A stretch of 44,803 nucleotides of DNA from Chitinispirillaceae bacterium (lineage in GTDB: Bacteria > Fibrobacterota > Chitinivibrionia > Chitinivibrionales > Chitinispirillaceae), in contig JAFGDP010000110.1 in NCBI GenBank assembly GCA_016932075.1, positions 1-44,803 of the forward strand. Reading direction: 5' to 3'. The translations under genes and the position numbers were made by a program. This document shows positions 1 to 44,803 of this stretch, one piece after another. Each line of letters begins with the position of its first letter. The first letter of the stretch is position 1. The notes under the pieces were generated by a model. It ran no database searches, was not told the origin of the DNA, and worked only from the letters and a program-made list of their open reading frames with translations.

Positions 1-48
1 AGGGTGAAAAGGCAGATGCTTTTTACCATGCGACGAAAGGAACAATGA
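1..48 (+). CDS. possible 3' end of an upstream gene (partial)
   Basis: The first reading frame is open from base 1 to a TGA at 46-48, giving about 15 residues ending in RRKEQ. The stop lies directly before the ATG at 49 of the DUF2723 gene, an arrangement typical of tightly packed operons. Only the tail is visible, so nothing can be said about the product. It may equally be chance open sequence. Confidence 0.3.
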   Translation, partial: RVKRQMLFTMRRKEQ

Positions 49-2811
49 ATGGATCTTCAGGAAAACGGCGCAGGGCGGCTGCACGCGCGCAGTAACCGTA
101 TTCTGGCTCTTGGCGTGCTGCTGGTTGCGTGGATCTGCTATCTGCTCACCGTTGCTCCCACGGTCTGTTTCTGGGACTGCGGAGAGTACGTGGCATCGGC
201 CGAAACGCTCGCCATACCGCATCCTCCGGGCAACCCGCTCTACATGCTCCTCGGCCGTGTCGCAAGCCTGGCGTTTTTCTTTATCCACGACGTCGGCCTG
301 CGGATGAACCTCATTTCGACCATAGCCAGCGCATTCATGGCCATGATGATATATCTGATTATTGTCCGAGCCTTTGTCGGGTGCCTCGGCATACCGGATA
401 CAACCTGGAAACGGATCGTGGTCTACACCGCCGGCGTGGTGGGCGGCCTGTTCGCCGCGTTCGGCAACACGGTCTGGTTCAGCGCCGTGGAGTCGGAGGT
501 CAATGCGCCGGTCCTGGTGCCGATCACGGTCTGCACCTGGCTCATCCTGGTCTGGTCCCAGAGCGGCGCGCCGAACCGCGACCGCCTGCTCGTGCTCATC
601 ACCTACCTGGCGTACCTGGGCATCGGCATTCACATGTTTTCGATGATCATTCTGGGTCCCCTGTTCCTCTACGTGATCATCGTCGATCCCGACAAGCGCA
701 AGGACTGGCGGTTCTGGATCACCGGCATCCTGATGGGGCTCGTGATGTACGATATCTCCTGGTTTATCTGGGCCGGGAGCGGCGCCGCGGCCGTGTCGCT
801 TGTCATGGCCATTGTCGAAAAGGCCAACCGGAACCGGTGGCAGCTCTGTTTTTACATCGCCCTGTTCGGGCTGCTCGGGTACTCCTCGCACCTGTATATC
901 CCGGTCCGGTCGTCGCTCAATCCCATGATCAACGAAAACCATCCGAGCACCTACAAGGCGTTCATGGAGTATCTCCAGCGCAAACAGTACGGTTCCGAGA
1001 GCATGATCACGCGCATGTTCTGGCGCCGCGGTTCCTGGGAGCACCAGTTCGGCATCGAAGGCCACATGGGATTCGGCGGTTTTTTCATCACCCAGTTCTT
1101 CCGGTTTTCTCCGCTTGACACGCAGAAGAGCCTTTTCAGGGACGGGGAGCTTGCGGGGTGGGGAAAGCTTTTGGTGTATCTGTTGCCGGTCTTTTTCATA
1201 CTCTTCGGCATGCATTTCCTGTACCGCAAGAACCGTGCTGTTGCCGCGCTGCTGATTTCGTTTTTTCTTACCACGACCATTGTGCTGGTTTTTTACCATA
1301 ATTTTTCCGACGGGACCAGGAGCGAGAAACGCGACTATGAATACTGGGTGAAATCCGGCAAGCAGGGCCCGCAGCCGCTCGTGCACCGGGAAGTGCGCGT
1401 GCGCGACTATTTTTACATTGTGGGGTTTGTCAGCTACGGCATGTGGGTCGGCATTGCCGCCGGCGGCCTGCTCTTTGTACTCTACACCAACCGCAGAAAA
1501 TTTGTTCGGACCACGCTGGCGCCCCTGTGCACCGTGCTGTTTGCCGCTTCGCCGGCGCTGCCGCTGTCGCAGAACATGCCGTTCCAGACGCGCCGGGGCG
1601 ATTATGTGCCGTTCGACTATGCGTACAACCTGCTCATGTCGTGCGATAAGAACGGCATACTTTTTACCAACGGCGACAACGACACGTTTCCGCTCTGGGC
1701 GCTGCAGGAGGCTTACGGCATCCGCCGGGATGTGCGTATCGTCAACCTGAGCCTGCTCAACACCAAGTGGTACATCAAGCAGCTCAAACAGCTCGACCCG
1801 AAAGTGCCGATCTCGTTCACCATGAACCAGATCGAACGGCTCGATCATTCGATAAATCCGATCACCGAACCGACCCGCTACACCCTGCCCCGGGCGAACA
1901 TAACCGTTGACCTCCCCACGCGCAGCGAACTCAACGCCATGCGCATCCAGGATCAGATGGTGATCAATATCGTTGACGCCGCCACGTGGGAACAGCCGGT
2001 CTATTTCGCGGTGACCGTTTCCGATGACAACCTGATGGGCCTTTCACCGTATCTTCAGATGCAGGGACTGGTATACCGGGTCCTGCCCCGCATTGTGGCT
2101 GAGACCGACAACCTCGATATCGGGAGGACGCTCTTCCTTATTGATAAGGTGTACCGGTTCGCCGGTCTTGGAGACGGTACCACACCGCTTAACGAAACCT
2201 CGCAAAAGCTGCTTACCAACTATGCCGCCACCTATATACAGCTGGCGCTGCAGCTGCGCAAACCCCTGCTCGACAAGAAAGCCTCGCTCGCCCGGCTCAA
2301 AACCATGAGCACATCCATGGCGGATTCGCTGGCCGCAGTGGAAGCAACACGCAAAGCATACCACGACACACTTGACCTTGTTGTTGATAAATTGAACCAG
2401 TGCATTTCACTCATCCCGTGGGACTGGCGGCCGCGGGCGCTGCTCCATGAACTGCTCGTCGGTCATGATCGAGCCGCTGAGGCAGAAAAGAAAATGCGCG
2501 AGGCGCTGCGTATTGAGCCGGACAATCCCGATTACCTGCGCATGCTCGTTCAGGCGCTCGAATCCCAGGGCAAGATGGAGGAAGCCGGCGATCTGATGCG
2601 GCAGATGACAGAAAAGAACATCGATTCATGGGAAACCTTTCTTGCCGCCGCTCAAAAATATGTGGAATCAGGCTCGATCGACAGCGCGGTCATGGTCATG
2701 GAGCAGTTTGCATCGTTCCATCCCGATGACCGACGGCCGGCTGGAGTGATTGCCCAGCTCCGGAAGTACCGGCAGCAAACGCAACCTGTGCCGGCGGCAA
2801 TGTCGAAGTAG
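49..2811 (+). CDS. DUF2723 (GT117-like) membrane protein with C-terminal TPRs
   Basis: This 920-residue polytopic membrane protein belongs to the DUF2723 family, which is related to protein O-mannosyltransferases. Such enzymes are thought to transfer sugar from a polyprenyl-phosphate donor outside the inner membrane. The family signature FWDCGE (residues 41-46) followed by HPPGNPL (58-64) comes right after the first membrane segment. About ten more hydrophobic segments follow, and then the second family motif NGDNDTFPLW near residue 545. The last 140 residues look like tetratricopeptide repeats (for example ALRIEPDNPDYLRMLVQALE). The ATG at 49 has a GAAAGG ribosome site about 8 bases upstream. 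YfhO-like and UPF0104 genes follow on the same strand, which suggests a shared role in surface glycosylation. The substrate cannot be told from sequence. Confidence 0.85.
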   Translation: MDLQENGAGRLHARSNRILALGVLLVAWICYLLTVAPTVCFWDCGEYVASAETLAIPHPPGNPLYMLLGRVASLAFFFIHDVGLRMNLISTIASAFMAMMIYLIIVRAFVGCLGIPDTTWKRIVVYTAGVVGGLFAAFGNTVWFSAVESEVNAPVLVPITVCTWLILVWSQSGAPNRDRLLVLITYLAYLGIGIHMFSMIILGPLFLYVIIVDPDKRKDWRFWITGILMGLVMYDISWFIWAGSGAAAVSLVMAIVEKANRNRWQLCFYIALFGLLGYSSHLYIPVRSSLNPMINENHPSTYKAFMEYLQRKQYGSESMITRMFWRRGSWEHQFGIEGHMGFGGFFITQFFRFSPLDTQKSLFRDGELAGWGKLLVYLLPVFFILFGMHFLYRKNRAVAALLISFFLTTTIVLVFYHNFSDGTRSEKRDYEYWVKSGKQGPQPLVHREVRVRDYFYIVGFVSYGMWVGIAAGGLLFVLYTNRRKFVRTTLAPLCTVLFAASPALPLSQNMPFQTRRGDYVPFDYAYNLLMSCDKNGILFTNGDNDTFPLWALQEAYGIRRDVRIVNLSLLNTKWYIKQLKQLDPKVPISFTMNQIERLDHSINPITEPTRYTLPRANITVDLPTRSELNAMRIQDQMVINIVDAATWEQPVYFAVTVSDDNLMGLSPYLQMQGLVYRVLPRIVAETDNLDIGRTLFLIDKVYRFAGLGDGTTPLNETSQKLLTNYAATYIQLALQLRKPLLDKKASLARLKTMSTSMADSLAAVEATRKAYHDTLDLVVDKLNQCISLIPWDWRPRALLHELLVGHDRAAEAEKKMREALRIEPDNPDYLRMLVQALESQGKMEEAGDLMRQMTEKNIDSWETFLAAAQKYVESGSIDSAVMVMEQFASFHPDDRRPAGVIAQLRKYRQQTQPVPAAMSK

Positions 2812-2852
2812 CTTGCGTTGCCAGAATTTCCGTAAGTAAAGTGACGGTCCGC

Positions 2853-5270
2853 ATGTCGGCCAAAAAGAAAAAGAAGACAACATCTGCCGTGCCGCCAGTG
2901 AGCACGCCAAAAAAACCGCGCGCGGTACCGTGGGCGCGGTTTATGCCGTATGGCGTCATTGTCGGCCTGACCGCGGTTTTTTACTGGCCGGTGCTGACCG
3001 CCCAGGGGTGGTTCTGGAACGATTTTCCTGAGCAGAATTTCATTTACCGGCTCTTTGCAGCGGTCAACCTCAAGCAGGGTGTTTTCCCTTTCTGGAACCC
3101 GTATGTGTTTTCAGGTATGCCGTTTTTTGCCGATGTGCAGGCTGCGGTGCTCTATCCGCTCAATCTGCTGCTTACCCCGTTCGCGTCCGCCGAATGGTTG
3201 AGCCCCCTTCTCGTCGAATATCAGATCATCGCGCACATCGCGCTCGCCGGCATATTCATGTACTGGCTCAGCATCGATTTCGGCTGCACGCGCAGCGGCG
3301 GCGTGCTCGCCGCCATGACCTTCATGTTCTGCGGCTTCCTGACGGCGCATATCTTCCATACCAATCTGATCCAGACGGCCGCCTGGTTTCCCCTTGTGGT
3401 GCTGCTCTGCCGCCGCATGCTTGAGGGGAGAAGCCTCATCTATCTGGCGCTCTGCGCGCTTACGCTTGCTTCAGCTTTTCTGGCCGGGTATCCGCAGACC
3501 ATGCTCCATATGTATTACTGGCTCGCGGCGTTCCTTCTGTTTGCCGTGTTTGTGAAGCAAAAAGGAGCCGCGACCGGTGCGCGCGCCAAAAGCGTTCAGG
3601 CGGGGATGTTTGCCGTTATGGCGGGGCTCAGTATTTCCCTCGCAAGCGTGCAGCTGCTGCCGACCGGCGAGCTGGGCGAGCAGTCGGCCCGACCCAGCAT
3701 GGAATTCAGGGAGTCGTGCGAAGGGTCGGTGTATCCGTACCGTCTGGTTACCTACCTGGTCCCGAATTTCTTCGGCACTCCTGACGGCGTGTACTGGGGG
3801 ATTGCGGCAAACGATGAGCGCGGCGGCGTGCATAATTACTGGGAGACCGCCGTGTATAACGGCGTGGTGCCGCTCCTGCTGGCGCTGTTTGCGGCTTTTT
3901 TTGTGAGGACGCCGCTGTCGCTTTTCCTTTCGATCATGGCGGGGCTTGCGTTTCTGCTGTCGCTCGGCGATGCCTTTTTTCTGTATAAGCTTTTTCACAC
4001 CCTGCTGCCGGGAATGGACCGGTTCCGGGTGCCGGGCCGGTTCGCTTTTATCATGAGTTTTTCGATCGCCCTGCTTGCCGGATTCGGTCTGCAGGTCTTG
4101 ACTTCGAATTCGTGGCACAATCGTGACAAATGGAAAAAGATCCTGCCGCGGGCGGTGCTGGGAGTCCTTGCCGTATCGATCGCAGCGGTTCTCATTGTCT
4201 CCGCCGGTGCCTTGAAAGGCGGAATTGCCGCCTTCATGCTCTCCTCCGGGGTCTTTGGCTCGAACGGGCCGGCCATTGCGCAGTATGTCGACACGAAGAT
4301 CTATCCGGCGCTTGTCGGGGCGTGCTGGCTTTTCGCGCTGTTCGCCGCGACAGGGTGCGCACTCATCGCGCTGCGACTGGCAGGTAAAATAAGCGCACGC
4401 ATGACGGTCATCGGGCTGCTGTCGGTCGCGGCGTTCGACCTCCTCATATACGGGTACGGGTATGCGGCACAAGGGAACGATCCGAACAAGGTGTACGAAA
4501 AAACCCCTGCGGTCAGAGCGCTCCAGGAACAGCTCTCCCAAGAGTTCTTCAGGATCAATTCCCGGGATTCGAAACCAGGAACGACGGATCTGGGGGGGCG
4601 TAACATGCTGTTCGCCAAGAACCAGGGAAGCGTGCACCGTCTCTTTCTCATGGAGGGATATAATCCGCTGCGCCTCAAGCACCAGATTGCCGAGCGCAAC
4701 CGGCACGCACTGGATATTCTCAATGTCAAATACATGATCGCGGTGGATTCCGCTTCGGGAACGGCCGGATTCGCCTTGAATCCAACCTGGTTTCCGCGCG
4801 CGCGCATGGTATACAATTATTCGATTATCCCCGAAGACGAGCGAGTGCTGCCGCTGCTCTGGTCGCCATCGTTCGATCACCGCTCCACGGTTATCCTTGA
4901 ACGGGAACCCCTGGTCGCCCCGTGCGACACCTGCGATTCGCTCAACGGGAAGGCAGCGATTACGCGGTACGGTCTTAACGAAATCGATATCGCCGTTGAA
5001 ACCGGGCAGGCCGGACTCCTGGTGCTCAGCGAGATCCACTATCCCTGCTGGAAGGCCCGCGTTGATGGGAAACACGCGCCGCTGTACCGGGCCGACTATG
5101 CGCTGAGGGCCGTTCCGGTGAGCGCGGGGACCCATACCGTCACCTGCTTTTACGATGACGCGACCTTCCGGAAAGGCAGGACCATAACGCTTGTTTCGCT
5201 TTTTGTCCTTATCGGACTTCTGGCGGCCGGCATAGGGCGGCATGTCAGGTCCCGCCGCGTGCAATCCTGA
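2853..5270 (+). CDS. YfhO-family polytopic membrane protein
   Basis: This protein of about 805 residues has a lysine-rich cytoplasmic N-terminus and many hydrophobic segments. Early on it has the family-like stretch PFWNPYVFSGMPFFAD and then YPLNLLL. Its C-terminal part ends in a small beta-rich domain (SEIHYPCWKARVDGK and ALRAVPVSAGTHTV), which is typical of YfhO proteins. YfhO members are predicted GT-C-fold glycosyltransferases; in Gram-positives they glycosylate lipoteichoic acid. The ATG at 2853 is preferred, but a GTG at 2841 would add four residues, and neither has a clear ribosome site. It sits 41 bases after the DUF2723 gene and is probably co-transcribed with it. The specific acceptor here is unknown. 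Confidence 0.8.
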   Translation: MSAKKKKKTTSAVPPVSTPKKPRAVPWARFMPYGVIVGLTAVFYWPVLTAQGWFWNDFPEQNFIYRLFAAVNLKQGVFPFWNPYVFSGMPFFADVQAAVLYPLNLLLTPFASAEWLSPLLVEYQIIAHIALAGIFMYWLSIDFGCTRSGGVLAAMTFMFCGFLTAHIFHTNLIQTAAWFPLVVLLCRRMLEGRSLIYLALCALTLASAFLAGYPQTMLHMYYWLAAFLLFAVFVKQKGAATGARAKSVQAGMFAVMAGLSISLASVQLLPTGELGEQSARPSMEFRESCEGSVYPYRLVTYLVPNFFGTPDGVYWGIAANDERGGVHNYWETAVYNGVVPLLLALFAAFFVRTPLSLFLSIMAGLAFLLSLGDAFFLYKLFHTLLPGMDRFRVPGRFAFIMSFSIALLAGFGLQVLTSNSWHNRDKWKKILPRAVLGVLAVSIAAVLIVSAGALKGGIAAFMLSSGVFGSNGPAIAQYVDTKIYPALVGACWLFALFAATGCALIALRLAGKISARMTVIGLLSVAAFDLLIYGYGYAAQGNDPNKVYEKTPAVRALQEQLSQEFFRINSRDSKPGTTDLGGRNMLFAKNQGSVHRLFLMEGYNPLRLKHQIAERNRHALDILNVKYMIAVDSASGTAGFALNPTWFPRARMVYNYSIIPEDERVLPLLWSPSFDHRSTVILEREPLVAPCDTCDSLNGKAAITRYGLNEIDIAVETGQAGLLVLSEIHYPCWKARVDGKHAPLYRADYALRAVPVSAGTHTVTCFYDDATFRKGRTITLVSLFVLIGLLAAGIGRHVRSRRVQS

Positions 5271-5340
5271 GAACATATACAAGCGCCACGATTCATGCAA
5301 ATATCCTGGGCGCCTCGACGTATTTTTAGCTTTACCGTGT

Positions 5341-6378
5341 ATGATTGAACCGCCGCCATCGCAATCGCAAGAGCCGCGCAAAGGCCGTTTTTCGCTGCGC
5401 CATCGCCATCCGCGTGGTTCGCGATTTCTTACTGTAGCGTTGAAGCTGCTCGTTACCGCGCTTGTGATCGCGTATGTTGTCAACAAGCTCGGGTGGGACA
5501 ATATCGTATCGACCTGCGTGCGGATCAATCCGCTGTATGCATTCTACGGCCTTGTCGCCTGTGTCGTCAGCATCGTGCTCGGCGCCGTGCAATGGCATCT
5601 TCTTTTGCACCGCAAAGAGCTGCGTATAACCTTCCGTGAAAGTTTCGAGCTGTACTACATCGGCATGTTCTTCAATAATATCGGTACCGTGGCCGGGGAC
5701 GGTATCAAGGTGGCGTATATAAAAAAGCGGCACAGCCTGGGGAAGATCGGATTTGCCGCCACCTTTCTCGATCGCTTTGCCGGTCTGCTCGCGCTGTCGT
5801 TTTTCGCCGCGGCAGGCTGCATCATTCTTTTATGGAACGGCGGTCTTCATAATCCTGCGGTGCAGAACCTGGTACGCCTCACCATGGTGTTTATCCTGCT
5901 GTTCATCATGATGCTCGCATTTCTGACCATGCGCCGTCTGCGCCGCGCCTTTTTTACCCTTGCGGAGACGTTGCGCCTGCCCAAACGGGAGTTTATCAGG
6001 GATGTCATCACCGCCACCGGGCTTGATATCCACCACTTTTCACTTATTGTAAAGATCGGGCTTCTCTCTTTGGTCATACAGGGACTCCGTATTTCGACCC
6101 ATATCTGTTCCGCGGCCGCGTTCGGTATTCTCACCCCGGAAAACTGGGTGTTTTTCCTGGTCTTTATTCCGATGGTCGCGCTGGTCATGATCGTGCCGCT
6201 GCCCTTTGGCGTGCGCGAGACGTTTGGCGGTCACCTGTTCGCGCTTACCGGTATTCAGGAGCAGGCGGCGTTTCTGATGCAGTTCATGGCCACGTTTATC
6301 GGGGTGTTGGGCAGCCTGTGGGGAGGGATTGAGTTTATGATCAATATTCCCCGCGGGGTGCATGGAAAAGACAAATGA
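5341..6378 (+). CDS. UPF0104/AglD-like flippase-domain membrane protein
   Basis: This protein of about 345 residues has seven to eight membrane segments and resembles the transmembrane half of lysylphosphatidylglycerol synthase (UPF0104, AglD-like). The family core is visible as YYIGMFFNNIGTVAGDGIKV followed by KIGFAATFLDRFAGLLAL. Proteins of this type are thought to move or modify lipid-linked substrates, and they often sit in glycosylation loci. An in-frame ATG at 5242 would overlap the previous gene by 29 bases. The intervening stretch looks like intergenic sequence, so the ATG at 5341 is preferred. The gene converges on the GT9 gene with only 24 bases between the stop codons. Confidence 0.75.
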   Translation: MIEPPPSQSQEPRKGRFSLRHRHPRGSRFLTVALKLLVTALVIAYVVNKLGWDNIVSTCVRINPLYAFYGLVACVVSIVLGAVQWHLLLHRKELRITFRESFELYYIGMFFNNIGTVAGDGIKVAYIKKRHSLGKIGFAATFLDRFAGLLALSFFAAAGCIILLWNGGLHNPAVQNLVRLTMVFILLFIMMLAFLTMRRLRRAFFTLAETLRLPKREFIRDVITATGLDIHHFSLIVKIGLLSLVIQGLRISTHICSAAAFGILTPENWVFFLVFIPMVALVMIVPLPFGVRETFGGHLFALTGIQEQAAFLMQFMATFIGVLGSLWGGIEFMINIPRGVHGKDK

Positions 6379-6402
6379 CATTGCCGTGGGCCGCGGGCCG
6401 TT

Positions 6403-7479
6403 CTAAAGCGTTCTTCCCCTCCCCGAAAACCGGCGAAGAAAGTCGTTCACCCCATCAAGGACCAGGGGCACCGTGATGCCCTGGACGCATTCGAATTGCA
6501 CCGTGCTCGTGCACCGCAGCGGGGCAGGGCTGTAATGAAAGCAGTGGCGGCAGGGAGTGGAAGCGGTGACGATCCGGTGGTGCACGTTCCAGGGGTAAAT
6601 GTAGGCTGGATTCGTAGGACCGATGAGCGCCACCACCGGCGTGTTGACCGCTGCCGCAATATGCATGAGGCCCGAATCGTTGGAGATGAAAAAATCACAG
6701 GCGCGGATCATGGCGGCCACCTGCCTGATGGTGGCGGTATTGACAAGCGTTATCCGTTCCCGCGCGTGTGACGTCTCGATAATGGAGGCGTTGACCTCCT
6801 CCTCCTCTGCGGTCCCGAAAATCGCAAAGCGGGCGTTTGGCACCGCCCGGATAAGCTCGGCAAAGCGCTCCTTTGGCCAGCGGCGGGCAGCCTGATTTTT
6901 AAGGACGCTCGTTCCCGCGTGGATCCCGACAAGCGGTTGTCCGCCCTGCCTGTTTCTGAACGACAACCCTTCGGCGATTTCCTCCTTGGTAAGATACAGG
7001 CGCAGGCTCGGGATCGCGGAGCCGGACGGGTCAATGCCTAAAAGCTTCAGCAGTCTCACGTTCTCCTCGACGCAATGCGTTGCGTCGTCTTCGCTGATGG
7101 TCCGGTTTTTAAGCCAGTTGCACGGCGAGACGTTCATGCGCAGGTAGGTATGGCCGATTCGCAGCGGAGCGAGGGTCAGGAGCGCGAACAGGTTGTAGTG
7201 GATGCGGTTTGAAGGATAGAAATTGATGCAGACATCGTACCTGCCCGTGTACGAGCGCAGTATCTGCCAAAGCGCGACGAATTTATGCGGACCGAGCATG
7301 GGCGCGTAAATGAGCCGGTCAATGGCGGGATTGCCCAGGAGTACGTCGTGCGTTCCCCTGTTCATGGTGCAGTAGGTGATCGCGGTATCGCCGTCGGCCT
7401 GTTTTAAAAGCTCAAGGGCCGGTGTGGTCATGAGCACATCGCCGATACCGATAAGCGGGGTTACGATAATTCTTCGCAT
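6403..7479 (-). CDS. glycosyltransferase family 9 (heptosyltransferase-like)
   Basis: This 358-residue GT9 enzyme is of the ADP-heptose:LPS heptosyltransferase type, which adds heptose or a similar sugar to LPS core on the cytoplasmic face. The N-terminus IVTPLIGIGDVLMTTPALE matches the family start. GIHAGTSVLKNQAARRWP begins the C-terminal Rossmann domain. The nucleotide-sugar motif is NDSGLMHIAAAVNTPVVALI followed by GPT. Length is normal for the family. It is divergent from the GT2 gene at 7650 and convergent with the UPF0104 gene. A second GT9 paralogue lies at 8579-9664. The heptosyltransferase label is by family; donor and acceptor are not shown by the sequence. Confidence 0.85.
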   Translation of the reverse strand: MRRIIVTPLIGIGDVLMTTPALELLKQADGDTAITYCTMNRGTHDVLLGNPAIDRLIYAPMLGPHKFVALWQILRSYTGRYDVCINFYPSNRIHYNLFALLTLAPLRIGHTYLRMNVSPCNWLKNRTISEDDATHCVEENVRLLKLLGIDPSGSAIPSLRLYLTKEEIAEGLSFRNRQGGQPLVGIHAGTSVLKNQAARRWPKERFAELIRAVPNARFAIFGTAEEEEVNASIIETSHARERITLVNTATIRQVAAMIRACDFFISNDSGLMHIAAAVNTPVVALIGPTNPAYIYPWNVHHRIVTASTPCRHCFHYSPAPLRCTSTVQFECVQGITVPLVLDGVNDFLRRFSGRGRTL

Positions 7480-7649
7480 TGTTCAGGACTCGTTCAAGAT
7501 CTGGTCTGGCCGCCACGCCTGCAATAACAACCGGAACCGATGCGAACGCCATAAGGTTCCGAAAGCCGGACGGGGCGACCGGCAAAACCGGCAAGCGACA
7601 TAAACTATATTAATTGCACCTGATTACTCAAACAGTGCAGATTCATGGC

Positions 7650-8582
7650 ATGAAACTATCGATCGTCATACCACTTTACAACGAGGAAGAAAGCGTCGGC
7701 CCGCTCGTTGACGCGATCGTATCATCAGTCGGTCCCGCGGGCGTTGATTACGAGATCGTTTTTGTCGATGACGGCAGCACCGACCACTCCTTTGCCGCGC
7801 TCAAACAACTGCATGCACAGCGTCCGGGATGCATTCGCGTATTTCGCTTGAGCAGGAACTTCGGGAAATCCGCGGCGCTCAGCGTCGGGATCGGCAAGGC
7901 GCGGGGCGAAATAATCGTGACCATGGATGCTGACCTTCAGGATGATCCGCAAGCGATCAGTGCCATGATTGAGTTGATCGAAGGTGAGTGGGATCTGGTC
8001 TCGGGCTGGAAAAAGGAGCGCCACGACCCTCTTCTCAAGAAGCTACCCTCGAAGTTCTGGAATGCGATCACCGCGCTGGTCTCTGGCCTGCGGCTGCACG
8101 ATTTCAACTGCGGATTCAAGGCCTATCGCGCCGGCGTGGCAAAAACCCTTGATATCTACGGTGAACGGCACCGTTATCTGCCGGTGCTTGCCCACTGGGA
8201 TGGGTACAAAGTCACTGAAATTCCCGTGCCGCACCATCCGCGCAGGTATGGAAAATCGAAGTACCACTGGTTGAACCGCGGGATCAAAGGCCTGTTCGAC
8301 CTTCTGACACTGCTTTTCCTGCGGAAATACATGAAAAATCCCATGCACTTCTTCGGCGTGCTCGGTATTCTTCTTGCCATTGCAGGAAGCGGCGTGCTTG
8401 CCTGGTTCGGCGTCGAATGGATACTGACCGGTCACATGCGCCTGCGGCCGCTGGTGCTCCTGTCGATCGGCGCGATCATCATGGGTATCCAGTTCATTTC
8501 CATCGGGCTCATCGGTGAACTGATCGCACATCTGGGCCGTCATGATACGTATCCCCTTCGCGACGCGCTTGACCATACATGA
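7650..8582 (+). CDS. GT2 polyprenyl-phosphate glycosyltransferase (DPM1/GtrB-like)
   Basis: This 310-residue enzyme has an N-terminal GT-A domain and two C-terminal membrane helices. Motifs in order are KLSIVIPLYNEEESV, VDDGSTD, MDADLQDDP (metal and donor binding), and LHDFNCGFKAYR. Together these mark the dolichol-phosphate mannose synthase/GtrB/ArnC branch. Such enzymes load a sugar onto undecaprenyl phosphate, the donor used by GT-C enzymes such as the DUF2723 and YfhO proteins nearby. The ATG at 7650 begins right at the conserved domain; a TTG at 7614 would add 12 unconserved residues. The stop codon overlaps the ATG of the next GT9 gene by four bases, indicating translational coupling. 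Confidence 0.88.
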   Translation: MKLSIVIPLYNEEESVGPLVDAIVSSVGPAGVDYEIVFVDDGSTDHSFAALKQLHAQRPGCIRVFRLSRNFGKSAALSVGIGKARGEIIVTMDADLQDDPQAISAMIELIEGEWDLVSGWKKERHDPLLKKLPSKFWNAITALVSGLRLHDFNCGFKAYRAGVAKTLDIYGERHRYLPVLAHWDGYKVTEIPVPHHPRRYGKSKYHWLNRGIKGLFDLLTLLFLRKYMKNPMHFFGVLGILLAIAGSGVLAWFGVEWILTGHMRLRPLVLLSIGAIIMGIQFISIGLIGELIAHLGRHDTYPLRDALDHT

Positions 8583-9664
8583 AAATCCTCTGCATCTGTC
8601 CCATCGGGATCGGCAACTATCTGCTCATGTATCCTGCGTGCGTGCTTTTGAAAAGAGTAAGGCCGGAGGCGCGGTTGCATCTGCTCGCGCTCAGGGAAGC
8701 CATTGTTGAGATCGGACGGGACGATGCCCTCTGGAGCAGAACCCGTTGTCTGGATCCCGCCACCCGTCCCTCAGTTGCGCGCCAGTTACGTTTCTTCAGG
8801 GAGTTGTCGATGGAGCGTTATGACGCGTCACTCTCCTTTTTTCCCTCGAACAACTGGCAATACAACCTGCTGCCGTTTCTGTGCGGAGTGGCCGTTCGCT
8901 GGGCGTTTGAGTATCCGCTTAAACAGGGGACAAGCCTCTCGTTTCTCAACAGCCGGCAGATGCCGCTTGACCTTGAGGCGCACGATGTCAACCAAAACAT
9001 CCGTCTCGTAGCGGCCTTTTCCGGACAGTCGCTGACCGGCGAGCCGGTCACGTTTCCGTCGCTTTTCACCGCATCCGACCATGCCGCAGCGCTTGAGTAT
9101 ATCGGAACGCTCGGCAGGCCCCGTCGCTGTATTGCCGTGCATCCGGGTTCGAGCGGCGAGCATGGAATGGCGGCCAAACGCTGGGACCCGATGCGATTCG
9201 GGGAGCTGGCGGGCAAGATCGGTGCCGCGCTTGACGCCCGGGTGCTCGTCTTTGGAGGCCGGGGAGAAGAGAAGATCAAGCAGGTGACCGCCTCCATGAT
9301 AAAACCTTCTTGTCATATCGTGGAGCCGCGCGGTTTACGGGCCACGGCGGCGCTGCTGTCCGAGTGTTCCATGCTGCTCTGCAATGATTCGGGTCTCATG
9401 CACATTGCCGCATGCATGGGCGTGCCTGTTGCGGCAGTGTTCGGACCGACCGATGAGAAGCGCAACGGTCCGTACGGCAAGGGGCATCTTGTTGTTCGGA
9501 AACCAATGGATGGATTTCCGGTCTGGAACGCCGCGACCGCGGGTGTTCGCGAGCTGCGCAGCGGCGTGGACCCGTCCGCCAGTCTCAAGGCGCTGTCGGT
9601 CGATGCCGCATGGGAGCAGCTCCGCCCGTGGCTTGAAAAACTTCACGTGCAGTCATTACCATGA
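8579..9664 (+). CDS. glycosyltransferase family 9 (heptosyltransferase-like), second paralogue
   Basis: This 361-residue GT9 protein starts at an ATGA overlap with the GT2 gene. It begins KILCICPIGIGNYLLMYPAC, a slightly altered family start. It has AVHPGSSGEHGMAAKRW at the C-terminal domain entry and the nucleotide-sugar motif NDSGLMHIAACMGVPVAAVF followed by GPTDEKRNGPYG. Like the other GT9 gene it probably adds a sugar to a lipid-linked surface glycan in the cytoplasm. Coupling to the polyprenyl-phosphate GT2 suggests that both act in one pathway. The exact sugar is unknown. Confidence 0.85.
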   Translation: MKILCICPIGIGNYLLMYPACVLLKRVRPEARLHLLALREAIVEIGRDDALWSRTRCLDPATRPSVARQLRFFRELSMERYDASLSFFPSNNWQYNLLPFLCGVAVRWAFEYPLKQGTSLSFLNSRQMPLDLEAHDVNQNIRLVAAFSGQSLTGEPVTFPSLFTASDHAAALEYIGTLGRPRRCIAVHPGSSGEHGMAAKRWDPMRFGELAGKIGAALDARVLVFGGRGEEKIKQVTASMIKPSCHIVEPRGLRATAALLSECSMLLCNDSGLMHIAACMGVPVAAVFGPTDEKRNGPYGKGHLVVRKPMDGFPVWNAATAGVRELRSGVDPSASLKALSVDAAWEQLRPWLEKLHVQSLP

Positions 9665-9683
9665 ATTAAAAGACGCTATGGCG

Positions 9684-9743
9684 TTCCTGCCTGTTGTTTG
9701 CCCATGCTGCGCAGCCTATTTATGGGCTTCTATCCGGCAGGAA
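9684..9743 (+). promoter_or_regulatory. nested stem-loop upstream of the FecR-barrel gene
   Basis: TTCCTGCC (9684-9691) pairs with GGCAGGAA (9736-9743), and inside it GCCCAT (9700-9705) pairs with ATGGGC (9722-9727). The two stems are separated by symmetrical 8-base internal loops. The apical part starts with the self-complementary GCTGCGCAGC (9706-9715). No T-tract follows, so it is not a standard terminator. It lies between the GT9 stop and the next gene and could be a leader RNA element or an operator. The structure is seen directly; the function is unknown. Confidence 0.4.
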
Positions 9744-9830
9744 ATTGTGGCATGCCCCGGTTCGTCAGGGTATACTTACAGGTACGTGTGAAGAACAGCT
9801 GATCAGTCACGAATGCTCAAGGAGGAACTC

Positions 9831-12170
9831 ATGAGGCGGGCAGTTGTCTGTATGTCGTTTTTGCTCGTTGTAGGTATTCAGGGTACGTGGGCGCAATCCT
9901 TTCCCGTTGAGACGCAGGCAGGTGAGGTCCAGGTGTTTCAGGGCAACACCGGCAAACGGACCGGCGTCATGGCGTCTGCGACGATCACCATGGGAGATTC
10001 CCTCATTCTCGGGACCATGGGCCAGGCAGTCGTTTTTATTGAAAAGAACAGCCGTTTGCTGTTCAAGGGTCCTGGCGCGCTTACCATTACCGGTGACTCA
10101 AGTACGGCCTACCTGTCATTTGACGAGGGGCAGCTTTTCCTGGACCGCAATGAACCGTCAAGTTTCTCGGTGATCACGTTCTGGATCAGGAATTACATGT
10201 TCGTGCCGGCCGGGACCGCGGCCGCGTTCAAAGTAATGAACAGCGGCCAACCTGCAGTGGTCGTGATCAAGGGACGCGTGCTCATGCAGTCGCCGACCGG
10301 TGAAGCGGTCGAAGTGCAGGCGGGAAAATTTGCCTGTATTGAGGAGTCCGGAAAGATCACGGCCGGTCTGCTGGGGAAAAGGCTCATCACGGCGCTGGAA
10401 AAGTGGTCTGGCGTGGCGATGGATGGACCGGTGCCGAATTCGAAAAACTCGTCACCGAATATTTTGGATAAGGAGTTTATTGCCTCTTTAGCGGACGCGC
10501 CGGACAGGGTAACGCGAGCGAAGAAGGTTTCATCACCGGCCGCGCCTGCTGCGGCCGTCCCGCAAGCACCGACAATAAAAACTCCCAAAACCCTGGCGGC
10601 TGCACCGGTGACTCCGCCACCATCTCAGTCGAGCGCGAAGGCTGAACCCGCCGCGGCGGAAGCGAAAGAAAAACCGCCCAGGGAGGCTGCTGCCGGGGAC
10701 GCAGGCACACAAAAAAAGAGCAGCGCTGCTCCGGATAGGCCGGTATGGAATATTTCCGCTGGGTCGGTCACGGTGGAGGATGAACAGTGGACCCGCCTCG
10801 CTGTCGGCGTTGACATTCCCCTATGGAAATTCGGCATCTTTTTCGATATCGAGGCCTTTATCGAACCTTCGGGAAAATTTTCAGATAAGGGGTGGCGGTT
10901 TACCAGGGAAGATTACCTCGAAGCGATCACGAGAAAGATCAGGTATGTGCGGTTCGGGCGCGAGCAGGACCCGTTGTTCGTAAAGGTCGGAGCGCTCTCG
11001 AACGTGACGCTAGGCTATGGATTTATCGTGGACCGGTTCACCAACATGCTGCACTATCCTGACCGGAAACTGCTCGGCGGCCAGCTCTATCTCAACAATA
11101 TCTCTCCGGTGGGCATCACCCTGCAGATGTTCGGCGCCGATGCGCAGGAGGTTCGCACCACCGATCATGGTGGTGTCGGAGCGGCACGGCTTGCCGTATG
11201 CCCGGTCAAAATGCTTGAAATCCCCATTGTCAGCGGTATTTCCGTTGGCGGGACCTTTGCGTATGACCGCAATGTGTATGCGCCGGCGAGGAAATGGAAA
11301 AATACGCAGGAACAGAAAATAGCCCTTATCCTTGACGACGGTTCGCTTTCTCAGACCCAGAAACAGCAGCTTCTCGATAGTGCCGGAATCGATATAGATG
11401 GCGCCGTCGCTCAGGTAGCTGAGGAAAACAGGGTACGGCGGAAAATCGAGTCGTTCGGCATTTACGGCGGCGATATCGGCGTTCCCATCATTTCCACGTC
11501 GCTTCTTTCGCTGGATGTGTATGCGCAGGCGGCCGTGCGAAACGATACCATTCACGGCTGGGGTGTCGGCGCGCCCGGCGTGGCGCTTAAAGTCTGGCGC
11601 TTCAATGCGAGCCTTGAGTACCGGCATGTAAAGGGCAGATTCGTCCCCGGGTTTTTCGGGCCCTATTATCTTGACGAGCGGCTGGTGCGCGAACCGGCCA
11701 TCTCCACCAAGGTCGATTCGCTGCCCGACGACACCCTGAACGGCGCGTTCGGACGTCTCGGCTTTGATTTCTTCGGCGCGCTTTCGGTTGACGGCGGCTA
11801 CCAGTATATGATCGGGTCACGCGAGGGGAGCCCGGACCAGCGGTTCGAGGTATCGGGATCGCTCGGGGCCCTGGTTGCAGACAGGATTCCAAAAGTGAAA
11901 TCCGCCGAAGCGTATCTTTACAAAACAAGAATAGGCGCCGATATTGTGAAGTACGATTCCCTTGGAGCGACTGTTCTTAAAGACGGCAAACCGGTCTATG
12001 ACGGGTTCTTCGAAAGAACACCGTTTATGTATTACGGGTATCGCATTGGCATCGAAATTACCGAAGGCGCCACCCTGATCTGGGACTCCAGGTTCGGCTG
12101 GCAGCGCGACGGCCGGGGCAGGCTGATGTCGAACAACAATATCACGGTACAGACGTCGATTTCATTCTGA
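9831..12170 (+). CDS. FecR-like domain fused to an outer-membrane beta-barrel
   Basis: This 779-residue exported protein starts at the ATG at 9831, which follows a perfect AAGGAGG (9819-9825). That ribosome site rules out the in-frame ATG at 9813, which lies upstream of it. A signal peptide ends near AQS at residue 24. Residues of about 25-190 resemble a FecR domain (GEVQVFQGNTGKR, DSLILGTMGQAV, FVPAGTAAAFKV, VVIKGRVLMQS). A low-complexity Ala/Pro/Lys linker covers about residues 215-300. The rest is rich in amphipathic beta-strands and ends in a terminal phenylalanine (TVQTSISF), as outer-membrane barrels do. FecR proteins normally sense and relay surface signals through sigma regulators, but no sigma factor gene is nearby. 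The barrel assignment rests on pattern only. Confidence 0.7.
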   Translation: MRRAVVCMSFLLVVGIQGTWAQSFPVETQAGEVQVFQGNTGKRTGVMASATITMGDSLILGTMGQAVVFIEKNSRLLFKGPGALTITGDSSTAYLSFDEGQLFLDRNEPSSFSVITFWIRNYMFVPAGTAAAFKVMNSGQPAVVVIKGRVLMQSPTGEAVEVQAGKFACIEESGKITAGLLGKRLITALEKWSGVAMDGPVPNSKNSSPNILDKEFIASLADAPDRVTRAKKVSSPAAPAAAVPQAPTIKTPKTLAAAPVTPPPSQSSAKAEPAAAEAKEKPPREAAAGDAGTQKKSSAAPDRPVWNISAGSVTVEDEQWTRLAVGVDIPLWKFGIFFDIEAFIEPSGKFSDKGWRFTREDYLEAITRKIRYVRFGREQDPLFVKVGALSNVTLGYGFIVDRFTNMLHYPDRKLLGGQLYLNNISPVGITLQMFGADAQEVRTTDHGGVGAARLAVCPVKMLEIPIVSGISVGGTFAYDRNVYAPARKWKNTQEQKIALILDDGSLSQTQKQQLLDSAGIDIDGAVAQVAEENRVRRKIESFGIYGGDIGVPIISTSLLSLDVYAQAAVRNDTIHGWGVGAPGVALKVWRFNASLEYRHVKGRFVPGFFGPYYLDERLVREPAISTKVDSLPDDTLNGAFGRLGFDFFGALSVDGGYQYMIGSREGSPDQRFEVSGSLGALVADRIPKVKSAEAYLYKTRIGADIVKYDSLGATVLKDGKPVYDGFFERTPFMYYGYRIGIEITEGATLIWDSRFGWQRDGRGRLMSNNNITVQTSISF

Positions 12171-12243
12171 TAAATGCGGGGCATCAGCTATTTTAAGGAA
12201 CAGCGTGCCACTTTCCGTCCCGGCAGGAGACAACTGACTATTG

Positions 12244-13692
12244 ATGATCGATCGTTCCCCCATGATTGACCGCCTCCACGGTTCTCACGACGATTCAATT
12301 ATCAGGCGTATCAGGAAAAACGTGCCTCGCAAAAGGGTGCTGCGGATACTGTTGGTCTTCCTTATGCTCTTTGCGGGGATCAAAATAGCGGAATCGCTTA
12401 CCGATTCAACAGCTGCTCCGGGTCCTGGCGCTCCCGGCGATTCAACGCAGCTTCGCAAGACAGAACCCCAGAAAAAGGGTCCGGTCCGGTTTGCCGTGAA
12501 AATGGGCAACAGCCTTGCATATAACGAGGTCGTGGCGTTTCTTTCAATGGCGCCACCGGCTCTGAACAATGGGGTCGATACGGTATATGTCGGAAATGAT
12601 ACGGTCTATCGATACTTTACAATAGACACAACACTGCAAAAACAGGCGGCAACGCTTTTCGGACAATACCGTCCGCAATACGGGATCGCCGCCATACTCC
12701 ATCCACACTCCGGCCGTGTGCTTGCCCTGGTCTCCTATACGCACGACAGCGCACGCGTGCTTGGCGATCATCTCTACCTGCGCAGTTTCCTTCCTGCCGC
12801 CTCTCTTTTTAAAACCGTGGTCGCGGCGGCCGCAATAGAAAAGGCCGGGTATGTCGATTCCACCGCCATACCGGTTAAAGGAAGGAACCATACACTCTAC
12901 AAGTCCCAGCTTAGACGGCATATCGAACCGTGGAAAGAAGTTGAATTCGGCGAGGCGTTTGCACGTTCAATCAATCCGGTATTTGCCCGGATCGGCATGT
13001 ATGCGCTCGGGAGAACCGTTCTTGATGACTACTGCACCCGCTTCGGTTTCAATGACCGTATTCCCTTCGAAATGGCGGTTGACACCTCACGGGTGACGGT
13101 TCCGCCCGACACCGTCTATGCGATGGCCGAATGCGCGTCCGGATTCAACCGGAAAACCACCTTGTCGGCGCTGCATGGCGCGCTCATCAGCACTGCGATA
13201 CTGACAAACGGTGCGATACCCCGGCCGCGGCTGGTCGACAGGATTATCCGCAGCGATGGCAGATGTCTCTATCGCAGCGAGACGCAGCACTGGAAAACAG
13301 CCGTGACCGGAGCCACTGCGGCACAGCTCGCCACCATCATGGCGCGGGTGATCGAGCGGGGCACCGCCCGGCGGTCGTTCCGCACCTTCAAGCGAAACAA
13401 ATGGAGCGTCGAAGTCGAAGTAGGCGGAAAGACGGGCTCGCTCAACGTGGACACGCTCGGCAAGATCGACTGGTTCACCGGGTATGCCGCTTCTCGCAAT
13501 GACGGGGAAACCTCTTTGGCGATCGCCGTGGCAATGGTTCACGGCACAATCTGGACCGTTCATTCAGCGTATATTGCGGCGGAGATCGTTACAAGCTATT
13601 TCCGTCCCAGGAGAACCGGCCTGTCCACGAGGGATCTAACCATTCCGGTCACGATCGATTCCGTTGACACGGACAAAACGCCTGAGGGATGA
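12244..13692 (+). CDS. penicillin-binding transpeptidase-domain protein
   Basis: This protein of about 482 residues has one membrane anchor (RILLVFLMLFAGIKIA, about residues 35-50) and a periplasmic DD-transpeptidase domain. All three catalytic motifs are present: SLFK (SxxK, about 188-191), SIN (SxN, about 243-245) and KTG in GGKTGSLN near residue 395. FTIDTTLQKQAATLFGQY and IAAILHPHSGRVLALVSY introduce the domain, as in PbpA/MrdA-type proteins. The usual N-terminal class B dimerisation module is missing, so this is a minimal transpeptidase that crosslinks peptidoglycan. A TTG at 12241 is an alternative start. The stop is five bases before era, so the two genes are probably co-transcribed. 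Confidence 0.8.
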   Translation: MIDRSPMIDRLHGSHDDSIIRRIRKNVPRKRVLRILLVFLMLFAGIKIAESLTDSTAAPGPGAPGDSTQLRKTEPQKKGPVRFAVKMGNSLAYNEVVAFLSMAPPALNNGVDTVYVGNDTVYRYFTIDTTLQKQAATLFGQYRPQYGIAAILHPHSGRVLALVSYTHDSARVLGDHLYLRSFLPAASLFKTVVAAAAIEKAGYVDSTAIPVKGRNHTLYKSQLRRHIEPWKEVEFGEAFARSINPVFARIGMYALGRTVLDDYCTRFGFNDRIPFEMAVDTSRVTVPPDTVYAMAECASGFNRKTTLSALHGALISTAILTNGAIPRPRLVDRIIRSDGRCLYRSETQHWKTAVTGATAAQLATIMARVIERGTARRSFRTFKRNKWSVEVEVGGKTGSLNVDTLGKIDWFTGYAASRNDGETSLAIAVAMVHGTIWTVHSAYIAAEIVTSYFRPRRTGLSTRDLTIPVTIDSVDTDKTPEG

Positions 13693-13696
13693 CCGC

Positions 13697-14599
13697 ATGA
13701 CCAAAACCGAGGCATTGCGCTCAGGTTTCATTGCGCTTGCCGGTCGCCCGAACAGCGGTAAATCCGCCCTGCTTAACACGGTCATCGGCATGGACCTCGC
13801 CGTGGTCACTGCACTTCCGCAGACCACGCGGCAGACAATGCGGGGGATATATACCAGCGCGTCGCTGCAGCTTGTCTTCATTGACACCCCCGGCATCCAT
13901 GCCGGAAAACACGCTATCAACGAAGCCATGCTCAGGGAGGCGCGTACCGCACTTGAAGGGGCTCGGGTGGATTGCATCTGTTATCTCGTCGACCTGACGC
14001 GTGATTATGGGCGGGAGGAGGCGCTGGTCGCCGGCCTGGTCACCGGTGCGCGGTCCCCGGTGCTTCTGATTTTCAATAAAGCAGACCGGTGTCCCCAACC
14101 GGCGGAAAAACGGGACCTCTTTTTCGGGCGGTTTCCCGGGTTGCAGCAAAACGCGTCGATCATACTCAGCGCGATCCAGCCGTCGTCAAAGGAGACATTT
14201 TTACGGGCGGTGGATCCTTTTATAAAGGAAGGGCCGCTCTATTTCGATGCAGACGAATTGACCGATGCTCCCATGCGTTTTTTCGCGGCCGAGTTCCTGC
14301 GCAAGCATATCATACTGAACACGCGTCAGGAGGTTCCGCACGCCGCGTTCGTAGAGATCGAACAATACCGTGAACGGGAAGGCAGGCATGTGATCAGCGC
14401 CGCCATTCACGTTGAAACCGGCGGTCAGAAAGGCATCATCATCGGCGCCGGGGGGGGCACGCTGGGAACAATCCGCACCGGCGCGCAGAACGAACTGTCG
14501 CGTCTTGCCGGATGCCCGGTACGAATTTCGTGTCATGTCAAGGTTACGCCGGGCTGGCGCGACAACAAACGATTTCTGCGGGAACATTTTTTGCCGTAG
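13697..14599 (+). CDS. era: GTPase Era
   Basis: This 300-residue ribosome-assembly GTPase binds the 3' end of 16S rRNA and checks 30S maturation. The G1 loop is GRPNSGKS (about residues 16-23). The switch region TTRQTMRGI, G3 DTPGIH and G4 NKAD follow. The C-terminal KH domain has IIIGAGGGTLGTIRTGAQNE and ends in a WR-containing tail (VTPGWRDNKRFLREH). The ATG at 13697 has GAGGGA seven bases upstream. An upstream in-frame start would overlap the PBP gene and add unconserved sequence. The KH loop GAGGG is richer in glycine than usual, but the fold signature is intact. Confidence 0.95.
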   Translation: MTKTEALRSGFIALAGRPNSGKSALLNTVIGMDLAVVTALPQTTRQTMRGIYTSASLQLVFIDTPGIHAGKHAINEAMLREARTALEGARVDCICYLVDLTRDYGREEALVAGLVTGARSPVLLIFNKADRCPQPAEKRDLFFGRFPGLQQNASIILSAIQPSSKETFLRAVDPFIKEGPLYFDADELTDAPMRFFAAEFLRKHIILNTRQEVPHAAFVEIEQYREREGRHVISAAIHVETGGQKGIIIGAGGGTLGTIRTGAQNELSRLAGCPVRISCHVKVTPGWRDNKRFLREHFLP

Positions 14600-14600
14600 T

Positions 14601-14635
14601 AAAAGAGCGGGGCGTTCCCGGCGGGAACGCCCCGC
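14601..14635 (-). terminator. rho-independent terminator of the lipoprotein gene
   Basis: A perfect 13-bp stem (14607-14619 with 14623-14635) has a three-base loop. On the minus strand it is followed by TCTTTT, so it ends transcription of the minus-strand lipoprotein gene. On the plus strand no T-run follows, but the strong hairpin may still affect era transcripts. Confidence 0.85.
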
Positions 14636-14673
14636 ATACAGACCCGGTCTGTGTCGGTTGCAGAGGCGGGTGT

Positions 14674-15417
14674 TTATCGCTGCTCCACGTGTATCCTGAT
14701 GACTTTTGTTTTATCGGTCACCGTGTTGGTGATGACGAGTTCGGCGTCGCCGTCACCCAGGAAATTCGCTTCATAGGAACGGCGCGGAAAAGCCACCTGG
14801 ATCTGTCCGCTCCGTGGGAACTGCCAGCGGCCGTTCTCAAACGCGCGGGTCACCGCGGTCACCGAACCGGTCGCGATCGATTCGCCGTTATAGGTCCCGC
14901 TGATGCTGCCATTCTTGATATGCGAGATTTCCGGAGAGCGGGTGATGGTGGAGTTCATGACGATCCGCACGTCCAGTTCGTTGCCGCCCTTGGTTCGTTT
15001 GACAGACCGGACATGGGAAACCGTGCCGACGGTCAGGAGAGTGGGATACTGCAGCGCAGCGCCGCTTTCGTCCCGGAAGATGACCGTGTCGACACGGATG
15101 CGTTCGTAGCCGTCGGAACACGTAAAGGCGGCGGTACGGATATACCCTCCGCAACCCGGATCATACGTGTAAGGAATGATGTTCCAGTCATAGTAGATGG
15201 TATCGCCATAGAGCGGAGCGTTCTTTGCAGCGCCGCCGTCGCGTATCATGGTACTCGAGTTGGCGCTCATGTTGGAAACCTCCTGCGTAGCAATGCGCGC
15301 GAATTCGTCGCTTATCTCATCACGAGGGCCGATAAGACAGCCGGAAAAAAGGACGGTAACGGCAACCAGTGATCCTGCCGCCGTCATCCTGCGAGCAACA
15401 CGAAGGGTGTGGTTCAT
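14674..15417 (-). CDS. predicted lipoprotein of unknown function
   Basis: This 247-residue protein has a type II signal peptide with lipobox FSGC at Cys27, so it should be acylated and membrane anchored. The start ATG has AGGAGGT (15424-15430) six bases upstream. The mature part is rich in beta-strand-type sequence and has a pair of cysteines around CGGYIRTAAFTCSDGY that could form a disulphide. No known domain was recognised. It is a single-gene unit between era and rlmH on the opposite strand, with its own terminator at 14601-14635. Its role is unknown. Confidence 0.75.
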   Translation of the reverse strand: MNHTLRVARRMTAAGSLVAVTVLFSGCLIGPRDEISDEFARIATQEVSNMSANSSTMIRDGGAAKNAPLYGDTIYYDWNIIPYTYDPGCGGYIRTAAFTCSDGYERIRVDTVIFRDESGAALQYPTLLTVGTVSHVRSVKRTKGGNELDVRIVMNSTITRSPEISHIKNGSISGTYNGESIATGSVTAVTRAFENGRWQFPRSGQIQVAFPRRSYEANFLGDGDAELVITNTVTDKTKVIRIHVEQR

Positions 15418-15577
15418 ACGGCTACCTCCTGGGATTGGTTTTTGTAATGGTTTCAGAAATCATACCGTCATACAACTCAATAACCATGCCATAGCTGAAA
15501 GAATCACGCATTTTCCTGATTTTGCGGCAATTCCTTGCATGACGCGGTTATTATCGGCCAAGATGGTGTATCCATGA

Positions 15578-15628
15578 TGATACGGGGGAACGATCCGCCG
15601 TATCGGGGATGATACGTTTCCCGTATCA
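15578..15628. promoter_or_regulatory. nested inverted repeats upstream of rlmH
   Basis: TGATACGGG (15578-15586) is perfectly complementary to CCCGTATCA (15620-15628). Inside it CGTATC (15599-15604) is complementary to GATACG (15611-15616). The four GATACG/CGTATC half-sites lie in 51 bases between the divergent lipoprotein and rlmH genes. It could be an operator with several half-sites or a cruciform. No T-run follows. Confidence 0.4.
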
Positions 15629-15669
15629 GAAATCGGTGATCCGTGAAGTATTTTACAGCAGTGGATATT

Positions 15670-16095
15670 ATGCTCATTGCTGTCGGCAGGGTCAAAGACC
15701 GGTCGCTTCTTCAGAAGATAGAAGAGTACGAGACCCGGATCCGGCACGACGCGAAGCTCGCGATTGTGGAGATAAAGGATGGAACGCCGGAACAGGAAGG
15801 CAAGAAAATTCTGGCTCATCTGCAACGAGACCGGGTGTATGGCATCGCGCTCGATGAGCGGGGAACGCTTATGTCCTCGCGTGATTTCGCCATGAAGCTT
15901 TTTTCTATCACGCAGCGAATTGTATTTGTGCTGGGCGGACCGCATGGGCTTCCGGGCAGCGTAAAGCAGGGCGTTCGTGAATGCATTGCGCTTTCTCCCA
16001 TGACCTTTACTCATGAAATGGCGCGGCTGCTGCTTCTGGAGCAGGTGTACCGGTCGATATCAATCATTAAAAACCGGAAATACCATAAGGAATAG
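15670..16095 (+). CDS. rlmH: 23S rRNA pseudouridine-1915 N3-methyltransferase RlmH
   Basis: This is a SPOUT-fold methyltransferase that methylates pseudouridine 1915 in helix 69 of 23S rRNA using S-adenosylmethionine. The N-terminus MLIAVGRVKD matches the first strand of the family. The knot motifs FVLGGPHGLP and LSPMTFTHEMARLLLLEQVY followed by the C-terminal YHKE are diagnostic. Starting at the ATG at 15670 gives 141 residues, slightly shorter than the usual 155-160. A GTG at 15643 would add nine residues. Neither start has a strong ribosome site, and the ATG fits family alignment better. Confidence 0.93.
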   Translation: MLIAVGRVKDRSLLQKIEEYETRIRHDAKLAIVEIKDGTPEQEGKKILAHLQRDRVYGIALDERGTLMSSRDFAMKLFSITQRIVFVLGGPHGLPGSVKQGVRECIALSPMTFTHEMARLLLLEQVYRSISIIKNRKYHKE

Positions 16096-16149
16096 GGGCA
16101 TCTTCTGCATCCACAGGCGGTTCGAGGCATGAAGTCCCTGGATCGACGG

Positions 16150-16228
16150 TTCCGGCCAAATCCGTCAGGGGATCATCGCATCGCAAAAAAAGGTGGCGAC
16201 TCCAATGCATGGCCGGAACTTCCGGCCA
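16150..16228. promoter_or_regulatory. TTCCGGCCA palindrome and half-site upstream of recG
   Basis: A 19-bp palindrome of TGGCCGGAA (16210-16218), one central base, and TTCCGGCCA (16220-16228) ends 35 bases before the recG ATG. A third copy of TTCCGGCCA lies at 16150-16158. A near-perfect odd palindrome with an extra half-site looks like a repressor operator more than a terminator, since no T-run follows. The regulator is unknown. Confidence 0.45.
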
Positions 16229-16263
16229 GTCGTGAGAAGAAAAACAGCATTATATAATGGAAT

Positions 16264-18276
16264 ATGACAAAAACGGCTGGTCGGACAATTGATTTTCTCT
16301 CTCCACTATCCCTGATACATGGTTTGGGTACGAAACGGGCTGCGGCGCTTCGTGAAGCGGGAATTGTAACGGTCGGGGACCTGCTGTACCATTTCCCCCG
16401 GCGCTATATCGACCGTTCGAACGTGGTGCCTGTGGGATCGGTCCATTCATTTCTGAACGACACCTGCACCGTGGCCGGAACAATCAAGAAGGTGCATTGG
16501 GAACGGGGGCGGCGGAGCCGCCTGCGCGCGCTCATTGCTGACGACAGCGGATCGTGTGAGCTGGTCTGGTTTGCAGGGATTCCGGTCTATCGGTCGCTTG
16601 TCAAACCGGGCGGAAGGTTCCTGGTCACTGGCAGAGTCACCCTGTACAAGCATTTCCAAATGGTGCATCCGCTCATTGAGAGGGTGCGCGCGGGGAATGG
16701 CACACCGCCGGCTTCGTTCCTGCCGGTCTATCCGGTGACCGAGGCCATGCGCGAGGCCGGCATTAATCACCGGCTTCTCGCAAGGAGCATTGCCTGGGTG
16801 CTTGACAACTGTACCCGGTTTCCCGAAACAGTACCTGCACGCATCGAGCAAAAACACTCATTTCCTCCACTTGAGCAGTGTTTGCGTCGGATACATGTGC
16901 CCACCGAACCACAGCAGCTTGACCGGTACCGGGAGCGTCTGCGGTATGAGGAGCTGTACCGGATTGCGCTGACGCTTCGCTGGAGCAGCCGGAAATTCGC
17001 CCTGCCGGGCCGGTCCATGGTTCCTGGTGCGCTTTCGGAACAGTTCCGGGCGACACTGCCGTTTACCCTTACCGGCGACCAGGAGAAGGCGGTTCAGGTG
17101 CTTTACAAAGATGCTGCCTCATCCCGTCGCATGCACCGTCTTCTGCAGGGTGACGTGGGAAGCGGTAAAACCATCGTCGCTTTTTTCTCCTGCCTGCCCG
17201 CCCTGGCAAGCGGGCTTCAGATTGCGTGGCTTTCACCTACCGAGATTCTTGCCAGGCAGACGCACCACACGTTGAACTACTGGCTTGACGGGCTTGGCTG
17301 GCGCGCTTCTCTGCTGCACGGAGGCATGATGTCGCGTGATAAAAAGAAGGTCCAGGATGGTCTGGCCTCCGGAGAGGTACGGTTCGTGGTCGGAACCCAT
17401 GCGCTTGTTCAGCACACCGTGACGTTTAAGCAACTCGGCATGATCGTCATTGATGAACAACACAAATTCGGTGTGGAACAGCGACTGGCCCTGCAGGAGA
17501 AGGATTCGGCGTCGGACTTTCTGCTTATGTCGGCAACGCCGATACCGCAGACACTTGCCAAGACGCTCTACGGTGATCTTGAAATCGTAACCATCGCCGG
17601 ATTGCCTCCAGGAAGGAAGCACGTGGCCACACACCTTGTCCCCGGTGCCAGGCGCGATGCGCTGGAACGGTTTGTCAGGGAGCAGATCGAGCAGGGGAAT
17701 GCTGCCTATTGGGTCGTACCGCGTATTGGAGAGGATGAAACCGTGGAGCCGCTTCGGAATATTGAAACGACGTTCAGGGAATTGACACGGGGAACGTTTC
17801 GCAACGTTCCCTGCGGGTATCTTCATGGCGGCATGCCTTGCGGGGACAAGGAGCGGGTCATGAATTCGTTTGCGGCGGGTGCAATCAAGCTGCTCGTTGC
17901 GACAACCGTCGTTGAGGTCGGTATGGATGTGCCGCAGGCAACATGCATGGTCATCGAGAATCCGGAGCGGTTCGGCATGGCACAGTTGCACCAGTTGCGC
18001 GGCAGGGTCGGACGCTCCAGGATGCGCTCATGGTGCTTTCTCCTTGTTTCGCCCCGGGCGGATGAAAAAAGCGTGGAACGCCTGGATAACTTCTGCCGGC
18101 ACCGGGATGGATTCGAAATCGCTGAGATGGATCTTGCCCTCCGCGGCCCCGGCGAAGTGACCGGATACCAGCAGACCGGGTGGGATGATCTGAAATTCGC
18201 TGATATGGTAAAAGACGCACCCCTATTCCGCGAGATCCAGGATGAGATTGAAACCCTGCTCCCCCCATGCTCCTGA
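16264..18276 (+). CDS. recG: ATP-dependent DNA helicase RecG
   Basis: This 670-residue branch-migrating helicase rewinds stalled forks and Holliday junctions. An N-terminal helix-hairpin region (LIHGLGTKRAAALREAGI) and the OB-fold wedge domain occupy roughly the first 260 residues. The helicase motifs follow: GDVGSGKT (Walker A), LSPTEILARQ, DEQHKFGVEQR (DEAH-box variant typical of RecG), MSATPIPQTLAKT, and the C-terminal TTVVEVGMDVP and QLRGRVGRS. The length is close to the usual 690. The start codon is the ATG at 16264. A 19-bp palindrome lies just upstream. There is no obvious terminator directly after it. Confidence 0.97.
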   Translation: MTKTAGRTIDFLSPLSLIHGLGTKRAAALREAGIVTVGDLLYHFPRRYIDRSNVVPVGSVHSFLNDTCTVAGTIKKVHWERGRRSRLRALIADDSGSCELVWFAGIPVYRSLVKPGGRFLVTGRVTLYKHFQMVHPLIERVRAGNGTPPASFLPVYPVTEAMREAGINHRLLARSIAWVLDNCTRFPETVPARIEQKHSFPPLEQCLRRIHVPTEPQQLDRYRERLRYEELYRIALTLRWSSRKFALPGRSMVPGALSEQFRATLPFTLTGDQEKAVQVLYKDAASSRRMHRLLQGDVGSGKTIVAFFSCLPALASGLQIAWLSPTEILARQTHHTLNYWLDGLGWRASLLHGGMMSRDKKKVQDGLASGEVRFVVGTHALVQHTVTFKQLGMIVIDEQHKFGVEQRLALQEKDSASDFLLMSATPIPQTLAKTLYGDLEIVTIAGLPPGRKHVATHLVPGARRDALERFVREQIEQGNAAYWVVPRIGEDETVEPLRNIETTFRELTRGTFRNVPCGYLHGGMPCGDKERVMNSFAAGAIKLLVATTVVEVGMDVPQATCMVIENPERFGMAQLHQLRGRVGRSRMRSWCFLLVSPRADEKSVERLDNFCRHRDGFEIAEMDLALRGPGEVTGYQQTGWDDLKFADMVKDAPLFREIQDEIETLLPPCS

Positions 18277-18393
18277 CAACCCGTTCTAATTTTTTTTCAC
18301 TATACCGGTAGTGCGCAATTAATTATATTACCATTCCCTGATAGTGTACACCTTGTTGTCAGAAGACGCAAGGACTTCTTTTAACTCACCTAA

Positions 18394-19938
18394 ATGCAGG
18401 CAGATAGTGGCATGGTTGCACTAATAATCGTGATTTCACTGTATGTAGTCTGTTCGGTTGTTCTCTTGGCGTTTGGGGCACAATGCTATCTCCTCACGTT
18501 TCTTTTTCTGAGAAAGAGGCGTTGCCGCGTTAAGGCGCAGCAGGAGACCATGAAGTATTACTACGGTGTGACTGATGAAAAGCGGTATCCGAAGGTGGTC
18601 ACGCAGCTTCCGATGTTCAATGAAAAGCAGGTCGCCTGCCGGGTGATCGAGGCTGCCGCGACAATGGACTACCCACGCGACCGCCATGAGATCCAGGTGT
18701 TGGATGACAGCACCGATGAGACCGTCCAGTATGTCGATGAAACGGTCAACCGTCTAAAGGCCAGAGGATACAATGTAAAGGTGATCCGGAGAACCGACCG
18801 GACCGGATTCAAGGCCGGTGCTCTTCAGCATGGTCTAAAATTTACCGATGCAGAATTTGTCACCATTTTTGACGCGGATTTTGTGCCGTATAAAGATTTC
18901 CTGCGCCGGGCAATGGCGTTTTTTGTGGACCGGCCGAATCTCGGGCTTGTGCAGGGTCGGTGGACGCATCTGAACAAATCCGCCTCGCTCATCACCCGCG
19001 GCCAGGCAATGGGTATCGATGGTCATTTTATGATTGAGCAGGCTGCCCGGAGCTGGAACGGCCTGTTCATGAATTTCAATGGCACGGCAGGCGTATTCAG
19101 ACGAAGCGCCATAGAATCAAGCGGCGGATGGCAGCACGATACGCTCACCGAAGACATGGACCTGTCCTACCGCATGCAGCTTGCCGATTGGGAAACCGAA
19201 TATGTTCCCGACCTCATGGTTCCCGCGGAAATTCCCGAAGATATCAATGCGTTCAAAAACCAGCAGTTTCGATGGGCAAAAGGTTCGATCCAGACTGCGA
19301 TCAAAATTATTCCCATGCTGGCGCGAAAAAAGATGTCGCCGTTTAAGTTCATTCAGGCGGTGCTGCATCTCACTCACTACATGGTACACCCGCTCATGCT
19401 CATTCTCGCGCTGCTCACGATGCCGGTGCTCTATTTTGTCAAAGTCAATCTGCCGCTGTACTGGTTTGTCGGGATTATCTGTTGCATGGTCCTGGCGACG
19501 AGCGGACCTGCGACAATGTATATGGTGGCCCAGCGATATATCGGTAATCCGCTTCTGCAGCAGATCATGCTTATCCCCGCGATGATGCTCATTGGTACTG
19601 GCTTGGCCGTAAACAATGGCAAGGCGGTTTTCGAGGCCCTGCTTAAACGCGAATCGCCATTTTACCGCACGCCCAAAAAGGGTGAGCGGAGCGGCAAACT
19701 GGCCTACCGGCCGGTAAAGGATATCACCTGTATCGTTGAAATTCTCATCGGCTTTTACTGCCTTGCCAGTTTCCATATGTTTTTAGGATATACCAACTTT
19801 CTGGTAAGCCCGTTTCTCATGCTCTATGCTTCGGGATTCTTGTTTGTTGGCGTCATCTCCATAGTGCATTTCCGGAAACCCAACTTGATCGATATAAAAG
19901 TCAAAGTACCGCTTGAGCCGGCAAAAACCATAGCATAG
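18394..19938 (+). CDS. processive GT2 glycosyltransferase (cellulose/mannan synthase-like)
   Basis: This 514-residue membrane glycosyltransferase is of the cellulose-synthase-like branch. One N-terminal membrane segment (about residues 9-38) is followed by the GT-A domain with DDSTDET (104-110), DAD (160-162), TED (252-254) and QQFRW (QxxRW, 290-294). That is the full D,D,D,QxxRW set of processive beta-glycan synthases. Several membrane helices make the C-terminal half. Close relatives include plant CslA-like mannan synthases and many bacterial proteins of unproven product. No PilZ domain, BcsB or other cellulose-operon genes are adjacent. The product polysaccharide is therefore unknown. The ATG at 18394 lacks a clear ribosome site, and 18412 is an alternative. 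Confidence 0.85.
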   Translation: MQADSGMVALIIVISLYVVCSVVLLAFGAQCYLLTFLFLRKRRCRVKAQQETMKYYYGVTDEKRYPKVVTQLPMFNEKQVACRVIEAAATMDYPRDRHEIQVLDDSTDETVQYVDETVNRLKARGYNVKVIRRTDRTGFKAGALQHGLKFTDAEFVTIFDADFVPYKDFLRRAMAFFVDRPNLGLVQGRWTHLNKSASLITRGQAMGIDGHFMIEQAARSWNGLFMNFNGTAGVFRRSAIESSGGWQHDTLTEDMDLSYRMQLADWETEYVPDLMVPAEIPEDINAFKNQQFRWAKGSIQTAIKIIPMLARKKMSPFKFIQAVLHLTHYMVHPLMLILALLTMPVLYFVKVNLPLYWFVGIICCMVLATSGPATMYMVAQRYIGNPLLQQIMLIPAMMLIGTGLAVNNGKAVFEALLKRESPFYRTPKKGERSGKLAYRPVKDITCIVEILIGFYCLASFHMFLGYTNFLVSPFLMLYASGFLFVGVISIVHFRKPNLIDIKVKVPLEPAKTIA

Positions 19939-20107
19939 TTACCCAGAATTATTATAAAACCGGATGGTTCCTCCAAGGTATTTCCTCACGTATACCTTAC
20001 CTGCTATTGTTTTAATTTGCAACATTTTTATCGATTCACTATGAAATATTAAGCTGAGTTTTTTCCATGCAAACTGCGAAATTTGGCGAAAAAAGCTATA
20101 AAAACTT

Positions 20108-20124
20108 CTGGCATGGCATTTGTT
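20108..20124 (+). promoter_or_regulatory. sigma54-like promoter element upstream of dnaK
   Basis: CTGGCATGGCATTTGTT matches the sigma54 -24/-12 consensus YTGGCACGRNNNTTGCW at all but two defined positions, including the invariant GG. However, the -12 GC dinucleotide reads GT. It lies about 90 bases upstream of the dnaK ATG, leaving a leader of roughly 75-80 bases. No CIRCE repeat was seen. This is a pattern match only. Confidence 0.35.
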
Positions 20125-20212
20125 TTGAGTAACGATGATAATCTCGTCGTATTCTGAAACTGAAATATGTATTGAATATATAGATCGGCCAGAATAGAAA
20201 GGGAGTACTGGT

Positions 20213-22183
20213 ATGGGCAAAATAATCGGAATCGACCTTGGTACCACCAACTCATGCGTTGGTGTTATGGAGGCTGGTAAACCTGTGGTTATCGCCAACT
20301 CCGAAGGGGGTCGCACCACGCCTTCTATCGCTGCATTTGCTAAAAACGGCGAGCGGCTTGTCGGCGCCATTGCAAAGCGGCAGGCGATAACCAACCCGGA
20401 AAATACCATCTATTCAATCAAGCGGTTCATGGGACGGCGTCATAACGAGGTGTCGTCAGAAGAGACGCGGGTTCCATACAAGGTCGTCGGCGCTCCTGAA
20501 GAACCGGTAAAGGTCGCTATTCAGGATCGCGATTATACCCCGCCGGAAATTTCTGCCATGATCCTCCAGTACATGAAAAAAGCGGCTGAGGAATATCTCG
20601 GCGAAGAGGTTAAAGAGGCGGTCATTACGGTGCCGGCCTACTTTAACGATTCGCAGCGGCAGGCTACTAAGGACGCGGGCAGGATCGCAGGCTTGGATGT
20701 CAAGCGTATTATCAATGAGCCGACCGCTGCGGCGCTTGCCTATGGTCTTGAAAAAAAGCGTAACGAGAAAGTCGCGGTTTTCGACCTGGGCGGAGGCACG
20801 TTCGATATTTCGATCCTCGAGATCGGTGAAGGGGTATTCGAAGTAAAGTCCACGAACGGTGACACCCATCTTGGCGGAGATGACTTTGATAAGGTGATCA
20901 TGGATTATATAGCCGATGAATTCAGGAAATCCAATGGGATTGATCTGCGTAACGACCGCATGGCGCTCCAGCGACTCAAAGAGGCGGCTGAGAAGGCGAA
21001 GATTGAGCTTTCCTCGGCAATGCAGGCGCAGATCAACCTGCCGTTTATCACGGCCGATGCAAGTGGCCCGAAACATCTCGATATCACGCTTACCCGAGCA
21101 AAACTCGAGTCTCTTGTCCAGCACCTGATCGACCGCTGCGTCGATCCATGCAGGAAAGCGCTTGACGATGCAGGTCTTTCATCAAGCCAGATAGACGAAG
21201 TGCTGCTGGTGGGTGGCGCAACACGTATGCCCGCGGTTCAGCGCAAGGTGGAAGAGGTTTTCGGCAAAACGCCCAACAAGAGCGTCAACCCTGACGAAGT
21301 GGTTGCGGTTGGCGCCGCTATCCAGGGTGCCATTCTTTCCGGCGACCAGTCGGTCAAGGACGTGCTCCTGCTCGACGTGACCCCGCTGTCGCTCGGTATT
21401 GAAACGCTTGGCGGCGTCATGACCAAGCTGATCGAGCGCAATACCACCATTCCGACGAAAAAGAGCCAGGTGTTCTCCACCGCGTCCGACAGCCAGACCG
21501 CGGTGACCATCATGGTGTATCAGGGCGAGCGGGAAATGGCGGCCCATAACAGGTTGCTTGGCAAGTTCGACCTTATCGGCATACCGCCGGCGCCGCGCGG
21601 CGTTCCGCAGATCGAGGTTACGTTTGATATCGACGCCAACGGCATTCTCAACGTGAGCGCAAAAGATCTCGGCACCGGAAAATCGCAGCAGATCCGAATC
21701 GAATCCTCCAGCGGGCTCAATGAGGACGAAATACAGAAGATGGTGAAGGATGCCGAAGCCAACGCCGCCCGTGATAAAGAGGAAAAGGACAAGGTGGAGA
21801 TCAAGAACCAGGCCGAGCAGCTGGTATACCAGACAGAAAAAATGCTTAACGAAGCCGGCGACAAGATTCCCGCCGACGTTAAAAGCAAGTACCAGTCATC
21901 CATCGATGACCTCAAGGACAAGATCAAAGGCGGCGATCCCAAGGCCATCAAGGCAAGCATGGACAGCATGATGAAGATATCCGAAGAGCTGTACAAGCAC
22001 GCCCAGGCAGCCGGTGCCGCAGGCGGACCGGGTGCGGGACCGGGCGCTGGACCCGCAGGAGACCAGCAGTTCCACGGCAGCCAGCCGGGCGGCGAAAATG
22101 CCGGTACGGGCGATTCCGGTGACCAGAAAAAGAAGCCGGGAAAAGACGGCGCCGTTGACGCGGATTATGAAGTGGTGGATTAA
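20213..22183 (+). CDS. dnaK: molecular chaperone DnaK (Hsp70)
   Basis: This 656-residue Hsp70 has the full architecture. The N-terminal ATPase begins [11 protein letters not shown] (phosphate 1 loop), with [39 protein letters not shown] and [12 protein letters not shown]. The linker is [12 protein letters not shown], followed by the substrate-binding domain and a helical lid. The C-terminus has a Gly/Pro/Ala-rich disordered tail and the canonical ending DADYEVVD. It refolds and protects proteins in the cytoplasm with DnaJ and GrpE, neither of which is in this window. GGGAG precedes the ATG at 20213. A terminator follows at 22230-22285, so dnaK appears to be monocistronic. Confidence 0.98.
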
Positions 22184-22229
22184 AATTGCACAATGCAGAA
22201 TGATGATTGAAGAGTGAGAAATTAAAAAA

Positions 22230-22285
22230 AACGCTCATCCGTGAGTCCGGATTGTCATCGGGATCGAAGGGTGGGCGTTTTCATT
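22230..22285 (+). terminator. terminator after dnaK
   Basis: AACGCTCATCC (22230-22240) pairs with GGGTGGGCGTT (22269-22279) through an 11-bp stem with two G.U pairs. It is preceded by a run of A and followed by TTTTCATTTT. The 28-base loop is large, but the flanking A and T tracts support termination. Confidence 0.75.
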
Positions 22286-22792
22286 TTCGCAAAAGAAGGA
22301 TGGCGTGATAAAAGGACACTTCTGTATCCTGATTTTTTTTCACCTCGTTGCGTATTCCTTCAGGCTCACCCCTGATCAATGGATTGATGATCAACCTTTT
22401 TCTCTCCAGGCCACAGTTTTTACCGAATCCCTGGAGCCAAACGTACCATCCTATTTCATTTTCGATACATTCGCCGACAACGATACTTCTCCTGTACGGA
22501 ATAATCAAACCCTGCATCCGTGGTGGACACCCAAGGGCGATCGGATACCGTCAAATCTCGTCCTGCCCATTCCTTCGACAGCAGGGATTACTATTTGTCC
22601 AAAAACTTATGCGGAACGGATTATTGCGTATATTCATCGCGCAGCGCGGCTTGATGATGCTGCTGACGATCCTGCCTATTTCTGACACTATCGTATCTTT
22701 CCACAATTCTTCTGTTTTTAAACGATATAGTGATCGTTGCGATATAACGATATTACAAACGATCGTATAGTATAGTATGAAAGGAAAATCAT
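22286..22792. other. unassigned AT-richer stretch with open frames on both strands
   Basis: No convincing gene was found in these 507 bases between dnaK and the alpha/beta hydrolase. The plus strand is open for 126 codons at 22305-22685, and the minus strand is open in two overlapping pieces (22281-22517 and 22551-22808). None has a clear ribosome site, known domain or plausible protein composition. Composition is visibly more AT-rich than the neighbours. The minus strand reads protein-like across frames but is broken by stop codons. It could be a decayed gene, a mobile-element relic or a structured RNA. Confidence 0.4.
22718..22775. promoter_or_regulatory. cluster of CGATAT/GATCGT repeats before the hydrolase gene
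   Basis: Three copies of a CGATAT core and two of GATCGT crowd into about 55 AT-rich bases directly upstream of the ATG at 22793. The cluster continues into GTATAGTATAGTATG. The position between a non-coding stretch and the start codon suggests promoter and operator sequence. Which copies matter is unclear. Confidence 0.3.
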
Positions 22793-23845
22793 ATGAAAAC
22801 GGGAACAATGAAAATCGTGAAATGGGTGCTGATTGTAACAGGCGGATCTGCAGTAGTGGCCATAACCCTGCTGGCTCTGTTTATCCGGTCACTTTTTATC
22901 GAACCGGACCTTGCCAGCCTGCCTTCATACCATCCGTTCAAATCAGAAAAGGCGAAATCGCGCTATCTCGCCTATTATGACAACCGCGCGCAAGCGTGGC
23001 CTGTTGCCTCGGATACCGTTTCGATTCGAACATCGTTCGGTTCGACCTTCGTCAGGACCAGCGGAAAGCCGGGCGCGCCGAATATAGTGCTCCTGCCGTC
23101 GGGAAATGCATCATCGCTGGTGTGGGCGCAGAATGTGGCTGACCTGTCGAAATCATACCGGGTGTATGCCGTGGATAACATTTACGACGTCGGCCGGAGC
23201 GTATATACGAAAATCATGAAGAGCCAGGATGATTTCGTTGCATGGCTCGACGACCTGTTTTCGGGTCTGGCGCTCGGGGACAGCGTGAACCTGGCCGGTT
23301 ACTCCTATGGGGGTTGGATCGCGGGCCAGTATGCTCTCAAGCGGCCGGAGCGGTTGTCCAAAGCAGTGCTCGTAGCGCCTGCCGCCACCCTGTGCCCCCT
23401 GCCGGCTGAGTGGGCATGGCGCGGAATTTTTTCCGCGCTTCCTCACCGTATATTCATGCAAAAGCTGATGGTCGACTGGCTTTTTACCGATCTGGCGGTA
23501 AAAAAGGATTCCGTGAGCCGTGCCATAATTGACAATATGGTGAATGACGCGGCAATGAGCATGAGCTGCTTCAAATTCAAAATGCTCGTGCCGCCAACGG
23601 TCTTGAGCGACAGCGAGCTCCGGGCGATCAAAGTGCCGATGCTGGTCTTGATCGGCGAGCACGAAAAGATCAATCCGCCTCTCGAGGCAATGGAGCGCCT
23701 CGCCAGGGTCGCCCCTGGGATACAATGTGTATTGATAAAAGGAGCCGGACACGATCTGCCGCTGGTGAAGAATGAAGAAGTGACCCGCCTGACACAGGAA
23801 TTTTTAAAGAGCCGGGGGGAAGGTAATGATTCCGTGATTCCATAG
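22793..23845 (+). CDS. alpha/beta hydrolase, membrane-anchored
   Basis: This 350-residue hydrolase has an N-terminal membrane anchor (about residues 10-34) and an alpha/beta-hydrolase domain. The nucleophile elbow is GYSYG, with Ser171. The catalytic histidine is likely in GAGHDLPL near the end. The strand before it, VLIGEHEKINPP, carries an acidic residue in the usual third position. The fold includes VYAVDNIYDVGRS and VLVAPAATLCPLPAEWAW, resembling YbfK-type carboxylesterases. AAGGA sits about eight bases before the ATG at 22793. The substrate is unknown. An esterase acting outside the membrane is likely, given the anchor. Confidence 0.8.
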   Translation: MKTGTMKIVKWVLIVTGGSAVVAITLLALFIRSLFIEPDLASLPSYHPFKSEKAKSRYLAYYDNRAQAWPVASDTVSIRTSFGSTFVRTSGKPGAPNIVLLPSGNASSLVWAQNVADLSKSYRVYAVDNIYDVGRSVYTKIMKSQDDFVAWLDDLFSGLALGDSVNLAGYSYGGWIAGQYALKRPERLSKAVLVAPAATLCPLPAEWAWRGIFSALPHRIFMQKLMVDWLFTDLAVKKDSVSRAIIDNMVNDAAMSMSCFKFKMLVPPTVLSDSELRAIKVPMLVLIGEHEKINPPLEAMERLARVAPGIQCVLIKGAGHDLPLVKNEEVTRLTQEFLKSRGEGNDSVIP

Positions 23846-23974
23846 TCTGGCCCGTTTCCAATCGATACCGTGTCTCTTGAAAACACCGCCTTTTTATCGT
23901 ATCATTAAGCCGCCCCTAGCCCACACTCAATCACTTAATTCTCTATCAATCCAACATTATTCGAAGGTATCGGT

Positions 23975-25444
23975 ATGTGTAGCAGGCTGCGTTCTGTTGT
24001 GGCCGTTGTTGTCATGGTTTGTTGTACCGTTGGCGCGGACACCATCGTTTCGGTTTCTTCCGGCGGCGTATGGGAAGACACGCTTACTTGGGTAGGCCAC
24101 AGAATTCCGGGATCGGGCGACGATGTTGTGATAAACGGTACGGTGTCGGCAACAGCCAGCAGCGCGACTTGCCGGGATATGACTATTTCGCAGGATGCGG
24201 TGTTGCAGAACGGCGGTGGACTGGGCTGGGTAACGGTCTCCATAACAGGATCATTGACCAACAGTGGAACGATCCGAAACAATCCGACTTCAAATGAGTT
24301 GTGGCTGAATGTGGCGGGTGACCTTGTCAATAACGGCACTTGGACCCCGGCAAAGACGCACATTCTTTCCACCCGTTCTCAAGATATTTCGCAGACATCA
24401 GGTACTGAGTTCAGGGGTATCTTTCTGAAGAAAAGCGCGGGCGGGACATCCGACACCTTTCCGCTGGTCGCGGGTTCCGACCTTTTCATAAACGCCTCGC
24501 AGTTTGACTGCAACGGCTACAGTAACGGTAGCTACTACTGGGGCAAGGTCGACATGGCAGGCCACAATCTGACGCTTATGGGCGGCACCAGTTTTTTCGG
24601 AGCGGCGCTCCATGGCACGGACACGGTCATCTGCCGCGACTCTTCGATTATCAGCAGCAGTACCTTTGAGGAAGCGGTTACGCTTGCCGGACGAACAACG
24701 ATTACCGACTCCCGCGTGACGTTCAACGGCGAGGTGACGGTTGCTGATACCCTTCAAAACGGCGGGTCGCTCGGATGGGTCACGCTGTACGTGCGCGGTG
24801 GCATTGTCAATACAGGCATGATAAGAAACCATCCCGGAGGCAACGAGCTCTGGATGGAAATAGGCCGGAACGTGACGAACCGCGGCGTATGGGCCAATAA
24901 AAAAAATACCATGACCGACAGTGTGGATCAGGTGATAGGACTTGACAGCTCCAGAGTGATACAGGCGCCGTTTATTTTTGACGCTCTCTGGACAAGCGGG
25001 CCGTACGAGTGGCGAAAAGACACGCAGGCAGTAACTGATGGCAGCGGGCGGTTGTTGCATTTTGATTCGCTTACCATGGCCGTTGCCGGAGTATACCGTT
25101 GCAAGCATGACAGCGTTTGGTCGCGTACCATCACGGTCCGTGAGGGATCGGCTGCCCTCATCAGAAGGCCGGGAGGGGTTGTGGCCGGCGCGCCGATGTC
25201 GTTTACTTCCGAAATCATACCCGGAAAAATCCCCTTTGTTTCCTTCCAGGTCCCGCGAAGCTGCGCCTATACCATTTCTCTTTTTGATGTCCGGGGCAGG
25301 ATCATTGAATTCACGCATTCATGGGCGGTTGCCGGTATTCAATCTCAACCGGTCGCTTCAAAGCGACTTGCCGGCGGCTTGTATACCGTCCTGTTTCGCG
25401 CCGGCGAGTTCAGGAGCACGCATAAGGTGATGATGATCCGCTGA
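23975..25444 (+). CDS. secreted protein with duplicated beta-module and T9SS-like sorting domain
   Basis: This 489-residue exported protein has a signal peptide ending near VGAD (residue 22). The N-terminal part has a parallel-beta-like opening (GGVWEDTLTWVGHRIPGSGDD). A module repeats: LQNGGGLGWVTVSITGSLTN near residue 84 and LQNGGSLGWVTLYVRGGIVN near 262. Each copy is followed by a similar NELW segment. The last 80 residues (YTISLFDVRGRIIEF, then LAGGLYTVLFRAGEF, ending HKVMMIR) strongly resemble type IX secretion (Por) C-terminal sorting domains. The protein is thus probably exported to the cell surface. No enzymatic domain was recognised. It stands alone, 129 bases after the hydrolase gene. 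Confidence 0.7.
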   Translation: MCSRLRSVVAVVVMVCCTVGADTIVSVSSGGVWEDTLTWVGHRIPGSGDDVVINGTVSATASSATCRDMTISQDAVLQNGGGLGWVTVSITGSLTNSGTIRNNPTSNELWLNVAGDLVNNGTWTPAKTHILSTRSQDISQTSGTEFRGIFLKKSAGGTSDTFPLVAGSDLFINASQFDCNGYSNGSYYWGKVDMAGHNLTLMGGTSFFGAALHGTDTVICRDSSIISSSTFEEAVTLAGRTTITDSRVTFNGEVTVADTLQNGGSLGWVTLYVRGGIVNTGMIRNHPGGNELWMEIGRNVTNRGVWANKKNTMTDSVDQVIGLDSSRVIQAPFIFDALWTSGPYEWRKDTQAVTDGSGRLLHFDSLTMAVAGVYRCKHDSVWSRTITVREGSAALIRRPGGVVAGAPMSFTSEIIPGKIPFVSFQVPRSCAYTISLFDVRGRIIEFTHSWAVAGIQSQPVASKRLAGGLYTVLFRAGEFRSTHKVMMIR

Positions 25445-25714
25445 ACATGACTCAACCGGCACAGTCCGGCAGCCGTGCCGTTCGTTATTACAGGTGACGG
25501 TTTCCCGAAAGATCCATTCGACAGTACCGTTGCGCCCGGTCTTCAAGGCCGTTCATTTTCTTTGGGTTTTTGCCAGTTAAAAATCAAGCAGAAAATTTTT
25601 ACGTTTTATTTTTCCTGGCACCGGGGCATGGTCAATTACGATATTATTGCACGCAAAATTTTTTAAAAACCAAACCTGTCACCGTCAGATCCATTTATTT
25701 GTAAGGAGGAGATC

Positions 25715-25885
25715 ATGAATCTGCAGAAGCTGCTTGATGAACTTGAGGTCCTGAAGGTCGAATACGAGAAATTTCAGAGGGGGAATAAATCAGCCGGTAC
25801 CCGCGCCCGCAAGAGTCTGCAGAACATCAAGAAGATCTGCCAGGATATCCGAAACGAGATCCAGGAGGCGAAGAAGTCGGAATAG
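25715..25885 (+). CDS. histone H1-like (Hc1-type) small DNA-binding protein
   Basis: This 56-residue lysine-rich helical protein starts at the ATG at 25715 after a strong AAGGAGGAG ribosome site. The segment GNKSAGTRARKSLQNIKKIC matches the conserved core of small Hc1/histone-like proteins found in FCB bacteria and chlamydiae, which bind and compact DNA. There is no membrane segment. A rho-independent terminator follows within 10 bases, so it is a separate transcript in front of the Gld-type operon. The function is assigned by family resemblance. Confidence 0.75.
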   Translation: MNLQKLLDELEVLKVEYEKFQRGNKSAGTRARKSLQNIKKICQDIRNEIQEAKKSE

Positions 25886-25893
25886 CGATCGCG

Positions 25894-25925
25894 AGAGTCC
25901 GGGGGCGAGGACAGACTCTTTTTTT
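25894..25925 (+). terminator. terminator after the histone-like gene
   Basis: AGAGTC (25894-25899) pairs with GACTCT (25914-25919), helped by an inner GTCC/GGAC pairing. A run of seven T follows (25919-25925). It lies nine bases after the stop codon. Confidence 0.8.
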
Positions 25926-26110
25926 AGTGCGCCGCAATATTTTTTATTTCCAGCCGTAATCAACTGCTGTTTGTGGCTGAGTAGGGTTCGTAGCGTGCAA
26001 ATCACTTATGTCGCTTGACCAAACCGCGGTCACGAAACCATTTTTTATAGCCTTTGTCGGAAAAAAAACAAATAAACAAGTTCAACCACACCAAATCAGT
26101 GGCGGGTTTT

Positions 26111-27064
26111 ATGAATCCAACAACAAACGGTTACATGCTCGAGGTGAAAAGCCTCAGCAAAAAATTCGGTGAATTTCCAGCGTTAAAAGACCTGAATTTC
26201 CAGATCCCGAAAGGGGAGATCCTGGGATTTCTCGGACCGAACGGCGCGGGGAAAACAACGACCATGCGTATCATCACCTGTTACATTCCGGCGTCGAGCG
26301 GAACCGTACTGGTCGACGGGCTTGAAACGGTGGCCAACAGCCTGCGGGTCAGGCAGAAGATCGGCTATCTTGCCGAGACCAATCCGCTCTACAGCGACAT
26401 GACCGTACGGGAATATCTCAACTTTGTCGGCGAGATACGCGGTCTTCGCCAGCCCAAGCTGGGCGCGCGGATTGACGAGATGTTCAGCATCTGCGGGCTC
26501 ACGAAAATGGCCGAGCGGCAGATCGGCAAGCTTTCCAAGGGGTTTCGCCAGCGGGTCGGGCTCGCGCAGTCCATGATGCACAATCCTGACCTTCTGATCC
26601 TTGACGAGCCGATGTCGGGCCTCGACCCGAACCAGATTGTGGAGATCCGGCAGCTCATCAAGAAAATCGGCGCGGAAAAAACGGTGATCTACTGCTCCCA
26701 TATCCTTTCGGAAGTGAGCGCGACCTGCTCACGCATTATCATCATCAATGAGGGACAGATCGTTGCCAGCGGCACGGCAGGGGAGCTTACCGCTCGATCG
26801 AGCAGGGGCAACCGGTATACGGTGACGGTCCGGGCCGACCGAGACGCCGCCCAGAGCGCGCTTCAGGGTCTGCCTAACGTTGCCGGCGTGTCGATAAAAG
26901 GCGTTTCCAAGGAGTGGGCGACCGCCGAGGTGCTCTGTGCTTCAAACGAGGACATTGGTGAAGATATCTTCAGATGCGTGGTGTCCAAAGGCTGGAGTCT
27001 TTCCGAGCTCAGGCACGAGACCGCAAGCCTCGAGGATGTGTTCACACAACTTACAAGGGGATAA
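26111..27064 (+). CDS. ABC transporter ATP-binding protein (GldA-like)
   Basis: This 317-residue ATPase has Walker A GPNGAGKTT (residues 42-50), the ABC signature as LSKGFRQR, Walker B LLILDEP and a switch histidine in CSHILSEV. Its C-terminal extension follows the ABC-2 exporter pattern. It is the first gene of a four-gene set with a permease, a GldG-like protein and a DUF4340 protein. That set resembles the GldAFG machinery first linked to gliding in Bacteroidota but common in non-gliding bacteria. The ATG at 26111 is preferred; a TTG at 26054 would add 19 residues of unconserved sequence. The substrate is unknown. Confidence 0.88.
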   Translation: MNPTTNGYMLEVKSLSKKFGEFPALKDLNFQIPKGEILGFLGPNGAGKTTTMRIITCYIPASSGTVLVDGLETVANSLRVRQKIGYLAETNPLYSDMTVREYLNFVGEIRGLRQPKLGARIDEMFSICGLTKMAERQIGKLSKGFRQRVGLAQSMMHNPDLLILDEPMSGLDPNQIVEIRQLIKKIGAEKTVIYCSHILSEVSATCSRIIIINEGQIVASGTAGELTARSSRGNRYTVTVRADRDAAQSALQGLPNVAGVSIKGVSKEWATAEVLCASNEDIGEDIFRCVVSKGWSLSELRHETASLEDVFTQLTRG

Positions 27065-27066
27065 TC

Positions 27067-27783
27067 ATGGACAATATACTTGCGATTTTCAAAAAAGAGT
27101 TCAAATCCTATTTCATTTCACCGATCGCCTACGTGTTCATCACCGTGTACCTAGCGGTCTCCAATTTCCTATTTTTCCAGAGCTTTTTTCTGATCAACCA
27201 GGCCGACATGCGCGGGTATTTCCAGCTCCTGCCGTGGATTTTCCTCTTTTTCGTTCCGGCGGTCACCATGCGGAGCTGGTCCGAAGAGAAAAAGGTACGC
27301 ACGCTCGAACTGCTGCTGACGTGGCCGGTGAGCGATCTGCAGGTCGTGGCAGGGAAGTTCATGGCCGCGTTCGGGTTCCTGCTCGTGGTCATTGTTTTTT
27401 CAATCACCATTCCGATCACGATCGCCGTGATCGGCGACCCGGACATGGGCCCCATTGTCGGCGGGTATATCGGCGCCCTGCTCATGGGCGGCGCCTATAT
27501 CGCGATCGGGATGTGGGTCTCCTCATACACCGAAAACCAGATCATCGCGTTCATCCTCGGAGTGGTCGCGACGTTTGCGCTGTTCATCGTGGGCAATCCG
27601 TTTTTCACCATGGCCGCGCCACAGGCGATCGTTCCGGTGCTGAGCTTTCTGGGCCTGGCGAACCATTTTGAGAGCATCGAGCGCGGCGTCATCGACTCGC
27701 GCGATATTATTTACTACTGTTCGGTCATCGGCTTTTTCCTGTTTCTCAACGTTCAATCCCTCACCAGCAGGAAATGGGAATAA
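27067..27783 (+). CDS. ABC-2 type permease (GldF-like)
   Basis: This 238-residue permease has six predicted membrane segments. The start at ATG 27067 is two bases after the stop of the ATPase gene. The motif VPAVTMRSWSEEKKVRTLEL followed by LLTWPVS is characteristic of GldF/ABC-2 membrane proteins that pair with GldA-like ATPases. An in-frame upstream ATG at 26974 would overlap the ATPase gene heavily and is rejected. It should form the channel of the transporter encoded by this operon. Confidence 0.88.
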   Translation: MDNILAIFKKEFKSYFISPIAYVFITVYLAVSNFLFFQSFFLINQADMRGYFQLLPWIFLFFVPAVTMRSWSEEKKVRTLELLLTWPVSDLQVVAGKFMAAFGFLLVVIVFSITIPITIAVIGDPDMGPIVGGYIGALLMGGAYIAIGMWVSSYTENQIIAFILGVVATFALFIVGNPFFTMAAPQAIVPVLSFLGLANHFESIERGVIDSRDIIYYCSVIGFFLFLNVQSLTSRKWE

Positions 27784-27801
27784 AAGGAGATAGAGCAACC
27801 T

Positions 27802-29598
27802 ATGGAATCCAAAAAAATCAAAACCCGCACGGAACTGATCGTTTATGTGCTGATCGTCCTCGGCGTCATCGTCGTGGTCAATTATCTGGCCACGATGTGG
27901 TTCGGCCGGATCGATCTCACCGAAGGCAGGGAGTACAGCATATCCCCGGCGACCAAGAAGATCCTCAAGGGGCTTGATGACGTGGTCAACATCAAGGTCT
28001 ATTTTTCGGCCAACCTGCCTCCCAACCTGCACCGGATCGTGACCGACGTCAAGGACATGCTCTCCGAATACAAGGCCTACGGCGGGAAAAAAATCAGGGT
28101 GTCATGGGTGGACCCGGCGACGTCGGAGTCGCTCAAGTCGGAAGCGCGCTCCATGGGAATTCCCGAGATACAGCTGCAGACGTTTGAAAAGGACAAAGCG
28201 CAGGTCATGAACGGCTACATGGGCATCGCAGTGCTGTTTGCCGATAAAAAAGAGGTGCTGCCCGTGGTCCAGAAGCTGCAGAACCTCGAATATGACCTGA
28301 CCCTGGCTGTCATGAAAGTGTCGCGCGCTGCAACGCCGAAGGTCGGTATCGTCAAGGTCGATACCATGCCGGACTACCCGCCGCAGGTCATGCGCCAGAT
28401 CCCGGAGGACGGCAAGAAGGGCCGCACCGAAGAGAAGTTCAAACCGCTCTTCGAGTCCCTTAAAGAGAATTACGACGTGATCACGGTCGATGCGCTCAAG
28501 GGCGAGCCGATCGACAGCACGCTGCGAACCCTTGTCGTGCCCGGGAGCTTCTCGTTTACCGACCGCGCCATCTTTGAGATCGACCAGTATTTCATGAAGG
28601 GTGGAAAGCTGATCGTCCTTTCCGAAGCCATGCGGGTGGATTTTCACCAGTACTACGGGCCGCGGGCCGTGAACGTCAACTCAAAGCTTCTGGACCTGGT
28701 CAATTTTTACGGGGTCAAGGTCGAGCAGAACATCCTCGCCGACGCCTCGTGCGGCCAGGTGCAGGTCCCGCAGAAAATCGGTCCGTTTTCCATGAATGTC
28801 GCGGTGCCGTATCCCTACTTTGTCAAATTCGGGGCGCAGGGTTTCTCAAAGGACAATCCAGCGGTGGCGCCGCTGTCCGACGTGATCATGCCATGGCCCA
28901 ACACCCTGTCGCTGCTCGTCGACCTCGCCTCGCCCGACGCAAAGAAGGACGCCGGAGCTTCTGACAGCACCTCGTCGACCCAGAGCGGCGTCAAGGCGAC
29001 CATCCTGATACAGTCGTCGCCCAAGAGCTGGGCGGTGAGCGGACAGATCGACCTGAATCCGCAGCAGCAGTGGCAGCCGGCCGAGGACCAGCTTGAGCAC
29101 CATACCGTGGCGGTGCACCTCACCGGATCGTTCAAGAGTTTCTTTGCCGGCAAGACCGTGCCGCCGCTCAAGGACACGCTGCCGGGCGATACGCTCAGCA
29201 AGATCAGCCTTGACGGCAGCGGCGACGCGAACCGCGCCGTCGATCCGGACAATGAGAACGGCCACCTGGTGGTCGTCGCGAACTCGGATTTCGTCTCGGC
29301 CCAGAACGCGGCGCCGCAGAACATCATGCTGATGCTGAACCTCATCGACTGGTTTTCCCAGGACGAGAACCTCATTTCAGTCAGAACGCGGGCGGTCAAG
29401 GACCGCACCATCGACCCGGACCTTCTGGAGAAGGACTCGTCGCGGCCGAATGTCATCCGTATCATCAATATTATCGCCATGCCGCTTCTTATCATATTCA
29501 TAGGGCTTGTCATCTTCCTGCGCCGTCGTGAAAAAATCGTTGCACCACCCGCTGTACCCGAGCAGGCCGGAGAAAAAAAGGAGGAGAAACAGGTATGA
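27802..29598 (+). CDS. GldG-like ABC transporter auxiliary protein
   Basis: This 598-residue protein has a membrane helix near each end, an N-terminal one at about residues 12-32 and a C-terminal one (NIIAMPLLIIFIGLVIFL) before a basic tail. A large extracytoplasmic domain lies between. The N-terminal domain has RIDLTEGREYSISPATKKIL, VVNIKVYFSANLPPNL and IRVSWVDPA, all typical of ABC_transp_aux/GldG proteins. The segment FEIDQYFMKGGKLIVLSEAM follows later. It is 18 bases downstream of the permease gene with an AAGGAG ribosome site, and its stop overlaps the next gene by four bases. A role in shaping or gating the exporter is likely but unproven. Confidence 0.85.
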   Translation: MESKKIKTRTELIVYVLIVLGVIVVVNYLATMWFGRIDLTEGREYSISPATKKILKGLDDVVNIKVYFSANLPPNLHRIVTDVKDMLSEYKAYGGKKIRVSWVDPATSESLKSEARSMGIPEIQLQTFEKDKAQVMNGYMGIAVLFADKKEVLPVVQKLQNLEYDLTLAVMKVSRAATPKVGIVKVDTMPDYPPQVMRQIPEDGKKGRTEEKFKPLFESLKENYDVITVDALKGEPIDSTLRTLVVPGSFSFTDRAIFEIDQYFMKGGKLIVLSEAMRVDFHQYYGPRAVNVNSKLLDLVNFYGVKVEQNILADASCGQVQVPQKIGPFSMNVAVPYPYFVKFGAQGFSKDNPAVAPLSDVIMPWPNTLSLLVDLASPDAKKDAGASDSTSSTQSGVKATILIQSSPKSWAVSGQIDLNPQQQWQPAEDQLEHHTVAVHLTGSFKSFFAGKTVPPLKDTLPGDTLSKISLDGSGDANRAVDPDNENGHLVVVANSDFVSAQNAAPQNIMLMLNLIDWFSQDENLISVRTRAVKDRTIDPDLLEKDSSRPNVIRIINIIAMPLLIIFIGLVIFLRRREKIVAPPAVPEQAGEKKEEKQV

Positions 29599-30692
29599 AC
29601 AATAAGAAACTACTCGCAGCAGCCGTTGTTCTTGGTGTCGCGCTTTGTATCCTCGTGCTGGTCAAGGCGATCGGTAATCGGGCGCCTTCCGAAAGCGCGC
29701 TTCAGTTTTTTCCCGGCCTTACCGAAAAGAGCATCGGAGCCGTCGTGCTCAAGGACGCCACGGACTGGGTGAAAATTCAGCGTAAGGGCGATGTGTGGGT
29801 CATGGTGCCCAAGCAGGTGCTCGCGTCAGCCGGCGAAAAAAAGGAGGCCTCGGGCCTGTCCAAGGTGATCGACGACGATACCGCCGTTGCGCCGGCGCCG
29901 GAGGGTATCGCCGCTTCGGAATATCCGGCCGACAGCGGGACCGTTGCGTCGCTCATTGAGAACATCCTCAAGCTGAAAAAGGATATTCTGGTCTCTGAAA
30001 ACCCGGCGAAACAGACGACCTTTGAGGTGGACACGGCAAAGGGCATCCAGCTTGAGGTGATCGACCTCAACGGCAAGTCGCTCGGCAAAGTCATTATCGG
30101 AAAGAACGGGTCGGACTGGAGCAGCAATTATGTCCGGGCGGAAAACGCCATATCCGTCTATCAGGTCAGCGGCATTTCGCGGTACGTATTCGGCACCGAC
30201 CACAAGCGCTGGACCGACAAGTCGATCATGAAGTTTGACAAGAAGACGGTGAAAAAGATCGCCATTGCGAAAAAGGGAGAAACCCCAGTCGTGCTGGCGC
30301 TGGAAGGCGACAGCGCGAGCATGGGCTGGAACCTGCTGCAGCCGGTCAAGAAACCAGCCGACTCGGCAAAGGTGGACGAACTGCTTAACGGCTGTTCCAA
30401 CCTCATGGCGTCGGAGCTGGAGGACTCGGCCTATACCGACGAACAGACCGGCCTTGCCGATCCAGCAATAACCGTCTCGGTCACGTTTGAAGGCGGCACG
30501 GTCAGGAACCTGGCGATCGGCAACCAGAAGGGCGAGCAGAAAAAATTCTGGGCGAAAGTACCGGAAAAACCGTATGTCTACCTGATCGACGATTTCAACA
30601 AGAAAAAGTTTGAAAAGAAACCTGAAGAGTTTGAAAAACAGCCGCTCAAGCCAATCGAAGCGGTCCCGGCAAAGCCGCCGAAGAAGAAATAA
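29595..30692 (+). CDS. DUF4340 domain protein
   Basis: This 365-residue protein is anchored by an N-terminal membrane helix (AAAVVLGVALCILVLVKAIG, near residues 8-27). It has two to three DUF4340-type repeats. One contains the family-like segment KVIIGKNGSDWSSNYVRAEN followed by YVFGTDHKRWTDKSIMKFD, and another DPAITVSVTFEGGTVRNLAI. The C-terminus is lysine- and proline-rich. DUF4340 genes commonly follow GldG-like genes, as here. The four-base ATGA overlap with the GldG-like gene indicates translational coupling. Function is unknown. A terminator at 30718-30751 closes the operon. Confidence 0.82.
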   Translation: MNNKKLLAAAVVLGVALCILVLVKAIGNRAPSESALQFFPGLTEKSIGAVVLKDATDWVKIQRKGDVWVMVPKQVLASAGEKKEASGLSKVIDDDTAVAPAPEGIAASEYPADSGTVASLIENILKLKKDILVSENPAKQTTFEVDTAKGIQLEVIDLNGKSLGKVIIGKNGSDWSSNYVRAENAISVYQVSGISRYVFGTDHKRWTDKSIMKFDKKTVKKIAIAKKGETPVVLALEGDSASMGWNLLQPVKKPADSAKVDELLNGCSNLMASELEDSAYTDEQTGLADPAITVSVTFEGGTVRNLAIGNQKGEQKKFWAKVPEKPYVYLIDDFNKKKFEKKPEEFEKQPLKPIEAVPAKPPKKK

Positions 30693-30717
30693 CGCTCGTA
30701 TCAGTGGCAATCGGTTC

Positions 30718-30751
30718 GGCCTCCCTTTCAGGATGAAGGGGAGGCCTTTTT
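30718..30751 (+). terminator. terminator of the Gld-type operon
   Basis: GGCCTCCC (30718-30725) pairs with GGGAGGCC (30739-30746), and TTTTT follows (30747-30751). It lies 26 bases after the DUF4340 stop codon. Confidence 0.9.
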
Positions 30752-30766
30752 AATTTAAGGAGCATG

Positions 30767-30860
30767 CACCACGAAGGACACGAAGACACACGAAGGGGAA
30801 AAAGAAAAAAAGGTTTTTTAAACTATCATTTCCTTCGTGACCTTCGTGCTCTTCGTGGTG
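30767..30860. repeat. long imperfect palindrome of CACGAAGG units (REP-like)
   Basis: The left arm (30767-30796) and right arm (30832-30860) are near-perfect reverse complements made of three CACGAAGG-like blocks each. CACCACGAAGG is on the outside and an A-rich 35-base centre lies between them. The arms could form a hairpin of about 29 bp. It looks like a dispersed non-coding repeat, since its reading frame is low-complexity and lacks a ribosome site. It borders the 21-bp array. Confidence 0.7.
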
Positions 30861-30903
30861 AATTTTTTTTCATCTTTGACATGGAGATGGCGGTTGATAG
30901 GTT

Positions 30904-31386
30904 AAATAACCGGGAAAATCCCTTTCCCGACCAGGGAGAAACGATCCTGACTAGGGAGGAAACCATTCCCGACCGGGTAGAAACCTTTCCCGGTCTGCCA
31001 GAAAGGACCCTAACCAGGGAAAATGAGGTCCTGACCGGGGAAACCCCCTTTCCCGGCCAGGGAGAAACTGTTCTGACTAGGGAGAAAACCTTTCCCGACA
31101 AGGAGAAACCGGATCTGACCGAGGAAAAAAGGGGTATGATCAGGGAAAAAATCATTCCCGACCAGGGAGAAGCAGGGAATGACCGAGGAGAAAGGGGGAA
31201 TTACCGGGGAAAAAAGGGCCATGACCGAGGAAAAAGGGGGCATGACCAAGGAAAAAACCGTTCCCGACCAGGGAGAAAACTGATCTGACCGGGGAGAAAC
31301 GGGGTATGACCAAGGAAAAAAGGGCCATGACCGGGGAAAAAGGGAGTATGACCGGGGAAAAAATCATTTCCGATCCGGTCAGGAAG
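30904..31386. repeat. degenerate 21-bp tandem repeat array (about 22-23 units)
   Basis: About 22-23 units of 20-23 bases, mostly 21, fill this stretch. The common core is GACC(A/G)GGGA(A/G)AAA. One class of unit begins TTCCCGACCAGGGAGAAA; another begins (G/C)NATGACCGGGGAAAAA. The A-runs recur about every 21 bases, roughly two helical turns. Units of 20 and 22 bases break the seven-codon period, so a frame encoding heptads drifts (ILTREET-like units become GHDRGKR-like units). This points to a non-coding array rather than a gene. The units differ too much for recent expansion. Confidence 0.85.
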
Positions 31387-31574
31387 GCTTTTTCCAGCGT
31401 AAGTACTTTTGGATCAGTGTGAGACGTTTCAGGCGGCGAGGAGCAAATATCAAAAGGAGGAGACGTATATCTTGCTGTAATTAGGAAAAAGTGGTCTTTG
31501 CCGCGGCGGCAATCATTTCTGACCGGATGATTATGCATTTGTGTCATGGCCGTCCCGGCCATGCACGTTCAAAA
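31387..31574. other. intergenic tail after the repeat array, with one perfect hairpin
   Basis: Between the array and the HAD gene no gene is visible. An isolated AAGGAGGA-like site lies near 31456, but its following frame ends at once. CATGGCC (31545-31551) and GGCCATG (31557-31563) form a perfect seven-base stem 12 bases beyond the HAD stop codon. It lacks a T-run in either direction. Confidence 0.5.
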
Positions 31575-32396
31575 TCAGTCACTCTCCTGCTTTATCCTCT
31601 CCCACTCTTTTGCCACCGCATCTTCGTTATTGGTCCAGGGGGAAACCCGTTTTGCCGCTTTTTTGACGTCAGGAGGGGCATTGGCCACGGCAATGCCGAG
31701 CCCGGCCCGCTTCAGCATGGGGATATCGTTCTCCGCGTCGCCGAACGCAACAATCTCGTCCCAGGAAATGCCGTACTGGTTCGCGACAGCGGCAAGCCCG
31801 TCCGCCTTGTTGGCCGCGGGATCAAGGAATTCCAGATAGTGGCTCCAGGTGCGGCAGATGTAGACGCCGGAATTCCAGAGACGCTTGAAATGCTTTTCCT
31901 CCCTGTCCATTGCTTCCCCGGCCCCGACAAAGATTATCTTGGACGGGGCAATGCCGCGAAACCGGTCGAGCGAGGGGACGTACTCATACCGGCTCCCGGT
32001 CTGGGCGATATACAGGTCGATCCACGGCGCGCTCAGCTCATCCCGCACGGCATACAGCGAACCGTCGAGATAGAAGTTCAGGACAAAATCTTTGTTTGTG
32101 CCATAGTCAATAAGGTGTTCCGCAATAGATGGTGCAAGTGAAGCGGAATGCAAAAGCTTCGAATCCGCTCGGCTGCTGGTCCTGACTTCGGCGCCGTTGA
32201 GCGTCAGGAGTGCCGCGTCCTCAAGAGCATGCGTGAGATAGTTCCGGATGCTGCTGCCCAGCCGCCCGGTGGCAATGGCAATGACCGCCCCCTGCGCTTT
32301 CATTTCATGGAGCGCCTTCTCATTGGCGGCAGAGATGGTCTTGCGGTCGTCGAGGAGCGTTCCATCGAGATCAAAGGCAAACAGCTTGTAGTTCAT
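31575..32396 (-). CDS. Cof-type HAD-superfamily phosphatase
   Basis: This 273-residue HAD hydrolase of the Cof/YidA type dephosphorylates small phosphorylated metabolites through an aspartyl-phosphate intermediate. Motif I is FDLDGTLLDD right at the N-terminus, motif II is AIATGR, and motif IV is FGDAENDIPML near the C-terminus with the magnesium-binding aspartates. The large C2-type cap lies between, with VPSLDRFRGIAPSKIIFVG. The ATG at 32396 starts at the conserved MNYKLFAFD; one at 32414 adds six residues. It is divergent from the DUF2007-like gene. The physiological substrate is not predictable. Confidence 0.9.
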   Translation of the reverse strand: MNYKLFAFDLDGTLLDDRKTISAANEKALHEMKAQGAVIAIATGRLGSSIRNYLTHALEDAALLTLNGAEVRTSSRADSKLLHSASLAPSIAEHLIDYGTNKDFVLNFYLDGSLYAVRDELSAPWIDLYIAQTGSRYEYVPSLDRFRGIAPSKIIFVGAGEAMDREEKHFKRLWNSGVYICRTWSHYLEFLDPAANKADGLAAVANQYGISWDEIVAFGDAENDIPMLKRAGLGIAVANAPPDVKKAAKRVSPWTNNEDAVAKEWERIKQESD

Positions 32397-32516
32397 GACA
32401 GGGAGAAAATACATGATGCAAGGCCGATTTCAGACCGTAATTGATGTGCCGTGGCCGGTGCCGGATCTAGTATTTTCACACTGACCGGATTCACCTTTTT
32501 CCCAGGGAGTATGGCT

Positions 32517-33323
32517 ATGAGTGAACTGCGCAGTACCATAAGGGAGTTGAGCGACCAGGAACTGGCGACCCAGTATCTGCACCATAAGGAGGACTATACG
32601 CCCGAGGCGCTGGCGATCATGAAGGAAGAGATGGACGCGCGACAGCTCGACCAGTCCGCGGCCGCTGACGCGGCGGGCGGGGTGCAGGAGGACCTTCCCG
32701 AGCTTTCATTTAAAAGCGAGGATTTCGTCCGGTTCGACCACAGCTTTTCCCGAACCGACCTGCTCCTGGCTTCGGCCATGCTGCGGGAACACGCCGTTCC
32801 TTTTTTTGTGGACAATCCGACGTCCACCGAGACGATACCGATTGAAAGCGAGCTTGAGAAACGGTATACCCTTAATATCCCGAAACCGTTTATCGAAAAG
32901 GCGCACGAACTGCTTGACGAACACTTTGTCAAGGCCGACAACCGCTACCTGCTCAAGTACAGCGGTGCCCGTGACCGCCTGAAAGCGTTTAATTTCCACG
33001 ATATTCATTTGACTGAAAGCGAGTCTTTTGAAGAGGTGCAGGTGACGCTGGCGCAGGAAGAGAGGCAGACCGTCGTTTCCCTGGGGCGGCGGCTGCTTGG
33101 CGAGGCGGAAGCGGTGGAACAGGCCCAGGAACGGGTCCTGTTTTACTACGATTCGATCGAGCCGCTCATTGCGCGCCTCCAGGCGCCCGGCACGTCGAGC
33201 CTGACTAAAAACGATCTGTTGGCCATACTCGAGATCCTTCAGGTCTATGTCGATGACCCCGCTCTGCCCGCATCGATGGATGAGGCGATCGTGCAGCTCC
33301 TCGACCTTTTTATCGGTTCGTGA
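32517..33323 (+). CDS. DUF2007-like protein of unknown function
   Basis: This protein of about 268 residues has no signal peptide or membrane helix. After an acidic N-terminal helix (LSDQELATQYLHHKEDYTPE) comes a segment like the DUF2007 putative signal-transducing domain (LLLASAMLREHAVPFFVDNP). A helical C-terminal region follows (VEQAQERVLFYYDSIEPLIA). The ATG at 32517 has AGGGAG at 7-8 bases; the ATG at 32511 is too close to that site. The 3' end overlaps the convergent L7/L12-like gene by 14 bases. The DUF2007 assignment is weak and the role is unknown. Confidence 0.65.
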   Translation: MSELRSTIRELSDQELATQYLHHKEDYTPEALAIMKEEMDARQLDQSAAADAAGGVQEDLPELSFKSEDFVRFDHSFSRTDLLLASAMLREHAVPFFVDNPTSTETIPIESELEKRYTLNIPKPFIEKAHELLDEHFVKADNRYLLKYSGARDRLKAFNFHDIHLTESESFEEVQVTLAQEERQTVVSLGRRLLGEAEAVEQAQERVLFYYDSIEPLIARLQAPGTSSLTKNDLLAILEILQVYVDDPALPASMDEAIVQLLDLFIGS

Positions 33324-34398
33324 CGGTTTTTCCTAAAAATTGGATACGCGCGCGCGCTTCGAAATCCGCGATTGACGCGAGGGGCTCACTCGCGGCGATG
33401 CGGACGCGAAGCCCGCGCGACCGGCTCGTCTTCGCAAAAATCGAAATCGCCAGGCAGTTGCACTGGCTTTTGACGGCGCGCGCGACCAGATACGTTTCAC
33501 GCAACAGTTTTTCACGTTCATTGTCGGTCTTTGTCTGATACTCTATGGCGACCGAGCCGTCCGATTCACGGCGGTAGTCGAGAAGCGCGCCGAACGGTTG
33601 CACAATAGCCTCGATTGAAAAGACCCCTTCGCCGAGGGTGCGCCGCATCTCCGCGGTGGTCGCGAGGACCTCTTTGGTCCTGCCCGTTGCCCGGTAGACA
33701 TCAAGAAGCCCGTACCAGGCGTGCACGTTATGACGGTTAAAGGCAAGGGCAAGTTTATAGAATTTGATCGCGCTGAGGGCGTCGTCCGCGCTTGCCTTTG
33801 CAGAATCAATGTAAAGGAACGATGTCGCGCGGCCGGCATCATTGTCCCAGGGTTTTTTGTTGTGTAACGCAGGGACATCCCCCTTGCGGACAAGTCCGGC
33901 GGTTTTTGGGTCGTTGGATGGTGCGGTACGGTCTGACAGACAACCGCCGTTCTTTCCAAGGAGTATGCCGGCACCGATGATCGCCAGAAGTGCCGTGTAA
34001 AGGATTGTCCCTTTTACCACGGCAGGGGCGAGGCGTTTTTTTGATCGGGACGGAGCGTCCGCATCGGACGTGACCGCCGCAGGAATGATTTCGGAAACGT
34101 TGGAACGGCGCTGGGTGAGCGAACCTGTGCACCTGTCGGGAGAGGCGGCATCGCCGCCGCTCGGGTCCGCGGCATGGTCCGACGGAACGGCCTGCGCATC
34201 AATCCCGTGCCTGCTGTAGCGGTCGAGGTGGGCGCCGATGGTCTCCCTGGTCGCTACGCGAACAAGGGTGATAGGAAGGTGGTCGGTTCTTGCGGTTGCC
34301 TCTTCAAGAGTGATCCCTTCATTGCGCGCCAGGTGGCGGGCGACCACCATTCTCCCGTTTCTGGTGCGGAATCCCTTGATAATAAGGTCGTAGTGCAT
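33310..34398 (-). CDS. L7/L12-CTD-like domain, membrane helix and TPR protein
   Basis: This protein of about 362 residues has three parts. The N-terminal 70 residues (YDLIIKGFRTRNGRMVVARH, EGITLEEATAR, TIGAHLDRYSRHGIDAQAV) follow the pattern of the ribosomal L7/L12 C-terminal domain. That pattern has VRE-like and LEEA-like helices ending in a GA-xV strand. A linker and one membrane helix (GTILYTALLAIIGAGILLG, about residues 130-148) come next. The rest is helical with TPR-like repeats (ALSAIKFYKLALAFNRHNVH) and a terminal beta-rich part. Starts at 34440 and 34467 are possible. Function is unknown. Confidence 0.6.
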   Translation of the reverse strand: MHYDLIIKGFRTRNGRMVVARHLARNEGITLEEATARTDHLPITLVRVATRETIGAHLDRYSRHGIDAQAVPSDHAADPSGGDAASPDRCTGSLTQRRSNVSEIIPAAVTSDADAPSRSKKRLAPAVVKGTILYTALLAIIGAGILLGKNGGCLSDRTAPSNDPKTAGLVRKGDVPALHNKKPWDNDAGRATSFLYIDSAKASADDALSAIKFYKLALAFNRHNVHAWYGLLDVYRATGRTKEVLATTAEMRRTLGEGVFSIEAIVQPFGALLDYRRESDGSVAIEYQTKTDNEREKLLRETYLVARAVKSQCNCLAISIFAKTSRSRGLRVRIAASEPLASIADFEARARIQFLGKTVTNR

Positions 34399-34485
34399 CG
34401 GTCTATAATGAATGTCAAAAGTATCGTTACAAGACAGCATCTCCGATTGTATTCCTTCTTTTTCCACCCGTCGGGAGAGCGTGCT

Positions 34486-34502
34486 GCCTGCCTCAGGCAG
34501 GC
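34486..34502. repeat. GCCTGCC/GGCAGGC palindrome
   Basis: GCCTGCC (34486-34492), TCA, and GGCAGGC (34496-34502) form a perfect seven-base stem with a three-base loop. It sits between the divergent L7/L12-like and COX24-like genes. It may be a dispersed REP-type palindrome. No T-run follows. Confidence 0.4.
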
Positions 34503-34578
34503 GTTTAGCAGGGTCGTCCGCTTTAATTATACCACCCGTACCGGATTCCTTTCAAATAAAGGTCTCCGCGGCACGGTC

Positions 34579-34607
34579 TTGACATATCTGCGGGCACGAT
34601 TCATTTT
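34579..34607 (+). promoter_or_regulatory. likely sigma70-type promoter of the COX24-like gene
   Basis: TTGACA (34579-34584) is followed after 17 bases by CATTTT (34602-34607). The -35 is perfect and the -10 weak, but similar TATTTT-type -10 boxes occur before tRNA-Phe here. It is 46 bases upstream of the ATG at 34653. Confidence 0.45.
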
Positions 34608-34652
34608 CAGATAAGTAAATACACGGTTCACCTCACCAAAGGAAGTCGAAGC

Positions 34653-34742
34653 ATGTCCAGTATTAAGAAGAAACGGAAGGCAAAAATCAACCGTCATAAA
34701 AGAAAAAAACAGCGCCGTCTTAACAGGCATAAAAAGAAATAA
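34653..34742 (+). CDS. COX24/AURKAIP1-like very small basic protein
   Basis: This 29-residue protein begins MSSIKKKRKAKINRHKRKKQ and ends HKKK. The two RHK motifs and extreme Lys/Arg content match the COX24/AURKAIP1 family of tiny bacterial proteins, whose mitochondrial relative is the small-subunit ribosomal protein mS38. AAAGGA lies nine bases before the ATG. It has its own promoter-like element and a terminator just downstream. Such genes are often missed because of their size. A ribosomal role is inferred from the family. Confidence 0.8.
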   Translation: MSSIKKKRKAKINRHKRKKQRRLNRHKKK

Positions 34743-34782
34743 GCGCGGTTGTTGCGTAGTACGGTGCATAATAATGATTGAA

Positions 34783-34812
34783 GGGTGGCGCTGGTGCCGC
34801 CCTTTCTTTTTT
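34783..34812 (+). terminator. terminator after the COX24-like gene
   Basis: GGGTGGC (34783-34789) pairs with GCCGCCC (34796-34802) with one U.G pair, and TTTCTTTTTT follows (34803-34812). It sits directly before the recD2 ATG at 34822, so it also argues against an upstream recD2 start at 34774. Confidence 0.8.
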
Positions 34813-34821
34813 CAACGACTC

Positions 34822-37011
34822 ATGGCGACCACACTCCAGGGCATCATAACCGAGATAACGTTTCAGAACGAAGATAACGGCTATACCGTGCTGAAACTGC
34901 AGGATGAACAGTCGCTGCAGCCGGTTCCCTGTGTCGGTACCATGCCGACCGTTGTGCCGGGCGAAACCGTTCTTCTCACCGGAGACTGGGATCTGCACCG
35001 GCGGTACGGCAGGCAGTTCCTCGTCGAGCGCTATGAAATGGTGCGGCCGACGACCATCCACGGGATAACTCAGCTGTTAGGATCAGGGTTCATCGTGAAC
35101 ATCGGGCCGGTGCGTGCGGCGATGATTGTCGAGCGGTTCGGGTTGGCAACACTCGATGTCCTGGATACCGAACCCGACCGGCTCCTTGAGGTCCGCGGCA
35201 TCGGAAGGAAAACGCTCGGCAAAATCCGCGAAGCCTGGGACCGCCAGCGCCATATCCGCGACCTCATGCTGTACCTGCAGGGGATCGGCGTTTCCCTCAA
35301 TCTCGCCACCCGTATTTATAAAGCATACGGCGAACGGGCCAGGGAGAAAATATCGAGCGATCCCTACGCGCTTCTCGATGATGTATGGGGGGTCGGATTC
35401 ATAAAAGCCGACACGCTCGCCCGGAACATGGGGTTCAGGCATGACTCATACAAACGTATCCGCGCCGGGATCACCTACGTGCTCAGCGACGCCGCGTCGT
35501 CGGGCGGTCATACGTACGTACCGGCCGACGAGCTTGTGACGAAGGCCTCCGCGCTTCTGGAGGTGGAGCAGGAACAGGTGGTCTATTCGCTCGATCACGC
35601 GATTTCGGCTCATCTTCTGGTGCGGGAAGAAAGCCGTGTGTATCTGCCGGCCTTTTTTTCCGCGGAAAAGAAAGTCGCAGACCTTTTACGGGCAAGGATG
35701 CAGGCGGGAGTGAAGGTGTGCGCACAGCGGAATCGTCTCGCGGCGTGGCTTGACAGGTATGAACAGACGGCGGGCTGGCGCTGCGATCCGGTCCAGCGCG
35801 AGGCGATTATTGCCGGGGTCGAGCAATCGCTGTTTCTGTTGACCGGGGGGCCGGGAACCGGAAAAACCACGATCCTGCAGGTGCTCGTGGAGTATATGCG
35901 GCAACAGCACCGGACCGTGGAACTGGCCGCGCCCACCGGTCGCGCTGCAGCACGCATGGGGAATGTTGCGGGCATACCAGCGCGGACCATACACCGGCTG
36001 CTCGAGTTCAAGGGTGGGGGCGGGGAGCAGGGATACCGGTTCCTGAAGAACGAAAAAAACCCCGTTGACGCGGATGTCGTCATCGTTGACGAGTGTTCAA
36101 TGATCGACCTCATGCTCATGTCGGCCCTGCTGCGTGCCATAAAACCCGGTACATCGCTCATTTTCGTCGGCGACAATAATCAGCTTCCTTCGGTGGGCGC
36201 GGGCAGCGTTCTTGCCGATATGATCCGCTGCGGACTGATTCCGCACGTGCATCTTACCACCATCTTCCGTCAGGCCGCATCATCGCGTATTGTTACCGCC
36301 GCTCATGAGATCATCGAAGGGAAGGTGCCGTTTTTTTCCAATACGGAAACCGACAATTGTTTCTTTGTCACACGAGAGGATCCTGAGGAGTGTGTCGATA
36401 CTATCATTGACCTTGTTGCACGGCGATTGCCCTCACGGTATGGCTTCAATCCCGTTAGCGATATCCAGGTACTATCACCCATGCATAAAGGCCCCGTGGG
36501 TACGCAAAATTTGACAACGATACTTCAGAAGACGCTGGCGTCAAGCGACGTTGCCATAGCACATGGCACTTCCCTGTTTTATTGCGGAGACAAGGTGCTG
36601 CAGCTCCGCAACAACTACGATCGCGGTGTTTTCAACGGTGATATCGGGATCGTGGTGTCCATTGATGCGGAGACCGGTATGACCGTCGATTTCGAAGGCA
36701 CTATTGTACCGTATGGCAGAAGGGATCTCGACGAGCTGGCGCCTGCCTATTGCATGAGCGTTCATAAGAGCCAGGGGTGTGAGTTCAAGGCAGTGGTGTT
36801 ACCGCTAGTCAACCAGCATTACATCATGTTGCAGCGGAACCTGATTTATACCGCCCTTACGCGGGCGCGCAAATTATGTGTTCTGGTCGGCACGCGCCGG
36901 GCCCTGGCAATTGCCGTTAGAAATTCGCAGGCTCATGTCCGGCACTCGGCACTCGTACAGCGGCTTTCCGCAGACGTTTCGAATAGTTTTTATACAATTG
37001 CACGCAAATAA
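34822..37011 (+). CDS. recD2: RecD2-type SF1B DNA helicase
   Basis: This 729-residue helicase of the RecD2/TraA type unwinds DNA 5' to 3' and acts in repair without RecBC. The N-terminus (LQGIITEITFQNEDNGYTVL) is the RecD2-specific OB-like region. Helix-hairpin repeats follow (RLLEVRGIGRKTLGKIREAW). The helicase motifs are GGPGTGKTT (Walker A), AAPTGRAAARM, DECSMIDL (Walker B), GDNNQLPSVGAG and the C-terminal YCMSVHKSQG and YTALTRARK. The ATG at 34822 begins the conserved domain; one at 34774 would include the upstream terminator. It probably starts a new transcript. Confidence 0.93.
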   Translation: MATTLQGIITEITFQNEDNGYTVLKLQDEQSLQPVPCVGTMPTVVPGETVLLTGDWDLHRRYGRQFLVERYEMVRPTTIHGITQLLGSGFIVNIGPVRAAMIVERFGLATLDVLDTEPDRLLEVRGIGRKTLGKIREAWDRQRHIRDLMLYLQGIGVSLNLATRIYKAYGERAREKISSDPYALLDDVWGVGFIKADTLARNMGFRHDSYKRIRAGITYVLSDAASSGGHTYVPADELVTKASALLEVEQEQVVYSLDHAISAHLLVREESRVYLPAFFSAEKKVADLLRARMQAGVKVCAQRNRLAAWLDRYEQTAGWRCDPVQREAIIAGVEQSLFLLTGGPGTGKTTILQVLVEYMRQQHRTVELAAPTGRAAARMGNVAGIPARTIHRLLEFKGGGGEQGYRFLKNEKNPVDADVVIVDECSMIDLMLMSALLRAIKPGTSLIFVGDNNQLPSVGAGSVLADMIRCGLIPHVHLTTIFRQAASSRIVTAAHEIIEGKVPFFSNTETDNCFFVTREDPEECVDTIIDLVARRLPSRYGFNPVSDIQVLSPMHKGPVGTQNLTTILQKTLASSDVAIAHGTSLFYCGDKVLQLRNNYDRGVFNGDIGIVVSIDAETGMTVDFEGTIVPYGRRDLDELAPAYCMSVHKSQGCEFKAVVLPLVNQHYIMLQRNLIYTALTRARKLCVLVGTRRALAIAVRNSQAHVRHSALVQRLSADVSNSFYTIARK

Positions 37012-37125
37012 TTTATATTTTAACAGATAGCGCAAGACAGGCATGGTAAAACCGGGCAGTGTCGGAGGCCTTTTTTATCTGCAGAAAGCAGATGGCGATG
37101 CAGACCGGTAATACGTGGTGTCGGC

Positions 37126-37153
37126 TTGAACGGAGCTGTACACGCTTTATATT
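37126..37153 (+). promoter_or_regulatory. promoter of tRNA-Arg
   Basis: TTGAAC (37126-37131) is followed after 16 bases by TATATT (37148-37153). A start about seven bases later falls just before the tRNA 5' end at 37166. The spacing and sequence fit a sigma70-type promoter. Confidence 0.6.
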
Positions 37154-37165
37154 TTATGAATCTAT

Positions 37166-37239
37166 GCGCCAGTAGCTCAGCTGGATAGAGCGTCGGCCTC
37201 CGGAGCCGAAGGCCGCAGGTTCAAATCCTGCCTGGCGTA
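37166..37239 (+). tRNA. tRNA-Arg (anticodon CCG)
   Basis: Acceptor GCGCCAG (37166-37172) pairs with CTGGCGT (37232-37238), the first pair being G.U. The D-arm has GCTCAGCTGGATAGAGC, the anticodon stem is TCGGC/GCCGA with loop CTCCGGA, so the anticodon CCG is at 37200-37202 and reads CGG (Arg). The T-arm is GCAGG/CCTGC with TTCAAAT. CCA is not encoded. The STAS-PEGA gene starts only a few bases downstream. Confidence 0.95.
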
Positions 37240-37243
37240 GTAT

Positions 37244-39004
37244 GTGTGGCAATTATATAATTGGCATATCGGGCGCACCTTTTCAAAGGGGGCTATTATC
37301 AACTTCCGTACTCGTACATCCGGCATTTTTGAAATTGTCGAACCTCTGCTCGAAGGTGATGAAGTATTCGATTCCAACGTGCTGAAACAGAATGTTGAAT
37401 CAGTAATCGCTTCCGGCAAGCGCAATGTGTGTATCGATCTGTCGCAGCTCGATTACCTCTACTCCGATGCGATCAACGCCCTTATCGTCATCAATCGCAG
37501 AATGCTTGATGTCATGGGCCGTCTCTCATTGCTTTCGCCGCAGCCTGCGGTCATGGAAATACTGAAAAAATCGGGCATGCATAACATCTTGAAGATTTTT
37601 ATAAATGAGGCCGAACTGCTGCGTACGTCAGAGGAGCTTTCCGGTATGGCGACAGCCGGCCCCGTGTCTGCGGAGCCCGCCCGCCCCGCGTCAGAATTCG
37701 ATCAGCTCCGGGATGAGATAGGTTCGGCTTTTGATGCTCCCTCATCGGTTACCCAAATGCCGCCCCCGCCCCGTCCTCAACCTGCGGTACCGGTTCAGGA
37801 TTTTTTTACCCAGCCGCCGGCCCCGCCAGTTCAGCAGCGTCCTGCGGCGTTCGTGCCGCCGGCACAGCCCCAGTTTACGCCTCCGCCACCACCCGCAGGG
37901 CCTGCGCCGCGGTATGCGCCACCACCGGTCCGGCCGTTTGAGGCCAAGCCTGCGGCCAGGGCATATACGCCACCACCGCCACCAAAACCGGCACCACTGA
38001 GCACCGGCACAGAAACACGTCGGATGCCGCAGGTCCAAGAGCCTCCGATGGGGCGGCCACCGCAACCACCGGTTGCTGTGGAAGAGGATCTGGATCAGTT
38101 TGAGGCAACTCTTGAAAAGAAAGCCCCTGCAATCGGCAGGGCGAAGCGCGACCGTTTCGATGAAGATTTTGACGATATTCCAAAGAAAAAATCACTGGTG
38201 CCGGCACTTGTTCTCCTGGTAGTGCTCGTCGTGCTGGCCGGCGGCGGGTTCTTCGGATATATCACCTTTTTCCAGAAAAAAGCGGGCACGGCAAAAACGC
38301 CGGTTTCTGCTCAACAGACCCCCCAGGAAAAGGTCGTTCCGCAATTGCCCGTTGAAGCCGCTCAGCCGGAGAAACCGGCAGAAGAGCCGGCAGTAAAAGA
38401 GACACCCAAGCCTCAGCCTTCAGCTGCGCAGAGAGTTGCAGAAGCGGAAAGAGCGGCAGCGGCCCAAAAAGCGGCTGCTGTGGTCGCCGCCCAAAGAGAA
38501 GCAGCGGCTCAAAAAGCGGCTGCTGCGGCTGCTAAAAGAGAAGCGGCCAAAAAAGCGGCGGCCAGAAGAGCGGCAGCGGCTAAAAAAGCGGCTGCTGCAA
38601 AAAAGGCGGCAGCAGTGGCTGCTGCTAAGGCAAGGGCCGCTGAAGAAGAAAAGCAGGAAGTAAAAAAGACGCCGCCTTCGAAAATCGAAGTTATAGAAGA
38701 AGAGGAGGAAGAACCACCGGAAAAGGTTGCTACACGGTCTTCAAAAAAAGAAGCGAAACCGGAACCCGAGGAAGAACAACCGGCTGGCGGAGGCGGTGAA
38801 GCGGCGTCCGTGTTTATCGCATCAATACCTCCTGTCGCAGACATCTATATGGATGGGAAGCTGGTCGGGAAGACCAATATCTCCGAGATAAAGGTCACCG
38901 CAGGGACGCATACGCTTCGTTTTGTAAAGGGTGACAAGGAAGTAACCAAGAAACAGACCTTTCAACCGGGGAAAAACCCCTCAATGATGGTCAGGATTCA
39001 ATAG
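37244..39004 (+). CDS. STAS domain - membrane helix - PEGA domain fusion protein
   Basis: This protein of up to 586 residues joins several parts. An N-terminal STAS domain (about residues 20-125, with NVCIDLSQLDYLYSDAINAL) resembles anti-sigma factor antagonists. A proline-rich linker follows (about 150-285). One membrane helix (LVPALVLLVVLVVLAGGGFF, about 318-340) comes next, then a TolA-like Ala/Lys-rich stretch (about 390-465), and a C-terminal PEGA domain (VFIASIPPVADIYMDGKLVG, from about 521). The STAS part would be cytoplasmic and the PEGA part extracytoplasmic. The start is unclear: GTG at 37244 is five bases from the tRNA end and has no ribosome site. A perfect AAAGGGGG at 37285-37292 stands just before ATT 37295 and ATC 37298. 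A terminator follows at 39062-39098. Confidence 0.8.
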   Translation: MWQLYNWHIGRTFSKGAIINFRTRTSGIFEIVEPLLEGDEVFDSNVLKQNVESVIASGKRNVCIDLSQLDYLYSDAINALIVINRRMLDVMGRLSLLSPQPAVMEILKKSGMHNILKIFINEAELLRTSEELSGMATAGPVSAEPARPASEFDQLRDEIGSAFDAPSSVTQMPPPPRPQPAVPVQDFFTQPPAPPVQQRPAAFVPPAQPQFTPPPPPAGPAPRYAPPPVRPFEAKPAARAYTPPPPPKPAPLSTGTETRRMPQVQEPPMGRPPQPPVAVEEDLDQFEATLEKKAPAIGRAKRDRFDEDFDDIPKKKSLVPALVLLVVLVVLAGGGFFGYITFFQKKAGTAKTPVSAQQTPQEKVVPQLPVEAAQPEKPAEEPAVKETPKPQPSAAQRVAEAERAAAAQKAAAVVAAQREAAAQKAAAAAAKREAAKKAAARRAAAAKKAAAAKKAAAVAAAKARAAEEEKQEVKKTPPSKIEVIEEEEEEPPEKVATRSSKKEAKPEPEEEQPAGGGGEAASVFIASIPPVADIYMDGKLVGKTNISEIKVTAGTHTLRFVKGDKEVTKKQTFQPGKNPSMMVRIQ

Positions 39005-39061
39005 GCTGGTCAGCGGGGTTGTTCGGAGGAGCGCTTCCATTAACGACACTTTCACGGTTTC

Positions 39062-39098
39062 AAACCGGAAGGAAATGCTTTTCCCCTTCCGGTTTTTT
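39062..39098 (+). terminator. terminator of the STAS-PEGA gene
   Basis: AAACCGGAAGG (39062-39072) pairs perfectly with CCTTCCGGTTT (39085-39095), with a T-run extending to 39098. It lies 58 bases after the stop codon and separates this gene from the next one. Confidence 0.9.
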
Positions 39099-39171
39099 AT
39101 TCGTGGTGCGATATGACGTGAGATTTGTTCTCCACTCATTCTGCCTTTCACCCCGGTATACGGTTTGTCCA

Positions 39172-39585
39172 ATGGCGTCAGATCAGGTTCATGAAACAAT
39201 TCTTGGTGCGTATATCAGGTCCGGCCGCGACACCCGCTACCGGCTGGAAGCCTACCTGTTTGTCATTAACGGACTTGAATTTTACCTCACCGTGATCGGA
39301 GAGAAACGTCACGTGACCGGTCAGGAACTGGCAGTCGGCCTTCTGCGGTATGCCGCCAAACAGTTCGGCCCGCTTGCGCTGAGCGTGCTGAACCAGTGGG
39401 GAATAGCCACAACCGGCGACCTGGGCAATATCGTATACAATCTGATCGATATCAAGGTCATGAGCAAGCAGCCGCACGACCGGCGCGAGGATTTCGACGA
39501 TGTGGTAGACGTGCCTGTTTTTTTAGCTGCCCAGGATCCGTATGAAATCGATGGCGATTTCATTAAAAGCATTAAAGGTGCTTGA
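39172..39585 (+). CDS. Minf_1886/TIGR04138 family protein
   Basis: This protein of about 137 residues belongs to the Minf_1886 (TIGR04138) family, known largely from Planctomycetes-Verrucomicrobia and relatives. Typical parts are YRLEAYLFVINGLEFYLTVI, GEKRHVTGQELAVGLLRYA, KQFGPLALSVLNQWGIATTG and DLGNIVYNLIDIKVMSK. The end DRREDFDDV also fits. The function is unknown. The ATG at 39172 is preferred. The longer frame from 39019 would run through the preceding terminator. The -35 of the tRNA-Phe promoter overlaps its last codons. Confidence 0.85.
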   Translation: MASDQVHETILGAYIRSGRDTRYRLEAYLFVINGLEFYLTVIGEKRHVTGQELAVGLLRYAAKQFGPLALSVLNQWGIATTGDLGNIVYNLIDIKVMSKQPHDRREDFDDVVDVPVFLAAQDPYEIDGDFIKSIKGA

Positions 39586-39610
39586 AAAGAATCGCAGAAC
39601 TATGTATTTT
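39582..39610 (+). promoter_or_regulatory. promoter of tRNA-Phe
   Basis: TTGAAA (39582-39587) is followed after 17 bases by TATTTT (39605-39610). The expected start about seven bases later precedes the tRNA 5' end at 39631. The -35 box overlaps the stop codon of the upstream gene. Confidence 0.6.
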
Positions 39611-39630
39611 TTCTCGTCATTGAAAACATT

Positions 39631-39703
<73 letters not shown>

Positions 39704-39710
39704 TAGAATA

Positions 39711-39741
39711 AAAAGGCCTGTTCGAAAGAACAGGCCTTTTT
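39711..39741. terminator. bidirectional terminator
   Basis: A perfect 13-bp stem, AAAAGGCCTGTTC (39711-39723) with GAACAGGCCTTTT (39728-39740), has a GAAA tetraloop. It has U-runs on both strands. It ends tRNA-Phe on the plus strand and can end the STAND-TPR transcript on the minus strand. Confidence 0.92.
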
Positions 39742-39901
39742 ACCTCCGTCACCGCGAATCGAACGGTCTCCTTTGTCCGGTGGGATATGAAAAACAAGAA
39801 ATACAACAACCCATCGAAATGATTCGTGATCATTCGTTTATCTTCAAGCTTCCTCGATTTGATAGGGAGTTAGCTGAAGATGATAGCGGTGTTATGAGGT
39901 T

Positions 39902-42900
39902 TCACACGCTTGCGCTAGTAAGCTTTTCCAAGATCTCCTGTGCTCCGACGAGCGAAGGATTCTTACTCAGCGCCTTCTCGATCTCTGCCACGGTCCGCGC
40001 GACTTCATTCCCGCCCTGGTCCGCTTCAACGAGCGCTTCAAAAAGCGGCTGCGCGCCGGCGCTGTCGCCGGTAAGCAGGCGTGACAGGGCGAGTGTTGAC
40101 ATGATCCACGGCTCGTCGGATTTAAGGGCAAATGCTTTCCCGCTCGCCTCAAGCGCTTTATCGTACATGCCGGCGCCGAAGTAGGCATTACCCAGATATC
40201 CCCATGAGGTGTAATCGTCCGGCTTGAGCAGTGCGGCTTTTTCATACGCCTCCACGGCATCGTTGTATTCATGCCAGACAAGATAGGCATTGCCGATATT
40301 GAACCACGCTTCATACATGTCCGGCGCGCGGCTGATGACCTTGCGGAATGCCTGAATCGCTTCGCCGTAATGTTCGGTTGCATAAAATACCAGCCCCATG
40401 TGATACCAGATTTCCGGCGAGTCGGGATTGATCCGCGTCGCTTCCCGGTACGATGCGATGGCCTGGTTGAAATCGCCGGCCGCGTGATAGGCGAGTCCCA
40501 TGTTGTACCACGCTTGATCCTTATGGGGCCATTTTTTGACGACGTCATGATACACGCGGAGCGCTTCATGGTAGTTGTTCGTGGCATGGAGGGCCAGCGC
40601 AAGGTTGTATATCGCCTCCTCGGAATCTGGTCTTTTTTCAAGCTCCTTTTTATAGTAGGTGATTGCCTGGGAAAAATCGCCGGTCGCATGGGCTGCGAGC
40701 GCGATGGGAAGAAGGACGTCGGTATTATCGGGTGCCAACTCAAGGACCTTAAAAAAGGCCGTTAATGCCTCTTCATGCTGCGATAAAAAATTATGGCAGA
40801 CGCCCAGATGGAACCACGCGTCGACTTTTTCATTCGAGAGATCCACCGATTTACGGTACGCTGCCGTGGCCTCCTCGAAGCGTGCCATTGATTCGAGAGC
40901 AAGCCCAAGCTGGTAATGGACTTCAGGCCGGTTAGGGGCGAGGCTGATGGCCTGTGAAAACGCTCCAGCCGCTTCTTCTGCTTTGGTGATCGCGACATGT
41001 GAAAGGCCCATCTGATACCAGATGTCCGCGTCGGTAGGGTTGAGTTCAGACGCTTTGACAAGGGTGGTAATCGCCTCTTCGTGGTTTCCGATTTTTGACA
41101 GCGAAAGACCCTTGCGGTACCAGGCATCATGCGCGTCCGGTGTAAATTCCACGGTTTTTGAGAAGCAGTCCGCAGCATCCGTATGCTGATTGATCTCGGC
41201 GTACGACCGTCCCTGCTGATACCAGGAATCAGCGTTTGCAGCGTTGATGGAGACCGACTTTCCGAAGGCTTCGATCGCGTCGCGGTGTTTCTGTTGAACC
41301 TGATAGGCAAGGCCGATGTTGTGCCAGATGGAATCAACGTCAGGTTGAATTTCAATGGCTTTCTGGTATGCGGTGATCGATTCGTCATATTTGCCCTGGG
41401 CATAGAGGCTGTTGCCCACACTGATCCAGATCTCTTCGTCCTGCGGATTCAATTCCGCCGCCTTGGCAAAAGCCGCATGCGCCTCCTTGAAATTGCTCTG
41501 CTCGGTATGACTCTGGCCGAGCGAAACCCACGCGCTGAAAAAATCGTCCTGGAGTTCCACCGCTTTTTGGCTTGCCTCAACCGCTTTCTCATAGTTGCTG
41601 GCGCCGTACCAGGATTTTCCAAGCAGGTCCCATATGGCGGCGTCCTCCGGGTCGAGCTCAAGGGCCTTTTCAAGCGAAACTGCAGCCCGTTGATATGACT
41701 CAACGCCATAGAGCTCACTGCCAAGCGCTTTCCACGCGTCGGTGCAATCCGGATTGAATTCAACAACGTTGCTAAACGAAGCAATGGCTTGTTGGGCCAG
41801 TTGCTGGGCTGATTCTGCGCGGCCCAGTGCAAAGTGCGCTTCCCAGTGGTCCGGGAGGAACTCGACCGCCTTGGAAAGGGCGTTCTCGGCTTCGGCGAAC
41901 CGGGAAAGCGCTTCAAGCGAGATGCCCAGATTGTACCAGAGCAGTGGCTGATCCGGGACGAGCAGGGTTGCCTTGGTAAACGCTTCAACCGCTTTTTCGT
42001 GATCAGCTGTTGTGGCATACTCGTTGCCGATTTCGATCCATGCTTCGGCAGCGTCCGGCCGGATGCGGACCGCTTCGTTGTAAGAAACGATGGCCGCGTT
42101 GTGTTCTCCAAGCTGCTGCTGAGTCCGTGCAAGCCGGAAGCGGGCACAATAGTCGTTTGGGGCGATGGTAACGGCCATTGCCAGAGCCCTGTCAGCTTTT
42201 TTCAGTTCACCAGCTGCAACACATGCACATCCGACGCAGAGAAAATTCTCAAAGAGCAATGCCTGTTCCGGCGTGGAGGCGGTAAATAAGGAGTTACTTT
42301 GAGAAAATTCCTCCATGGCCCTGTCGTAATTTCCCGCTTGGCATGCCAGCACGCCTCTCATCCGGTGAAGCAAACCGCGTTGGGTTTGATTCATGTCGCC
42401 TTCATGGCTTTTCATAAAATCGAGCGCTTTGATAGCGCTGCGCTTCCCGCATCCGGCAGGAATGGTGAGCTGCTGAGCAACCGGTAATCCGTTCTTCAGC
42501 GTGTCAATGAGGCCGGAGAGCTTTTCCTGGAGCAGTGTTTTGTTTTCGTCCGCAAAGCCGAGGAGCGAAGCGGCAAAATCCGGTTGATAGTGGAGTGCTT
42601 CAATGAAGAGCCCCGGCAGGAGTCTGGCGGCCTGTTCCTGGGAGGCCCACAAATGCGCATTGAGAAGCCCGAGAAGGGTCACCTGAAAACTGGGATCAGC
42701 GTATCGCGCCGCAGCATCAGGCATTTCGTTCTGCATATGAACCATATACTGGTAGTGAAGTTCCATGCTTATCGCCGCAAATGACTGTATCAGCGTTGCA
42801 TAGAACGAGTCCGCGCCTTTTTGAATTTCGCTTTGCAGGCAGTTCCGTAAATGTTCGTATACCGCTTGGTGCAGTTGCCGGCCTTGAATGAAGGAATATT

Positions 42901-44083
42901 TTTCAGCCAGATCGGCCAGTGCGACAGGGAATTCTTCACTCGAGATCCCCCACAGCTGGGAGAGAATGTTTTCATCGAACCGGTAGATCATGGAAAGCGT
43001 CAGAATTCTGGTTCGATCAGTCTCGTTTTCAAGCGTTTTTATAAAATAGTCGACGCATTCCCTGACGAGACGCGACGCATCGTCAATATCGGCCGACTTT
43101 TTTTGCAGCACCTTATTGAGTGGAATGTTTCTGGCTGCGGCGTCAAGCGTGATGGCGACAACGAGCGGTATGCCGGCGGTAGCCGCCTCAAACGGCCCTG
43201 CCTGCGATTCTTTTAAAGGCACGTTTGCTTTTTCTGCAAGGAGCCTGATATCATTTTTAGAAAGCGGTATTGCCGAAAGAGGAAATGAGTAAAGGAGTTC
43301 GTCGCTGAAGATGTTTCTAATGCTGCGGGAAAAGCCGCTGCTCCCCGATAGGACAACGGCGATGTTGCTTTTTTCCGAAACAAGCGGGGGTAGAAAATCG
43401 TTTTTAAGCCATGAGTCTATTTCAGAACCGGTAAGCAGTTCAAGGCTGTCGATAATCAGGATAAACGGTGTTTCAAGAGAGGCTTCTCGAAGACATGCGG
43501 TGAGTGATTCCGTAAGCTTTTGTTTAGCGGCTTCGGTGAGCGCAACATCCTCCTCTCCCATCTTTTCAACAAGCCACTCCCTGGCATCACGTTCGTCAGG
43601 CCCTGCCGCTTTATTGGCAGGAGCCACCCCGTCTTTGTAGTCTTCGGTCAGAAACATCTTGAGCGGCCAGTGAGTAGCCAGCAGCTCTTTTTTCCGTTTC
43701 TGCGCCTCTGCAATCCGCAGTTTCAAGGCATCGTACGGCGCAAGAGCGCTCGCAAAGGAGTCCTGCGTGCCGATAGCCGTGGCTGCGAGCGTTTCGAGCA
43801 TGATGGTGACCGTGTTAGGAACCAGGCCGTTGCGGAATCGCCATGCATCGACATCGAGTAGCAGGGAGGTCACGCTTTTGCCGGACCCGGTGATTTCTTC
43901 AACGCATTCAAGGCATATATCAACGAGGGTTGATTTGCCCATACCATTTTCTCCGGTAAAAAGAAAGATGCGCGGAGTAAACGAGCCTGCGCCTTTTATT
44001 ATAGTAGCTCCAAACGAGGCGGAAAGAAACGATTTGAGTATCTGTTTCTGGACTGATCGGCCGGTATAGAGCGTCTGAGACAT
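39902..44083 (-). CDS. STAND-type NTPase with 21 tandem TPRs
   Basis: This 1393-residue protein has an N-terminal STAND-like P-loop module. Walker A is GENGMGKST (residues 44-52). Walker B is ILIIDS ending at Asp212 and Ser213, and the next strand is IAVVLSGSS (241-249). A helical region of about 300 residues follows. From about residue 642 to 1355 there are 21 contiguous 34-residue TPRs with no gaps; most carry the W-x-x-(L/I)-G consensus. No N-terminal effector domain (nuclease, TIR, protease) and no membrane helix is visible. STAND proteins are signal-gated ATPase switches that oligomerise, and some bacterial ones defend against phage. The long TPR array is probably a ligand-binding platform. 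No defence genes lie beside it. The AbrB-like gene lies 135 bases upstream on the same strand. Confidence 0.8.
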   Translation of the reverse strand: MSQTLYTGRSVQKQILKSFLSASFGATIIKGAGSFTPRIFLFTGENGMGKSTLVDICLECVEEITGSGKSVTSLLLDVDAWRFRNGLVPNTVTIMLETLAATAIGTQDSFASALAPYDALKLRIAEAQKRKKELLATHWPLKMFLTEDYKDGVAPANKAAGPDERDAREWLVEKMGEEDVALTEAAKQKLTESLTACLREASLETPFILIIDSLELLTGSEIDSWLKNDFLPPLVSEKSNIAVVLSGSSGFSRSIRNIFSDELLYSFPLSAIPLSKNDIRLLAEKANVPLKESQAGPFEAATAGIPLVVAITLDAAARNIPLNKVLQKKSADIDDASRLVRECVDYFIKTLENETDRTRILTLSMIYRFDENILSQLWGISSEEFPVALADLAEKYSFIQGRQLHQAVYEHLRNCLQSEIQKGADSFYATLIQSFAAISMELHYQYMVHMQNEMPDAAARYADPSFQVTLLGLLNAHLWASQEQAARLLPGLFIEALHYQPDFAASLLGFADENKTLLQEKLSGLIDTLKNGLPVAQQLTIPAGCGKRSAIKALDFMKSHEGDMNQTQRGLLHRMRGVLACQAGNYDRAMEEFSQSNSLFTASTPEQALLFENFLCVGCACVAAGELKKADRALAMAVTIAPNDYCARFRLARTQQQLGEHNAAIVSYNEAVRIRPDAAEAWIEIGNEYATTADHEKAVEAFTKATLLVPDQPLLWYNLGISLEALSRFAEAENALSKAVEFLPDHWEAHFALGRAESAQQLAQQAIASFSNVVEFNPDCTDAWKALGSELYGVESYQRAAVSLEKALELDPEDAAIWDLLGKSWYGASNYEKAVEASQKAVELQDDFFSAWVSLGQSHTEQSNFKEAHAAFAKAAELNPQDEEIWISVGNSLYAQGKYDESITAYQKAIEIQPDVDSIWHNIGLAYQVQQKHRDAIEAFGKSVSINAANADSWYQQGRSYAEINQHTDAADCFSKTVEFTPDAHDAWYRKGLSLSKIGNHEEAITTLVKASELNPTDADIWYQMGLSHVAITKAEEAAGAFSQAISLAPNRPEVHYQLGLALESMARFEEATAAYRKSVDLSNEKVDAWFHLGVCHNFLSQHEEALTAFFKVLELAPDNTDVLLPIALAAHATGDFSQAITYYKKELEKRPDSEEAIYNLALALHATNNYHEALRVYHDVVKKWPHKDQAWYNMGLAYHAAGDFNQAIASYREATRINPDSPEIWYHMGLVFYATEHYGEAIQAFRKVISRAPDMYEAWFNIGNAYLVWHEYNDAVEAYEKAALLKPDDYTSWGYLGNAYFGAGMYDKALEASGKAFALKSDEPWIMSTLALSRLLTGDSAGAQPLFEALVEADQGGNEVARTVAEIEKALSKNPSLVGAQEILEKLTSASV

Positions 44084-44218
44084 AATGCCTGATCCTTTGA
44101 AAATTGAGAGTTCGGCTGTGTAGGAAATAAATAAAATAGCGAGGGGAGAGGGTTGGGAGCAAGATTATTCTAACAGAATGGCAATAAAACGGAATGAGCC
44201 ATAAGAGGTCAGAATGCT

Positions 44219-44431
44219 TCAATATCTCCGTATGCCGGGTCTCATGACTTCAATTGGCCCGGGAGGAACGGTTTTTCTTTGAAGAATCAGATGCCCCTTG
44301 TCAGAAATGATCCATTCGACCTCTTCGCTTTGCTGGAACTCCAATGCTTTCGCAAGTACGGCAGGAATATTTATAAACCACTGCTCGCTCGTGGCTCTTT
44401 TTATACATTGTACTTTAGTCGGGTATCCCAT
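44219..44431 (-). CDS. AbrB/MazE-like DNA-binding protein
   Basis: This 70-residue protein starts at the ATG at 44431 with GGGAG seven bases upstream. A longer frame to 44590 has unlikely, hydrophobic AT-rich codons and is rejected. The SpoVT/AbrB swapped-hairpin pattern is visible as QWFINIPAVLAKALEFQ followed by EEVEWIISDKGHLILQR. Similar small proteins starting MGYPTKVQ-like are often found beside transposases. Here no transposase follows; the STAND-TPR gene does. It could be a transcription regulator, an antitoxin without a toxin, or a leftover of a mobile element. Confidence 0.7.
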   Translation of the reverse strand: MGYPTKVQCIKRATSEQWFINIPAVLAKALEFQQSEEVEWIISDKGHLILQRKTVPPGPIEVMRPGIRRY

Positions 44432-44726
44432 TTTTACTCCCTGAAAAAGCAAAGGAATTAGACGAAAGGCATATATGGTAAAATAACTAGTTATAGAAAA
44501 AAAACATGCAATTTTTTTAAAATAACCTATATTACTATTGGAAAAATTTAATTGTTTTCCAAGGTGGCATATTCTCTTTTGGTATAGCAAAAATTCTTAT
44601 TTTTGGTGCAAATTTAGACGATTAAGCATAGATGGTTTGCATATTTTTTTACCAGGTAATAACACAGGATAAGTGAACATTCCAAAGCAACTCTCCACCC
44701 ATCTTTCCCTTATTCGGGAGGAAACC
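44432..44726. other. AT-rich intergenic region
   Basis: This stretch of 295 bases between the AbrB-like gene and the exported protein is far more AT-rich than the rest. It holds runs of A and T and the small palindrome ATAACTAGTTAT. It probably contains promoters for both divergent genes, but no clear -35/-10 pair could be fixed. No RNA gene was recognised. Confidence 0.5.
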
Positions 44727-44803
44727 ATGCAAAAGATTTTCTTTGTTTCCGTGGTTTTTCTTGTTGCCGTCATTGTCTCGGTTCAAGCCATGCCCCCTCT
44801 TTC
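44727..44803 (+). CDS. exported protein, N-terminus only (partial)
   Basis: An ATG at 44727 follows GGGAGGAAA (44716-44724) and opens a frame running to the window edge. The first 22 or so residues (MQKIFFVSVVFLVAVIVSVQ) form a typical signal peptide, with a possible cleavage near QAM. The mature protein lies outside the window. Confidence 0.7.
   Translation, partial: MQKIFFVSVVFLVAVIVSVQAMPPL

Follow-up and report, generated by a model that had tools for sequence, protein, structure and literature searches.

A degenerate tandem array of 21-bp units between convergent genes in a Chitinispirillaceae bacterium

An array in a tail-to-tail gap

The window analyzed here is a stretch of 44,803 nucleotides from a Chitinispirillaceae bacterium (assembly GCA_016932075.1, contig JAFGDP010000110.1, positions 1 to 44,803 of the forward strand). 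It carries an operon whose products belong to the Pfam families ABC_tran, ABC2 membrane, ABC_transp_aux and DUF4340, followed, as the initial annotation had described, by a gene-free gap of about 0.9 kb. This gap measures 882 bp from the end of the DUF4340 gene (30692) to the end of a HAD hydrolase gene (31575), and since the latter lies on the opposite strand, the arrangement is tail-to-tail. At 30908-31370 of the forward strand the gap contains 22 degenerate units of 20-22 bp with the core GACC(A/G)GGGA(A/G)AAA, in line with the 22-23 units first counted. Unit cores run from 30908 to 31350, and the 21 spacings between them are 21 bp in twelve cases, 22 bp in five and 20 bp in four, with a mean of 21.05 bp. 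The array is real: its identity at lag 21 is 0.55, the highest lag-21 signal among 480-bp pieces of the window, compared with 0.314 ± 0.013 (maximum 0.359) for the best lag between 15 and 30 in 500 dinucleotide shuffles.

The units differ from one another at 8.3 of 21 bases on average. They fall into three recurring classes, as had been proposed, according to the bases that precede the core: CCC in seven of the 22 units, xCT in six and xAT in nine, the degenerate first unit being counted in the xAT class. Spacing to the preceding unit tracks class (21-22 bp for CCC, 20-21 bp for xCT and 21 bp for xAT), as does core base 10, which is G in 6 of 7 CCC units and A in 8 of 9 xAT units. The alternation of 20- and 22-bp spacings goes with unit class and cancels; an argument that these cancelling spacings form a lattice kept by selection was dropped on that account.

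Tandem Repeats Finder (TRF), a check suggested by the initial annotation, returned period 21 plus higher-order periods of 63 and 106. The 63-bp repeat occupies the first half of the array (30912-31099, forward strand), where the pieces 30912-30973 and 31038-31099, 126 bp apart, are 87% alike. The 106-bp repeat occupies the second half (31116-31373, forward strand) in 2.4 copies with 83% matches; its period equals five units plus one base, and its copies differ at 20 of 106 positions. Such 63- and 106-bp copies are the expected remains of several rounds of local duplication with later decay.

Several smaller features surround the array. An inverted unit-like stretch at its right edge (31375-31395, reverse strand) is 81% complementary to 31018-31038, and a lone unit-like stretch lies at 31511-31528 on the forward strand. 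The latter forms with 31373-31390 an 18-nt inverted repeat (83%), so that unit-like ends enclose about 120 bp within 31373-31528; no dispersed copy of this structure was detected, the only hit being one 22-bp match in one of 167 Fibrobacterota genomes. On the other side of the array and separate from it is a palindromic repeat (30764-30863) with 22-nt arms of the CACGAAGG type that are 86% complementary. Parts of this palindrome match 4 of the 167 Fibrobacterota genomes, including four matches inside 3.3 kb of a single contig of genome G028, and against Rfam it gave four weak plant- or animal-microRNA-type families, all below their gathering scores. A terminator-like stem of 13 pairs with a T run follows the DUF4340 gene (30718-30746, forward strand); the region holds 3 terminator-like sites compared with 3.2 in shuffles. 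An imperfect tandem repeat of the GCGGCGGCCAAAAAA type with periods of 15, 18 and 33 was observed elsewhere in the window, at 38525-38613 within the frame 37244-39004.

Occurrence of the unit in relatives

The GldG-like protein of the window is 44-65% identical (best segment) to 17 loci of metagenome-assembled genomes (MAGs) titled Fibrobacter, Fibrobacteres, Fibrobacteria, Chitinivibrionales or Chitinispirillales, and 25% identical to one Opitutales locus. Using the window array as a blastn query, we detected it in a single genome, both among the 17 genomes behind these loci and among 40 genomes of the class. This genome, which we call G016, is a Chitinivibrionales MAG (isolate PL23a_bin.29, record JANQEN010000102.1). 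When a G016 array served as the query, matches within E 0.05 came from 19 of 167 Fibrobacterota genomes, and from 17 of 167 with a 42-position profile built from 24 two-unit pieces; besides G016, each gave one short match, with best E values of 0.0024 (blastn) and 0.0013 (profile). TRF found no array of the 21-bp unit in the 35 loci retrieved on account of these weak matches, among them one from Verrucomicrobiota; an additional strict-core check on these loci had low sensitivity, as it picked up just 3 pairs in the window itself.

Arrays of the window unit thus occur in one of 167 Fibrobacterota genomes, G016, at four loci. The initial annotation had held that absence from all close relatives would count against a binding or bending role, and near-absence is what we found. 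Seven genomes that are nearer to the window by their GldG-like protein (52-65% identity, compared with 50% for G016) lack the array, although MAG incompleteness weakens every absence reported here. One of the seven, G001, gave a single profile match with E 0.047; in another, G008, the contig nearest to the window has a G+C content of 0.53 and the sampled set 0.37, and this bin may be mixed. The array family was not found at the limits used in 72,556 plasmid and 50,697 phage records, and the best two candidates per genome from 387 Verrucomicrobiota genomes yielded one single 32-bp match. In the accessible parts of the literature we came across no account of this array or of any 21-bp array from Fibrobacterota.

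The four G016 loci differ in size and setting. Two lie near contig ends, a near-perfect array of 8.6 copies (C25) and one of 6.2 copies (C164). A third, of 12.3 copies with 93% matches (C153), has neighboring genes in the same direction, and the fourth (C176) consists of a few units between head-to-head genes, so that neighbor orientation varies among these loci and the tail-to-tail gap of the window. The G016 arrays carry subfamily-specific units. Since the window unit at 30971 differs from a G016 unit at only 1 of 21 bases, compared with 8.3 of 21 on average within the window, either the unit classes predate the separation of the two sets of arrays or a piece moved between lineages.

Other arrays and dispersed elements in G016

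G016 also contains arrays of unrelated sequence with a similar period. In 425 kb of this genome, not picked for arrays, five arrays reach 2.5 copies or more, and 4 of the 5, each of a different sequence, have periods of 20-23, compared with 2 of 27 in 859 kb from 19 other genomes (p 0.002). This comparison has small numbers and a copy cut chosen post hoc; arrays that were copied as dispersed elements are not fully independent, and the 859-kb set includes loci fetched for other reasons, such as L203 for a palindrome match. When all arrays in the 425-kb sample are counted, 6 of 14 have period 21 or 23. The near-perfect 21-bp arrays in this genome show that such arrays expand.

One unrelated dispersed element is present in four copies (L048 3034-3300, L050 4002-4263, L217 and L218) and was found in one of 40 genomes of the class. 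It contains nine TTGTATACAA-like palindromic cores with spacings of 23 (seven) and 24 (one), and between two copies compared the cores differ at 4 of 90 positions and the flanks at 21 of 105 (p 0.001). A degenerate 21-bp array, array B, occurs at L045 341-885 and L055 14538-15073, which match at 88% over 547 bp and keep the same unit order; this element holds a palindromic module also seen beside the arrays at C164 and C153. The four-copy element and array B both have the appearance of dispersed non-coding elements that carry rows of sites. In the neighborhoods read as frames, judged by eye rather than by family scan, no G016 array had a transposase next to it.

Other repeats and mobile genes were observed along the way. 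The sequence L045 1-149, beside array A at C25, had been considered as a transposase end and was set aside as a dispersed MITE-like repeat without a Pfam family; it was found at five places (L045 1-149 and L157-L160), and the predicted protein P0003 elsewhere reads its sequence. At L132 736-4419, G016 has ParB-like, IstA-like and IstB genes in a row, together with a frame bearing a weak DnaG-type zinc-ribbon match below the cut-off. In genome G002 a 21-bp unit repeated four times (L113 3828-3905) adjoins genes that by eye resemble an integrase and a small mobile element.

Minisatellite, binding sites or bend

We favor, at a probability of about 0.55, the interpretation that the array is a non-coding intergenic 21-bp minisatellite, a member of a dispersed and patchy family that grew by local duplication and is now decaying. 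Relic minisatellite was one of the options offered by the initial annotation, and it fits best with the 63- and 106-bp duplications, the patchy occurrence, the dispersed G016 loci and the near-perfect arrays among them. The units are tandem and head-to-tail with internal higher-order duplications, and coding constraint is absent. Growth by local duplication, visible in the higher-order copies, may have been driven by slippage or unequal exchange; a carrier would have spread the family between loci or genomes, and the array would be neutral at present. Bacterial intergenic minisatellites of the VNTR type are non-coding, have short tandem units and higher-order copies, and are patchy in occurrence, all of which holds for this family. 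Unlike them, the window array is strongly degenerate and has distinct classes of unit that recur, and the family is also present in a genome whose neighboring gene is only 50% identical. BIME/REP arrays are dispersed intergenic repeats of alternating palindromes. The window array resembles them as a dispersed intergenic repeat, here in a tail-to-tail gap, but its units are direct and tandem and neighbor orientation differs between loci.

Conservation within the units complicates the minisatellite reading. Among the 22 window and 29 G016 units compared, the core shows fewer differences per site than the flank between window units (0.27 and 0.60), between G016 units (0.16 and 0.43) and between window and G016 units (0.32 and 0.67), as binding sites would show. 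The 106-bp copies alone point the same way, with differences at 8 of 65 core and 12 of 41 flank positions (p 0.04), but significance is lost when the copy-by-copy comparisons within the window are pooled (29 of 140 core and 24 of 88 flank positions, p 0.26). Plain slippage also predicts no preference for periods of 20-23 such as that seen in G016.

The main rival, which we consider possible but clearly less probable, is therefore a phased array of 21-bp protein-binding sites on one helix face, bound cooperatively in the manner of iterons with replication initiators or of repeated end sites with IstA/TnsB/MuA-type transposases. The window copy would then be a relic of such an element, either solo or non-autonomous. 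This alternative ranks first among the others because the mean spacing equals two helical turns and because core conservation and the apparent G016 preference for two-turn arrays fit it; the conserved cores of the unrelated four-copy element, about 23 bp apart, and the kept unit order of array B are also in its favor. A binding array was among the options of the initial annotation. Between homologous copies, better conservation of cores than of flanks is clear only in the unrelated four-copy element of G016, and the pooled window test does not separate the two.

Two kinds of known system serve for comparison. Iteron arrays of replication origins have direct units of about 21 bp spaced at two turns, as the window array does. 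Unlike them, it has 22 units and ordinary chromosomal gene neighbors, its family occupies several G016 loci, and the ten translated frames of window 23.9-37.0 kb contain no initiator family. According to the accessible part of a study of IS21 (PMC10122671), the ends of this element carry at least two direct repeats, which in the case examined there lie 23 bp apart. The likeness of the window array to IS21/Tn7/Mu-type ends lies in direct repeats about two turns apart with variable parts between kept parts, as far as that source describes them, but the units of the array far outnumber the two per end given there. No transposase lies beside family arrays where the neighborhood was read, and the same ten frames contain neither a transposase nor istA or istB.

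IS21 ends had come up as a lead from G016 contig C292, where two TTGAAAAGTGACCCAC copies that resemble array B lie 24 bp apart after the 3' end of an istB gene. They were kept as a rival only, since istB loci in the class have about two repeats each. At 22 such loci, TRF on flanks of up to 1.5 kb, which leaves the far ends partly unseen, found 17-25-bp repeats of at most about 2-2.5 copies and none long. G016 has two IstB matches only at E 1e-20, neither on a contig with an array of this family.

A broader and rather improbable extension is that some Chitinivibrionia carry genome-wide dispersed non-coding arrays of unrelated units that share two-turn spacing (21-23 bp) because one kind of protein, for example a transposase-derived or filament-forming binder, makes or phases them; the window array would be a worn member.

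The initial annotation had also proposed that A-runs in the array add up to strong intrinsic curvature, and the array might in that case be a curved element that sets a bend, such as a plectoneme tip between convergent genes. Bends were computed with Bolshoy-type wedge values in a single model. By this measure no other part of the window is predicted to bend as much over 105 or 210 bp (195 and 342 degrees for the array, with window medians of 44 and 63), and at both lengths the array surpasses 97-98% of arrays built from composition-shuffled 21-mers with 30% mutation. Its twelve A- or T-runs of at least four bases are in phase at 10.5 bp (R 0.78, compared with about 0.29 by chance), altering the spacing by +1 to +5 or -1 to -3 bases lowers the predicted bend, and column permutation attains the real value in 1.7% of cases. 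However, at 105 bp the top value among 200 dinucleotide shuffles (204 degrees) is above that of the array, although none is at 210 bp; over 420 bp the window maximum of 589 degrees lies above the array maximum of 539; and 37% of dinucleotide-shuffled consensus 21-mers, perfectly repeated, bend as much as the consensus. Among the homologous G016 arrays, mean bends per 105 bp are 39 (C25), 58 (C164) and 125 degrees (C153) in a genome with a median of 47.5 and a 99th centile of 123, so that two of the three tested are unbent and bending is not what the family keeps. Predicted curvature is high for the window array, and curvature as its function is unlikely.

The array is not a gene, and a gene for a heptad-repeat peptide was rejected as very improbable. 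A spurious frame of 174 codons (30764-31288, forward strand) does read the array as heptads up to an internal TGA, and the G016 arrays can also be read as heptads. This frame stays open because the units have no stops in it and the 20/22 alternation cancels, but it begins in the palindromic repeat, and the 106-bp duplication shifts the reading frame and places its copies in different frames. Substitutions are spread evenly over the three codon positions, at 3/2/3 for the copies 126 bp apart and 4/6/7 for the 63-bp copies, without synonymous bias. The Pfam scan of this frame returned no family, and a search of 5.8 billion proteins returned only itself among 48 candidates. One reverse-frame G016 query matched a 151-residue predicted protein, from a contig of 1,728 bases, that reads like a member of this DNA family, and this shows a further array, not a gene. 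The initial annotation was right in its conclusion against a heptad-encoding gene, although the unit drift on which it relied cancels between 20- and 22-base steps; the frame-shifting duplication and the flat codon-position pattern are stronger arguments. A structured RNA or CRISPR-like array is just as improbable, with tandem organization alone in its favor and, against it, folding z-scores of -0.81 and -1.74 for the two strands, the lack of any Rfam match within the array and 21-bp units without unique spacers.

The minisatellite family remains the safest account of the array, with protein-binding origin as its less probable alternative. If the array is only a decaying minisatellite, it adds one more repeat family for a little-studied phylum and warns that an array of 21-bp units may be mistaken for a heptad gene. 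Should a protein hold the two-turn spacing, G016 with its unrelated 21-23-bp arrays would offer a natural series of phased sites for protein binding, and these arrays would suggest a kind of non-autonomous mobile DNA not described before.
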